Source of the DNA: Venturia oleaginea
Lineage: Eukaryota; Ascomycota; Dothideomycetes; Venturiales; Venturiaceae
Direction of reading: 5' to 3'
Length of the DNA: 64,000 nucleotides
Assembly: GCA_013176395.1 (NCBI GenBank)
Contig: JABMLP010000030.1
Span: 310,001-374,000 of the forward strand
Position 1 is the stretch's first letter. Each line of letters starts with the position of its first letter. The notes below the pieces were generated by a model. It did no database searches. It saw nothing but the letters and a program-made list of their open reading frames with translations, and had not been told where the DNA came from. A program made the position numbers and the translations under genes. Of this stretch, positions 1-64,000 are shown piece after piece.

Positions 1-309
1 TTATTTTGTAAGTTGATATTTGTATATTTTGACTCTCATTCTTCATCTTTCATCCTTCATCTCTTATCTTTACCTTCCAAATAATTCTATCCCGTCTTAA
101 TAATTTCAATCTATTCATAATCAGATTTCAAAACCATTGCATCTTAACAAACCTCCTTAAAAGGCCCTCAAAACCAAACTATTCCTATTACCTCCCCTAA
201 TCCACACCGCATCCATACCTCTCCTCCGTCTTAACTCTCCATCCCATCTTAACTCTCCATCCCATCTTACCCCCTCCCTGAAGATAAGATTCTAATAGAA
301 TATTAAAAT

Positions 310-1426
310 AGCACACACGGCCTTGGCTCAACCCAAAACTATTACGCCCCCCTTCTCCCCGCCTTCACAAAGGAGAATTTCAAATGTATAACCTTCGACA
401 CAACGGGAAGTGGAAGAAGTCCCGCGACGCATAACTATACACAAAGTGTACACACGTTAAGTGATGATGTTATCGCGTTGATGGATTATCTTGGGGTTGG
501 TACGTTGAGAGTTTATTTGTACTGATATTTTCACGATGTAATATTTCCCCTCCTAAATATTTCACCCACCGAAATATCCGGGTCTAGAAGAGTTTGAGTC
601 GGTGAATTTAATGGAGTAGGTCGTAATTTGTGAAGGGGAGACTAATGATTTGAACTACATAGAAAAAGTAGTATTGATAGGCCACTCAATGGGCTGTCTC
701 ACCGCCGCCCATCTCGCTGAGAAAGCAAAAGAGAGGATCGTGGCAAGTGTGTGGATCGGACCTGTTTATCCGAGTGCCAAAATGGCGGAGGTATTTAGGT
801 GAGTGCGTCCATTAGATATCACCACTACAACCCTCCCCCTCATCCCCCCACCTTCCCTCCTCAAATCCATGCTAGAGAATGGTCCTAATCCAAAAAACCC
901 ACAGCACAAGAATAACAACCGTCCGCGAAAAAGGCATGGAAGCAATGGCCGACACAATCCCCCACACCGCCACCGGTCCCAAAGCCTCGGACCTATGTAA
1001 AGCGATGGTTCGAGAGTTATTGCTCGGACAGAGTGTCGAGGGGTATTGTGGGAATTGCGGTGTTATTCGGAATGCTGAGGTACCGCGTTATGAGGTTTGT
1101 CTCCCCTTTACGTCGCTGTGCCCTTTTGCTAGACGCCGATGTGGTTTTAGAATATCAAAATCCCGATTCTTATTCTCGCCGGGGCGGAAGACAAGAGTGC
1201 GCCGTTGGAAAGGTGTGAGAAGATGTTTGGACAGTTGATTGGGGAAAAGAAGAAACTTGTTGTGTTGGAGGGGGTGGGACATTGGCATTGTCTTGAGGTG
1301 AGTGCTTTTCTCTCTTTTATTTTCCTTTTATTTTTTTCGCGTATGTTGGCGATAGATACTGACTCTACCTAGGCACCTGATGAATTAAGTAAAGAGATTT
1401 TAAACTTTTATCATGAGATTGAGTAA
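310..1426 (+). CDS. Alpha/beta-hydrolase fold protein, five exons seen, 5' end unresolved
   Basis: Probable serine hydrolase of the alpha/beta-fold superfamily; substrate unknown. Exons read in one consistent frame: about 310-499, 663-798, 911-1094, 1151-1297 and 1373-1426 (stop TAA), with GT-AG introns of 163, 112, 56 and 75 bp; an ACTAAT branch-like site precedes the first acceptor. Visible family motifs in order: oxyanion-loop HGLGSTQNYY near 316-345; FDTTGSGRS; nucleophile elbow GHSMG (Ser) near 680-695; the acid region PILILAGAEDKSAPLE in exon 4 (Asp in AGAED); and the catalytic His in GVGHWHCLEAPDEL, which spans the last intron. The catalytic triad therefore looks complete. No convincing first exon or start codon is visible in the AT/CT-rich 1-309, where an AG at 308-309 precedes coding sequence; the strand before the oxyanion motif is missing. 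It may have a distant short first exon or be 5'-truncated. Confidence 0.8.
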
Positions 1427-3461
1427 AACAATTCGAAAGGAGATTGTTGGGATGGTGTGTTTGGCTGGTACGAGAATACTCGAATAAAAAGTTGAACTGT
1501 ATTTTGTTGTGTCTGAGATAAGCTAAAAAGACGGGTGTTGATGGAGATAGTAACTTGAGTAGCTCGTTGAGTCGGTGTCGTTGACTCTCATATGCGCTTT
1601 TCGTTTTTTCGGTGAGATGATTGGATCCTAAGTCTTTGTTAAATGCAACTTTTTGAGCAAGAGCTTTCCAATTCTTCTATAATTATTTCTGGCTCGAAGT
1701 ATCAGCCATCGCGCAGAGATCGAAGGAAAACCGGAATGATTTCGGGCTCTTGGTTGTTCGGAGAAATGATGTGTCTACTATTATGGTGATGATATCCAGG
1801 TTAAAATTGTTCGAGGAAAGCTAAATGGAAGCACAACTGACATAGAAACTCCTACCGGTTTTGTTTGAAGAGTGGATTCAGATGGCGAAATGGAATTCTC
1901 GTGAATCCTGCTTACTAGAGATAATAGGCTCTTATTGTTAAATGTCACAGAACGCGAGATCGAAATGAGGGGTTCTCATTATCTCTGGATGAACAATGCT
2001 GGGAACAGACAATAGTCCTAGGAACCGGCAAGGGATCTCGTTCCCGGGATAAAGGAAAGCTTGATAGAGAGGACAGCAAGGGTGGCACGTGATTGGAGTT
2101 GGGCGTAACGTCCTTCTGCCTAGCGCGAAGTATTTAAGAGATGTACGTATACTCAAAAGCATCAAGATTGAATCTATGTTGTCTCATAGACGTAATAAAA
2201 GCTAGAGAATTACGACGTCTTTGCGTCAAGGACTACAGAAGAAATGTTGGTGGCATTTCTAGTCCTCGTAACCTTTCGGATTGTAACATGGAGGTGAAGA
2301 CGAGTAGACACTAGAAAAGCTTCTGAAAGGTGTTTCCTGGTCGGAAGCGCGAACAGCGTTTGCCAAAAGAGACTTGGAGCTTTTCCGAGTCGTATCTTCG
2401 TCATTCTGCTTCAGGTCATCTGTAGGCTTTCGGATTCTTAGAATGCTGATCCCAGCCATTGCATAAAGCTTCGACTGGCGGTGAACTTAGATAATGTAGA
2501 GTACGTAAAAAGAGTTACGCGTATACCTTGAGAACTAGCTTGGTTATAATTGCTGAGCTGGTCTTCGTGTACTGATCATCGACTGCGCGTCGATAAAAAC
2601 AACTCAGTGCGGGCAGGAAAAGCGTTCTGACGAATTTCTGGGACTTGCCGGTGATGAGATGTTCTCCAGGTTGATCCCATCATGAACTTTACCAGGGCTT
2701 CCTTGAGTAGAATGGGATCTTTGTGATCCGTGGCCGGGATATCAACAAAGATACGAGGATTGCTACCAGACCGATTGTACGGATTGTTTTGTGATAGTTG
2801 ATTCCTGAAATGCAATCGATCCCTTGGAGTCTCCAATTTCGTGTTCCCGTTTCGTTGACATTGAGGAATTGAAATGCCTTTTGGCATGTTCGGAATGCCC
2901 TGAAACTGACAATTCACAGCAGATTCCTGGGCCTCTGTGTGCTCACTCCGGACCGGATTTGGATTCAGATCGAGTAATTCCTGGAAGTGGCAGTGCAGTG
3001 ACAGGACGAAGGCAGCGGACGTGCTGAGACGATGATGTCAACCTTGGACGATTCCCCCCGCACACAAAGTGCGAAAGTGGAGGCTGTGGGGTAGAATTCT
3101 AAAGCAGGAGTACTACAATTTCGCCTGTCGTCGTCCGGGTAATGCTTTTCCTCAGATAAGGGACATGCTTTGCTGCGCGAGCGATCAGAGCTCAAGCTTC
3201 TACAAGCTGACGAGTAATCAAATAAGATCTTCTTTGCTTGCATGATGGTTCCACGCAATCAAAGAGATGTCTTGCCATTGGGCTAGAATGGAATTGGAAA
3301 TAGGATAGATTGGATAGAGGGAGAGCAATGAACAGCACACGGTCTTGGAATGCGCCTGAGCGGCTGACCTTGTATTCTATGGTGTGGAGAGGAAATTGGC
3401 ATTGGCGATTCTCCACAGCAACATGTAGATTTCAGGCACGGCTCTCACCAGAAGTCCTCGA
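1427..3461. other. Long intergenic tract, no supported gene
   Basis: About 2 kb with scattered short open frames on both strands but no frame with a recognisable domain, consistent splice signals or codon pattern. I see no tRNA, no clear repeat structure and no transposon termini. Confidence 0.5.
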
Positions 3462-3962
3462 ATGGCTGTGCTCTTGGCATCTGGCTTGATTGGAGTCGCA
3501 TCTCTCAGCGAAATGGCCCAGCGCCAGCAAGCCACTCAAGCTGCTCCAAACAATCCTCGACCGTTTGTTCCGTCCGCAAACATCACGCTCCCTCCTACCT
3601 AGTTCCCTACCTCCTACACCACCATTGCTCAAACCCAGGATATTGCCCATGACGACCCGACTGGACAGAGCACTCTGTAATTGCGACACCTTCCAAAGCT
3701 CCACAGCCTCCAGGCGGACTCGCCAGGCGGAGGGCCTCGAATCGAATGCCCGTATCGCTGGTCGCCGCCTCTGGGAGCCCCAACTGAGGCCAACTCCAAG
3801 GAGTCCAAGCCCAGGCCTCAAACCGCCGGCGGCTTCGCGTCTGCGTCGACCTTGCATGCACCATTCTTTCTGGCTGCTGCAGCAAGTGTCCTAACGAGTG
3901 GCCGGCACTGGACGCGTGTTCCTGTCAGGACGTTTTCGCCAGCACCAGCGCACCACGCATGA
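3462..3962 (+). pseudogene. Possible decayed GPI-anchored cell-wall protein gene
   Basis: A frame opening at ATG 3462 begins with a signal-peptide-like run (MAVLLASGLIGVASLSE), is followed by a Thr/Pro/Asn-rich stretch, and continues after an in-frame TAG (3600-3602) with FPTSYTTIAQTQDIAHDD before a TAA. A Pro/Ser-rich spacer continues in mixed frames, and a hydrophobic segment STLHAPFFLAAAASVLTS, of the kind used as a GPI-attachment tail, lies near 3850-3893. Signal peptide, low-complexity spacer and hydrophobic tail together fit a fungal GPI-anchored wall protein that has acquired stops and frameshifts. This is inference from composition only; I recognise no named family, and chance open frames remain possible. 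Confidence 0.3.
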
Positions 3963-4538
3963 CTTGCTCTTCACCTAGCGGAGCTTCTCGCGGCACTATT
4001 AACGGAACAGTGGGCCGGCCTGGCAAACAAATGCGATCTCGGCTGCAGTTTCAGCGGGAATTCCCTGGTATTCTAATTGGTGAGACAACTCGTCTCAATC
4101 TATACTTGCAGCAGTCTAACGTGTCGCTTGACTGGCCATTTTTGTCGTGAGGATATTCCATGTGATGTCCGTCTGGGATACACATATCATCGTCAATCAC
4201 CCGCAAGCTTCTTATTGCGCCCATCTTGCGCCTTACTTTACTGCCTTTGCTCCCTCACATCTTTGTATATCTCACGTCTTGCATTTCATCACTCAAATTC
4301 CAGACCCTCTTGTCAAGCGGTGAAGTGGTGGCGTTCTGTTGGCGCCCGGGCCTGCATATTGACACCCCTCCTAGTTCATGCTGGCATGGTTTTGGACCAT
4401 AACCGTGGAATCGTTGGGTCTATTGTTGGTCAATTGACAGTGGCGGTGACTCTACCGCGTGATCTGTAACCGCCTTGTTCTTGGTACAATAACAATCCAT
4501 TTGTCCTCGGACGCCCCTCACACTTATCGCATTGTCAA
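3963..4538. other. Upstream region of the 4539 gene
   Basis: No gene supported. The last 100 bases are pyrimidine-rich (…CCCCTCACACTTATCGC…) as is common just upstream of fungal start codons, so they probably hold the promoter and leader of the gene at 4539. Confidence 0.35.
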
Positions 4539-5441
4539 ATGTCTCCCGACAGGGGATTTATTCCTCTTCCTCGCTCCGTCAAGAGTGAGGCGAACATCAA
4601 GAGGAAGATGAGGAAGGACAGTGGCTGCGAACGGCCGTCAGTGGAAATTCCTTCCCCATCGGGAAACCCAAGATACAGCGGCAGATCCTGGACTTCTCAG
4701 CACCCACAATCATACCGATCCCACCAAACTGATCCCATGAACGAGGAACAGCGCGAAAGAAATACGGCCCCCTCTGTCAAATCATGTTCGAGTGGACCTA
4801 CCTCTCGCCGAGATTCGGCACTATCCGATTCCAGCAAAGAATATCGTCGGAGACCAAAAACTGCTCGTACACCATCGAAGGGATCTCTTAGACCCGGCCG
4901 AGACACTTCCCAGTCCGAAATCGGGTCCTCGCCGATCCGAACACGACCGCGTCGTTGCGCTACTTCACCTTCCAGCAACTTGCCTCCAACAAACATCGAA
5001 GAGGCACTCGCCTTGCATGAACGAAGCCGTCAAATACTGGCCATGGCGACTGTGCCGTCTCCATATCAAAGTACCGTCTCTGTCGCTCCCCAAGCACCAG
5101 CCCTTTATCGGAGCCAAACCGCCGTCGATTACACATATGGGCGCCGACAAGACCCATTTTCGCGCCCATATCCTCCTTCTATCGAACCGCTTCCTGTTGA
5201 AGAAAAGATTGAGCAATACATCCCAATTCCTACTACGACAACGTACTGGACGACCATGGAATCGAAACGGCAGGAATACGCAAAAATTGACAAGGCAAAT
5301 AAGGGAATTCGGGGGTTGTGGAAGAAGATGATTCCGAAATTTGCCAGGACGACGAGTGACTCGAAATTCTTCGATGAGAAGGACGATTCGGATGTTTGCA
5401 GTGTCCGACGGTATCGCCTGGATTTGGACGACGAGAGATGA
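4539..5441 (+). CDS. Conserved fungal protein of unknown function, mostly disordered
   Basis: Single-exon frame of 300 residues. Residues 1-140 are Ser/Arg/Pro-rich and probably disordered (RPKTARTPSKGSLRPGRD, SQSEIGSSPIRTRPRRC). The middle is Pro/Tyr-rich. The last 80 residues are ordered in character: PLPVEEKIEQYIPIPTTTTY, then a Trp, a basic helix-like stretch ending RGLWKKMIPKF, and an acidic tail DDSDVCSVRRYRLDLDDER. A YIP-TTTYW plus GIRGLW-K-P-like C-terminus recurs, to my recollection, in uncharacterised Pezizomycotina proteins; no function is known to me. The start is the first in-frame ATG after a pyrimidine-rich leader and fits the length. No signal peptide or membrane segment. A 13-bp tandem repeat lies 27 bases past the stop. 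Confidence 0.75.
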   Translation: MSPDRGFIPLPRSVKSEANIKRKMRKDSGCERPSVEIPSPSGNPRYSGRSWTSQHPQSYRSHQTDPMNEEQRERNTAPSVKSCSSGPTSRRDSALSDSSKEYRRRPKTARTPSKGSLRPGRDTSQSEIGSSPIRTRPRRCATSPSSNLPPTNIEEALALHERSRQILAMATVPSPYQSTVSVAPQAPALYRSQTAVDYTYGRRQDPFSRPYPPSIEPLPVEEKIEQYIPIPTTTTYWTTMESKRQEYAKIDKANKGIRGLWKKMIPKFARTTSDSKFFDEKDDSDVCSVRRYRLDLDDER

Positions 5442-5467
5442 TGCACGAAACGATGATGAACGGAACG

Positions 5468-5506
5468 ACTGAGCGAAACAACTGAGCGAAACAACTGAGC
5501 GAAACG
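5468..5506. repeat. 13-bp tandem repeat, three copies
   Basis: Three perfect or near-perfect head-to-tail copies of ACTGAGCGAAACA start at 5468, 5481 and 5494, just downstream of the 4539-5441 gene, probably in its 3' untranslated region. Confidence 0.85.
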
Positions 5507-6716
5507 AAACAAGGACTGGATGATTGGATTGAAGCATAGGCATTTCCTTTGTCGCATATCGTTGTCGCATTTCTTGGAGCTATTATGGGTCTGGTTTCTT
5601 TCCCTCTTTCCCTTTCCTTACGTTGTAATTGCATGGTGTGAAGATACCCATTGAGCTTACTTGCATTGCATGGAACGCTGCTGCTTTATTTAGATGAGAG
5701 AGATGTATATACAATGAAATCGTACGAGATTTATCATTTTAAGTTTTGTCGAAGATTGAAGTTGTGTTTGAAGTTGAAGGGTTCATTCAATCTATCAGTT
5801 CATTTGATACACATGGTCTAATTTAGCGAACGAACGAACGAACTTGATTCTGACCTCGAGACATTCCAATATCTCTATTACTTCGCGGCCTCCCAAAACA
5901 GTATTTGGTGTTGTTACTTACCATCCCTCAATACCCCCCCCTTCCAATTCCCGTTAGCATGAAACCTGATAACCCAGCATCACAACCCAGAACCGTTCTC
6001 CCGTCGAGCCTTACTACGCATCGATACTATGGTAGATACCTCCTATCTCCGGGAGATAAAATGAACTAGTCACAAATCTTCAAGGTACACCAAAAAAAAG
6101 GCGATAAGCAATCAACGCACCCCCATCCCCCTCCGTCGATCAACAAAAAACACACCAATGAGAATTCATCAATACATGTATCCTTGTTGGAAAGTTTATT
6201 TCCATGTTGTGTGCCGTCTTTGCGATTGCGATTGCGATTACGGGTTTGCGGGTTTGGGTGTAGGGTGGCGTCGTTATTTCCGTTGGTTGGGAGGGGAAAG
6301 GGGGAAGATAAGGATAAGGATGTAGATTTGGTTCGCGGGTCGTAGGATTCACAGGCTCTGGTTCGCAAGCTCACACGGGTGGAATTCCTGGTGTTGCATT
6401 GCAGCAGATCTACAAGGAAGGATGTGTTGTGGAGAAGACGGGATCCACGTTACATACATACGCTGTAGCGATTGCGATTAACTTTGACTTTCTGGTATAT
6501 AGGTATACTTATCTCCCCGTAATCGTACCGACTGTTTGGACGCGAGGATTGGTTTTTCTCCTCTCTGCTTTGATTATAAGCGATAAGGTATTCCAAGGGA
6601 AGATATTGATCTGGAGCTTTGAATATTAAAGTCGAATCAAGGACCTGGAACTACCATCTCCCCTTCCTGCGACCCTCTAGGTTCCCCGAGAAAGAGGCTA
6701 GCGATAAGCCCTCGAG
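5507..6716. other. Intergenic region upstream of the MFS permease
   Basis: No supported gene. Short frames on the minus strand between 6066 and 6374 are C-rich low complexity. The stretch 6630-6716 directly precedes the permease start and is the likely promoter/leader, but I see no definite TATA or operator. Confidence 0.35.
5828..5843. repeat. (GAAC)4 microsatellite
   Basis: Four exact copies of GAAC in the intergenic region before the MFS gene. Confidence 0.85.
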
Positions 6717-8720
6717 ATGTCTCTTTCGTCCCACCCCCCTCCCCCAGCCTACGACCTCGACGTAGAAAAAGACAATGAGAAAGATGCGGAAACAACGGAG
6801 GCTATCACCGGCCTACCTGTTTCTGAACGGGATGTGAGAAAGGAGAGTGTGGATGTGAGGAGGGGGAGTGTGGATGCTTCGGTTGATTTTAAGCATGTTG
6901 TTGATGGGGATGAGGCGCTGAAGGCTTTTGAGGGGCGAGGGGGCGCTGTTGTGCATATTGATGAGGCGACTAATTGGAGGCTGTTGAGGAGGATTGATTT
7001 GAACTTGATGCCGGTATGTTTGTGTTTTTTTTTGTTAGGGGTGTTGGTGGGAGGGGGGAGGTGGAGGGAAGAGAGGAAGAGATGGTGTAGGCTTGGGATC
7101 CAAGGAGCGTGGTAAAGGCATTGGAATCTTGTATTTTGGAGGTCTTGAAGGTAGCCAGAGAATGTCGTACTAATCATAAACTGACCACAGATTATGTGCC
7201 TCGTCTATGGTCTCAATTACCTCGATAAGACGACTTTGAGCTATGCTTCGGTCATGGGATTGTCGGGCGCGCCATCGACCGGAGGAATTGGTCTTCATGG
7301 AGATCAATACTCCTGGCTCGGCAGTATGTTCTACTTTGGATATCTTGCCTGGGAGTATCCAACAAATCGGTGAGCTATATTCAAGATCATACTCTCACTG
7401 AAGTCTTACTCATGCGATATTGAAAGACTTCTTCAGAGGCTTCCACTGGGTAAATACTCCGCATTCAACATCATTATGTGGGGCATGACTTTGTGTCTCT
7501 TCGCTACAGTCAAGAACTTCGCAGGAGCTGTTGCGGTGCGATTCTTCCTTGGAGTTTTTGAAGCGGCTGTTACGCCAGGCTTTGCTCTTTTCACTTCCCA
7601 ATGGTACACTAAGCGTGAGCAAGGCCTCCGCGTCAACATTTGGTTCTCTTTCAACGGCTTCGCGCAAATCTTTGGCGGTCTCGTCGCCTATGGAATCTCT
7701 AAAGGAACTGAAAAGAATGGGAGCGCTATTGCGCCTTGGAAGATCATATTCCTACTCACTGGACTACTGACTGTTACCATGGGTATTCTTTTTCTATGGT
7801 TGATGCCAGATAATCAGATGAATGCGAAGTTCTTGAGTAAAGAAGATCGAATTCTTGCTATTGAGAGGGTTCGTGAGAATCAACAGGGAATTGGCAATAA
7901 GCATTTCAAGATGTATCAGGTCAAGGAGGCGCTTACGGATCCTTTGACTTGGGCATTTGTTTTCTATTCTTTGGTGGCTGATATACCTAACGGTGCGTAT
8001 ATCCATCCCTTTTTTCATCAAAACATGAATCAGAACTAATACTCAACACAGGTGGCATATCAAATTTCTTCTCCCTCCTCGTCAAATCCTTCGGCTACAC
8101 ATCACAGCAATCCCTCCTCTATGGCACACCGGGAGGCGCAGTCGAAGTCGTCACCTTAATCCTCTCCGGCTACCTAGGCGACCGCTACGGCCAACGCCTC
8201 CTAGTCTCCAGCTTCGGCCTCATCCTGTCCATCGTCGGCGTCATAATGATCATCGCCATCCCATCCGGCAGCCCAACCGGCCGTCTGATAGGCTACTACA
8301 TGACCCAAGCCGCACCCACAGCCTTCGTCGCCCTCCTCTCCCTCATCGCCACCAATGTCGCCGGGTACACCAAGAAAACAACCTTCGCTGCCCTCTTTTT
8401 GATTGGCTATTGTGTGGGCAATATTATTGGGCCTCAGACTTTTCGGGGGAGTAATTATGTCCCAGCTGAGATTACGATTGTGGTTTGTCAGGGGCTTTGT
8501 TTAGTTGACTTGGGGTTTATTTGGTGGTGGTGTAAGAGGGAGAATGCGAGGAAGGCGAGGCTGAGGGCGGAACCTGGGTATCAGAAGATTGAGAATCAGG
8601 TAGGTTGCTCTCAAACTCTGCTCTCAAACTTGAGATCGGGACTTCATCTGCTAACTTTGGTGACAGGAATGGCTTGATCTTACGGATCGAGAGAATATTG
8701 AGTTTGTGTATACTCTGTAG
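6717..8720 (+). CDS. MFS anion:cation symporter, allantoate permease (Dal5-like) family
   Basis: Plasma-membrane major-facilitator transporter of the Dal5/allantoate group, which imports small organic anions such as allantoate, ureidosuccinate or vitamins; the actual substrate cannot be read from sequence. Five exons join cleanly: 6717-7013, 7191-7369, 7427-7992, 8052-8599 and 8667-8720, with GT-AG introns of 177, 57, 59 and 67 bp, giving 547 residues, normal for the family. The N-terminus is a charged cytosolic tail, then LRRIDLNLMPIMCLVYGLNY across intron 1 (first membrane helix and its family signature), LDKTTLSYASVMGL, WLGSMFYFGYLAWEYPTNR, LGVFEAAVTPGFALFTSQWY (helix 4-5 region) and PWKIIFLLTGLLTVTMGILF (helix 6). 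The C-terminal half carries LSGYLGDRYGQRLLV and a GYCVGNIIGPQTFR signature. All motifs are intact, so it is probably functional. Confidence 0.93.
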
Positions 8721-8957
8721 ACAGCTACTTAGGACTCAATGAGGATGCAATCTCTAGCCACGATCAGCTATTCCGATGGAATTGGAAAATCATGAAGATG
8801 TTGTAAGATATATTTTGGGCATCTGTGCTTCAGAATAATCGGTATCGGATACTCTCCCGTCTCGATATCGATAGCGAAAAATTCTCTCATCCACACTAGA
8901 ATACTGCAACTCCCATAGAATCTGTTCCAAACACCTCGGACTAGCAGTCAAACAACC

Positions 8958-9113
8958 GGTGAGATGGCCGAGCGGTCTAAGTAAGTTTATATTCCACACT
9001 GAATCCGACTAGACAACCTCTAACAATATTCCAGGGCGCTAGGTTAAGGTCGCAACCTTAGCATTAAATTCCTAGTGGAGAAATCCTCGTGGGTTCAAAT
9101 CCCACTCTCATCA
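8958..9113 (+). tRNA. tRNA-Leu(AAG) with a canonical intron plus a spliceosomal-like D-arm insertion
   Basis: Acceptor strand GGTGAGA (8958-8964) pairs with TCTCATC (9106-9112), discriminator A 9113. The D stem is GCC/GGC, the anticodon stem CTAGG (9039-9043)/CCTAG (9071-9075), the loop TT-AAG-G…T with anticodon AAG at 9046-9048 (Leu, CTT/CTC). A long variable arm, as expected for a type II tRNA, follows, then T stem GTGGG/CCCAC around TTCAAAT. A box (TGGCCGAGCGGTC) and B box (GGTTCAAATCC) are intact. Two insertions interrupt it. The first is the ordinary 20-nt intron 9050-9069 after position 37, containing ACCTTA that can pair with the anticodon region. The second is a 54-nt insertion, 8981-9034, exactly between the D loop and the 3' D-stem strand. 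Removing both leaves a textbook tRNA-Leu. Whether the D-arm piece is spliced, and hence whether the gene works, is unknown. Confidence 0.88.
8981..9034 (+). other. Spliceosomal-type intron-like insertion inside the tRNA D arm
   Basis: Starts GTAAGT, ends CCAG, and has CTCTAAC (branch-like CTAAC at 9020-9024) about 11 nt before the AG. Length 54 nt matches protein-gene introns of this window (47-62 nt in most). Excision restores D stem GCC/GGC with no extra or missing base. I see no bulge-helix-bulge-like pairing of its ends that would suit tRNA endonuclease. Confidence 0.7.
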
Positions 9114-9116
9114 GCC

Positions 9117-9121
9117 TTTTT
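9117..9121 (+). terminator. RNA polymerase III terminator of tRNA-Leu
   Basis: TTTTT beginning three bases past the discriminator base; it also lies in the loop of a short AGCC/GGCT hairpin. Confidence 0.8.
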
Positions 9122-10959
9122 GGCTGTTTTATGTTTCTTTATTGTCGCACCTTCTTTAATGGTCGATATTCTTGTACCCTCTTTTTGTACTTGAGGTAGA
9201 TGATTGTCTAATAGAGCAATGTAGAGAAGGAAGTGAATGGCATGAGGTGAGCAACACTTTCCCATCAAGTTATTGACTGACCACGAGGACTTTTCTTTAT
9301 GCCCGTTCTTTGAAACATGACAGACACTCCATTGAACTCGCAACCTTGAGGAAGATTGTTCAAGAAGACGAGGAGGCTGACTGCTCTTTCTTCAATGGAG
9401 GACTGGCCAGTGAGACTCTACTTTGAGAAGGACGGAGAGTCTCAAAAAAGATAGCGTCACTCTAGTAATTCGGAAGGTAAACCACAAGATGGTAGCAAGA
9501 TGTTGCTGAATTGCAGACGGACTGGTGGTCGTAAGACTTGGGCTAAGGTGAGCGAACAACGAATAGGGAGTATTGGATTTGATGTTGATCTTTCATTGAT
9601 TGAGCTATAGAGAGACCTTGATTGATGTTGGAGACTTTCTCAATATTTTCGCTCGACTAGGCCTTGTGCTTCGACCTCCTATATATGTTTATAGTGGATT
9701 CTAGAATACTAGGACCCCGGAAAGAGATTTAGCTAGTTCCACCACACCGAAGCTGTCTCAAAACCGATGGCGTCGTCAGGCTGTAGATTTCGAATCACAG
9801 GTTCCCATCGATAGAACTCCGGTACCTTCACAGAATATCTCACTGAATTTTTTCCTCATCCGTCCTCGGTCGAACACTTATCTAGACGTCGAATCGCCGC
9901 GAAAGGAAGCAAAGTTAACGTCCTTGAGCCCACATCTAACTAGACCAAGACTCTCCCAACTCCCTTCCCTCTTCAAGCCCCAGCCCTTCCCAAAGATTTT
10001 CTCAATCCAAAATTTAGTACCTAGTTTATACTAAACTCCATTCCGCGCCCTATTTCTTCACCTCCCCACACTCCAGTTCAACTGCATCTCTGTCTCTTTC
10101 CGCGTCTCCTAGCTCCTATTTTGGTCTTAGGCGTCGCCATAAGCATAGCCTGCAAGCCGAGAATACGGATATGGAGACAGCGGTGACGATAAAGATGCCT
10201 GATGTTTGTGAGAGCATTATGTGTTATAATGCGTGATCGTCGGGTTGAATCTTTGTCATTCTGATGATGGCTGTGTGATTTGGTAGATTTTTTGTTATTG
10301 AGTTATTAGAAGGGTAAGTTCCGGTTTCAATTGATAATGGAAGGTGCAGAGACGTGAAATAAAGAGGTGAAGAGTGAGGCTTTGGCAAGGGGTATCGGGC
10401 AGCGGGTAGGTATGAGAGAGGAGTTGCTGAGAAGGAATTGTGAGAGCAGACTTTTAATAGGGAAGGTGATCTTGGACTTATGGTTGAGTGGGGGCGTTTT
10501 TGTACAGGGCCGGTTAAATAGTTGGGATTTGGCTAGATCAATGTTGAATTCAGAGGGAGCTTTACATGCGTCAGGTAATTTCTGGGTATATAGGAAATAG
10601 CGTAGTCTTGATTTAATGAGCCCAGTGTTGCGTTCATGAGGTTGGTCCAGGTAAACGTTCACTAATCATAAGAGCAGAAGGTAATTAATCATTTGCTTCA
10701 AGGACGTGTGTGTGTAAAGCGGCATCAACGTGTCACAAACCAGCCCCAGAGAACGGCAAGAGCGATGCTCTACTAACCGTATCTACCCTTAACAAAAGTA
10801 TAAAGAAATCCATACCAACTATGCCTTCTTTTCTCCTACAACAACCACAGCCACAATTACAGTCAAACAAATCCCCAAGATAAACATAATAACATCGACG
10901 ACACAAACGAAAAGTCAAGAAAACCGGCATTCAGCAAAGAACGCAACAATCACTCAATA
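9122..10959. other. Intergenic tract without a supported gene
   Basis: Short frames only; none has a domain or splice pattern I can defend. The part before 10960 is A/C-rich (CAACAACCACAGCCACAA-type) and probably is the leader of the small membrane-protein gene at 10960. Confidence 0.4.
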
Positions 10960-11346
10960 ATGACACTCACCACCAACGACCCCATCCACAACCAACAATA
11001 CCACATCATTAAAGCCCGCGAAATCCTCCTCTCCATTGGTCTCCTAACCATCGTCCTCGCCACCGGCACTCTAATCTGCTTCGTTACTGTCTTCAGAGAC
11101 TCAACACAGCGTCCAAAAGGCGCAGAAGCAAGAACGAAAGACGCTTGGGGTACTGTGGAGGGACAAGAAGTTTACGACAGTGATGAAGAAGAAATAGAGG
11201 TTGAGGGAAGTGATGGGGATAGGAGGGAGGTTATCATGAAGAGGGTTGCTGAAGAAGAGGAAGCAGAGAGGAATTATGTTGGGCGGGAGGCTTCGGAGAG
11301 TGATGCGCTGATGGAGGTGCATGATTTGAGTTCTCACTCGGGTTGA
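10960..11346 (+). CDS. Small single-pass membrane protein, unknown function
   Basis: 128 residues in one exon. A short polar N-terminus is followed by one clear membrane span, ILLSIGLLTIVLATGTLICF, at about residues 23-42, then a short basic stretch and a long acidic cytosolic-type tail rich in Asp/Glu (DSDEEEIEVEGSDGD). No cleavable signal is obvious; the span itself may act as signal anchor. I do not recognise a family. It sits at the left end of a run of small hydrophobic-protein genes that continues to 21.6 kb, but shows no clear sequence similarity to them. The start is the first ATG after an A/C-rich leader. Confidence 0.55.
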   Translation: MTLTTNDPIHNQQYHIIKAREILLSIGLLTIVLATGTLICFVTVFRDSTQRPKGAEARTKDAWGTVEGQEVYDSDEEEIEVEGSDGDRREVIMKRVAEEEEAERNYVGREASESDALMEVHDLSSHSG

Positions 11347-12681
11347 GGAGGGTGTGGGGACATTGGGAAGGGAGGATTTTGAAGGTTGGCGGTGGGTGTG
11401 TTGTTGATTTTAGGTTGTGTTTGTGAAGTGATGGATTGAGAGGGAGGTGACGAGATTCAATGTAATGAGAGAACTACACTAGGCTTCAATTGAGAGGCGA
11501 TGAAGCCATCTAATATACAGAAGATTGACGCTTTAACATGGCCCCTTAATCTCTCTCTCTGAAACGCCAATTTACGGCAATTGACACGGCAATCTTGTCA
11601 GGAGGAGGGAACTACAGATTTAAATTGTTTTGATTTTAATATAGAGATATGTAAGGAAATGAAATATGTATTGTCGAGGTATGGCATCTCCTTGTTTTAA
11701 ATGCTATTACTACTTGCCCTAGTACTTCAAACCCATATTCTGGAAATTCGTTACCAAAAATTTGTTACTAGTATTATCTAGCAGGCCAACTCATCACAAC
11801 AGTGTGAGAAGTTGAAGACAAATAAATCAAAAGGAGATAAGCGACGACCAAATATAAGGTTGGTATGAGGTCCTCAAGCCACAAGAATTGGAAATCACTT
11901 AGAATAAATTTCAAGTAGACACCAATACCCAAAATAATTCTCGATAGAACACAAAACAGCACCTGCCAAAGTGCTTAGAACTGCCGAAGATAGCCACACA
12001 ATACTCATGGAAGAAACCATGGCGTTCATGTTATCTTAATGGCGCTGATGTTCTTCATCATATTGCATCACCTCCTCATTCGGACAAAGCGGGAGCGAGG
12101 GAGCGAGGGACAAACATTGAGAGTAAGGCTGCTAGCAGGTGCGAGGATAAAAGTAATCGAGATAGAGAGGGGGGATCACCCCGCGAGCAGGCGGAGTATG
12201 ATAGAACAACATCATCTACTGGTTGCTTCGCAGTTTAAAAGCGGAAACCCTCCACTCGAAATTTGTTGGGAGACGGTTATGGGGCCTTGGTGAGGTTCCA
12301 CATGTATGGGATATCTGCAGGTTGTGTTATCTTCTCAGTGTACTCGAGGATGCGAATGAAGTACTTTGTTGATATCGATTTAGAAGCGATTCAGAAGCAA
12401 TGAAGAGTTTCACTTGGTGTCGCAGAAGACGAGGCTATGATTACACTTCGACTTTGAAAGTTGTCGGCCTTCGTTGACCAAAAGCTCACAAAGACGCGTA
12501 GTCCTCACGAACGAGTGACACGAGATCCGATTGCTAGAGAATGTCAACAAAAACAACCAGACAGATATAAAAAGGCCATGAACTGACCTGGCCAGTTTTC
12601 CCCTACCATACACACTGAATCCAACTCGAAAGTCTCACCAAAATTTCGACCACACCTCAAACAACGTCGCACTTCTCTGAT
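11347..12681. other. Intergenic tract, one hydrophobic open frame only
   Basis: The minus strand between 11774 and 11962 encodes a strongly hydrophobic 62-residue frame (LYLVVAYLLLIYLSST), which could be another relic of the local small-membrane-protein family, but there is no supporting homology. Nothing else is supported. A TATA-like GATATAAAAAG lies near 12562-12572, about 110 bases before the gene at 12682. Confidence 0.3.
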
Positions 12682-12911
12682 ATGCCGCCCTCCACTCCGC
12701 CAATGTCTCCACTCGCCGTCCAAAGCACTCGACCTCCCGTCAAGGCAGTTTCAAAATTCTGGCGCACGTTTGAGACATTCTTCGGCTACTTTAAACTTCC
12801 TTACCTCGCCCTCACGGCCGCCATAGACCTCGCTATCATCTTGAATATCCTCCTATGCTTTACTCGCGGAGCAGCTATCTGCTTGGCCGCAATGGCGAAT
12901 TGTTTCCACAT

Positions 12912-13102
12912 TGTCGTATCCTTGGCACCGACAGGGGCGGTGCAATTTCTGCATCTCAAGGATACTTCAATGTTCGAAGAAGAACAAGAACAATCAAGAA
13001 TACAAGAGACTTATCCATATATGTTTATTTCATTATCATTTCATTATCGTTACATTATCATTTCATTACTATTTCATACACGTGTACAAAGCCGATCCAA
13101 CA
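12912..13102 (+). repeat. 5' LTR of the copia element
   Basis: 191 bp, TGT…ACA. It opens with a nested inverted repeat: GTATCCTTG (12916-12924) with CAAGGATAC (12957-12965), enclosing GCACC/GGTGC. The second half contains several tandem ATTTCATTATC-like units (about 13026-13075). Confidence 0.95.
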
Positions 13103-13279
13103 CTGATCAGTGGTTGCAAGGCGACCACAGATTAGCAAGAATCCAATTTTCCGACAATTGTATGAAACTTCCGCACTGCAGGAGACTATTGTACAACCCA
13201 CGAATCACGTATCGCACAACGGATACAATTCACTTAGATCTATTTGATCTAGAACAAATACGACATTGGAACCCGCACG

Positions 13280-16200
13280 ATGTCTCAACTACCAATCGGA
13301 GCATTCCAAGCGAGCAGTCCTACACCAGCAGGCCCGGCAGTCCCAAGGAAGTTCCAACCGAAAGGGAAAGAAATTGAGCTATTACAAGAGGAGAAGCCAG
13401 AAGAAGAACCAATACCTCTATTTACGGAGATCGCACAAGATACTGGAATACCAATCAATATCCTAAAGAAGCACCTCAATCTACACAATTGGTGGGCAGA
13501 TATCAACCCAGAAACGGAACCAGAGGAGGCAAACTTGACAACTTACCTTGTACGAAACTATATCGACGTAAAGCGGGCAGGAATTACAAAGAGGAATCTA
13601 CTCGGAGAGCTGCGCGATGTTTTCTACGGATGGACAAATTATCAGTTTGGACAGATTAACAAACGTTTCATACGAATGTTGATTCAACTCTGTCAAGACA
13701 GGCAAATTACAGTCCGAGATGAGCCCGGCTGTACGGCTGCAAACCAGATGATGTATGTACTTGGGGACTCCATTCCACCAACACCCCGTATTGAGGAGAG
13801 TTTGGTGGAACAGCAGAGCCCAACTACAGACGAATCTGTTAGGCTACGGCTACCGACAATAGAACATCCAGTTCGCGCAAAGCAGGAGTTGGTAGGAGAA
13901 ACCCTATCAGGACTCTCCGTTCGACAGAAAGGAACTCTCTCTCCAGTGGTGGAAATGCCGAGATTTCAACCCCAGATTGAGGAGAGAACTCAATCCCAGA
14001 GACCTGAGAACGCAGTACGGCAACCTCAACACCAAACCCAACGTCCTCAATCCTCTTGGCCTACTGGCATACAACAGAAGAATTGGGAAAGAGGCCGTAC
14101 GAAGGAACTATCTCAATTTCAACTACCGACGCAACAGCAGCAGCAGCCTCCCCAAGGTTGGTTTGTACAACCACAAGGAGGAGGAACCAGTGGAGGAGAA
14201 GGAAATGGCGGAGGGGGACTACCAGGCCTACCATTAGGTTCTGGTAGCTTTGCACAAGGTCCCCCAGACCCATTAGGAGGAGGATACAATTCTCAAGGCG
14301 GAGGATATTCAGGTGGAGGGGATGGAGGCTCGTACGGAGGACCAGGAGCACTACCAGCAGGATTACCAGCAGGACCGCCAAGACCACCAGGACCGGATCC
14401 GTACGAACTTCCCCCTACAAGATGGATCCCAAATGCCTTTATCGACCCTCGTGCGATCGCTGCTTTCTCAAAAATATGGAAAAAGGAGAGATGCTACACC
14501 GGTGAGCCGTACGACATTCTACAGGAGAAGGTGAAGCTGTTTATCACTCTCTGCAGGCGACTCCAGATCTATGAGAACCAGTACCATGCTGTCTTCCCCG
14601 ACATTCTTACCGGACGTGCAGAGACATTTTACCTTGACCATATTGGACCAGATATGAGATGGGACCAGATCTATCGTGCGATGTATAACAAATTCAATAC
14701 CAGCCAAAATCACGCAATCTACTACGCAGATTGGACAACAACCTCGTTCGCACGAACAAGATCTGAGAACCCTGATAAGCCACTTCCCGAAGTGCTCCAG
14801 ATTATGCTAGATAAGCTCCAACTTGTCCAACGCGCAATGGGAGAACCGTACAAAGGCGAGATACACCTCAGTACAGCTGTTACCAAGGCATGCAAAGGCG
14901 TACGAGAGCTGGAATCCGCATTCCTACGCCCAAGCACATCGTGCGAGAACTTGTTTGCAGAGCTCCGGTCCGCCCTTCAACTCTATATAGATCGGAAATC
15001 TACAAAGCAATTCTTTACAAGAGAAGGGCAACCCCAGCTACCACGGCCCTCGCACGAAGCAGATCAATTCTTCAATGACAGGAGATTCCGAGATAACAGT
15101 AAGCGAGGAACACCTACTCCGTCGTACAACAGAGGCCAGCAACAATGGCAGCCAAGAATAGATCCCCCGCATGAGGCGAATTCGGGACAGCAATCTTATC
15201 AACAACCATGGCAGAGATCCAAGAAACCATGGCAACCTAAGCCATTTGCTCGCACGGGAGGGAAAGGTTGCTGGATCTGCAACAAACCAGAATGCCGTTC
15301 CTGGAAACATACACCTGAGGAGCAAGCTCGCACGAAGAAGCAGTTCTTTACGGCAGTAGATGAAGCTGACATGGAACTCCCAAATGACGAGGAAATCCGA
15401 CAATTCATAGTCTCGTACGAAGGTACCTATGAACAGTTCCTAGCTTCCCAGGACGAGGAAGAAGACAAGGGACAACAAGTGGTTTCCTACCTAACCACCG
15501 CTGCATTCTACCACCGTACAACAGGAGAGGATATCTACGGCCAGGGAGAACCGTCAGTACGTGCGGAACAGTTTATCCTTGAAAGCAAATATGCCAAAGC
15601 ATACCAAGGTGAACTTTGGGACACAGGCGCCGCACGAGTCTCTACAGTTGGGAAATGTCAGGTTGAAGCATACCTCCGAGAGTTCCCTCGTACGAAGATT
15701 GATTGGACACCTGGTAGTGCCCATATCTCGTTTGGAAGTGGACCACCTACTGCGGCAATTGGTACGATAGAAATGGAGAACCCTCTTGGCAAGATCACCT
15801 ACCACATCTTGGAGACAGACACTCCATTCCTCTTCTGCTTGGACGAAGGAGACAGGCTGAAAGCCTACTTCAACAATGTTAACAACACTATCGTACGAAA
15901 AGATGGATCTACAATCCCAGTCGTGCGAAAATGGGGACATCCTTTCTTCAATCTCAGCCAAAGAGAAGCCACATCATTCCTAACTGAGACTGAACTTAGG
16001 AGAGTCCACAAGAGATTTGGCCACCCTCGTACAGAACGCCTACACACTCTCCTCAAGCAAGCTGGCTATACGAATGTTGAAGAGTCCGTGCTAGAACAGA
16101 TCCGGAAGGTGTGCCATCAATGTCAATCGCACGACCAGGCCCCAAGAAGATTCAAGTTCTCCATCCAGGATAACTGCGAGTTCAACTACGAAATTATTAT

Positions 16201-18754
16201 CGATGTAATGTACCTCGGTGGTAAGCCAGTTCTCCATGTGATTGATGCAGCTACGTCTTTCCAGGCAGCTACCTTCCTGAAATCGATGTCTGCACGAGAT
16301 ACCTGGGATGCTCTCTGCAAATGCTGGATCTATGTCTACCAAGGACCCCCAGACAACATTATACACGATCCAGGAACCAACTTTGCGTCCGAAGAATTCA
16401 GGAACTTTGCACGAATTGTTGGAACCTCGTGCGAAGAAATGCCTGTTGAAGCCCATCATGCTATAGGGAAGATTGAGAGACAACATGGACCGCTAAGGAG
16501 GGCGTACAACATCCTTTTAGAGGAGATTGGCCATCGTACGGACAAAGAAATAATCCTCCAGATGGCAATCAAAGCTCTCAATGATACAGCAGGACCGAAT
16601 GGCATTGTTCCAACACTTCTTGTATTTGGAGCATATCCCAGAATCAACCAGGACTCACCACCATCTCAAGACATTGTCGCACGAGCTGAAGCAGTTCAAA
16701 AGGCTATGAAGGAGATCAGAAATATTCGCGCAAAGGTTGAAGTTAACCGCGCAATCAATGCACGCAATGGACCAATGCTTCACCATATCCTCACCCTTCC
16801 ATTGAGAAGTAAGGTAATGGTTTGGAGAGAGAAGAAAGGCTGGCGAGGCCCATACAAGATCGACGCCTTTGAAGGTAACAACGTGATACTTGCCCTTCCA
16901 AATGGACCAACGCAATTTCGTGCGACCCAAGTCAAGCCTTACTTTGAGGACATACTGGAAACACCTCCAGAGCCATCGTACGATAGCCCTAACGAGCTAG
17001 ACTCACCACCAGGAAGCCCTCAACACCAAGAAGAAGCCCGTACAAATTCAATCCAAACCCAGCGCAGGAGCGGGAGATCAAACCAAGGCCAACTCCCTGG
17101 GTACCTGGAGGAAAGCATTGTCTACCTTTCTAAGAAGGAACAGGATGACCTTGCGCTTGCCGTACAACTAAGGCAAGACGGGATTATTACAACACCAGGT
17201 CCCCCATTCCAGGAATTAGATCTCAGCGAAGTTGATAACCTTATCAACCAAGATGTCTTTGAAATCATCTTGTACGATGAAAAGAAGCATGGGAAAGGAG
17301 AGATCTTTGGTACAAGGTTTGTCCATGAGGTAAAAGGAAAAGGGATCGCACCGTATGAGAAGTCAAGACTTGTCGTACAAGGATTTGGAGACAAAGGAAA
17401 GGAAGAAATCCTTACCCAATCGCCAACAATCCAAAGGATGAGCCAGAGATTCCTTCTTGCAATTGGACCTACCTTGATTTCCTACTTCAACGCCCAAGGA
17501 GAACTGCGAGATATTACCCAAGCTTACACCCAATCAAAGGACGAACTGGAGCGAAAGATCTTCGCACGACTCCCAAAGGAAATGAAACTTTTCTTTCCAA
17601 AAGGAACCCTCTTTCTCATCAAGAGACCCTTGTACGGATTGGCTGAATCAGGACTCTACTGGTTCAAAACCTACCACTCCCATCATGTTAAGAACCTGCA
17701 AATGAAAATCTCATCGTACGATCCATGCCTCCTTCACACAAACTCAGGACCTCAAGACTTTGGAATTACAGGACTTCAAACGGACGATACTTTCAGCTTT
17801 GCTACCCCAGAGTTCTCCCGGCGGGAAGAGGAAGAACTAAGCAGAGCAACTTTTCGTGCGAAAGGAAAGACAATTCTTGCAGAGGATCAACCTATTGAAT
17901 TCAATGGAGGGAGGATCCGCATAGAAGGACCTGATATTCTCTTTGAACAGAAAAACCAATCCGACCGACTTGAGTTAATTAACCCTCGCGCGAAGGATGC
18001 ACAGCAGAGGTACGTCGAGCAACGTGCGAGAGGTGTATATATTGCTTCAACATGCCAACCCGAAGCATCGTACGACCTCTCTGTTGCAGCACAAATCAAG
18101 GAACCAACAGAGAAGGATATTGAGAAACTGAACACACGAATCCAGTGGCAGATGGACAACAAAAGACGAGGACTCAGATTCATCCCACTAGACTTCGCAC
18201 GAGCAAAGCTGTACGCATTCACAGATGGATCATTTGCAAACAACCAAGATCTTAGCTCCCAGCTAGGTTTCCTTATTGTTCTCGCTGAAGAGGTCTATTG
18301 TACAGAAACTGAATTTGAGATCCAAGGCAACATTATCCACTGGAGCTCAACTAAATGCAAGAGAGTCACTCGAAGCGTGCTGGGAAGCGAATTGTACGGA
18401 ATGACAACAGGATTTGACAACGCTATCGCTATTAGTACGACCCTCCAACAGGTTACAGCATCCCTCGGGCTCGCACGAATTCCCCTTGTCCTCTGCTCAG
18501 ACTCTAAGTCGTTGTACGACTGCCTTGTAAAGCTCGGAACAACAACTGAGAAACGCCTCATGATTGATATTATGTCAATTCGAGAGTCGTACGAGAACAG
18601 GGAGATTTCCCAAATCCGCCGAATCAATGGGAAGGACAACCCAAGTGATGCCTTTACAAAAGGAAGCCCTAACGCTGCACTAGAGAAACTGATCTCTACC
18701 AACAAGCTTACAGTGCAAATGGAAGCTTTTGTTGATAGATATGAGGATCTGTAG
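13280..18754 (+). CDS. Copia gag-pol polyprotein, intact
   Basis: One uninterrupted frame of 1824 residues. In order: a gag region with Gln-rich and Gly-rich stretches (about 230-370); a zinc-knuckle-like CWICNKPECRSWKH (C-X2-C-X4-C-X4-H) near 663; aspartic protease active site LWDTGAARV near 780; an integrase zinc region, RVHKRFGHPRTERLH then CHQC, near 908-945; an integrase core with IIIDVMYL (Asp about 974), IHDPGTNF (about 1029) and KIERQHGPL (Glu about 1065); an SH3-like segment WRGPYKIDAFEGNNVILALP; RVT_2-type reverse transcriptase (about 1320-1520) with RPLYGLAESGLYWF and QTDDT in place of the usual YVDD; and RNase H with FTDGSFAN, SELYG and CSDSKSLYDCL. The QTDD variant keeps both catalytic Asp. 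The nucleotide sequence is studded with CGYRCG motifs. Start chosen as the first ATG of the open frame. Confidence 0.95.
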   Translation: MSQLPIGAFQASSPTPAGPAVPRKFQPKGKEIELLQEEKPEEEPIPLFTEIAQDTGIPINILKKHLNLHNWWADINPETEPEEANLTTYLVRNYIDVKRAGITKRNLLGELRDVFYGWTNYQFGQINKRFIRMLIQLCQDRQITVRDEPGCTAANQMMYVLGDSIPPTPRIEESLVEQQSPTTDESVRLRLPTIEHPVRAKQELVGETLSGLSVRQKGTLSPVVEMPRFQPQIEERTQSQRPENAVRQPQHQTQRPQSSWPTGIQQKNWERGRTKELSQFQLPTQQQQQPPQGWFVQPQGGGTSGGEGNGGGGLPGLPLGSGSFAQGPPDPLGGGYNSQGGGYSGGGDGGSYGGPGALPAGLPAGPPRPPGPDPYELPPTRWIPNAFIDPRAIAAFSKIWKKERCYTGEPYDILQEKVKLFITLCRRLQIYENQYHAVFPDILTGRAETFYLDHIGPDMRWDQIYRAMYNKFNTSQNHAIYYADWTTTSFARTRSENPDKPLPEVLQIMLDKLQLVQRAMGEPYKGEIHLSTAVTKACKGVRELESAFLRPSTSCENLFAELRSALQLYIDRKSTKQFFTREGQPQLPRPSHEADQFFNDRRFRDNSKRGTPTPSYNRGQQQWQPRIDPPHEANSGQQSYQQPWQRSKKPWQPKPFARTGGKGCWICNKPECRSWKHTPEEQARTKKQFFTAVDEADMELPNDEEIRQFIVSYEGTYEQFLASQDEEEDKGQQVVSYLTTAAFYHRTTGEDIYGQGEPSVRAEQFILESKYAKAYQGELWDTGAARVSTVGKCQVEAYLREFPRTKIDWTPGSAHISFGSGPPTAAIGTIEMENPLGKITYHILETDTPFLFCLDEGDRLKAYFNNVNNTIVRKDGSTIPVVRKWGHPFFNLSQREATSFLTETELRRVHKRFGHPRTERLHTLLKQAGYTNVEESVLEQIRKVCHQCQSHDQAPRRFKFSIQDNCEFNYEIIIDVMYLGGKPVLHVIDAATSFQAATFLKSMSARDTWDALCKCWIYVYQGPPDNIIHDPGTNFASEEFRNFARIVGTSCEEMPVEAHHAIGKIERQHGPLRRAYNILLEEIGHRTDKEIILQMAIKALNDTAGPNGIVPTLLVFGAYPRINQDSPPSQDIVARAEAVQKAMKEIRNIRAKVEVNRAINARNGPMLHHILTLPLRSKVMVWREKKGWRGPYKIDAFEGNNVILALPNGPTQFRATQVKPYFEDILETPPEPSYDSPNELDSPPGSPQHQEEARTNSIQTQRRSGRSNQGQLPGYLEESIVYLSKKEQDDLALAVQLRQDGIITTPGPPFQELDLSEVDNLINQDVFEIILYDEKKHGKGEIFGTRFVHEVKGKGIAPYEKSRLVVQGFGDKGKEEILTQSPTIQRMSQRFLLAIGPTLISYFNAQGELRDITQAYTQSKDELERKIFARLPKEMKLFFPKGTLFLIKRPLYGLAESGLYWFKTYHSHHVKNLQMKISSYDPCLLHTNSGPQDFGITGLQTDDTFSFATPEFSRREEEELSRATFRAKGKTILAEDQPIEFNGGRIRIEGPDILFEQKNQSDRLELINPRAKDAQQRYVEQRARGVYIASTCQPEASYDLSVAAQIKEPTEKDIEKLNTRIQWQMDNKRRGLRFIPLDFARAKLYAFTDGSFANNQDLSSQLGFLIVLAEEVYCTETEFEIQGNIIHWSSTKCKRVTRSVLGSELYGMTTGFDNAIAISTTLQQVTASLGLARIPLVLCSDSKSLYDCLVKLGTTTEKRLMIDIMSIRESYENREISQIRRINGKDNPSDAFTKGSPNAALEKLISTNKLTVQMEAFVDRYEDL

Positions 18755-18928
18755 TACGCTAGTTGAACGAAGGAGAGTAGTTGTTGGTTTGAGTGATTTT
18801 ATTGTTGGTTATTTAGGAAAGAATGAGTTGGAGAGTAGGAGGAAGGTCTGCATTATCGGGGCCACCTCTAGAGTCACATGGAGCGCAACACCATCACGAC
18901 TTGCATCACGACAAGAAAAGACTCCCAG

Positions 18929-19119
18929 TGTCGTATCCTTGGCACCGACAGGGGCGGTGCAATTTCTGCATCTCAAGGATACTTCAATGTTCGAAGAAGA
19001 ACAAGAACAATCAAGAATACAAGAGACTTATCCATATATGTTTATTTCATTATCATTTCATCATCGTTACATTATCATTTCATTACTATTTCATACACGT
19101 GTACAAAGCCGATCCAACA
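18929..19119 (+). repeat. 3' LTR of the copia element
   Basis: 191 bp, one substitution relative to the 5' LTR. It starts at TGTCGTATCC and ends GATCCAACA; the host gene resumes directly after it. The sequence just before it is only weakly purine-rich (GACAAGAAAAGACTCCCAG). Confidence 0.95.
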
Positions 19120-19439
19120 CATGTTCGAAATGGTGGTCGGTTGGGTCCTGCTATCGTACTGTGTCGTCATGCTTATTCGATTCATTTACGGGAAGGCTAG
19201 GAGAGGCGAATATGTTGGGGTCAAAGTGAAGAAGGAAATGTGAAGGAGAAGAAGCCGAGAACTCACTAGAACGTGGTCATTCATGGTTCGGTACGTTGGT
19301 GGCACAGGATGTGATTGACACGTCTAGTCACTCCCATTAGCACGAATACAAACTTCAATAGGCCATAAACAGATAAAACACTTACTTCCTTCGTGTACGA
19401 TAAACAAAGAACCACAAATCTACCAACACCACCGAACAA

Positions 19440-19944
19440 ATGTCAATAACACACAACAACCCCAATAAACCTGCTCGCCCACCATTTTCCCGCCCACCGA
19501 GCATACTCTCTGGACACACATCGACACCTGCATCGACAACCTGGCCATACCCCTAACCCTCCTCTCCCTCGCCCTAAAAACAACAATCGTCCTCAACATA
19601 ACCTACTGCCTCCTCTTCTGCCTCGGTACAATCCTCTTCTCGATAGACCAATTCCTTGCAACCATCATCTTCAATGTATTCTACTGCATCGGCACTATTC
19701 TCCTTTCGTTAGAGGATTTCATCGCAGGCACCGATAACATTATCGCCTTTTTGTGATATTTTACTGCACGACAGTCTTTGGGATCGGACTCACAACAGTT
19801 TTTGATATTGTGTGTGAAGCTATAGGCGAGGGTGATCAAACAGGGGCGCTGGACTTAGCAGCGTTCTTAAAGGCGGATGGATTGGAGGATGTTGTTGAGC
19901 CAGTGCTGGCCTGTACGGAGGAAGTCGGCGGGAATGTAGAGTGA
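19440..19944 (+). pseudogene. Frameshifted small multi-span membrane-protein gene with internal repeats
   Basis: ATG 19440 opens a Pro-rich N-terminus (NKPARPPFSRPPS), after which coding character moves to another frame at about 19497 with HTLWTHIDTCIDNLAIPL and hydrophobic repeats. It ends at TGA 19754, then continues one frame over with IFYCTTVFGIGLTTVFDIV and a soluble acidic tail to TGA near 19942. The membrane part shows three similar units: YCLLFCLGTILFSIDQFL, NVFYCIGTILLSLEDFI and FYCTTVFGIGLTTVFDIV. Each frame change is explained by one missing base (a C-run near 19495; a T-run at 19748-19752). I see no splice sites that would remove them. Resembles the gene at 12682 in layout (Pro-rich start, aromatic stretch, Leu/Ile-rich spans). 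Function unknown; sequencing error is an alternative to real decay. Confidence 0.55.
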
Positions 19945-20109
19945 ATGGTAAACTGCTACCCGCGACGTAGCTAGGCTGACGCGTAACGGGTATCGAAGGC
20001 GTGAAAGATGCGTTGTGTATAAACACAAACAAATACCAAACCACCATTCTCCAAGAACATTCTCTTTCCACACCCCAACCATCCAACACAACCCACCGAC
20101 GAACCCAAA

Positions 20110-20537
20110 ATGCCCCTCTCCACAATCGAAGAAGCCCAAGCCCGCCGAGCCAACACCGTCAGTAAAACCCGCCGCAACGAACTCCTCATACGCATCGTCG
20201 ACGGAATCCTCATCTTCAGCACTACAATTCTCATAATTCTCCTTCTGGCCTCCTTCATCGGCTGCATAGTGTCCATCATGAATCAAGGTCATTACAGGTG
20301 GATGGGCATTCTACTGATGGCACATGTCTGCATCGTGGTATTTTATGGAATAGTAAGTTGTTTCACTCAGAATATGGTGGGATCGTCTCCGCGGTATGTT
20401 TTTTCTTCTTTTTTCTTTGTGTCAAGAGAAGGAATGGTTTCTGACGCGTGAGTAGCTTTGCCGATGTGGCGAAGAAGAATCCAGGGGAGCGTGAGAGAGT
20501 AAGTGAAGGAGGAGCGGCAGAGAGTGAAGTAACATAG
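20110..20537 (+). CDS. Small two-span membrane protein, two exons, unknown function
   Basis: Exons 20110-20393 and 20456-20537 join over a 62-bp GT-AG intron (GTATGT…TGAGTAG, branch-like CTGAC) to give 121 residues. A basic, cytosolic-type N-terminus (EEAQARRANTVSKTRRNE) precedes two hydrophobic segments, IVDGILIFSTTILIILLLAS and MGILLMAHVCIVVFYGIV, separated by a short polar loop; the C-terminus after the intron is charged (FADVAKKNPGERERV). This is the only member of the 12.7-21.6 kb series that reads through without a defect. The exon junction restores an Arg codon and removes a frame that would otherwise end early, supporting the intron. I recognise no family. Confidence 0.6.
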
Positions 20538-20646
20538 GCCTTCGAGGTGAAGGGATCGACGATTCTACAGGTCTATAAGTATCGTGGACCTCTTTCCTTC
20601 TGACCAGACCATCGACCTGTAGAACTTTCGTAAGATCATCAACAGC

Positions 20647-21020
20647 ATGTACGCAAACAACAACGCCGGGGACCTCGAAGGGGAACTGCGCCAGTACCTC
20701 GTTTTCACAGATATATTCGTAGCTCTTTACTTGAATTTGAGGATGGAATTACTCCTCTTCAACGTCGCTATCAAAGTTGTCTAGCTCGCCGCCGCCGTTA
20801 TACTCACTTCTTCACAACTGAATATGCCTGATGAAAATGTGGCGGAGGTCATTGCAGCATACGGGGATGTCTGGTCCAACTTTTCTCGTTTTCTGGTACA
20901 TTTCTAATGGCGGAGTATATCTGGAAGATCGCAGTACGGCTGCAAAAAAGAGACTTGGTCAGCTGGCTGGTTGAGGTCATGGGATACTATGATATGCGTT
21001 GGTCGACAACGGCGATTTAG
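20647..21020 (+). pseudogene. Decayed small membrane-protein gene
   Basis: From ATG 20647 a frame encodes a short acidic N-terminus and hydrophobic stretch FTDIFVALYLNLRMELLLF. It meets an in-frame TAG at 20782-20784 (a CAG-to-TAG change would explain it), continues with LAAAVILTSSQLNMPDENV, and stops again near 20905. Another frame then carries MAEYIWKIAVRLQKRDLV to TAG 21018-21020. That last segment aligns with IAEFVWRVMALLRRASFV in the next gene downstream (21.4 kb), so these are tandem paralogues. Stop and frameshift make it non-functional as read. Confidence 0.5.
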
Positions 21021-21124
21021 CGAAAAATACGCAAATGACAATTTTAATGCATACCTTTGTTCATTATAAAGTCCTTCCTAAATTTCATTGCCGACCTTCA
21101 GAAAAGCTTACAACAATTAACATC

Positions 21125-21585
21125 ATGCCGCGGCAGTATGACACCAGCGAAATCAAAGGCCTTTGCCATTACTACACAATTCCAATCTGGCACACAATCT
21201 TATACTGGGCGCTCAGAACCCTTCTCTTCCTTTCCGTCTTCATCACGAGGCTTGCCTGCCCAATAGCTGCAATAACAATCCTTTCTGCAATCCAATCCAA
21301 TCCAATCTATTCTGGTAAGAAGTGGCGATTTTGACAGCAACGTACCAAGGAATCTTTAACCAATGCGTCTCCTTCGCTTGTTTAATCGCAATTGCCGAGT
21401 TTGTTTGGCGAGTAATGGCACTGCTTCGACGAGCGAGTTTCGTTGCTTTGATCGTTGATGTGGTGGAAGATTATATTTTGCTGGCTACTGAAGAACGAGC
21501 TGGTAGAGTCCAGCGGGCTAGAATAGACATAGACGCGTTTGCTCTTCTTATTGTGCTTTTCGACAAACGAGTAGTTGTACCTTGA
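21125..21585 (+). pseudogene. Probable paralogue of the 20647 gene, frame broken or intron unresolved
   Basis: ATG 21125 opens a frame with polar start (PRQYDTSEIKGLCHYY) and two hydrophobic stretches (ILYWALRTLLFLSVFITR, CPIAAITILSAIQS) that ends near 21334. From about 21330 a second frame carries VSFACLIAIAEFVWRVMALL and a soluble tail to TGA 21583. A GTAAGA at 21314 could be a donor, but no acceptor gives a convincing join, so either the intron end is unseen or there is a frameshift. The AEFVWRV segment matches AEYIWKI of the upstream copy, supporting tandem duplication. Confidence 0.45.
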
Positions 21586-22222
21586 TGATCTATCTAGATT
21601 TCATTTACTACTAAAATGAGGTCGTTAGTGTACGCCCACAAGAATATCTATCGTGACTTACTACTTTAAAACAGGCTTTAATGTTATTAAAATACCAATT
21701 ATTTATATAAAAGAATTTAGCAGCGCCTATTAGTTTCTCGTTACCCCTTAACTATACCCGGGCTCTTTACTTAAGGCTAATAATCGTATACTCGTACTGA
21801 GATTGTGTACCGCTCGAACCACGGCTTGCCACAGCTTCCACATGACAAAGCTAGCACACCATGCCAGAAGCATGCTGCCGACCCCTTGCCCAGCTGTAAA
21901 GACCCACCTCATTCTCTCTGCAAACCCGCATCAGCCTTATGCGAGTTTACCTGCACCTTGTTGCAGCCAGGTGAGGCCCTCCAACTACGCCTTATGCCAC
22001 AATGTGTGCACAAACGCAAGTGCCTGTAATGTGGTCAACAGCAGGTGATTCTACTCATCATCTCACCTCAGCGGAGGCCTAGATGCATTGACCCAGCTTA
22101 ATACATAAACTCTTTCAGGGCTGCTTCTGAACAGTCGATGTCTTCATCGGGGTAGTGAACAATAATTTGACTTGAAATGCCCAGGACATGAAATTTACCT
22201 GGTCGAAATTAAAGTAACACAA
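21586..22222. other. AT-rich tract and Cys/His-rich open frame, origin unclear
   Basis: 21640-21760 is AT-rich and transposon-relic-like. Between 21805 and 22029 two overlapping plus-strand frames are rich in Cys and His (CHSFHMTKLAHHAR; CKDPPHSLCKPASALCEF), a spacing faintly like NF-X1-type zinc fingers. No start, stop or splice context supports a live gene. Confidence 0.25.
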
Positions 22223-23665
22223 TCATTCCTCACCCATCTCCTTCATCCTAGCCTCAGCCCAAGCTCCAAGGGCACCGAAGTACCCCTCCGGATCGTCGCC
22301 GGGCCAATCTTGCAACGCAAACCAGAGCTGGCGAGCATCTTTACCAGCCACAATCGCGCGATAGTACTCGGGGGATTCTCTGAACAATTCCTACCAGAGA
22401 GCGTTAGTTATCGCTATGAGGTACGTCTGTAATACTTACAGTAGTGTAATCATACGCCTCTGACATTAATCTCACAAACTGCCCACCAGCCGCGCTTTCA
22501 GATACGGCGACAAGGGTAGGATCGCCGTTATAATCAACGGTGACGCCACAAGTTTTGACCCAGAAAGTCGGATCCGACAGCAGAGCGGGGAAGATGCTAC
22601 CAGCTTCCCAATCGAGCAATGAACAGATCGTGAGGGTTCTATCGTCCGGTCTTTGAATGGATATGTTGTGTATCCCGTAGCCGCTATACTCGAGGACGAG
22701 TCGGTATAAACAAGGCTCATTATCGCCTGATGGCAACATTGCGGGGATGAAGTCAAGCAACGATTTCTTTGCTGCGAAGGCGATGGGTCCAACGACTACA
22801 TTATTAGACGGCCAGCCAATCATGTCGCCCATGTTTCGAATCGTGGCCTCGATTTTTGAGGTGAACAAGTCTAGGCAGAATTTGCGTGTTGAGGAAACCT
22901 GGAGATCCCAGAACTCGGGCTTTTGCTCGAAATGACAGTCGAGGAACCAGGTTCTGGCAAGCTCGGAGGGTAAGGCATAATCGAACAGTGAGGCGCGTAT
23001 TCTCGCAGCATTTTTGAGGAGATGTGTCTGAAAGGTTCGTCAGAATAAAAACAATCTAGAGAAAAGTGGCATTGCATACTCGTTGAGTAGTAGACAGATC
23101 AGCGTAAAGATTCTCCTCTCCCACTTCTTTCTTGAATAGAAACAAAGTACGGCCCATAATATCGACAGGAACCTCAACCCTGGGTTCAGGACGTTGCTCC
23201 GCAACTCGATGATAAAGCAATGTAGATGTTTCTATGCCCAACTCATTGCGCAAGAAATAATAAACGGCAGCCTCGAATTTGACCTTTGGGACAACCTTGT
23301 GATAGGGTCGAGAGCAGTAGTTGGGCCGGTTGAAGTCCAATTTACTCAGACGTGCTATGATGTCTTGATGGTTCGAGAGCTTGACATGAATGCCCTGTGT
23401 TCAAGACCTCGGTGAGCATAGTCGAGTGAGTAGCCGGAATACCGCCATCTTCGAGAAAAACCTACGTAATCATTGGCACCATCATACAACATGGGTATAT
23501 CAACAACCTTGGTATCGAGCTTCTCCTTAAGCTCCTGGATGAGCAAATTGACATCCCATGTTCCTTCGAAAGGACTCCTCTCTTACGAACCAAAGTAAGT
23601 AGTTGTTTGCCATCGAACTCGCTGCCATCGGCCATGACGGGCCAAATATGGTGAAGGTAATCCAT
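22223..23665 (-). pseudogene. APH/choline-kinase-fold phosphotransferase-like gene, broken and lacking the catalytic motif
   Basis: Exons (minus strand) 23665-23466, 23394-23080, 23027-22440 and 22390-22223, with introns of 71, 52 and 49 bp. Family hallmarks of fungal APH-like proteins are present: WDVNLLIQELKEK, DYGIHVKLSNHQD across intron 1, ICSLLDWEAGSIFPALLSDP (metal-binding Asp in LDWE) and a C-terminal LWFALQDWPGDDPEGYFGAL. Two defects are seen. In the catalytic loop the expected HGD before YGIHN reads YSG, so the catalytic Asp is gone. In exon 1 the frame shifts by two bases at an AG repeat (about 23576-23585). Removing two bases would give 1269 nt, an exact 423 codons, which supports a small insertion rather than misannotated exons. 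Kinase activity is not expected; substrate of the family member is unknown. Confidence 0.7.
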
Positions 23666-24301
23666 TGGTTCTGGAAATATCTGAAAAGTCTTAAAATGAG
23701 GGGGTAGATTCAGAATAGAGCAACGTGGAAATGAATGGACAGAGAGGAAAAGATAGATATACATGGCCGACGAGCATATTTGCGGCAGCTTCCAAGCCCG
23801 ATTTGCTTCTGCATAGTCATGCTGCTTCGCGTCCCAGCAAGCAAGGGACTGCTGCATGCGGTCAGCAGAATGAGGTTGAGTGCAGTTCTGCAGAGGAAGG
23901 CGTTGCAGAGATGATTCGGCATCTTCCACTCTTGCACGTGCTAACGCACGTCCTTCAACTCGAAGTCATACTTGTTTTTGTCAAGAGTTCATCCCCCTCC
24001 GCTGGCAGAGTAGGGTGTACATTCGTATAGCATCTAAATCAGCGCTCGGATCCCAACCTCCGGATCCCAACCTACTTATTCCGAGTCTATTTACATCATG
24101 TAATGTTTACTGTTTGTCAATTTCTACGCGCCTATTTACGAAGTAATAATCCTCCAACTTCTCTATAACCCTTTTCCCGCTTTCCCCCTACTCCCCCTCT
24201 CTTTCCCTCTTCTCCCCCCTTCTTTCCCCTCCCTCCCCCTCTCTCTTCTTCTCTTGCTTTCCCTCCATGAGGAAACCCGTGTAATGGTATCGAAACAGGG
24301 T
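23666..24301. other. Intergenic tract with a 65-nt pure pyrimidine run
   Basis: No gene supported. Positions 24191-24255 contain only C and T. It lies just past the 3' end of the glucosyltransferase gene (minus strand), where its transcript would read as a pure purine run. A short duplicate of CGGATCCCAACCT is at about 24047-24072. Confidence 0.6.
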
Positions 24302-27300
24302 CTACAATTCATCTCTCGTATGCGTGCTCTCCGCACTCTTACCTTCCACAATACTCTCCACAATACTCTCCTTCGGCCTGCCCTCCGTACCCGCCTGTTC
24401 ATCACCCGTAGGCACCTTCTCACTCTGCTTCGTCCTCTTAGCCAACGCCGCAATCTCATTATCATACTCTGTCCATTCTGGAACCTGCCGTCTAGCTCTA
24501 TCTAATTTGGGCTCCTTAGTCTGCGGGTTGTTGCAAAGATCAATCGTCTTTGCATCTTTGAGCGACTCGTCAGAACACCATGTCTCACACCAGAGCCATT
24601 CTTGTGGAAGAGAGTGAATAGGCAACATCATCTGCATGTTGTTGGGCAGATCCTGATCCAGATTACTCAACGATGCAGGATCGGCGGAGAGTTGGTGGTA
24701 TTGTTGGCGCAGACGATCACCAGCGGCAATCTGACGGAAACGCTTGAGATCGACGACGTAGAGTGCAGATATGTGGTAAGGTAAGTCGCGAAGGAAGTTC
24801 TTCCAGTAACCTTGTTTCCAGAACCGGAAGCCTTCCATTTCGACACGGGAGTCACACATGGGTGTAAAGCCGTATGGCGCACCCTTGAGATCATGCGTGA
24901 CAAGCTCGTACATATCAGTTCGAACAATCTGATCCGCATCAACGAAAATGACCTTGTCGAGGTCAAGCGGGAACAGGACGTCAAGGAAGAGGATCTTGTA
25001 GCCCCAGATCTCACGCTGCTTCTCTTTCTGCGCACGGAGCCAATGTGGCCACTTGTAGGTCACCATCTCGTACTTGAAGCCATATTCTTTGGCAAGGGTT
25101 GGGAGGAAGGACTTGAAGGAGGAGGACAAGAACTGTTCAATAAACCAGAATTTCACAGTGTGCTTAGTGTGTCGCATAACGCTGACCATCATAATGTTCA
25201 GCATACGCTCATAAAGATGACCACTGGCGACAGAAAAGATATTGATGTCTGCTTGAGCAGATTGCACTACAATTAATTGTGTCAGCGTAGTGGTTGTAGC
25301 GGAATTGTCCATCAGTACTTACAGGCTTTATTCTTCTTGATGCCAGCCTTGTTCAAGAATCCATCAACAAAGTCGGCGCCCTTGGATGCAAGGTCGGAAG
25401 CTGAGTTCGATTTCGTCGAGCCGAGCACATCTTCGTCCTCCATACCGGGATTTCTCGAGAACCGCGGGTACAACGTGAGACCCTGGAAGCTCAACAGACA
25501 GACTTCACCAGTCTCGTCGCCAGGCGTGGGTTCGTAGCCTAAAGCTCCAGCACTGTCTAGCTTGAAAATTTTGGAGCTGAGACCAGGTTTAAGGGTAATG
25601 TTGTAGTAACCAGGATTGGCCTTGAATTGGAAGTAGCCAAGATTAGCCATCACGATGGTGTCGGCGAAATGAGGATCTTTGGCGGTCGAAAGAACAAGCT
25701 GCGCTCCTCGTGGTGGTTGGTCGCCCTTCGATTCGCGAGTATGGCCTTCAATCATGATATTCTCAAGCTCGTAGGTTGCATCCACATTGTCACCTGGCAG
25801 CAAAGAGCTGAGCTTGACGTTATCCAAGTCGTAGAGAGACTCTTTCTGAGCAACCAGCCAAGAAGGTGGGACGTCCATGGCAACGGTCAAAAGCGTATCC
25901 TTGGGAATACCTTCAAACTTAACGCCAAGCGCCGTAACTGCCCCATCGTCATCGAAGGACGGCTTGCCGCTGAGCGCATACCGATAGAACCTCTTCACCG
26001 GCAATTCCTGCAGGTTTTCTCTCGGGTTGAGGAACAACTTTAGTGATACACCCTCAAGTTTGGACAGCACGCGAAGAACAGGGCTCCATCGTTGCGCAAG
26101 CTCAGCGGCAGGATCAAGTACAGCGACGATATTGATCAATGCTGTCGTATTGTCACCCACTGTGATGGCGGTCTCGGAAGAACCCCATTCATAGTACAGC
26201 CGCGTGCGCAGAGGCGGTGGCAATTCGAAAATGCCTTCAGGCATATCGGAGATCGTAGAAACTGCAAGCACCGAGCAAAGTTTTGCTGCATCCAAGACTG
26301 TTTTGATCTTATCCTGGATTTCAAGCTCAGCCACAGCCTCGCTCGCTGGGGCAATGCGCCTTTTGAGCTCAAAGTCGTAAAGGGTGACAAAGTCATCTTT
26401 GGTAAAGGCCGAATCAGCTGGAATGGGTCCAATCTTTCGACCGTTTAAAATCAAGCCACTTTGGCCTTGCTCGAAACCAAAAGCCTGTGCGAGTTGTTCT
26501 GTCTCGACAGGCCAGAATTTAGAACCGTCGTGGGCGGCTTTGTCATATGGCGCTGCTAGCAATGCTTTGACGTCTCTATACACAGCTTGGATGGTTTCCA
26601 TCGACCATTTAGTTTCCTTTGGCCAAACTTGTACAATGCGTGGCGACTTGATCATTGGGCTGCCACTTTGAGCGACAAAGACGAGTTCAACATTGGGGTT
26701 CTCTCGGCGGAATTTGATGGAGTCCAAGATCATCTGCAGACCGACTTGGGTGTCAAAGTCACCGACCACAACAAGCTGCGCCCATCCGGCTTTGTCCGAG
26801 TCCTCATCGGCGAGAATAGTTGGCATGGTTTTCAGAATCTGCTCTTCTTCCCTTTTCAATACATTCACAAGATTCAGAAGTTTGATGTCCTTATCATTCT
26901 CAGGAATGACCAAAGGGTTTCGTCGAATTGAAGAACCTTCCAACCAGTAGGAAGGAATCCACATGTCCTGTGTAAGCGTCTCTTCGAATACGCCACGCTG
27001 AATCAATTGTAGATCTTGAGAGACTCTTTGAACCATATTCTGCAGCCAGTCATCGTCATTTTTGATTGGCACACCGTTCATAAAGACAGGCGGAGTAGAT
27101 CCAGTGGCACCCAAGCGAGTGAGATACTTCTTCGCTCCATCAACTTGAGTTGTAGAGTACTCAGATTTCAATAAGGCTTGAAATGACACTGCCTCACGGC
27201 CGGCCTTAAGCTTACGCTTCTCAATGACAGTCTTGAAAGTGGCTTCGTGTGGTGCTGCAGTCTTCTTTGCAGCCAGGGACTACGGAAAATTAGCAATGCA

Positions 27301-29081
27301 TAGATAAATGTATACAAATTACATACAGATTCGAGGTATTGCATAAGAGCACCAAGACCGTAAGTGTCAAGGATGTGGTAGACTACCTGCGCCTGTTTTG
27401 CAGCGCCCTCTGTAGAGGTGACAGGGACAAGTCCAAATCGGATCGGAATTCTTCTCTTTACAAAGTCCTGCACAGTTTCCGTCGCTCTGTGGACACTAGT
27501 AGAGTCGGAGAAGTCAATCGGGATGATGGCATTGTGAATATCCTTTCGGACACTGGGCAATTGTCCAGGATAGCCTCTTTGTAGTAGCTAGGGTTGGATC
27601 AGTGATTATGTTCATGATATTGAATGCGGTACTTACTGCGTAGATAGCGCTGGACCATCCATCGTAACGCTTATCCTTCTCGATATCGTTCATCCAGATG
27701 ATGACATTGCCGCCCTCAGTCTCATCTCGCCAGTCGTATCGCTGTATATCAACATCAGACTGTGCCTCGGCAATAGAGGGATGGGTAAGAAGCTTGATAG
27801 CCTCTTCCGATGTGATATCCATTTCCTGGAAACTTCCTAGAAGTGCTCGCTCACGTCTCATATGATCCAAGAGTGAGAACGCATCGACTTTTCGGGAATC
27901 AAACTGCACACCATTGATCCAAATAACGTTGTAGCCAGCTGGCAACAAGAGCGCACGGTTTTCTTGGTGCTCTTCAAGGAACGCCTCGGAGCTGTTTAGA
28001 CCTGCGATCACAGACGAGTATTTTGGGAAATCCTGCGTCAACTTCACGAGCGTGTCAAGAGGATCCTCGCTACCAAGGACGTATGCAGATGCCTTTAAAC
28101 CAAGCTCCGTGACTTCGGAGGATGTCAAAGGCTTCAAGTCTGCCACCTCTTCATCCACCGAATCAATACCAGCTGGCTTCGCTGGCTCCTTGTCTGCCTC
28201 TTTGCCTTCTTCAGCTTTTCTGTCGTCAATCACAATGTAATCTGTCCTCTTCAATGCCAACTCTGTTCCAAATCCACTCATTCCCAAAGGTTTTCGGTCG
28301 GATTTCGAGGACTTGTGTCGAACTCTGTAAGAGACGCGGCCATTCTTGGCAGCCTCGCTGATCAGAGCATGGAACTTCTTGAAGGCAGGACTCGAGATAT
28401 CGGCATATATGACAGCTGGGATCGTTGTCGTAGATCCGAGCAATCGATCGAACGGGAGAACAGGTTCGCCGCCTTCAATGCTACTCCTGTGTTAGAGAAA
28501 CACTATAATCAATCGCATCTTTAACGTCTTCACCTCAACCCTTTTATCGTCGCATCTGCCTTCTCGAACTGAGGAGAGCAGAACTGTCTTCCTGTGAAAG
28601 CCAGCCATGTCTCACAATCTTTTGCCTTGGACTTCTCGAGCATAGGCTGAATAGTCGTCTTGTAGTATTGATAATGCGCTTCTATCCTGGGCGCAGCATT
28701 GTGTATAGAAAGGGCCAATTCGAAGGAGGAGAGGGATTCGGGATCGGTGATAAGGTTGTCATACTTGAGCAATCGTACAAACTGCTCGTATAGCTCTTTG
28801 TCGGTCGAGGCGTCCTTAAAGTATCCATCTGAGATGCGGTCGAGGATTTTGTAGTATATATCAGGCTTTTCTTCTGCTGCGGTTTCTCTGTAGCTGGTCA
28901 GCCTATGGCCATCTTCTACAGACTTGTTTTCCTACAGTAATTCCACCAGATAAGGTGCCGAATTGAATGAGGCTTGTAGGCCAATATTTATCGACGGAGC
29001 TGCTCCAGCCATAGAGAAAAGACCGAGACTGCCGACCAGCAGCAGAATCTCAGCTGGTAGCAACCAGCTTGGAACCTTCAT
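24302..29081 (-). CDS. gpt1: UDP-glucose:glycoprotein glucosyltransferase (UGGT, GT24)
   Basis: ER-lumen folding sensor that transfers glucose from UDP-glucose to high-mannose N-glycans of misfolded glycoproteins, re-engaging calnexin. Six exons on the minus strand: 29081-28936, 28887-28534, 28486-27637, 27587-27327, 27279-25323 and 25266-24302, with introns of 48, 47, 49, 47 and 56 bp, giving 1510 residues, the usual UGGT length. It starts with a signal peptide ([20 protein letters not shown]…AGAAPS). The long N-terminal part is the thioredoxin-like/beta-sandwich folding-sensor region. The GT24 catalytic domain follows the last intron: [20 protein letters not shown], the metal/UDP-binding DADQ in [14 protein letters not shown] (about residue 1300), and [10 protein letters not shown]. 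The C-terminus is HTRDEL, an HDEL-class ER-retrieval signal. Everything is intact. Yeast Kre5 is a divergent relative; the conserved GT24 motifs argue for true UGGT. Confidence 0.96.
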
Positions 29082-29568
29082 CTTGGACCTGAGTATTCAA
29101 TGGGACAATGCTATCGTGGCAAAGACAACATGAAGCTGGAAGTTGTTCAATCGGCCGGTAAAGCGCTTGGTTTTAAAGATGCGACGTATGCAGAACGTCG
29201 GCTCGAGTATCTGTCACAACTACCCCTGCGCAGAGAATTGGATGGAGACGGCTTTTCTAAGCAAAGGGAGTTGAAGTCCTAGTCTACATCCATGTATTGG
29301 ACATCAATTGCAACATGCTAGAGTTGAACGTGTCCAAAACTGCGCGAGTCATGTCTCACCTGGCAGGGCTTGAAGCTTCGACGCGACTTTCCTACCTCCG
29401 TACCTTTCAACTTCACCTCACTCATTGATCTTTTTTTACTAACTGACGAGGGGGCTTTATGGGTTCCATATAGCTTCGATAGTGAATTACTTAGGCCATT
29501 TTTGACTTCTAACCGACGCTTTTTGGCATGCTGACATCAAGGAACAACCCCCTTAATTTATATCAGAT
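29082..29568. other. Intergenic region between the UGGT start and the ALDH 3' end
   Basis: Should contain the UGGT promoter (minus strand). I see no definite TATA box or unfolded-protein-response element. Confidence 0.35.
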
Positions 29569-30987
29569 TCACAACCGTGAAGCAGCAACATCATACCCCA
29601 CAACAGCCTTCACCTCCAAGAAATCATGAATACCCCAATCAGCAAACTCCCTCCCATTACCCGACTGCTTATACCCTCCAAACGGCGCAAAGGAATCCCA
29701 AGCCGTCGAAGTCATCCGGACCTGTCCAGCCCGAACACGTCGTGCAACACGAAGAGCATGATTGATGTCCTTAGACTCAATGCTAGCAGATAGCCCATAA
29801 ACAGTGTCATTTGCAATCGCCACCGCCTCATCCTCATTCTTATATGGTAGGATGGAGAGAACAGGTCCGAAGATTTCCTCGCGAGCGATTGTCATTTCGT
29901 TGTTGACGTTTCCGAAGATGGTGGGTTTGACGAAGAAGCCGCGCGAGATGCCGTCTGGACGACCTGTACCACCGGCGACCATTGTGGCGCCTTCTTTCAT
30001 ACCTAATTCGATTAAACCTTGGATCTTCTTGAACTGGGCCTCGCTGACTACAGGTCCGAGCATAGTCTTCTCACTAGTGGGGTCCCCAGTTATGTGCTTC
30101 GCGGCTGCAGCCTTTGCAATGGTAATGGCCTCGTCCATTCGATCGGCTGGAACGAGCATGCGAGTCGGAGCATTGCAAGATTGGCCGCTGTTGTTGAAGC
30201 AGGCGTAGACGCCACGTGAGACGGCAGCCTCGAAATCCGCGTCCTCGAGAATGATGTTAGGTGACTTGCCTCCCAATTCCTGGCTGACGCGCTTGACTGT
30301 CTCAGCAGCCGCCTTCGCAACAATGATACCAGCGCGAGTAGAACCGGTGAAACTCATCATATCCACACCCGGATGCTCAGCAATCGGCTGCCCAACAGAA
30401 GGCCCATCCCCATTGACCAGATTGAAAACCCCAGCAGGAACACCAGCCTCATGCATAACCTCAGCAAACAGAACCCCAGTAATCGGCGCAATTTCACTCG
30501 GCTTCAGAATCATACAACACCCCGCCGCAATCTGATTCAAAGGCCAATTCCAAGGCGTAATAAGTCCAACAACCCCAATAGCCTCTCTAATAATCCTTGA
30601 ACCCCCACGCTGCTCCTCAAACTCCATCTCTTCCAGCGCCTTCAATGTCGCCGCCAAATGTCCCAACCCAGCACCCACCTGCGCACTACGTGCAAGTCCA
30701 ATCGGTGCACCCATCTCAGCCGAACATGCTTGCGCGATATCCTCCACCCTCCTCTGATAAATCGCTAAAATTTTCTTGAGAAGCTCGACTCGCTCTGCTT
30801 TTGTTGTTTGTGAGAACGCTGGGAAGGCTGCGCGTGCCGCCGCGACGGCTTTATCGACGTCTGCTTTTGAACCGCCCGAGATTTTGGCGATGGCTTCTTC
30901 GGTCGCGGGATTGATTACGTCGCTTGTATTTGGTTTTTCTGGGTCGACCCAGGCGCCGTTGATGTAGAATTTGAGATATTCTTTCAT
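29569..30987 (-). CDS. NAD(P)-dependent aldehyde dehydrogenase with an internal eight-residue gap
   Basis: 472-residue single-exon ALDH-superfamily enzyme oxidising an aldehyde to its acid; the exact substrate is not readable. N-terminal FYINGAWVDPEKPNTSDVI and DVINPATEE, cofactor-site TPWNWPLNQ, ILKPSE, FTGSTRAG, catalytic Glu in QELGGKSPNIIL, nucleophile Cys in NNSGQSCNAP, and EEIFGPVLSILPY are all present. Between WPLNQIA and AGCCMILKPSE about eight residues found in relatives (the helix usually reading like CKVAPALA) are missing, an in-frame 24-base loss near 30525. This removes part of a Rossmann-fold helix and may impair the enzyme. The start at 30987 begins the conserved FYINGAW block after a CAA-rich leader; the frame stays open upstream to 31422 but that stretch is not conserved in character. 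A TTTTAAA-like element lies about 120 bases upstream. Confidence 0.9.
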   Translation of the reverse strand: MKEYLKFYINGAWVDPEKPNTSDVINPATEEAIAKISGGSKADVDKAVAAARAAFPAFSQTTKAERVELLKKILAIYQRRVEDIAQACSAEMGAPIGLARSAQVGAGLGHLAATLKALEEMEFEEQRGGSRIIREAIGVVGLITPWNWPLNQIAAGCCMILKPSEIAPITGVLFAEVMHEAGVPAGVFNLVNGDGPSVGQPIAEHPGVDMMSFTGSTRAGIIVAKAAAETVKRVSQELGGKSPNIILEDADFEAAVSRGVYACFNNSGQSCNAPTRMLVPADRMDEAITIAKAAAAKHITGDPTSEKTMLGPVVSEAQFKKIQGLIELGMKEGATMVAGGTGRPDGISRGFFVKPTIFGNVNNEMTIAREEIFGPVLSILPYKNEDEAVAIANDTVYGLSASIESKDINHALRVARRVRAGQVRMTSTAWDSFAPFGGYKQSGNGREFADWGIHDFLEVKAVVGYDVAASRL

Positions 30988-31534
30988 TTTTGGATGATGT
31001 TGCTGTTGTTGCGTTGAGTCAGGTTGTTGTTGCTTGGATGAAGTTGGGGAAGCTGTTTGAATCAGACGCGAAGTGGACGATGACGATAGTGCGGGGCAGC
31101 GTTTTAAAGGGGGACAGTAAGCAGACAGGTGTATAGTTACACTCAGCCGATAAGTATTCTTAGACGTGGTATGAGTATTCATGGACTCGATACAAGCTTT
31201 GAAATTCGGAATTTGCATTGGCATGATGATATAGGATAGACGAGTTTGTAAACAAAGGAAACGAAGGCTGGGATCGGGATCATCTATGGCTACGGTAGAT
31301 TGCGGCGTCACTAGGTATAACTCAGAACGGCGCATGCACCCCCACAGCAAAGTCAGGCTTATCACAAGTCCTTCCTCACTAGGCAGCATCATCTCATCAT
31401 CTTGGACTGTGTCTATTGCCAAATAACCTGTCAGCTCCTAGCAGCATTTTTCCTTCGCCTCGAATATTCTACAACGACCACCAACATTATCATTGCCATG
31501 ATTATTACTATTATTACCATGATCATCACCAACA

Positions 31535-31770
31535 TCATCTCTCAGTGTTGATAAAAGCGTATAAAGCGTATCTTCGCATCTCCGCATCTTCGATTCTTAT
31601 GAAGACGGTCACGAGCATACTCGGCAACATCAACATCACGCTCCAGTCCCTTAGATAATAGAATTCTATTGTCCCAGGTGCTAGAGCGCAATGTTACCGA
31701 GAGGCTGATAGCCCTCTTCCTAAGAATCAAATATACGCTATATAGCCTCTTTGTCAACACTGAGAGATGA
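31535..31770. repeat. 236-bp imperfect palindrome with 17-bp perfect ends
   Basis: The ends TCATCTCTCAGTGTTGA (from 31535) and its exact reverse complement (to 31770) are perfect inverted repeats. Inward, further segments pair: GCGTAT blocks, GATTCTTATGAAG with CTTCCTAAGAATC, CTCGGCAACAT with the complementary ATGTTACCGAG, and GCGCTC/GAGCGC-like blocks. The centre is AATAGAATTCTATT. Both arms are therefore copies of one sequence facing each other, with small insertions in the left arm. CAGTGTTGA recalls hAT/mariner-type termini, but no direct target duplication is visible: the flanks themselves are part of the palindrome. Candidate foldback element or long hairpin RNA source. Confidence 0.8.
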
Positions 31771-32020
31771 AGATCAAGATGAACATGGTGTTGATAGTTC
31801 AGGCTTCGTGAGCGACTGGCATACCTGGATTAGGGTTGCATGGGCGCTTAGACGCATCCTGCGCCCCGTCTCTGCAGGTGGATTAAAGAGGAACCCACCC
31901 CGAGATACTTTTCTTAGCTTGTGAAGTCAGCCTCGTTAGTTGGTCGCAAAAAGAATCGGAAATGTTGATCCTTTGCTTTTACCATCATGCACACTTAGCG
32001 GCCAAAAAATACTATTCTAT
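31771..32020. other. Short intergenic tract
   Basis: Nothing supported. The preceding 31460-31534 is a low-complexity CATTAT/CCATGATT-type stretch. Confidence 0.4.
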
Positions 32021-33333
32021 TCAATAACGCGAAGGCGTAGTCAATAAATACGCTCTAGATAACAACTCACCTTCATCGTTTGTGGTTTGTACAAGCCCAG
32101 GGTATACGGCCATACCAGTGCCAATATGCTCCCACACAAAGTCATATTTTGCTGGCTGTGAGAAGAGAATCCATCCAAATCTCGCCGCGTATGACAGGAT
32201 AGACATCATATTATCTGACCATTGTTGGACCTTGTCCAGATCCACCACAGGTCAGAGAAGAGTGATAAGCGCAGTATGCGCTTCTTGCACATGGACTTGG
32301 CTTGTCCCTAAAAATGAATCCGTGACAAGACTGGCAGTTGTGGCACGCCATATGCTCTCGAGCTGTGAAAGACCTGGGTTTGCAATTAGATGAAGTTTCA
32401 TGTACAGAATCAATGGCAATTTACCATCTCCTATTGTAGGAACAGACAGGTTTCTCTGCAATGTGGCGATGCTTGTAGGTAAGAATGAAGTTCCTGGGTG
32501 GCAAGGCATCGAAATTCAGGCGAAGGTCTTTTGAGCGACAATGTAGATTATTGCCTCTCTTCTCTCATCCGGCGAAGCTAACATGTCGAGCAATTGTGCC
32601 TGGGTTTGTTTGTCAAATCCGATAGCACGTCGTCTTCGAGTTCCAGAATACGGATGTCCATAGTTCGAGTTATGTAAAAATTTGCCGCATGATTTTTGAT
32701 CCGCGCCTTGAGCTGCGACATTTCGGAGATGATTGCGCTATGTGGTAACGGTTGAGGAAGCGAACCATGAACTGGTGGGAGAACAATCGCAGTGGTAGAT
32801 TGCACTTCCTCAAGGTCCCGCCCTTTGTCGCTCTTGATGAACTTGTCTGGCGGGGATCTGAGCCTCTTAGGCTTCCGTCTGAGTAGAGCAAAGAAAATTA
32901 CTGTCGCTATCAAAGCGCCCAGTATGGCACATCCTATCCCAATTCCTACCGCGCTTGCTTTTGAGAGCCCTCTTGAGCTGGTCGTTGAAGAGACAGATGT
33001 TCGCAAAAGGCTGGATATCGAGGGTCCTGTCGGTAGCCGGTTGGAATTATCGTATTGTGTAGCAGATTCTGCGGGATAAAATACTTGGTAGTTTGTATTT
33101 ATGATCGTCGAAACACCGACACCTGGGTCAGGAACTGTACTGCCTGCGACGGTCTGCGTAATCACAGAAATGGACCCATGGCCAAGTCCATATAAACTCA
33201 AAGTAGTAGGAACCGTCGTGGTACCCCCAGGTCAGGTGGTGGACATCGCTACTTTAGTGATGGCTGTGAGATCTGTTGTAAGAGATGTGCTTGCTATTGC
33301 TATCTGTCTCTCCGGTGATATTTGATGGGCCAT
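32021..33333 (-). pseudogene. Single-pass membrane protein gene with three in-frame TGA codons
   Basis: Minus strand from ATG 33333. The layout is a Thr/Ser-rich extracellular part, one membrane span AVGIGIGCAILGALIATVIF followed by basic LLRRKPKRLR, then a cytosolic domain with RIKNHAANFY (resembling an NHV-NFY motif I associate with a widespread uncharacterised fungal family), SFLPTSIATLQRNL and SQLESIWRATTA. Coding character continues through three TGA codons, at 33234-33232, 32518-32516 and 32254-32252, all in the same frame, and through an apparent one-base loss in a C-run near 32600. A good 51-bp intron lies at 32424-32374. CGA-to-TGA or TGG-to-TGA transitions would explain each stop. 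Sequence conservation past every stop suggests recent inactivation; efficient TGA read-through is the unlikely alternative. The 3' end is not resolved. Confidence 0.65.
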
Positions 33334-36071
33334 AGTCTCTGCTGTTCAGCCGAGGACGAGCGAAGGAAAGCTGTCAATTTATCAACGAGTTGTGATCTGG
33401 AAATAAATTAATCTCTTGTGAATGTGAGCGAAAACAGTGATGTAGAGTTGGTGACAAAGAAATAGATAATGGCTGCGAGGATAGAAAATTGGTTCTCCCA
33501 TGCGGACATGTCTGGCCTCTCGAAACAGCATTGCACATTCCAACGACACCTGAATTGCAGCAAGGATAATCTTAAGCATACCTGCCTTAGCATCTGGTTC
33601 TGGACGCGTTCGGACCGTAAGCTTGAATCGAGACGCGGTCGACATTTGGATTATCAGAATCGCAATTTTTGAGGTTCTGATCAATAGCATAGTTAGGGCC
33701 CGGCTTTTGAAGTTCATGATGATTGGTAGCTACGAATGCCACCCACAGCGGAGTTAAGAACAAAGAGGGCGAACAATGCTAGTCCACGGTCGGTATCAAG
33801 ACAGATTAGGAGCAGTACTTTCTGCGGTACTTCCTGGGTTTGTTCGTATTGGATTCTACTGGGTTCGCCCTTTGAAACATCGTTGGAATGTATCGTATCT
33901 TGGGAATGCGTCTATGGGAGTTGAGCATACACAGCCCTACAGTTCCTTGAAGTTGTTGCATTGCAGGTGCATACACGCATAACAACGATAGACCTATGCA
34001 TGCATGAGGAGTTGCGCCCTCATCTTGGTCCCGGACGCAGAGAGCGCGTGCAGCCTTGTGCGAGGTGATGAAGGTGTAAATGCATATGCCGGCAGGCATC
34101 TTGAAGACGTTCCGAAGAGGTTCAAAGGCCGAAGGCTTCAAGATGTCTAATCCTCAACATATTGTAGGAGTTGATGTGAGGAAGGCCGTACGTTTGGTGT
34201 TAGAGATTATCTCGGTCGAATCTCGGACCTCGGTCAAGCTAATGGGATCAGTGCACCTCTGTAGGATTTCAACCCAACAGTATACCAGTACATCACTGTC
34301 TCCATGTTTGGCATCGAAAGTACTCACTAATGACATTCAGATGGCCAGCAAAGACCGAAACCAATGAGAACAATTCCATTCGTAGTGGACGAAAAAGAAC
34401 AGAACCATCTGCCTGCGACAAGCTGGGGATTCAAATCCGACAGCGCATTCGAATGTGCTGCTGCGAACTGCGTATACAGAGAATGGGTCAAAACGAGCCT
34501 AGGTCCGCTTACTGTCAAAAGTGGAGAACATGAATTTTTATAAATACATCTAGGAAACCATTTCTCGCGAGCTTGAAGGCTCTGCATTGGACAATATTCT
34601 TTCCTGTCAAAATCCCGAACCTAGCATACCATACCGACTTAGCCGTTGTCATTAAGAAAAGAATGATGGAGGTCAAAATGTAAGTCTCGCCTTCTCACTA
34701 ATAGGTGGAGCTGATCCAGTCAGTTTCAAGTTCTGGTCTAAAAAGAATATTCGACGGTTAAATTTCCAAAATACATACAACGAATGACCAGTTACTTCAG
34801 AGACTAGATTAAACAAACGGCCCCAACGTCTAAGTGGTTAGTACAGTCCTCCATATATAAATTGTTCTGATCGTACGGAAATACAACCATATGATTTTAT
34901 CTCGTGGCCTTTCGCATCCTGCCTACGTCCAGGATCAAGTCCGTAAATATTATGCTCCAATTTCGAGTGGATTTTCGAGTGCAACTTCTATTTCGAACTG
35001 GGTTGCACCTGATCCACAACTTGCAGTCTGCAAGAGTCCAGTAGAAGATCGGTCAACAAGGTAAACACGCCATTAAAACACTTTGTTTCCGGGTATCTTA
35101 CGGCGTCGAATGTAAGGAGAAATATGAAGAGAAGAAATACCAGCATCAAGGCCGCAGAATAGTGAGAGATCTTCTCCACGGAAAGGAAAACGTGGTTGAT
35201 GCCATTGAGTGATTTGTCAAAGATACGCCTATTCCTAGTACACATCTGTTCTTCTATTGATAAAAAACAATATAAGCAGGAAAACAAACATATGTGAAAA
35301 CGGATGGGCGGAAAACAACATTCCTGTGAGTGCACATTGGAGATCAAGGTAAACATTGCGCCCTCTGATGATATTTTATTTGAATTATGTAAGTCTTTTC
35401 TTCACCTGAATCTAGTCCACCATTCAGACCATTTTTGATGATACCGTATTTAGGGTCCAATAGCAAACAGCTCAGTAGGCATGAATCAATCCGGTATAAT
35501 GGCAGCCAGTAGAGGTTTAGCGACGAAGCGAAGCAATTCGCATAGGCGAATCTCAGACTTCAAACCGTCCCCTTCTCTCCCAGCTCTTGTTTCTGAACAA
35601 ACATCGTCTCGGTTTCCAACAGATTTTCTACGATTCGGACTCGATATGGAAGCCTCAAATCAGGCGGAACTACTCTCAAGACTGGGGCCTTACCTGCTCA
35701 GGATGTTCAATCCACAGAAGGCTAGGCTCTATAAAGTTGTACGGGGCAAAGTCTTGATATAGAATAAGTAACGAGGAGCTGACAGTGACCTGGCGAGTAT
35801 TATTTACTAAACAAAATGAGACTACAGCCATCAAGATCGCTATACATATAAACAGGATTCTGACTGTGCGCCTTTGGAGCGACAAGCGACAACGGCATTA
35901 CAATTTATGCCGATCCCGGAGGCAGCCTCACCTGTAATTGGTCGTATGCACGTGAGCCCGTATCACTCAAATCAGAGATAAACGCTCCCTTCTCTTCTTC
36001 TCTCTCCACTTAAATTCTTCCCACCTCTAAAGTCCAACTTCCTTTTACAACACCCCGAAAAAACACCCACG
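33334..36071. other. Long tract with no supported gene
   Basis: About 2.7 kb. Hydrophobic frames appear on the minus strand at 34988-35356 (HYSAALMLVFLLFIFLLTF) and 35676-35885 (VRILFICIAILMAVVSFCLV) that could be membrane-protein relics, but no domain, splice pattern or paralogue in the window supports them. Confidence 0.4.
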
Positions 36072-36713
36072 ATGACAGACACCAAAACAACCCCCTCACC
36101 CAGCCGCAATTACAAAGGGTCCTGCCACTGCGGATTCACAACATACACCATAAACCTCCACCTCCCACCTGCCATCCTCAGCAGCTCACCACGAAGCTCG
36201 GCAATGAACTCCTCAGAAATGAGTGCCTCATCTCCAACACCAACCATCCGCATCCGAAAATGCAATTGCACCGTCTGCCACAAAATGGGCTTCTTCCACA
36301 TCCGCGTCCCCTCAGCCCCAATAGATTTCACCCTCCTCTCGCCTCTAAATCCCCTTCAAGATCTAGAAGATTACCAGTGCTACTCAAAGAAATACCACTG
36401 GCCTTTTTGCAAGTTCTGTGGCGTGAGGTGTTTTGGATTTTTCGGCGAAGGGGAGATTGTTCAGCGGGAGGTTGAAGGGGTGGTGGAGGGGCAGGTGGTA
36501 CGGGGAATGAGGGAGGTATGGGCGCCGAGGGCTGAGGGGTGGGAGGAGGGGAAGACGGGGTATTTGAGTGTTAATGCTTGTACTCTTGATGAGGGGCAGG
36601 AGGGGTTGGATTTGAGGGAGTGGCATGAGAAGGGGTGGATTCATTATTTGGATTGTTTGGATGATAGGGAGGGCGTTAGTTGGGGGAAGCCGCATCGGGG
36701 TGGGTGTTATTGA
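36072..36713 (+). CDS. GFA/CENP-V-type zinc-binding protein
   Basis: Single-exon 213-residue member of the glutathione-dependent formaldehyde-activating (GFA) fold family, cytosolic small zinc proteins; few fungal members have a proven substrate. All zinc-ligand motifs are present: GSCHCG near residue 17, CNCTVCHKMGFFHI near 65, and the C-terminal FCKFCGVRCFG near 112, with YQCYSKKYHWPFC linking them. A Pro/Ser-rich insertion (about 30-60) separates the first two motifs and is longer than in bacterial relatives. The C-terminal third is encoded by a strongly G-rich strand (GTGGAGGGGCAGGTGGTACG-type) and ends with DCLDDREGVSWGKPHRGGCY. Start is the first ATG after a pyrimidine/CAACACCCC leader. 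It appears intact. Confidence 0.9.
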   Translation: MTDTKTTPSPSRNYKGSCHCGFTTYTINLHLPPAILSSSPRSSAMNSSEMSASSPTPTIRIRKCNCTVCHKMGFFHIRVPSAPIDFTLLSPLNPLQDLEDYQCYSKKYHWPFCKFCGVRCFGFFGEGEIVQREVEGVVEGQVVRGMREVWAPRAEGWEEGKTGYLSVNACTLDEGQEGLDLREWHEKGWIHYLDCLDDREGVSWGKPHRGGCY

Positions 36714-36948
36714 AGGATTGTATCGGAGGTAATATTGTGCTGAGATTTGGGTTGAGATCTTGAGGGTGAGCTGAAAATCGTTTAGCGATTGTGTTGGCGA
36801 GATACTTAGAAGATATCTAGGAGTTTTGAGGAATTGCTGTTCATTACGGTCCACGCCTACTAGTCGGCCACGATTTGACATAATTGGAGATTGCTACGTT
36901 AGTCGATGTCGGGATAGATTCGAATAGTATCCGAGAATAGGAGCACAG

Positions 36949-37203
36949 TGTCACGGTACGACCGCGGACAAGTCCTTCCCGCCGTTGGGGTGGCCCCACG
37001 GCACGTGATCAAGGCAGAACCGGAGTTCTGCCGAGGAAAGGTTTTAAAGCCTACGTGGCTTCAACCAATTCGTAGCTCTTTGAGCTACGTCCTGTCGTCA
37101 AACCTGCCTGTTGGTTTGCCTACCAGCCCCTATATAGCCTGTTGAATGATACCTGTTCCTGCTGCTGCTCCTTCCTCCTGATACCCGAACCCGCCCTGTG
37201 ACA
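36949..37203 (+). mobile_element. Solo LTR of a retrotransposon, 255 bp, with 5-bp target duplication
   Basis: TGTCACGG…CCTGTGACA: ends are TGTCAC/GTGACA inverted repeats, and CACAG flanks both sides (36944-36948 and 37204-37208). It contains a TATA-like CCCCTATATAGCC near 37125. No internal retrotransposon sequence adjoins it, so it is the product of LTR-LTR recombination. It shares no sequence with the copia LTR at 12.9 kb. Strand is nominal. Confidence 0.88.
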
Positions 37204-37208
37204 CACAG

Positions 37209-37631
37209 TGGCTACATCAATTTTTCTTTCCCTTGAGATACACCTAAACTATCTTTACTTTCTATAATTCAAGATCGATATCGTTAATTCCTAGCGAGGT
37301 CAAGAAATGATTTTGACAGAATTTTTTCGATGTCGATCCTAAGTTAGTATAGCTTATGTTTGAAAGATAGTTCGGGATTCCCCGAGGCTTAAGGACACTT
37401 AATTGATGCGAGCACGCCATTACGAAGCGATGATTTAAGCCACAGGCGCAAGCTCCTCAGAGAGAATTCTTGGCTAAGGAGTATCCTATTCCATTCGAAA
37501 TTCTCCACCTGAATATTGATCTTCGTGCATCTGTCAAAGCTTTCCCTCTTGTAGCAAAAGGCCTTGTCGAACCCATCCAATCCGGCTCTCTGTTATCCAA
37601 TCCATCTCGCACTATAATCCTAGCTGGTAAT
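37209..37631. other. Short intergenic tract downstream of the 2EXR relic
   Basis: AT-rich, nothing supported. Confidence 0.4.
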
Positions 37632-38519
37632 CTAGCTGGACTCATCGATAGGGATATAGGGCTGACTGCCGACAACAGACCCAGTTTTCAACGCTCTCTC
37701 CCTCAAATTATTCCACGATTCAAAGATCCGCGTACTGAAGAAACTCGTGGAATTAAAGCGCCGTGTCGACTTCGGAAATTCCCAATCGAAATCCGCCGCA
37801 TCTAAAAACCCCGCCATAACTTTCGTCAGATCCTCCAGTCCCTGTTCGAAAAGCAATTGCCTCTCCAGATCGACCGCGAAATCCCCGTTGAACCAACATT
37901 CATAATTCATGACAAATTGAACACCCCCATCTATCCGCACATCTCGCAACGTACCAAGTATAGGCCTCAACTCTTTCCCAAAATCGTGATATTCGTCCCA
38001 CTCTCTCCAATCCAATTGCATTTGAATAACCAAGTACTTCAAAGGCTTTGTAGAAGACTTGATAGTAGCCACCATCCCCTCAAACACATCCTTAGTATTA
38101 TCAGGGGAAAATATTATTTTCGTGGCGTACTTCATAGTACGAAGCTCCCCGCCAATGGTGTTTTCTTTTCCAGGAAATTCTTTGTCGGAAACCGCGAATT
38201 CGAAGATGTTTTTCTTGTATAGGAATTCTGAGGCCTAGGCGTATATCTGATGACAGACACGAAGAATTTGCGTATCCAGCTTGGAATATTCGACCTCGTA
38301 AAAAATGGCGGCAGGTTCCGACATCAATGCTTTGTTTCCAATCAGAAATTACTCGTAGATTTTGTCTCGGAGCTCGGGGGGCAAAGCAAGGAGGTGCGAA
38401 AAACTTGTCGTGCTGGTGCCGCTGTTGTCGGGACCCGTCTCGCTTTTTGGGGCCTGGAGAATATCGCTTCGCTGCCGGTCGACTCGTTCCGCCTCTTTTC
38501 GCGGCTCCGTATCATTCAT
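37632..38519 (-). pseudogene. 2EXR-family (F-box-like) gene with two in-frame stops
   Basis: From ATG 38519 the minus strand reads a polar N-terminus, then the family signature LLALPPELRDKIYE, where an in-frame TAA replaces what is probably an aromatic codon, followed by DTQILRVCHQIYA, a TAG, and ASEFLYKKNIFEF. The last 167 residues (from 38135) are open to the stop at 37632. LP-EL-KIY followed by ILR-CHQIY-EA–LY–N-F is the arrangement of the fungal 2EXR proteins; their function is unknown, though the motif resembles an F-box. Two related copies lie at 39958 and 58109. Two nonsense codons in otherwise continuous coding sequence make this a pseudogene. Confidence 0.7.
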
Positions 38520-38523
38520 CGTT

Positions 38524-38603
38524 GATGTGATGTTTCTTGCAGAGTATGTCGATAATTCAGCTGATGTGTGATATTTCTTGCAGAGTGTGTAGATAATTCA
38601 GCT
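38524..38603. repeat. Tandem duplication, two copies of about 40 bp
   Basis: Units 38524-38562 and 38563-38603 share TTTCTTGCAGAGT and GATAATTCAGCT with a few substitutions. Located immediately upstream of the 2EXR pseudogene start. Confidence 0.85.
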
Positions 38604-39957
38604 GGTGGGGGAGGCGATGAAAATACCCAGTGCGCGGGAGAAGGGATCTTCGATACCACAGTTCCCAAAACGGTCGAACTATGAAAACTTCAACCCCATG
38701 TATTCTATGCCGGAAATTCGCCGGGACGATCAAGGCGATACCATTAATTCTCAAATCGGGTCCAATAGATCTGAAAAGCCTGAGATGACCGATCTTGGGC
38801 GTATTGTATCAGGTTTCCTCTTCTTCTCAATGCTATTCCTTTGCTGCACTTCCATCGAAACCTGTAGACACCCTCCTAATATATACTGTAAGAAATTCAA
38901 CATCTTTCTAACAAGGCCTGTTCCTCTATTCGTATGTCCAACAGCCTTTTCTACTTGCTTTGCCGGCTCCTGTCCGTTTTGTTTCTCGATTATCCAGTAT
39001 TCGACGGTACTGCCTCGTCCTCGATGTTATATCGTCCCGCAAAATCCTCTCGATTATCGCCCTTCCTCTCCTTGTCTAGCTATAACGTATGCCTCATTCT
39101 CATCGCTCTGACACATCTACATTTTCCCAATCTCTTGAAGTCGAGGCTTGTATTGTCTAGCGGTGCGATCCCAGCATCGTTATGGCGAGGAACGGTAAGC
39201 CTTTATATATCACGCGGTCTATGTTCTCTTGCTCCACCAGCCAGGCTCGTGCCAATCTGACCAATCAACTCATTGCTAACACAATGGGCGATTAGCACCG
39301 GCTTGAACCTCGAAGGACAGCAGTGGGAGCGTTTCCAGTTATACTTGCGGGCTCTGGAACCGCTGAAGGTTACACAAATCAGTACCTAGTCGTTGGCACA
39401 ATCGTAACATCGACAAGAACCGTGATGTAGCAACCACCGCGTCATCGATCTCGATCATGAAATGACAGATGTAAATCATTCCACGGCGCGTTTTCTCCAC
39501 AGCCTCGCAGCCAAGCTGGCGCGGTACTTTGGCTTTAAAGAAGCTGAAAGAATGCATGTTTCTCTGGGAATATTGAGGCTGGAAGGTTCTGCCGAGATGG
39601 AGAGAACCCAGAGTATAGCTAATAGATTTGCTCGTACCATCCAATAGAGAACGCGGAGACATAGATAGAGGGAGATCGAGAGGGGGGCTCGAGGGGGGCT
39701 CTGGATAGCTGTTTCGTAGGAGGCTTTATACGACAAAAGTTGAGACGAATATAGTTAGCAACGAGAATCCTCCTCACTAATTAGTTAGAACCCTTAACGC
39801 CGGTACTATCAGCATTTAGTTTTGAATCTATTTTAATTTCCTGCTGTTTGCATTGACATCACGAACTCTTCCCTGTTTTCGAGTGACTTTTAGCTAAAGA
39901 AATCAATACTGAATGCATTGAAATCGAGTTCACGAACACGCCTTAACAACAAGTCTC
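38604..39957. other. Intergenic tract without a supported gene
   Basis: Several short frames on both strands, none with recognisable features. GA-rich low complexity near 39655-39700. Confidence 0.4.
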
Positions 39958-40735
39958 ATGATATCTGACCTGACCTATATCCCCCAAACTCTCTTCATGC
40001 CAAACCATCAATACCACAGTCAACAAGCACTCGAGACAATAGCGGGCAAGAGAGCCCCCGAGCTCGCGACTGCCCACCATTATGATGACCCAGCCCACTC
40101 AATGATCCTCCGCATCCCACGCGAGCTCCGCGACAAAATCTATCGATAAATCCTCATAGAGTCAGAAGGGAACATTGAAAGAGATTCACCATGAAGTCGC
40201 AAGAAGAGTACGCTACCGGGCGGAACACACCAAGGCAGTGTATAAGCAGAACAACGCCATCGAGTATTCCACAATTATCGACACCCGAGTCCTCCGCACG
40301 AACAAGCAAATCAACGCCGAAGCGCGAGAAATTCTCTACCGAGAGAATACGTTCGCGGTGATATTCTCTCCGACAACCCATATTTTAACCTCTACTTTTG
40401 AGAGACTTTTCAAGGAGGGAGTATGTCATCTCAAGATACAGGCAAAGGCGGAAGATATGTAAGATATGTTCGCATACACCAAAGCTCTAGGACTCTTGAA
40501 AAGCTTGGAGATTGTGGTGGAGATTCAATTATGGAAACTCTATTGCTCCTATGTCTACCCGCACGTTGATCTAAGTCCTCTGAGCGAGCTGAAGCACATT
40601 ATGGTCAGCGATCGAGTCGCAGTATCGGCTCTGTACATTTCTGAGGGTTATCACGCGGTGCCACAGGGTCCGCCTCATACAGTCCCGAAAGATAAAGCGG
40701 AGGCCCATATTGCGAGGCGTTTGGAGGCATTGTAG
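39958..40735 (+). pseudogene. 2EXR-family gene, stops and a frameshift
   Basis: ATG 39958 begins a 63-residue frame ending SMILRIPRELRDKIYR, then an in-frame TAA (40147-40149), and ILIESEG. A one-base shift at a G-run near 40166-40172 moves coding to a frame that continues GTLKEIHHEVARR and carries the family core IIDTRVLRTNKQINAEAREI, then ILYRENTFAV. It stops at TAA/TAA near 40460 and again continues with FAYTKALGLLKSLEIVVEIQ to 40735. It aligns along its length with the intact protein at 58109-59143 (LPRELSDKIYQNIL; LLDTRILRTNKQVYQEALEI). Clearly a paralogue with at least two stops and one frameshift. Confidence 0.7.
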
Positions 40736-41132
40736 AAGGAGTGAAGAGAGTGTTGCAATTTGTGATGGGTGTTCAGAGCTACTGGTAAGAATTTTACCAT
40801 CGCACAGACTAGGGCTCACTAATACTCACAACAGCAATACCTCAACCTATCGATACGAACGACATTATTGCAGGATACTGGATTCTGGTGCTCTGGTGGT
40901 GCAAGAGTCTAACATTACCGATGGCCATCTACGAATGAGGCTGTGCGGAGACTGTGCTTATGATTATCGCAATCGGAGAACAAGGACATGGAAATAACTC
41001 GACGCCTAGGCCTTCGGGTGAACACAAAGCTGTAGTACTGGGGCTGGGATTGGACTAGGACATCGGAGTCTTCAATTCCTCTGAAACTATCAGTATACGT
41101 AGGTAGATCTCAGAGCTTCACTCCATTCCAAG

Positions 41133-41566
41133 ATGACCAAAACGTTCCATGCGAAGTCTACAAATTTCTTCTCTCTACCACGCGAATTACTTTAACAAAT
41201 TCTCTTCGACAGCTTCGAACAGACTAAGCTTGAGATTGTCGAACATGGATTCAAAAAAACACAATGCTCATTTTCTAAAAAGGGAACGTACGTTACAAGA
41301 ATATCTCGTGGTCAGAAGCTGGACCAGAATCGAGCCACGAGAATGATGAGAGGTCTGAATTAAGAGAGGCTGGGTTGATGAGCACGAATTTGTGGACAAG
41401 AAGACTCACTTCCGACGTCGACCCGCGTGTGGCCGAGGACGTTCATTCTGTCCATGGCAAGGTTATGGGAAGCTTGATACTGTTCATGGAGGGATTGAGT
41501 GCGACTGTTTGGACGATAGGCCTGGATTATGCCTGGTTTCTAGAGAGGCTTGGGATCACGATATAA
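41133..41566 (+). pseudogene. F-box-like small protein gene, degenerate copy 1
   Basis: ATG 41133 leads to NFFSLPRELL, a TAA (a CAA-to-TAA change would give Gln), then QILFDSFEQTKLEIVEHGF. After a further stop near 41360 the frame at 41375-41566 contains LTSDVDPRVAEDVHSVHGKV, which aligns with LRTQVDERMGEDVEFVFGKI of the copy at 44157. LPREL-QQILF-SFE looks like an F-box-type first helix pair. Members of this small family are all between 41 and 45 kb. Confidence 0.55.
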
Positions 41567-42464
41567 TGATCTAATACCAAGGTAAGATTGCTGTCATGCC
41601 TTCGAACATAGAATAAACTACCGCCCAGCCCACTGCCCATTCGCAACTTGCATTCGTATACCAGGCAATCGAATCCACTAGACTAGTTGTTGGAATAAGT
41701 GCTGTTCGGGAAAGAATTCATTGAAGACTTAGAAACAGCTTATGGAGGGAGGAAAAGATTGAATGGCTTATTCTCCTAAGTGATGGCACAAAGCCTGACT
41801 AACTTATATATACTAGAAGTGAAAGTATGAGGTCATTACCTAAACTTGACGTAATGTCAAAACGCTCCTATCCAAAGATGTTTCAACACTAGTCGCTCCG
41901 CTGTGACAATACGGATGCTGGAAAATAAGATGGATAATCATTGTTCGCAGATGGGGATCGCAGATCTGAGATCTTGATGCCGGATAATAACGTGAATGGC
42001 TATTGTCGGAATCTGTATCTATATCCGCGTTCAGCGTTACTATTTAGCCTCACTTCTTCCGTTCATCTTCAGTTCCGACGCTTGTCAATTTACTATTATC
42101 TCGAGACTTATCTCGAGACTTATCTCGAGACAAGGTAAGCACATCGTATCCACACAAGTTGATGGCACAGCAGGCTGATCAGCAGATACAGGTCAGATCT
42201 TCGCTATCACCATGGCATCTCCTCCAAGGACACCGGCAACCGAGCAACGCCGTACAAGAAGGGTCACTTCAGCTCTTTTGGACAGATACGCCACTTTGGC
42301 ACGCGAGCGGTTATGGAAATCTAATTGCTGATGAATGAGGAATGTGTAGGACGAGTCCAGACACCCCACCCGTTTCCCCAAGGACAAAAAGCTATCTTGA
42401 GCGAGTCGGCCATATCGAGAGATAAGATGCTCGCAAGAAGGTCAAGATCGATACAAAGCCTCGT

Positions 42465-42746
42465 ATGACGTTTTTCTTGCTCCCGGCTGAAATTCGCCAG
42501 CAGATCTTGTTTATGAGTTTTGAAGGTGTATCGTTTTACATACACACCTCTTGCAGATGCGTATATCACAATGACCGAGGGTGGAAAGAGGGAATGGGAG
42601 TGTGGGGAAGTATGTGGAGTTGGTCGAGGACGCTCAAGTTCGATGTTGATAAAGGATTGGAGGGCGACGCGTGTTACGTGGTCGAGAAGGTGACGGCGAA
42701 GAAGGAGATGGCAGGTTTGGTGGAATTTCCATTTAAGACCTCTTGA
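42465..42746 (+). CDS. F-box-like small protein, copy 2, possibly intact
   Basis: 93-residue open frame beginning MTFFLLPAEIRQQILFMSFE, the same motif as its three neighbours, then IHTSCRCVYHNDRGWKEG, a Trp/Gly-rich stretch and a charged C-terminus. The frame is open upstream through ARKKVKIDTKPR, which resembles the basic leader NRKKLDVVMTVPTKK of the copy at 44157, so the real start may lie upstream or in an unseen exon. It is much shorter than the 44157 copy and lacks its VDERMGEDVEFV block, so it may also be truncated. Role unknown; an F-box would imply a link to ubiquitin ligase, but the match is short. Confidence 0.45.
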   Translation: MTFFLLPAEIRQQILFMSFEGVSFYIHTSCRCVYHNDRGWKEGMGVWGSMWSWSRTLKFDVDKGLEGDACYVVEKVTAKKEMAGLVEFPFKTS

Positions 42747-43139
42747 AGCGATGGTGAACTATCTTCGTAAGAAGTAGGCTAGGCAACCCAATGTTTCGGG
42801 AAATGGAATTCGGTAGTAGCGGTGGTTGGGAACAGACACTATGGAAAAAACAAGTCACTGATTACTTGGTGTTTATCGCGTGTTATCCGTTTCTTTATCG
42901 AGTTTGAGGGTATAAATCTTCCTCTTGGGTGCGCCACTGGCTAATAATCAACAAACCACCGATATATGGCAAACCACGGCTCAATTTGTCAACTAGTTCA
43001 ATGTCGGGTCAGTTCATAACTCTCTAGCAGAGTAGTTCTTCTACCTACAAAGGTACCTTTAACGTCTTCCCTACGACTACAACAAAGACACGGGTCAATT
43101 AATTATTCCCCGGCAGAGTAACTTTTCAACCCACAAGTA

Positions 43140-43395
43140 TACCTTCATCTTTCTTTCTTTCCCACCACCACCAACACAACAACAGCAAAAACAAAAACAA
43201 AAAAACCAATCCAACGATTATATAACCAACCATGCCGCAAGTTCCCCCCCCAAAATCAACTCCACCCACCCAACTAATCAAACCAACCCCCCATCCCCTC
43301 AGTAAGAGTCCCAACTTCAAAAAAACGTAAAACCAACCCCCCACCCAAAAAATCCCAAAAAATCCAAACCCAAAATGAAACAACAACGAATAAAA
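43140..43395. repeat. Low-complexity A/C-rich strand
   Basis: About 250 bases of almost only A, C and scattered T on the plus strand, including CAACAACAGC and repeated CAAAAACAAAAA and CCAACCCCCC runs; very little G. Marked strand asymmetry directly upstream of the degenerate F-box-like copy 3. Confidence 0.7.
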
Positions 43396-43639
43396 TTCCA
43401 CTCCCTCCCCTAGAAATAAGTCAAACTATCCTTCTCGCACCTTTGAAGGTACATATGCCTACACCAACCAACATGAACGATACATATACGACTGCGAAGA
43501 AGGATGGCAAGTCTCAGGCGTGAGGCGTGGAGGCCGTGGTTTGGGTGGTGGAATGTACTTCGGAGGGGCTGAAGGTGGGGCATATGTTGATTTGGTTATT
43601 GTTTATGAAACTGTGAAGGCGCAGGTTGGGAGGCTTTAG
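43374..43639 (+). pseudogene. F-box-like small protein gene, degenerate copy 3
   Basis: ATG 43374 followed by a basic stretch and FHSLP; a one-base shift leads to LEISQTILLA, and a second shift to FEGTYAYTNQHERYIYDCEE and GWQVSGVRRGGRGLGG. The order (SLP-EI-Q-ILL–FEG, then GW and Gly-rich) matches copy 2 (LPAEIRQQILFMSFEG … GWKEGMGVWG). Two frameshifts within 40 bases make it non-functional as read. Confidence 0.45.
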
Positions 43640-44156
43640 TGGAGGGGGGTGGGATTGGGGTGGGAACTTTAGGACAGGAAACATGGTTTAGCAAAGGGGC
43701 TTTGTGGGTATTTTGGAGATGTACTGTTCGGAGAGATGAAATGAAAGTATGTATGGTAGGCAGACATCTGTGACTTGTCACTTCTTCGAGCGCGGGGATG
43801 CGTTGGATATGTTGGCCTCACTGACTCGATGCGTTCTTGCAGCGGACCGCTGGGGCGCTTGGTATTTCGGGTATCTTGTGCTGTTCATGGTCAACTAGTG
43901 TACTTCTACGAGATGATTTAGAAGAAAGAAGTATATTGCATCTGATGTGACGTTACACCTGGGCCAATTGTATCTTCGGCCATCAACTCGCTATGAGATC
44001 CTGCCATCATCACCTTGTCCTTTCTCCGAAGATCCGATAAATCATCCGTGGTTGAGTTCCGAGTATTCGCGTCAAAGCCTTCATCTGCAAGTACTCAGAA
44101 AGAGCAATCGAGATCGGGATCTGTTCGCGGTCACATATTCAAACCAACATCACCGA
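43640..44156. other. Intergenic tract
   Basis: No supported gene. Confidence 0.4.
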
Positions 44157-44740
44157 TCAGCCTCTACTATTACGAATAACTTCTCGGATCAATTTCTTTC
44201 CAGACGTCACGGCCTTTTCCTTGATTTTGCCGAACACGAATTCAACATCCTCCCCCATTCGTTCGTCCACCTGTGTACGTAGGATATGGGCCCATTTGTC
44301 CACAGTCATGTAGCGGAAGCTCAAAAGGAGAGGATATGGCGTTGGAGCCGTGTGCCATTCTCCATCGGTGTAGGTGACCCGTATTCTATATAAGCGTTTG
44401 CCCTTGCGATGATCGACGTCCATGGAGAACCCATCGAAACCTCGGCTCTCAAAGGCGTAGAACAAGATGTGTTGGTGCAATTCTCGTGGTAGTAAGAAAA
44501 AAAGTTGCCAGGTCGTTGCAGGGTTTCCAACTTCTTCGTAGGTACAGTCATCACGACATCTAGCTTCTTGCGGTTCTTGGGCATGGAGATGGTGGCGGCG
44601 GTCTCACTGAATTGAAGGTCCAAGTTAGCATCGCACAAGTGACTCGAGCTCTGTAAGAGATGAAAAATACCTTCGTTGATGACCGGGACGATAGCTGTCG
44701 ACGACACTCCATCTTTTCCTCGCTTCTTCGCGCGTGGCAT
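44157..44740 (-). pseudogene. F-box-like small protein gene, copy 4, single-base frameshift
   Basis: Minus strand. ATG 44740 starts a basic N-terminus (MPRAKKRGKDG) and a frame running through SMPKNRKKLDVVMTVPTKK to RPGN. Coding then moves by one base at a run of seven T (about 44499-44505) into FFLLPRELHQHILFYAFES, GEWHTAPTPYPLLLSFRYM and TQVDERMGEDVEFVFGKI, ending at 44157. A T-run one base longer would put the whole 195-codon stretch in one frame. This is the best preserved member of the local family and the only defect is a homopolymer length change, so assembly or sequencing error must be considered before calling it dead. Confidence 0.55.
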
Positions 44741-45458
44741 GGCCGCGACGGCTGTAAAGGCAGTCTGGATAATTTAACAATGTGCAACGATCATGTTAGG
44801 ACTGTGGTAGGACGACTTACCCTTGTCGACTTGAGATGGTTGTTCGATGTTGTTGTTAAATCCGGGCGAGAAAAATCGAGGTAGTGTAAAGCTCGGTAGA
44901 CACCGAAAATATAGGTATCTACCTAGACGTAGTTGTTGGGTCATGTAATTGAGGACGCCACGCAATCCTGTCTGGTTGGCGCTAGAAGTATTTTTAGGTC
45001 TCACAATGGAACAGCAGTAGACTCCGACTGTAAAATCGAAACTATAACTTGGGACGATCACCTCAAATCAGGATCGATCTTGTTATCTTGCTCTGGAAAT
45101 TGTTCGACATCTGGCGACATCAAACCTGAGCAAGAACCAAAAACCTTGGCCTGCTATATATTGAAAGAAAATGGATTGATAGCTCGCCTGTATTCTCGTG
45201 CTGCCAACAAAGTGAATCTGTCAACTATCATGGCTCTCTGAGACCTACTTCTCCTGTCTTTCCATTCGTCCAGCCACTGCTCTCGAATCTTCCACGGCGG
45301 ATGTTGTCTAGGACTTCTATCGATATCGATAACTATTAGTACATTTCCCATCTTTTGATGCCCTCGCAAATTTCTGAGCAAACTCCCGCATTGAAAATGC
45401 CAAAAAATTATCGACGTTCATCTTATTTCAAGCATGTCCACTTCATTTCAAATGCTCT
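44741..45458. other. Intergenic tract
   Basis: No supported gene; 45250-45458 probably includes the 3' untranslated region of the CstF-64 gene (minus strand). Confidence 0.4.
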
Positions 45459-46484
45459 TCATCTTCCATATTGCTGCACTAGGGACGCCCTTAAAGCCAT
45501 TATTTGGGCTCTGTCACCTGCTGGCAAAGCATCAATTTGTGCTTGAGGCATCTGGAGAACTTGCTGCAACAACGCTTCTCTATCAGGTTGTGGTTGCGGA
45601 GCAGGTGGCTGTGCTTGCGGAGGAGGTTGGTATTGGTGCTGTTGGATAGGGGTTGTAGGTACAGCACCATATGGCGGCTGAGTGGGTGGGTATGGATTGT
45701 ATGCTTGCTGTGGAGGCGGTATTTGAGCGCGTGGTGGTGGAGGGCCCTGGGGAGTTTGCTGTTGCGGAGCGGCAGCCGTCTGCGCAATGACTGATTGTAG
45801 TGTGGTGGTGTCGATGAGCTTCATGAGGACGAGGATTTGTAGGATCGCATATGTGAGCTGCGGGCTTTGGTTCAGGAGACGCGTAGCGTGCTCTGGGTCG
45901 GCGCGAGCGAGATCCTGCATCTGCTGCATTGCGTCTAAGAGCTGGGAGGGAGGAATGGTCGAGACTGTAGCCGAAATAGCATCCTGCGCTGTCAAATGCG
46001 TACCAAGACCTGTTCCCTCTGGCAGTGGAGGCAGATCTGCTCCTTGTCCCTTGTTGTGCTGGCCGTTTGGCTGCTGGTGTGATGGCGCAGGGGCCGAGTA
46101 GTTGTTACTCTGTTGACGGTTCATAGAATTGTTGTTATTGTCGTCCTTTGCTGGATCGTTTGAGTAGTCGACGCGTAGTTTGCGGCCCTGGAGCTCTGTG
46201 TCGTTGAGGTTGCGTACGGCAGAGGCAGCTTGGTCTGCGTCTGAGTACTCTGCAAATCCGAAGCCTTTCGGTTTGCCCGTCTCTTTATCGTATACCAGTC
46301 GGAAGTGTAGAACTTGGCCCACTTCGCCCAGCTTGTCCTTGATGAAGTCCTCGGATACTCCTAGGAACGAGAAGTGTTAGAAGCTGCGTTGTATTCACCG
46401 TGCAACCACAACCCAGGGTTGCTTGGGGGACTTGCCATATGGAATATTGCCAATGAACACTGTGCGATTCCCACTGTTGGCCAT
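45459..46484 (-). CDS. rna15: Cleavage stimulation factor CstF-64/Rna15 homologue
   Basis: Nuclear pre-mRNA 3'-end processing factor that binds the U/GU-rich downstream or positioning element and bridges to CstF-77/Rna14. Exons (minus strand) 46484-46436 and 46360-45459 give 316 residues. The RRM starts at once: RTVFIGNIPY (RNP2) across the intron to GVSEDFIKDKLGEVGQV, and KPKGFGFAEYSD (RNP1); then the hinge region with LLDAMQQMQDLARADPEHAT and QLTYAILQILVLMKLID, a Pro/Gln-rich linker, and the conserved C-terminal helix domain QVLQMPQAQIDALPAGDR. The intron (46435-46361, 75 bp) begins GCAAGT instead of GT: a GC-AG intron, supported by the exact RRM continuation. Shares a 450-bp divergent promoter region with the Prp2 helicase gene. 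Confidence 0.95.
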
Positions 46485-46934
46485 GATTGCGATCTGAGTA
46501 TGTGTATAGGGAATGGAAGAATAAATCGGTGTCGCAAATCGTCTCTCAAGCTTCACTTCCGGGTCGCATGCACATTTGGATAGAACACCTTTAGCTCGGG
46601 ATCGATATTGATGGTTTTCTGGCGAAATTGTTTTGGATAATGCCAGGAAGTTATTGAATGTAATTCTGGGTTAAGAAGATTGTAGTTAAGAAAGCGCACT
46701 TGGAGTAGTCGTTTGCAAACGGTCCACGGCAAATGCCGTGCAGGTCCCAAGGTTTGCGCTTCCACACTTTTGAAGATACGACCTCCAGACATCGACACGC
46801 AAATCGTACAAGGAGACGGCTGAGTCTGGAGCTGGATTCGATTACCATACACGCTGGGACGTTCAGAAGACCCTACAAATCACATAGCAATTGTTCCCCG
46901 CCAAAGCGCATGCGCATCGCATTTTTCCTCCACC
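46485..46934. promoter_or_regulatory. Divergent intergenic promoter region, CstF-64 / Prp2
   Basis: 450 bp between two start codons facing outward, so it must carry promoters for both RNA-processing genes. No certain TATA box or factor site is recognisable. Confidence 0.5.
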
Positions 46935-49900
46935 ATGGATCTCAAGACCTGGATCTCCGACACTCTCATCGACAAGTTTGGTGGATCCGACCCTGCCATT
47001 GTTGACTATGTACTTGCCACGGCATCTGGCCGCAATACCTCGAGCGAGCTGGTGGGCAAGCTCTCTTCTATACTCGACGGCTCCTCCGCTGATTTGCAAG
47101 ACTTCGCCGATGGGCTTTTGAAGCGTACCGGACGAGGTCCGACAGAGAAGAAAAATGCTCCAGTTCCTAAGGCGGAAAAGAAGAGGTATGCCATGGTTTC
47201 TATGGACGAAGAGCAAGACGTCTCACAAGCCCAGCAACCTCCTCTACCAAACAACGGCGAAAGCAAACGACGGAAAGAAAAGAGCAGGAAGAAGGAAGAT
47301 AAACACAAGGATCGCAGGAAATCGCGGGCGTCAAAAGGCGATTTTGAGGACAGATGGGGAAGTCAGTCGGAAGAATCCGAAGAGGAGCAACAGGAAGAAG
47401 CTCCGAAGAAGCGGAGGCGCGTCGATTATTCGCCTACAGCTAGCGACTCGGATGAGAGCGACCGCAAGGAATTCGAGCGCAAGCTGAAAGCCAAGGATAA
47501 TCGTGATAGAGATGATTGTGATGATCGTGGTGATCGTGACAGAAGGCGTGAGCGGAAGGGTATAACTCCTCCCCCACAGCGCGACATGGGCAGCATTCGA
47601 GAGAAATCACGGCAGGAATATCTTCGAAAGCGTGAAGCTGAGAAGGTTGCTTTGCTGGCAAAGCAGGTTGAAGAGGAAGATGATGAGCTCCAGAACAATC
47701 CCATGCTCACGGAAAGGGAGATTCGGGAGTTCACAAAGAACAAGGAACTGCTTCGAATCGCCCAGAATCGACTACTTGCGCGAGATGCGGAGGAGGATCG
47801 TGATACCTTTTTCATGCCCGGCGAGGGTGATGTCAGCAAATCGGATGTCCTAAACAGGCGTGTGAAGGAACGCGAGGGTGTCACCGATTTGCAATTGTGG
47901 GAAGAAGAACAAACGAGACGAGCGACTGCTACCGCAGGACTGCGCAAAACGCGAGTCGACGAGGCCGATTACGAGTTTGTTTTTGATGAAAGCCAGAAGC
48001 TTGACTTCATCAGCGGCGGTACCATCGCAAGTACCATGAGCCGAGAGATGCTTCTGTTTCAACAAGAAATCGACAAGGCTAAAAAGGCAGAGGCAACACT
48101 TCAGGAGAAGCGGAAAGAACTGCCCATGTACTCAATGCGAACAGAGCTTCTGGACGCACTGAAAGAGCATCAGAACCTCATCGTTTCATCCGAGACTGGA
48201 TCCGGTAAAACTACTCAGATTCCTCAGTATATCTTGGAAGAAAACCTAAACAACGACCTGATGATTGGTGTCACTCAGCCTCGTCGAGTAGCCGCCATGT
48301 CTGTGGCAGCTCGTGTGGCCGAAGAGCGAGGCGCACGGCTGGGCGGAGAGGTTGGATACAGTGTGCGTTTCGAGCACAAAGTTTCGGAAAAGACTAAGAT
48401 CAAGTTCATGACAGATGGTATGCTGTTGCGTGAACTGGTCTCAGACCCGACATTGAGTGCATACAGCGTCATTATGCTTGACGAGGCCCACGAACGCACC
48501 CTCGACACCGATATGTTGCTCGCCTTCTTGAAAGATTTGAGCAGAGCCAGGCCTGATCTCAAGATCATTATCAGTTCCGCCACCATGAACTCGGCCAAAT
48601 TTGCCACTTTCTTGGATGACTGCCCCATCTTCCACGTTCCTGGCAGAACGCATCCTGTCGAGAAGATGTTCTCGGCGCAGCCTGAAGCGAATTATCTGCA
48701 CGCAGCAATCACTACCGTCTTCCAAATTCACATCTCGCAACCAATCGGTGGAGATATTCTCATCTTTTTGACAGGTCAAGAGGACATCGAAATGGGTGTA
48801 GAACAGATTGAAGATACAATGAAGAAGCTAGGCAACAGAGTGAAGCCTCTTATCGTGACGCCCATCTACTCCACTTTGCCGTCCGAAATGCAGGCGAAGA
48901 TTTTCGAGCCAACATCGGAAGGATCCCGAAAGGTCGTCTTGGCTACCAACATTGCCGAGACTTCTCTTACAATCGACGGCATCAAATATGTCATTGATAC
49001 CGGATTGGCAAAGGAGAATGTTTTCAACCCAGCTACAGGAACTTCTTCCCTTCAAACGACACCCATCTCTCGTGCCTCTGCCGAGCAACGTGCTGGCCGA
49101 GCAGGACGTGTTGGTCCTGGAATATCCCTTCGCCTGTACACAAAATACAATTACTACCAGGAGCTTCAAGAGGAACCCATACCCGAGATTCAACGCAGCG
49201 ATCTTACATCGGCAGTACTCTTCCTGAAGACCATCGGCGTCGGCAACATCATCGACTTTGATTTCCTCGATGCGCCTTCACCAGAAGCTCTTATCAAATC
49301 GCTTGAACTACTTTACATGCTCGGGGCGCTTAACTCTCAAGGCGCTGTCACTCGTTTGGGACGACAGATGGTTGAGATACCGTCTCATCCCCGGCTTGCT
49401 GGCGCCCTTATTGCATCCCACAAATACGGCTGTGTCCAAGAAATTCTCACAGTTGTGGCTATGCTGGATGAAGCAGCTAATCTGTTCTTTCGTCCCAAAG
49501 ATCAGAAAGTGCATGCCGACTCTGCACGACAACGCTTCACGCACAAGGAAGGCGGTGATCATCTCACTCTTCTCAATGTGTACAACGCTTGGAAGGATAC
49601 CGAATACTCCATTCCTTGGTGCAAGGAAAACTTTGTGCAATACAGGAGTTTGCAGCGAGCGAGACTTGTCAGGGAGCAGCTCGAGGCACTTTGCGACAGA
49701 GTGGAGATACCCAACGACTCTTCAGTGGGCGCAAATGATTACGTGCCGATCTTAAAGGCTCTCCTCGCTGGCTTCTTCTCCAATACTGCCACATTGACCA
49801 GAGATGGCCAACATTACAGGACTCTGCGCACAAACATGACAGTGCGCATACATCCCTCCTCAGTACTGGCGGCCCAGGACCAAACATATAAGCCGAAGGT

Positions 49901-50099
49901 GGTGGTTTTCCATGAGTTGGTCATTACCAGTGGAGACTGGATGAGAGGGTGTGCGCCCATCGAGGCGGAATGGTTGGGAGAGGTCGCACCACACTTCTGG
50001 AAGACGTCAGAGCTGGAGAAGATTACTGCTAGTAAAAAGAAGTTACCCAAGGGACAAGGTGCACCGGCTATCGAGGCTTCGAGGGGCATCAAGGTGTGA
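46935..50099 (+). CDS. prp2: DEAH-box pre-mRNA splicing helicase Prp2/DHX16
   Basis: Spliceosomal ATPase that remodels the activated (Bact) spliceosome before the first splicing step. Intronless, 1054 residues, typical for the family. N-terminal helical domain (LKTWISDTLIDKFGGSDPAI), then a highly charged linker (KRRKEKSRKKEDKHKDRRKS) and REIREFTKNKELLRIAQNRL. Helicase motifs: I GSGKTTQ (about residue 422), Ia TQPRRVAAMS, II DEAH in MLDEAHERTLDTD (about 516), III SSATMN, IV FLTGQEDIE, V TNIAETSLTIDGI, and VI QRAGRAGRVGPG (about 720). After that come the winged-helix/ratchet and OB-fold regions, ending GIKV. The N-terminal arrangement and overall length fit Prp2/DHX16 rather than Prp16, Prp22 (which carries an S1 domain) or Prp43 (shorter). 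No defects seen. Confidence 0.95.
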   Translation: MDLKTWISDTLIDKFGGSDPAIVDYVLATASGRNTSSELVGKLSSILDGSSADLQDFADGLLKRTGRGPTEKKNAPVPKAEKKRYAMVSMDEEQDVSQAQQPPLPNNGESKRRKEKSRKKEDKHKDRRKSRASKGDFEDRWGSQSEESEEEQQEEAPKKRRRVDYSPTASDSDESDRKEFERKLKAKDNRDRDDCDDRGDRDRRRERKGITPPPQRDMGSIREKSRQEYLRKREAEKVALLAKQVEEEDDELQNNPMLTEREIREFTKNKELLRIAQNRLLARDAEEDRDTFFMPGEGDVSKSDVLNRRVKEREGVTDLQLWEEEQTRRATATAGLRKTRVDEADYEFVFDESQKLDFISGGTIASTMSREMLLFQQEIDKAKKAEATLQEKRKELPMYSMRTELLDALKEHQNLIVSSETGSGKTTQIPQYILEENLNNDLMIGVTQPRRVAAMSVAARVAEERGARLGGEVGYSVRFEHKVSEKTKIKFMTDGMLLRELVSDPTLSAYSVIMLDEAHERTLDTDMLLAFLKDLSRARPDLKIIISSATMNSAKFATFLDDCPIFHVPGRTHPVEKMFSAQPEANYLHAAITTVFQIHISQPIGGDILIFLTGQEDIEMGVEQIEDTMKKLGNRVKPLIVTPIYSTLPSEMQAKIFEPTSEGSRKVVLATNIAETSLTIDGIKYVIDTGLAKENVFNPATGTSSLQTTPISRASAEQRAGRAGRVGPGISLRLYTKYNYYQELQEEPIPEIQRSDLTSAVLFLKTIGVGNIIDFDFLDAPSPEALIKSLELLYMLGALNSQGAVTRLGRQMVEIPSHPRLAGALIASHKYGCVQEILTVVAMLDEAANLFFRPKDQKVHADSARQRFTHKEGGDHLTLLNVYNAWKDTEYSIPWCKENFVQYRSLQRARLVREQLEALCDRVEIPNDSSVGANDYVPILKALLAGFFSNTATLTRDGQHYRTLRTNMTVRIHPSSVLAAQDQTYKPKVVVFHELVITSGDWMRGCAPIEAEWLGEVAPHFWKTSELEKITASKKKLPKGQGAPAIEASRGIKV

Positions 50100-50828
50100 G
50101 GGGAACATGATTCATGGAGACGGTTTGCGTGAGCGGCTCTGGTATGTAGTCAGTCATAGATTCGCACTACGAATTGTTAAGATTAAATAAATTAATTCCT
50201 ATCCAGTATTCCTGTCCCTACGAGCTACATGCGACAGCCTTTTATACATGAGCTCGATGGCGCGTGACTGATTACAATTACCAATCACCAATCACAATTT
50301 AGGTGCCTCCGACTTTGTAGAGTTTTTTCCTGGCAAACTTCTTCACTTGGAACACTACATACTACCATTCATTACTCCCCAGAACAGGCTATACCGAGCA
50401 TTCTTTCACGACGAAGTCTGTTCTTCCTGCCTGATCAGAATGACCGCCTTGATTCTTAACTCAAATGATTGGTCTCTTAGGCTAGGCACGTTACTTATCC
50501 CACTCGAATTAATACCGGTAGAGATATTACGGAACCAAGATTCGCAGCGACCTATTTTCTTCTCCCTTTTAAGCGAGATGCGGTGATGACGTACCGTTGA
50601 CTCCGTGTAGAGGATATTCTTTAATGTCGGGATGGAGAGGCGGTGGGCTGGTGGAATCATGGAATTATGGATTGAAGGCGCGGGGATATACGTGTGTTTT
50701 GCTAATAGTATATACTAGTATATTTCGCGCACACACAATTTATCAGCTTTCTGGTTTTAGTGGGGAGAATTGTGGGTTTATTGTTTTATATTGTACTGTG
50801 GGGGTGTGGGTTGAGGTTGGCTATGGAG
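50100..50828. other. Intergenic tract downstream of prp2
   Basis: No supported gene. Confidence 0.4.
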
Positions 50829-51985
50829 AGTAATAATAATAATAATCAGGATTTATTGTTGTATGTAGGGCTAGGTTAAGCCTGTGCCAACATCCTCTAT
50901 CTACAAAGAAAAACCCCTCTTTTCGGGGACAAAAACCGTTTGTTTGCTACCCCGGCTGCGGCCCGCGGCATATCCGCGAGCTTTACCATCCTATTCGTAT
51001 ATATCGAAGCGTTTCCGGGTCAACACTGCCTAAGCAGCTTCTCCTAGCTCCCTGGTATCCATTTCAGTCCATTGCCATCCAAGTCCGGGCGTAGTCCGGT
51101 CCCGGTCCGTGGTATTTCCTCGAGGCAAGGATCTTGGGACCCTGGGGGGCATCACTTCCGCCCTCTTCCTCCTCCTATCGAGGTAAGACCTACTGTTATA
51201 GTCCTGTGCCTTCCAGCTCCGGCGCCGTTCCGAAGCCCGACCGATTCTCTGTTACTGCTGCGTTTGCTCTAGCAAGGTATGGGAGTACCGAATTCTTCAA
51301 AAACCACTGGGACGCGGCCTTGCATCCTTCCCTCGTTCCTAGTAGCCCCTTCACCCCTCGAGAGCCTCCCCTGGCGCTGAATAGGCCTCTCCTATTGAAT
51401 CTAGTACAGTACGTAAAAATGTGTTCTACCGTCTCTTGCTGCCATCCACATTCGCATTCGGGGGTAATCCCTGGGACATGTATCGATGCGAGCCAGGACC
51501 GGAGTCCTAGCACTTCGACTCGGAGTAGGAACGTTGTATGTGCTTCTACCTTCGTAAGGCCGTCGTATAGCTCAATTGGGGACTTCTCCCATGGCTCGTT
51601 CCAAGTCTTCGCCCTCCGGTTCCGGCCCAGTGCTTCCCATTTTGTACGCCAGATCTCTTCCATCAGCTTCGAGATTTTGCTGGGTAGAACCCGCTTATGG
51701 ATGTTTCCTCCTTTCCTCGAGTTCCTTACTTGGATTGCGTGCCCTGGGTCTCCCGGTGCGGGGTCGCCTCGAAACCGTCGGGGGCCAGTAGTGCTGCGTA
51801 TCTCATTGTACGGTCCAATTTCTTGCGTTGTGATCCTCCTCCTCGGGTAGGGGTTGTCAGGGTTGTTCCGTACGGTAGTAATCCGCCTCCGGCGCCACCC
51901 GTCAGTATTGATGATATCCCCGAGGTACTCTCCTTCGGGTGCTGTGTACTCCGGGAGGTCATTTACTATAGGAGGTCGGGAGGAT
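50829..51985 (-). mobile_element. 3'-terminal fragment of a LINE (non-LTR retrotransposon)
   Basis: On the minus strand a frame from about 51780 to 51196 encodes NSRKGGNIHKRVLPSKISKL, a Trp-rich segment (IWRTKWEALGRNRRAKTW) and a C-terminal Cys/His motif CECGWQQETVEHIFTYC, the arrangement seen at the C-terminus of fungal Tad/I-type LINE proteins. It is followed by an untranslated tail and a (TTA)n microsatellite (50831-50846 on the plus strand as TAATAATAA…), the usual LINE 3' end. Reverse transcriptase and endonuclease are absent, so the copy is 5'-truncated; the 5' break near 51985 is approximate. Confidence 0.7.
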
Positions 51986-52002
51986 AGATTGTCTTAACGA
52001 TA

Positions 52003-52336
52003 ACGTATTCCACCACCGAGCCTGCCACTTTTCCTTGGCACAGCCCTTATCCTCTTCAACACGCAATGTCTCAACAACGCAACGCGATAGCCGTTCAAGA
52101 AGAAGGCAGAATTGATCTCGCTCTTCAGGCCTATACCTCTGGCCAATTTCAAAGCCTGGGCACAATGCGCGAAGGTGTAAAAAGGATATTGAGATATCTT
52201 CTGAATCAGATAGCAGCACGACAGACTTGGAATCTATTGTTGATAGCGATAAAATTGAAGAGGCGTAATATGAGTTGGTCGTGCCAAGGAAAAGTGGCCG
52301 GCTCGGTGGTGTGGCCGGCTCGGTGGTGGAATACGT
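52003..52336 (+). mobile_element. Non-autonomous pogo/Fot1-type DNA transposon, 334 bp
   Basis: Terminal inverted repeats ACGTATTCCACCACCGAGCC at the left and its complement at the right; the homology continues inward through GCCACTTTTCCTTGGCAC. TA dinucleotides flank both ends (52001-52002, 52337-52338), the target duplication of the Tc1/mariner/pogo group. The right repeat carries an extra copy of an approximately 17-bp GGCCGGCTCGGTGGTGT unit. The interior keeps only the two ends of a transposase gene. Confidence 0.88.
52066..52268 (+). pseudogene. Internally deleted pogo-type transposase relic
   Basis: Begins MSQQRNAIAVQEEGRIDLAL, matching the typical N-terminus of Fot1/pogo transposases (helix-turn-helix start), and after about 40 codons is interrupted; the other end, in a different frame, is SESDSSTTDLESIVDSDKIE ending at TAA 52266, an acidic C-terminus typical of the same proteins. 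The DDE catalytic core is missing. This shows the element is a deletion derivative of an autonomous copy elsewhere. Confidence 0.65.
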
Positions 52337-52500
52337 TAATGGGTTTGTATGGTTATTATTATTGTTAATAGAAAGAAGGATAGAGGGTTATCGATTTTAT
52401 CGTCTCCTTATATAATATAACTTATTTTAAGAGTAGCCTCTATTACCAAAAACCATCCTTACCCTACCGCCAAGCCTAGTAACCTACCCAATATATCCCC

Positions 52501-52586
52501 TATTACCTTACCCTATTATCTTACTCCATTACCTTACTCTATTACCTCACTCCATCACCTCACTCCATCACCTCATTCCATCACCA
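52501..52586. repeat. 13-bp minisatellite, about 6.5 copies
   Basis: Units such as ATTACCTTACTCT and ATCACCTCACTCC repeat with a 13-bp period and drifting sequence; it abuts the AT-rich flank of the pogo element. Confidence 0.85.
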
Positions 52587-52880
52587 CAAATCCACCGGCC
52601 CGTCTAATATGCATGACAATCTCCCCGCCAACCTCCGCCCTCGCAAAAGCAAACGCCGCTCTCATAAGACTCTCATAGACAAACTCAGAGTCTTCCCTAA
52701 ACATCCCACCCACCTTTCTCAATCTCTGTCCCCACTCAAAGGCGCGCTCTCGATTCCGTCCCCCCTGTTCATCACGCACCCATTCCGCGCTATCGAATCG
52801 TAGAAAAGCAGATCGTTTGTCGACCGTGAAGCCGACGAGTCTGCCCTCGTGGCTTTGGTTTTGAAGGAATGAAGTGAGTG
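52573..52880 (-). CDS. C-terminal part of an uncharacterised fungal protein
   Basis: The minus strand reads PPLTSFLQNQSHEGRLVGFT, VDKRSAFLRFDSAEWVRDEQ, then RAFEWGQRLRKVGGMFREDS, a helical FVYESLMRAAFAFARAEVGG and HIRRAGGFVVME to the stop at 52573. Amphipathic, well-spaced Trp/Phe and Arg/Glu make a real domain likely, and GFTVDK…FLRF…AFEWG seems familiar from uncharacterised fungal proteins, but I cannot name it. An AG before TCCCACCACTC near 52880 may be an acceptor; no upstream exon could be connected between 52.9 and 53.4 kb, so it may be a 5'-truncated relic. The stop overlaps the minisatellite. Confidence 0.45.
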
Positions 52881-53482
52881 GTGGGACTGACCTTCGTGTT
52901 TTATGGATGTTGGCAAATGTCGGTGTTGCAGGGTGGGCAAGAGCTCGGCATGGACAAAGGTGGTCGTCGGCAAACCAAACTCAGTCACCCGTGACTATCG
53001 TGTATATTTTATCAGACATTGGTGTGTCAATGCACATCAAACTCTCAATCTCAACCAGCTGAATTGGCGCAATGCAACAAAGCTAGACAACGTTCGATTG
53101 GTGTCTAGCAAATTGCTAGGGAGCCTGGGAAGTCAGCATTTGTGTAGCACCACTTTAGACAGATTGAGCATACTCAAATCTCTCGAGTCTCCGTCATGGA
53201 CAATGTGGGCCGCTTTTTTCTCACACGGATAGATTGCCTAGGTTAGGGATCAACAATGATGGATCCAAAAATACAAGTTCAGAACACAATAGCCAGTCAT
53301 TCAATCGTTGTTGAGAAATTTCCTTCATAACCGCCCAGTCCGCAGAGCTAGAACTATCTTCTTAGCAATTGTTATCGCTGCCAAAATGAAATGCTATTTT
53401 TGAAGAGAGAAAGCCGTCATTACGTACCATGGTCACTTGTTCCTTAACAGAAGTCTACACTCCTGATCCCTTTGTCTCTACT
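52881..53482. other. Intergenic tract, possible missing 5' exons of the gene above
   Basis: Short frames only. No start codon or donor that joins to the 52880 exon could be defended. Confidence 0.35.
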
Positions 53483-54664
53483 TCATCTACCACTCCCATG
53501 TCCCTCAACCTCAGCCCAAGCCCTGCAAAAGATGTCTCCTCTCCATCCCCAACAAACGGCGTAATGCCTACCAAGCAACATCCACTCCTCCATCTCGTCC
53601 AGCATCTCACATTCTCCTACCCTGTCCTTCTCTTCCTGATCCAGCCATTTCTGATATAGCCATTCGACATCAGCACCTTTTTGACCGCCAACCAAGCTGG
53701 CGTCTGCCAGGCGTGTCCGCTGAGCACTCAGTGAGTGGTATTTGTGGAGTGTTTGAAGAACGATACCCCGCTGAGCGAGGTTCGAGACCATTACTTGGCC
53801 GAAGGAGTCGTGCGGGTGTATTGGTTCATAGAGGACGAGGGATAGGGGTGTGGTAGGTGAGATGATGTGATTTGTAAGGGTTTGAAGAATAGCATCAGCC
53901 TGTGTTGGTGGGAGATATATGAGGCAGCATTCCGATAGAAGAAGTGTCGGAGTGGTGGGGGATAGATTCGGTAGCTTTGGCAAGAAGGCAGGGTCGTTTG
54001 TGGCTAAGGTGCGCAGGTCGAGAGGGTGAAGGTTGTAGGTTGGCGAGAACAGGGAATCGCCATTGCTAGAGATGCGAAGGGAGTCGGTGTTGTCAGGTCC
54101 AAGGTGGGTGTGTATGGCTTTGAGAAGGGATGGCGTTCGTTTGATAGACGAAATCTTTGAGGTCGTGTTTGTTGCAAAGTCGAGCTCGTGGTAAGTCAGT
54201 CTGATGTCAGGATTTGCAGTGACAATCCGAAAGTATCGTGTGTCTGAGCCAGCGCCTAACGATATGATCTGCTTTGGAGAGTTAGGATCCGTGGAGATGA
54301 AGGCATTGACGAGGCGGTCGATTGCGGTGGTGCGAATATATGTTCCTGGCGGAGTCAGTATAGCTTCCAGTCAGTCGAAGAAGCTCTTCATACCTCTGTT
54401 GATGATAGGATACCGTCTTGGGATTGGTCCTTGCAAGAATGCCTGAGCAAAGGAATCATCGAGATATCCCAGTGACACGGCGCTCATTCGGGAGGCTGAA
54501 GCATCGTTGTCTGTTTGCTGGACGATTCTGTCCTTGCGCGTCTCTGCGTCTTCCTGCGTCCTTCCATGGCCAAGTGAACTCGGTCCTCCCCTTCTTCTAG
54601 CACCGCCAGTGCCTCTCAGAGACAGAAGATTCGGAATTTCCTTTGCTGGCCGTTGTTGAGCCAT
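53483..54664 (-). CDS. ppm1: Leucine carboxyl methyltransferase Ppm1/LCMT1
   Basis: Cytosolic SAM-dependent enzyme that methylates the C-terminal Leu carboxylate of the PP2A catalytic subunit, controlling assembly of B-subunit holoenzymes. Exons (minus strand) 54664-54394 and 54345-53483 with a 48-bp intron give 377 residues, the normal size. An N-terminal Arg/Gly-rich extension precedes [23 protein letters not shown] start-of-fold sequence (here [13 protein letters not shown]), [10 protein letters not shown] across the intron to TYIRTTAID, the SAM-binding [13 protein letters not shown] (about residue 120), and [18 protein letters not shown], the second family signature; the C-terminus has [15 protein letters not shown]. 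All key motifs are intact. Its start lies 156 bp from that of the Rpb5 gene on the opposite strand. Confidence 0.94.
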
Positions 54665-54820
54665 TTCTGAGGTTATGATGGTCGCCGCAAGCAGTTGATC
54701 AATTTCGCTGACCAAGCCATTCCGCAGCTTTCGGACCTCCAAAGATTTCCACTCTTCTCTCTTGCTTGCGCCGACGACAATAAAACCCGCACCAACATCC
54801 CAAACACACCCGCCGCAACC
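54665..54820. promoter_or_regulatory. Compact bidirectional promoter, Ppm1 / Rpb5
   Basis: Only 156 bp separate the outward-facing start codons. No TATA-like motif evident; both are constitutive housekeeping functions. Confidence 0.6.
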
Positions 54821-55614
54821 ATGGAGGACGTCGAGCAGACCAATAAGGAGACTGTCAAATTATGGCGCGTCTACAGGACCGCCCTCCAGATGTGCAAGGA
54901 CCGCGTAAGACTTCCTGAAGCTTCGCTCGTAGCACCTCTAACTTGCTCCCAGGGCTACACAATGTCCGACGACGAACTCAACATCACCTTGCCCGAATTC
55001 AGGCAGAAATTTGAACAAGATGGCATGATAAAGTGCGGCCTACTCACCCGAATAACGATACGCCCTTCTAACAGCAGTCCAACAGTCGCTCCCTCCTCAC
55101 AACCACCGCGACGCCCTCCCCCAAGATGATAGAAACCCTCACCGAACCGCCCTCACCACGTAACCCAAACCCCGTCCCAACTTTCGGCACCATCCGCATT
55201 TCCTTCAACGGCGACCTGAACGTCGGCATAAAGCCCCTCAAAAATTTCGTCCAATCCTGCAGTGAGGACGGAATTCACACTGGTATTCTCATCACCGCGG
55301 TCGCACCTACCTCCGCTTCCCTCAAAATCACAGCTGCTCTCGACCCGAAATTACAAATATGTGAGATCTTCCAGGAGAGCGAGTTGGTGGTCAATATTAC
55401 GCTGCATGAATTAGTGCCGACGCATGTGTTGCTGAGTTTCAAGGAGAAGAAAGAGCTGCTTGAGAGGTACCGGTTGAAGGAGTCACAATTGCCGCGCATC
55501 CAGAGGAGCGATCCTGTGGCCAAGTACTTTGGATTGAAGAGAGGGCAGGTTGTTAAGATTATCAGGAAGTCCGAGACCGCCGGGCGATATGCCAGTTACA
55601 GGTGGTGTATTTGA
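54821..55614 (+). CDS. rpb5: RNA polymerase subunit Rpb5 (ABC27), shared by Pol I, II and III
   Basis: Exons 54821-54904, 54953-55032 and 55086-55614, with introns of 48 and 53 bp, give 230 residues. N-terminal jaw domain: [15 protein letters not shown] joined to [10 protein letters not shown] across intron 1, then [10 protein letters not shown]; the second splice (GTGCGG…CCAACAG, with CTAAC 12 nt upstream) restores [15 protein letters not shown]. The conserved C-terminal assembly domain is complete: [46 protein letters not shown] and [13 protein letters not shown]. The central part ([17 protein letters not shown]) is more divergent, as in other filamentous fungi. Start codon chosen where the conserved region begins (Kozak-like CAACCATGG); the frame is open further upstream only by chance. 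Confidence 0.94.
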
Positions 55615-58108
55615 GTCAGATATGAAGAAAAGGAAAGGCGTTTGATAAGGAATACTTGGACGGGTTTTAAAGAATGGTTGGCGTTTAAAGCGATATAGGT
55701 ATCGGTCTTGGGCATCAATGGAATGACGATGTATTTCCCGTTAGTACGTTTCAATTCTATTTCCACCCTTTAATACATATCACTCGCTCAAAAGTCAAAG
55801 CGCCAACAACTCCGAGGCTCTTCCTCTGATTCCCAGCGCCTCATTCACTCTTTTTCCGTCGAACCGATGCAATGCAAGCCAGCATTGTACTACCGTTTCA
55901 CCATCTCCCGCCAATGGCGCTCCTCGTGTTTATAAGCCTGAAGTCGCATGACCGCCATTTGAGCCTCTAATGGCCACTCGCAGTCCACTATTGTCATCTC
56001 TTAACCCATGACCTTCTCTATGCTCTCAAAACACCTCACCGAACAGTTCCTGCTCCTTCTCCTTGTCATGCATATCAGGGAAGAAATACATGCCCCAAAA
56101 TTCCGCCGCGTCCCTCAGGAACTGGATGTCCCCATTGACGTTTACTTTCAACCTTTCGCAGCGGTGCCGGGATTTCTATATAGGTTTTCTTTCATTGCCG
56201 ATCTAGCCGTACTGTATAGAGGAATTATGATCTCAACTTTAGCCATTTTTTCCCTTGGGAATGGGAGGGAGGGAGGGAGGAGCGTGAGTAGAGTTGGTAA
56301 ATGGAGTGTTACTCTAGCCTACCACGAGTAGAAGTTGTGGATTTGTTTGATGGTTTTCCTTCATATGGTTTGTGGCTCGATGACGATGCGAAGGTATATA
56401 TGCCGTTCGTGTATGATTTTCAGAGTCCAGTACAGAGTTAGATGTTTGTTGGCTGGCGCGTTAGATGTTCATATCTAGGCGTGTTTCACCGATGGTGTTG
56501 TCACGGTTGGTCTCTTGTATTACCTCTTTATTCTCCTCATCCTTCTAACACTTCATCATCCTTATCCTTCTAATACTTAATACTTCCCGTCGGCACTGGT
56601 GTCAGTACTTAAGGTCTATCTCGCATCGTTCGCTATATCTATATCGACCTCTTCTAGCGTGTCCTTAGCCACGTGGATGCTTCGATAGATCCTGTTGTGG
56701 AGCTTATGAGGTATCTTGAAGAGGGGCGATTGGGTGTTTTTCTTGCCGTTGACTTTGTGTTCGTTGAATGAGGAGGCGTTAGGCTTAATTCCGCTTTGCT
56801 TGTGGTGTCATTTTTTTCCCCGTTGAGGCGCGGGGGATATTATTGGTATTATTTGCGTAGGGTTGCTCCTGGGACATGTTTGCGCCGGTGATGGTGAGGG
56901 CGGCGGAGGAGGGGGTCCCCTGGTGGGGGTCAAGCGTTGGGGGGTTAAAGGGATACGAAGAACGGTGGAGTTGAAGATATTTCAAATCTCACTGCAAAAC
57001 TTTAAGTCCAAAGTGGACACCATTCCCTTTCCAACCTGTACTTTCAATGAGCTGGCCTAATGTTTTATCAAAATCATATACTGGTCGAGAAGATGTCTTC
57101 CGGGCTCTTTTACTACTTGCCAACAGGCTGGGTAGGCTAATTGATTGATACATTAACTTTGTGCTCTTACTGCTGTCGTGGCTTTAGGGAAAAATATATA
57201 GAAAGCGTGGGTTTGGGTTTGGAGAGTTTGTTTTATTGTGCGTCGCAGTGGTAGATGAGACTGGTATAATTGTTGAAAGGGAACTTATTGATCGGAGTGG
57301 GGAGGTATGGGTATAGTATTAGTTTATTCAAGAATGAGATCGGATGAGAACGGGAAGTGAGTGTGGAAATGACAAGTGTGCGATGATTGGAGTGATGGGG
57401 AAAGAGTGTGGATGAGAATAATTAGGGTATAGGTAAGAGGAGCAACTAGTTGTGCAAACGAGATTGCATGATGGGCAGGCACAGTAGTGAATGGAAATCA
57501 GAGTTACCGGAATGGGGGCTCGTTGCTATAGACATAAAGATGAGGATCGGGGTCGATGATAATGTACTTTGGTGTAGAGAATTTGATGAAGAGCTTGGAA
57601 GTGCGATGAAGGGTTGTCACAGATCAAAAGAATGAAACTCCGAGATGGTGTTCTTGTATTTGACGGATTTGATCAAGAGCTTGGAGGTTGGACGGAGAAT
57701 TTCTGAAAGAACCTTGGGTTGCAAGATGATTGATGGATGGGAATAGTGTGGTGAAATCGGGGCATATTGGAAGGGAAAGAGTGTGCATAAGCGTGGAAGA
57801 CAAGTGCGAGCTGCTGACAATTTCCTCTACTGAATTCGCCAAAAATTTGAGCTGATGGATTCTTATCAGAGTCCTGACTCTTGAATTCGAATTGGGAGAA
57901 GGCGACATGGACTAATGGTCCCGCTATGGAGGAGGTTTAAAAAGACTGATGCACGCTTTCCAGTGAGTCTCCATACCATCGCCAAAAAGCCGTGTTAATG
58001 TCGTGTTGTGTGGTGACTTCATAATTTTACGAAGTGTCCTTGGGTCACGTCCCCCAGCCCGAAGTACCGTCGTCCAGTACTCGCCTAGTAGTTCATGCCG
58101 ACGAATCC
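55615..58108. other. Long intergenic tract, no supported gene
   Basis: About 2.5 kb of mixed composition with short GGGA-type runs (56268-56282). Overlapping short frames at 57617-57908 (minus strand) show no recognisable features. Confidence 0.45.
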
Positions 58109-59143
58109 TCATAGCCCGACCGTGGAAGCCCAATCCAGCTCTTCTGGGTCCACATTTCCCATCATCATCTTCGCCAGGCTCTCAATTCTCTCATTGAAGT
58201 TTTTCTCCTCGGCAATGCTCTCGTCAATGCTGGAGATGCTGGAGCCTCTTCTAATGTGGTGGTTATGATACCGAATATGGAACTTGACGCTCTCCATGGC
58301 CGAGATGTATCGAAGAGGCTCAAACCCCTCAAAGGTTTTGTCCCCCGAGAGCGAATTGAATTGGATGCTGAAGAACACATCCAAGTGCTTCTGCAGCCCG
58401 CGGCAGTTTTTCAAAACAGTAACGAGGCGTTGCACGGCCATAGTCGTCAAGTTGTGGGCAATAACATTGATTTTTGGAGCACTGCCTAAAGTCTTCTTAC
58501 GGTAAGTGCAGTAAGCTTTGAATGTGAACGTGTTCCTTTTGTGCAAGATTTCAAGTGCTTCCTGGTAGACTTGTTTGTTGGTGCGTAAGATGCGGGTGTC
58601 GAGGAGTCGGGGGTAGATTTCTTCTGGACGTCCATAGTATCCAAATCCAGCAAACCATGGAAGTGTGTAAGGGATGCTGCCTTTTATCAATTCCCGCGTT
58701 TTACTCGCTACTTCTGGAGAAACCTCTTCAATATAGTGTGTGGCAACGAGGATGTTCTGGTAGATTTTGTCGCTGAGCTCACGGGGAAGACTGAGGAGGA
58801 GGGACCGCGTGTTGGTGTCCACCATGGCTTCTACGTCGTTGTGCTCGTTCGGACGATGGGTTCCAACAGCCACGTTAGTGTTCGTCTCAGCAAAGGTGAT
58901 TTCCTTGTCACCCTGCAACAGGCTGCTGTCGACTTGGCTAGGTCCGGGTGAGATGAGAGTGTCGATGTTTGCTATCATCGTGGTGCTTTCGACATCCGAC
59001 TTGGAGATCAACTTGGAGTTTACGTCGTCGTTGCCCAGGCTCGCCTTTGATAGGACCACCGTTGTGTCGGTCATGTTAGTGTTGCTGGTGAGGAAAGGAC
59101 ACGATATGGCGTCCTTCTTACCCATCTTCGACACTTGTTCCAT
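58109..59143 (-). CDS. 2EXR-domain protein, intact copy
   Basis: 344 residues in one exon. The first 110 residues are polar and low in structure (Asn/Thr/Val-rich). The 2EXR core follows: LLLSLPRELSDKIYQNILVA, then PRLLDTRILRTNKQVYQEAL and EILHKRNTFTFKAY, a spaced pattern shared with the pseudogenes at 37632 and 39958. The C-terminal part (VQRLVTVLKNCRGLQKHLDV; PLRYISAMESVKFHIRYHNH) is a further alpha/beta region. The LPREL…KIY helix pair resembles an F-box, but no function is established for the family. No signal peptide or membrane span. Being the only one of three paralogues without a defect, it is the likely functional representative here. The two M residues near the start (1 and 7) leave slight doubt on the exact start. 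Confidence 0.8.
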   Translation of the reverse strand: MEQVSKMGKKDAISCPFLTSNTNMTDTTVVLSKASLGNDDVNSKLISKSDVESTTMIANIDTLISPGPSQVDSSLLQGDKEITFAETNTNVAVGTHRPNEHNDVEAMVDTNTRSLLLSLPRELSDKIYQNILVATHYIEEVSPEVASKTRELIKGSIPYTLPWFAGFGYYGRPEEIYPRLLDTRILRTNKQVYQEALEILHKRNTFTFKAYCTYRKKTLGSAPKINVIAHNLTTMAVQRLVTVLKNCRGLQKHLDVFFSIQFNSLSGDKTFEGFEPLRYISAMESVKFHIRYHNHHIRRGSSISSIDESIAEEKNFNERIESLAKMMMGNVDPEELDWASTVGL

Positions 59144-59594
59144 CTTCTATTGCTTTCAATTCGTATCGCCAGGTCCGATAAATGGAACTGTAGTGAGATA
59201 TACCACGTCTCTAACCTTGAATATCCGCAGCTAAGTAAAAAGTTATCTATTAGAAGCGCCATTGTCAAGATCTCCTTGTGCGGCCATTGCAAGGCGAGGA
59301 GATGGAATGGAAGAACAATATCGTGTGGTATTAACAAATTACGTAGGTTTTGTATGCTCGGAAGTGAAAGGTAGAGTAAGAACAGTATTGATTCGTAAGA
59401 ACGGTCTTAATTTATCCATAAACGTCAGTATTGAACAATCAGTCACAGGGCCAGCCCTATAGAATAGCAATAACCATAAGCAAAGAGCTAGGCTACTACT
59501 ATCAGCGATACCACGAAAAAGGATATAGATTATAACCTAAATACTTAAAGAGTAGGCAAAGGAGCGTTACCGAAACCGAATGAAGAAATGAATT

Positions 59595-59764
59595 CCAGCA
59601 AACCAACTTCCACCTACAGAAGAAATGAAAATAAGAATATCTCCACCAAACCAACCTCCACCTTTAGAAGAAAAGAAAATGAGAACATCTCAGCAAACCA
59701 ATTTCAACATGTAGAAGAAATAAAAATGAAAACATCTCACCAAAACAAATCCCACCTACAGAAG
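59595..59764. repeat. 48-bp minisatellite, about 3.5 copies
   Basis: Units begin at about 59595, 59643, 59691 and 59738 and share AGCAAACCAA…AGAAGAAA…AACATCT. The plus-strand frame across it is open and repetitive but has no other gene character. It lies just past the 3' end of the DUF1996-WSC gene. Confidence 0.85.
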
Positions 59765-59819
59765 AGCCACAGACTTCTCCGACAAACCCCTCGATCTTCG
59801 ATCATGACCCATTCAATAA

Positions 59820-61495
59820 TCAGGCAACCTTCTTGAACACCATGGCCAAATTGGGTCCGCCACAAAACTCCTTCCCATCACCAGAACAAACCATCGAATT
59901 ATAAGCAGTACTTATGGTGGTGTTCAAGGAAGAGCCCGCACTAAGTTCCGAGCCGCAATAGCATTCGGCCGCGTACTCAACACCAGCAAGGGGCAGGTTC
60001 TTGGACGAACAGAACTGCTGGCACTTCTCGATTGTCATGGCAGAGTCCGAAGTGGCCGCCTTGGCAAGAGCTCTGACACCTTGTGGTTCATTGGCAGAGC
60101 CCACATACTGCCAGCCATTTTTCGTCACATTGAGTGATGGCATAGCAGGAGCGTCAGCCGCTGTGGACAAAACAAAGGCGTTCATGGTTGGGGGGGTGAC
60201 CGAGGAATTACAGGTCATTTGCGATTGGGTAGCGGGTCCAGGACCAGAAGTCACGGAATTGCACCCTGGCAGCTTTTGGAGAAGGCCCTTCACAGGCTCA
60301 TTGATAAGCGCTGGTCGCTCTGGACAGTTCCTCGTTTCCTTGGTATTCACCGCGGCCAATGGGGGGCAGTCTGAGATTGTACCAGAGCCGGCTGATCCTT
60401 GAGCGCAGGTTCCGAGAGCGGAAGTGAGAACAGAATTGTCCCAACCATTGAGAAAGTCGCCGTGGAAGCCGTAGCCGGTGGTATCTCCATTGGCAAATAC
60501 GAACTTGCCCCCTGCTCCCCGAAAGGCCTGAGTGTCGTAGTACATCTCGTAGAAGAGGTGTATATGTAGCACAGGGTGAGTAGGCGGGCAAACTCCATTG
60601 TCGACTGAAAATCTCTTGTTAGTCATGACATATTTGTCTTTTCGTTGATAATCTTACTTTGACTCAGATAAGCAACATGAGAATTGTCAGGCTTGTAAGC
60701 GTTGACGCCATCCCAGCAGCTAGGCATCTGGATCTGGGCACGAATCTGCCCACAGTCGGTATACTTCATACCGTACTCTTCGGGGTATTGCTTCTGGGAA
60801 TCCAAGCAAACAAACGATGTACGGTCTGCAATCGGCCGACCGCCATTCCAGGTCTTGGTAGCGCTATCGTAGCTTCGTGCTGCGGGATTGCCGGAGATCA
60901 TTTTGAAGCCAGGCGGAAAAGGTTTGACGTTTTTCAAATCATCGCCACGACCAAGATACTGCCAGTGGTGTCAAAAATTTGTCCGACTGTGATCAAAAGG
61001 CCAACTCACGTAGGCAATCATCCCTCCATTGGGCACGTCTCGGAATGTGCCATTGCTGTACTGATAGTACCTTGAGCATGTCAGTCTTTGGGCGCTGCGT
61101 TTCATTGCGAATTGTCCACTTACAGTTGAGGTGTCCAGTATGCGGACTTATCCCTGAACATGTGTAAGCTTTGTCGAGAGCTTCGGAGCTGGACTCAACT
61201 TACGCAGCGATTTCGCAAGATGTACATTTCGAGGCAAGCATTTCGTCGTAGGATGAGTTCATCCCAATATCTGGTATACAGGTGAGCTTGACAAAAGTCA
61301 TGATTTGAAACAGGTTGACTCACTATACGCTCCCACGATATTGTGGACATGGCCGCTAATAGTACCAGGATTCACCACAGGGTCAACTCGTCCTGTCAGC
61401 ATTCTACCGCAATTCATACGCCAAAAACCAGCTTCTACATTGGCCGCAAGAATCGCGGCGATGGAAAGAAGAGAAGAAGGTCGAAGTGGCTGCAT
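59820..61495 (-). CDS. Secreted DUF1996 protein with C-terminal WSC domain
   Basis: Six exons on the minus strand: 61495-61324, 61270-61204, 61153-61124, 61070-61010, 60958-60658 and 60604-59820; introns 47-56 bp, except a short third exon of 30 bases. They join to 471 residues. A signal peptide (MQPLRPSSLLSIAAILAANV) precedes mature GFWRMNCGRML, then DUF1996: VNPGTISGHVHNIVGAYN across intron 1, SKCTSCEIAADKSAYWTPQL, NGTFRDVPNGGMIAYYLGRG, GQIRAQIQMPSCWDGVN, and IDNGVCPPTHPVLHIHLFYE. A linker rich in Pro/Ser/Thr leads to a WSC domain (GWQYVGSANEPQGVRAL; MTIEKCQQFCSSKNLPLAGV; YAAECYCGSELSAG; CSGDGKEFCGG) with its conserved cysteines. Likely extracellular or wall-associated; WSC domains bind carbohydrate. 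Enzymatic activity of DUF1996 is not known. No defects seen. Confidence 0.95.
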
Positions 61496-62993
61496 GTTGG
61501 CGATTGGTGAGATGTCGCTGTGCTGAAAGGACTTGAGCTGATGAAGTGCCAGTCCATCTCAGCCTACTTTAAGTATATACAGGAGGATCTGGTGTAGTGT
61601 CATGCCTGAAATAAAATGTCCAACCTTAGAATAGTGTCGGTATGGCCGTATTGGGTAACCAAACTGAGCTGCAGCTTTAGCGTGAGCCACAAAGCCATTG
61701 TTTCTGAAAGAAGAAACAAAGCCTAGAGTAAGCACCCATGGACCAGTTCAGATTATTGTTCGCGCATCAGCTATAGTGATGATGGTATAGTTGCACGACA
61801 GAGGCTGCCGTCGTGATGAGTCCTGATGACTTTCGAACGAGATAGCCAACCTCGGTGAGTCTAGACCACCGAATAGAGTGATGAATCGGGAAAAGTCGCA
61901 CTTTGCCCATTTCAGCCAAGAAGTCATCTTCCGAAAGTCGTCCGCGAGAGGCTTTGTCCATCAGAGAGAGGGCGTAACCACACAATCCAAACTCGAGTAA
62001 TTACTGTGCAACCTGATGATTGTGGTGTGGATGGTTTCCCGGCATTGCTATCGTATTCATGGCTAGGGACGCGCTACAGGAATTCCTTTTGGCAAATGCT
62101 GAAAATGGGACCCGATGTTGTCTTTGTTCCTGGTTTTGTGCGGGTACCTGGCTTTGTGCGGGTACCTGGTGTTCGTGTGCGGGTTCCTGGTGCGCGGGGG
62201 CAGCCTGCGGAGATGTATCCAGGAAAGGATTGCACCTGGGCATGAATATGAATCTAAAGTTGCTGCTACTCCTTGGGACGACTCATACTCGATGGGAACA
62301 ACATGTTGATGATTTAGTTGAAGCCGAGCGGCCCTCTAGAGGTGTGGTAGAGGTGTGCGAGGTTGAGTGGGTGACTCCTTTGATAGGGAGATCCCAAACA
62401 AGCGGCTTGGAATCCACCTCATGCAACCATCTCGACCCGTCTTCAATTGCTGCTTGCATCGTTTTCATGACCAATGGCTCTCTGGCCGCTTGTAAAAGTT
62501 CATATCATCTCTCCAGTGACATGAAGCCCTCAATTGTAGTGCTGCCTCCTCGCTCACAGAGACTGGTTCAGTCGAAAACAATCGCGTCTATCGATTATGC
62601 TAATGCATTGATCAGGAGTCTGACGTTCCTGCAGATGGAAGGTTTCCAGCTCGAGAAGTCTGATACGTCCTCTTGGCACAAACACGAGGTTCGAGATGCT
62701 GCTCCTGTTGCTCTTCCATGGCTAACAAGATTCAGATCCCACACCACAGCCTCACGAATTTTATCCGCGCCCCAACGATAATCTTAAGCAAACCCGGACA
62801 TAGTAGCAGATGAAGAGCTTTGGGATTATCAGAGCTGCTGAGGAAGGTTGGTCCAGGCAATTGCAAGACAGCGGACACGCTGAAGAAGCCTGAGGCTTGC
62901 ATAGAAGAAGGTGATGCATAACTTAGATCTGGCAACTTGATATATACACTAGATAGCAATGGTACTGCACTGAGATTGGACATCTCAAACCAA
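61496..62993. other. Region of broken coding character, unidentified
   Basis: The minus strand contains pieces that look coding but lie in several frames: GFMSLERWYELLQAARGPLV and KTMQAAIEDGSRWLHEVDSK (about 62420-62530), a Gln/Pro-rich repeat piece (62001-62243), and MDKASRGRLSEDDF-like sequence (61900-61985). They could be a decayed regulatory-type protein gene. I cannot name it or connect the pieces with splice sites. Confidence 0.3.
62129..62198. repeat. 18-21 bp tandem repeat, 3.5 copies
   Basis: Units CCTGGTTTTGTGCGGGTA and CCTGGCTTTGTGCGGGTA, then a 21-base variant and a partial copy. On the minus strand it encodes a VPAQ/PGTRTK-type peptide repeat depending on frame. Confidence 0.85.
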
Positions 62994-64000
62994 CTATCCC
63001 AGCTCCCTTCGCAACTGCTCCTCCAACCTCGCCTCCATCTCAGAAAGCTCCTGCAACCTCGTCAACCTAGCCTTCTCCTCCTTAACCTGTCTCTGCTGCT
63101 GCTCCAACCACGACGACCTGGGAGGTTGTGGACTATTACTGCCACCCCCATCTCTAACCCTACTCCCAGATTCAGCCCCAACGCCAGACACGGATTCGGG
63201 ACCAGGCGCCGCGATTAGAAACCCATGTATATCCGTCTCTGGCACACTCGACGAACTATGACTCGTAGGACGTTGATCATCCCATTCCGGGGCTGAAATG
63301 CGCTGGGTTTCGTACAAAGTATTGCTAGTGAACGAGTGGGAGGCTGAGTGGACGTTGACAGGGAGTTCCGAGATTGTGCGAGATGTAAAGGGTTGGGCTT
63401 GAATGCCTTGGTCTGGGAAGTTCAAAGGCGAGGTTCTATTGTAGACGTTATATTGTTCTGTAGGGATGGAGCGGGCATCAAGTTCGGGCTTGTCTGCTAC
63501 TAGGGACATGGGATTGGGATTATAGTATTTGGGTTGGACGTAGATGTTTTCTGTGGAAGGGATGTCAACGTTTGGGAACGTCAATGATTATATGGGTAGT
63601 TGACTTACCAGCCGTGGCCTGATGTGCCAGCAGCTCGCTCTGTATGTTACGATTTCGCCGTCGCACGCAAAGGACAAGTCCGCCTATTATGAGCCCGAGG
63701 ATCACCAGACCACCAATAGCGATGCCAGCTATTGCGCCTGCTGAGATGCCAGACTTGTGTGGTGACGGAGTGGGTGACGGTGAAGGCGTGCTCGAGTTTG
63801 ATGGACGGGCAATACCGGCAATTATTTGACTGTTGAACCAGGTGACGGCGAATTGATCAGTGGATTGAAACCGGAGTGCAATGTATGGAGCCATGATAGG
63901 AACACTATAGGCACCTGTGACGATGGAGAATAGAGGCGAAGAAGTTACGGTAGTAAACGAGGTTGTCGGGACCGTTATAATCACGGAGTTTGATCTTACC
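62994..64000 (-). CDS. Single-pass membrane protein, 5' end beyond the window
   Basis: Minus strand; exons 64000(continues)-63609 and 63550-62994 with a 58-bp GT-AG intron. The extracellular part ends in a Ser/Thr/Pro stalk (NSSTPSPSPTPSPHKS), followed by one span, AIAGIAIGGLVILGLIIGGL, and a basic stop-transfer CVRRRNR. The cytosolic tail is long and Ser/Pro-rich, with a C-terminal coiled-coil (WLEQQQRQVKEEKARLTRLQ; EMEARLEEQLRREL). The layout is that of many fungal Ser/Thr-rich surface proteins (WSC/Mid2-like sensors and related unknowns), but the ectodomain is cut off at the window edge, so the class cannot be set. The frame is open to the last base of the window. Confidence 0.8.

Follow-up and report, generated by a model that had tools for sequence, protein, structure and literature searches.

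Can a nuclear tRNA gene carry an intron of the kind that the spliceosome removes from mRNA precursors, and would such a gene still be functional? This question is raised by a tRNA-Leu(AAG) gene in the window, i.e., the whole 64,000-nucleotide stretch of Venturia oleaginea DNA analyzed here. The original prediction had placed in its D arm a 54-nt insertion (8981–9034) with GTAAGT, CTAAC, and CAG signals, in addition to the usual anticodon-loop intron. Reading of the sequence confirmed these coordinates and gave the following gene structure (all features on the + strand):

8958–9113, +: tRNA-Leu(AAG) gene, three exons and two introns of differing type (sequence read; ARAGORN)
8958–8980, +: exon 1, acceptor 5′ strand, D-stem 5′ strand, and D loop (sequence read)
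8965–8975, +: A box TGGCCGAGCGG, left unbroken by the insert (consensus match)
8981–9034, +: spliceosomal-type intron, 54 nt, at the boundary of D loop and D-stem 3′ strand (sequence read)
8981–8986, +: 5′ splice site GTAAGT, the commonest start (9 of 39 inserts; sequence read)
9020–9024, +: CTAAC, branch-site-like, with 9023 as the branch A (sequence read)
9032–9034, +: 3′ splice site CAG (sequence read)
9035–9049, +: exon 2, D-stem 3′ strand through position 37, with anticodon AAG at 9046–9048 (sequence; ARAGORN)
9050–9069, +: ordinary 20-nt tRNA intron at position 37/38, endonuclease type, non-GT-AG (sequence; ARAGORN)
9070–9113, +: exon 3, anticodon-stem 3′ strand, long variable arm, T arm, and acceptor 3′ strand (sequence; ARAGORN)
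9092–9102, +: B box GGTTCAAATCC, intact (consensus match)
9117–9121, +: TTTTT, Pol III terminator-like, 3 nt beyond the gene end (sequence read)

The acceptor stem pairs GGTGAGA (8958–8964) with TCTCATC (9106–9112), followed by the discriminator A at 9113. The insert lies at about position 22/23 in standard numbering (21/22 in our script labels), just 5′ of the D-stem 3′ strand, and its branch-like A is 11 nt upstream of the last G. The claim that a tRNA-Leu remains once this insert and the 20-nt intron are taken out was borne out by ARAGORN, which called Leu(aag) with a 20-nt intron, i(39,20), in the spliced gene and nothing in the unspliced one; both internal promoter boxes, likewise predicted, match their consensus. 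When the window was scanned with ARAGORN and with Rfam at the gathering score, no tRNA was reported. One half-tRNA model (R2) matched the T arm of the Leu(AAG) gene, and another (R1) gave a single match in the window, at 54108, which proved to be no tRNA on reading.

The string composed of the exon and the 5′ splice site occurred once in the window at ≤3 mismatches and never in 100 shuffles, and a scan of viral contigs for the exon–intron string of the window gave 0 matches. Across the genome, a 24-nt string (exon 1 plus the next G) was identical at 6 loci. In the intron-free Leu(CAA) gene L112, the same exon ends are joined where the window gene has its 54-nt insert.

Insert-bearing tRNA genes across the genome

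The original prediction concerned a single gene, but the phenomenon itself is genome-wide. In the 46.08-Mb assembly (61 contigs, the window being C24:310001-374000), we found 85 nuclear tRNA loci, 31 with GT-AG-type inserts and 54 without; these loci represent a sample drawn with chosen tRNA-arm patterns and the Rfam tRNA model, each locus then being read, and not a full census. The 31 genes contain 39 inserts, which interrupt the D arm, anticodon stem, variable loop, or T arm. Two GT-AG inserts are present in 8 genes, among which 6 Leu genes add an ordinary intron as a third. Insert positions, numbered by hand in the standard scheme, are 9/10, 15/16, 18/19, 22/23, 29/30, 46/47 to 47/48, 50/51 to 53/54, 57/58, and 59/60 (the rougher script labels for 22/23 and 29/30 being 21/22 and 30/31), and none of the 39 inserts sits at 37/38, the position of canonical introns.

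For seven anticodons, every copy found carries an insert: Leu-AAG (5/5), Leu-CAG (2/2), Trp-CCA (3/3), Arg-TCT (2/2), Arg-CCG (2/2), Gly-CCC (1/1), and Pro-AGG (1/1). Copies with and without inserts coexist for Leu-CAA (2/3 with insert), Leu-TAG (1/2), Ser-AGA (3/5), Ser-GCT (4/5), Ser-TGA (1/2), Ser-CGA (1/2), and Arg-TCG (2/3), and inserts are absent from Phe (0/5), Lys-CTT (0/4), Met (0/7), Thr (0/6), Ala (0/8), Asn (0/3), and other genes. One further insert-bearing locus (L136/L146) is of uncertain, Ile-like isotype; its Ile(TAT) label is a guess, and ARAGORN says Lys. Some isotypes were missed by all searches of this incomplete census, e.g., Tyr, Cys, Glu, Gln(CTG), Val(AAC), Arg(ACG), and Lys(TTT).

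Isotypes were read by eye from the anticodon arm. ARAGORN, run on the 31 genes after splicing, gave the same amino acid in 29 cases, the disagreements being the Ile-like locus and Trp gene C5, called Gly when spliced and Trp when unspliced. Among the 54 insert-free loci, ARAGORN called a tRNA in 53 (exception L117), with the anticodon misplaced in several because of ordinary introns. Such 37/38 introns are common: ARAGORN placed 52 of them in the 85 loci, for example in Lys, Phe, Ala, Thr, Gln, His, and Pro genes.

The Rfam tRNA model was a useful seed when run on the genome, and a lossy one, missing most split genes and several intact ones (e.g., L112, L113, L120, and L124). A DNA search in an insensitive mode, with one Ala and one Pro tRNA sequence as queries, returned no match, though both genes exist. 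A T-arm-intron pattern was not enriched (42 matches vs 58 in the control); its matches include 3 known genes and 20 examined loci that yielded 2 new tRNA genes (L103 and L106). None of 17 further loci examined is a tRNA. One string, GTCTCTAGGTTAAGG, marks near-identical DNA at five places (L147–L151).

Left out of all counts were matches on the mitochondrial contig C38, a pair on C58, loci L024 and L025, and pattern matches that are not tRNAs. The C58 pair (G000:C58:10061-10132 on the + strand and 16942-17013 on the − strand) consists of identical tRNA-like matches with identical flanks, inverted on one contig, and looks organellar or plasmid-like. L024 (C19:646319-646392, at a contig end) and L025 (C60:820814-820887) are identical weak tRNA-like loci with identical flanks, unlike other nuclear tRNAs.

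Splice signals, junctions, and exon constraint

Of the 39 inserts, 38 start with GT and all end with AG (CAG in 17, TAG in 16, AAG in 6), with GTAAGT (9), GTAAGA (5), and GTATGT (5) among the 5′ ends and a median length of 53 nt (range 47–89). A CTRAY motif with its A 8–24 nt from the insert end, mostly 10–12 nt, was detected in 33 of the 39, compared to 4.7 on average and at most 13 in 1000 dinucleotide shuffles; 4 of the 6 inserts without it have TTAAT. After exclusion of 5 doubtful genes, the counts were 34/34 for GT, 34/34 for AG, and 28/34 for CTRAY. An AG lies between the branch motif and the 3′ splice site in 10 of the 33 inserts, in some cases far enough downstream to compete. The ordinary 37/38 introns as placed by ARAGORN served as a negative control: they showed GT..AG in 0 of 52 and CTRAY in 3 of 52 cases, and since these introns come from the same loci, the motifs belong to the inserts. 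A control scan for mRNA introns returned 38 candidates vs 27 in reversed DNA, a set too impure to compare; for V. carpophila MAT1-2, the available part of PMC5712196 lists two predicted introns of 54 and 48 bp.

The sole non-GT start is found in L129 (G000:C12:1294699-1295069), an Arg(CCG)-like gene in which the T-loop insert reads ATAAGT...CAG and keeps CTGAC. This is either an AT-AG insert or a decaying splice site.

We compared junctions with intron-free sisters of the same anticodon, available for 14 insert-bearing genes and 7 anticodons. All 18 inserts in these genes are GT-AG at a junction not chosen by motif, and the 24-base exon stretch spanning the junction equals that of the sister in 10 of the 18 cases and agrees at 19 to 23 of 24 positions in the other 8. 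In one such pair, the Ser(AGA) genes on C20 and C59, the exons are identical throughout (81/81). For genes without an intron-free sister, junctions were set by hand with the motif in view; across all 39 inserts there are only 109 equivalent junction placements, of which chance would make ~0.4 GT-AG if all four bases were equally frequent.

Removal of the inserts restores recognizable tRNAs. ARAGORN found a tRNA in all 31 spliced genes (expected amino acid in 29) and in 8 of the 31 unspliced ones (expected amino acid in 4), and 367 of 372 acceptor and T-stem pairs are kept after removal (one leading base of Trp gene C8 being trimmed for this count). Among genes whose insert lies at position 45 or beyond, 17 different T stems occur with their pairs kept, hence both strands change together, though the insert separates them in most T-arm cases. 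Judging from these pairings, exons of the insert-bearing genes are under constraint. A single acceptor or T-stem pair is broken in each of five genes (the Leu-CAA gene on C4, L116, L089, Trp C8, and the Ile-like locus), and some of these genes may be decaying.

Probable mode of transcription and insert removal

With its splice-site and branch motifs, intron-free sisters, restored cloverleafs, and recurrence in 31 genes, the spliceosomal-type intron first proposed for the window gene is strongly supported by sequence. We consider it very likely that the inserts are removed by the spliceosome and likely, as a complete reading, that they are real U2-type introns in nuclear tRNA genes excised from Pol III pre-tRNAs. 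RNA polymerase III would produce a pre-tRNA containing the GT-AG intron(s), which the major spliceosome would cut out in the nucleus through the two-step lariat reaction. The D and T arms would thereby be restored and end processing become possible, after which tRNA endonuclease and ligase would take out the ordinary 37/38 intron. The spliceosome is expected to act first, because the folded tRNA body is what RNase P, RNase Z, and tRNA endonuclease read.

If the spliceosome does remove the inserts, its substrate is quite likely a Pol III transcript. A T4+ run occurs ≤60 nt downstream of 28 of the 31 genes (L103, one of the three without, has a flank covered for only 25 nt), the unspliced genes match the A-box consensus in 26 of 31 cases, with the A box upstream of every insert except those at 9/10, 15/16, and 18/19, and 24 of 31 have an uninterrupted B box (21 by regex plus 3 Trp genes by eye, in which it starts with C). 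Inserts at 50/51 to 53/54 mostly spare the B box, since their terminal AG is followed by the exon sequence GTTCRA. Taken together, T4+ runs, A boxes, and contiguous B boxes fit Pol III, and what marks a functional tRNA gene, i.e., a cloverleaf after removal, Pol III boxes, and a terminator, was found in these counts over the 31 genes. T4+ runs are also sparser inside inserts (1.4 per kb) than in the window (3.7 per kb); however, the 3 runs observed vs 5.0 expected were matched by values as low in 218 of 1000 dinucleotide shuffles, and T-run avoidance is therefore no more than a hint of Pol III transcription, a lower P having come from mononucleotide shuffles.

Alternatively, the same introns could be spliced out of RNA polymerase II transcripts, produced by read-through or from a Pol II promoter, before the tRNA is excised. 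Pol II transcripts are the normal substrates of the spliceosome, and 7 inserts, at 57/58 and 59/60, split the B box (L114, L118, L089, L033, L088, L132, and L129), which should weaken Pol III recruitment. Each of these 7 genes has a same-anticodon copy with a contiguous B box, and the terminator and promoter-box counts above speak against a Pol II origin, as does the precedent of Pol III-transcribed U6 snRNA genes with spliceosomal introns, leaving Pol II transcripts as an unlikely source. One of the split genes is a Leu(AAG) copy (L033; G000:C60, near 649646), and within its B-box-splitting T-loop insert lies a B-box-like string, AAGTTCGAATGC.

tRNA-Trp(CCA) is the sole reader of UGG, and CUU and CUC are read by Leu(AAG). 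A Trp(CCA) D-arm pattern gave 21 matches, all read, among which 3 Trp loci, and an independent T-loop-plus-acceptor pattern matched the same 3 loci only; all 3 have their insert in the variable loop. A Leu anticodon-arm pattern gave 57 matches (control 109), and the 47 read yielded 7 tRNA genes, 5 of them Leu(AAG); the 10 unread matches are copies of one repeat string. A 5′-exon pattern recovered 4 of the 5 Leu(AAG) loci and no additional Leu(AAG). Overall, within the pattern mismatch limits of this incomplete census, no intron-free copy was found for Trp(CCA), Leu(AAG), Leu(CAG), Arg(TCT), Arg(CCG), Gly(CCC), or Pro(AGG). Since all found Trp(CCA) and Leu(AAG) copies carry inserts, these inserts must be removed. 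As an example of codon use, an uninterrupted PRP2/DHX16-like ORF in the window has 8 TGG, 25 CTT, and 20 CTC codons.

Among the 57 Leu-pattern matches, 16 (L034, L035, L040, L042, L053, L058, and others) contain GGCGCTAGGCTATGG, with near-identical surroundings in the six examined. This string is a dispersed repeat family.

These counts bear on the possibility that insert-bearing genes are dead copies beside good ones, an option also raised in the original prediction for the window gene. Intron-free sisters exist for 7 anticodons, one pair is broken in each of 5 spliced genes, and, in the available text of PMC4090602, eukaryotic D- and T-arm insertions are supposed to be pseudogenes. Against this stand the 7 anticodons for which the incomplete census held no intron-free copy, with inserts in every found Leu(AAG) and Trp(CCA) gene, as well as the retention of 367 of 372 pairs and of T runs after 28 of 31 genes; GT-AG borders would not be expected of dead insertions either. 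Pseudogenes are thus an improbable explanation, more so than Pol II transcripts.

Excision by tRNA splicing endonuclease at bulge-helix-bulge (BHB) motifs, in the manner of archaea and Cyanidioschyzon, is very unlikely: archaeal non-canonical introns do occur at similar places (22/23, 29/30, 53/54, and 59/60) and even three to a gene, according to the portion of PMC4090602 available, but BHB-like pairing was found in 1 of the 39 inserts, at chance level (mean 1.5 in shuffled inserts), and this mode of removal leaves unexplained the GT-AG and branch motifs, both of which the ordinary introns of the same loci lack. The suggestion of a recent introner-like element, i.e., a single mobile intron family copied into tRNA genes, concerns the origin of the inserts and not their function, and it found equally little support: the inserts are many, of one size, and in few places, but comparison of the 39 with one another gave no match at E ≤ 0.01, and in the tRNA-locus DNA compared they had just 16–27-nt matches beyond their own locus (E 0.003–0.009).

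In the Leu copies the exons are nearly the same, but no similarity was detected between the introns, suggesting that the latter are old or were gained independently. Some places are shared, such as 22/23 in Leu and 52/53 in Ser, which would point to inheritance before gene duplication or to preferred entry sites.

Returning to spliceosomal introns, the pattern of inserts and anticodons suggests that, in this Venturia lineage, essential tRNAs (Trp, Leu-AAG, and others) probably came to depend on the spliceosome for their maturation. U2-type introns would have entered the D and T arms of dozens of Pol III genes, some pre-tRNAs would pass through two unrelated splicing machineries one after the other, and the supply of tRNA would be coupled to spliceosome activity.

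Relation to known introns and neighboring features

U2-type introns of fungal mRNAs are GT..AG introns of about 50 nt with CTRAY near the 3′ end, and most of the Venturia inserts appear to fit this description. The inserts differ by residing in tRNA genes, with internal Pol III promoters, no reading frame, and very short exons (23 nt before the window insert). Spliceosomal introns in stable RNA genes are known from the fission yeast U6 snRNA, a Pol III transcript, and from ascomycete 18S rDNA; PMC11782384 lists Rogers 1993 among its references. The likeness is an mRNA-type intron in a stable RNA, in U6 also one made by Pol III, whereas in Venturia such inserts involve dozens of genes and several isotypes, with up to two per gene and often an endonuclease-type intron in addition. 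Canonical nuclear tRNA introns, which likewise interrupt nuclear tRNA genes, differ from the inserts in their single position (37/38) and in having no sequence-defined borders of this type (GT..AG in 0 of 52).

Non-canonical tRNA introns of archaea, nucleomorphs, and Cyanidioschyzon merolae resemble the inserts in occupying D-arm, anticodon-stem, and T-arm sites and in occurring several to a gene, as described in the accessible parts of PMC4090602 and PMC3978253. In those same parts, the archaeal and C. merolae introns rest on BHB motifs, unlike the Venturia inserts, the tRNA introns of the Guillardia nucleomorph measure 3–24 nt and are left unexplained, and none of these introns is termed GT-AG or spliceosomal. 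PMC4090602 counts C. merolae among the exceptions, with the term “spliceosom” absent from its accessible text, and PMC3978253, as far as available, describes the C. merolae tRNA introns. The tRNAscan-SE 2.0 paper (PMC8450103) handles noncanonical introns for archaea and does not contain “spliceosomal”, and the V. carpophila genome report used tRNAscan-SE 1.23 and listed 132 RNA genes (PMC5712196, in the part available). In the review PMC13149111, again from the text available, tRNA splicing is treated as spliceosome-independent, and the portions available of PMC11782384, PMC12730881, and PMC10161547 include no case of spliceosomal tRNA introns. Overall, our searches of the open-licence literature returned no case of a nuclear tRNA gene with a spliceosomal intron.

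The Venturia inserts contrast with the picture in reviews: they look like work for the spliceosome only, in several anticodons for which no intron-free copy was found. They make testable the action of the spliceosome on Pol III transcripts at scale, as well as intron gain in non-coding genes and the reasons for which tRNA finders miss genes, with ARAGORN seeing 8 of the 31 when unspliced. Genomes of this kind may hold more tRNA genes than have been counted.

Elsewhere in the window, the PRP2/DHX16-like ORF (46935–50099) matches a Venturia inaequalis protein at 96% identity along its full length, the next matches being an unnamed protein (76%) and one from Trichodelitschia (70%). An 1824-aa ORF at 13280–18754 on the + strand reads, by eye, like a Ty1/copia-type retrotransposon polyprotein.
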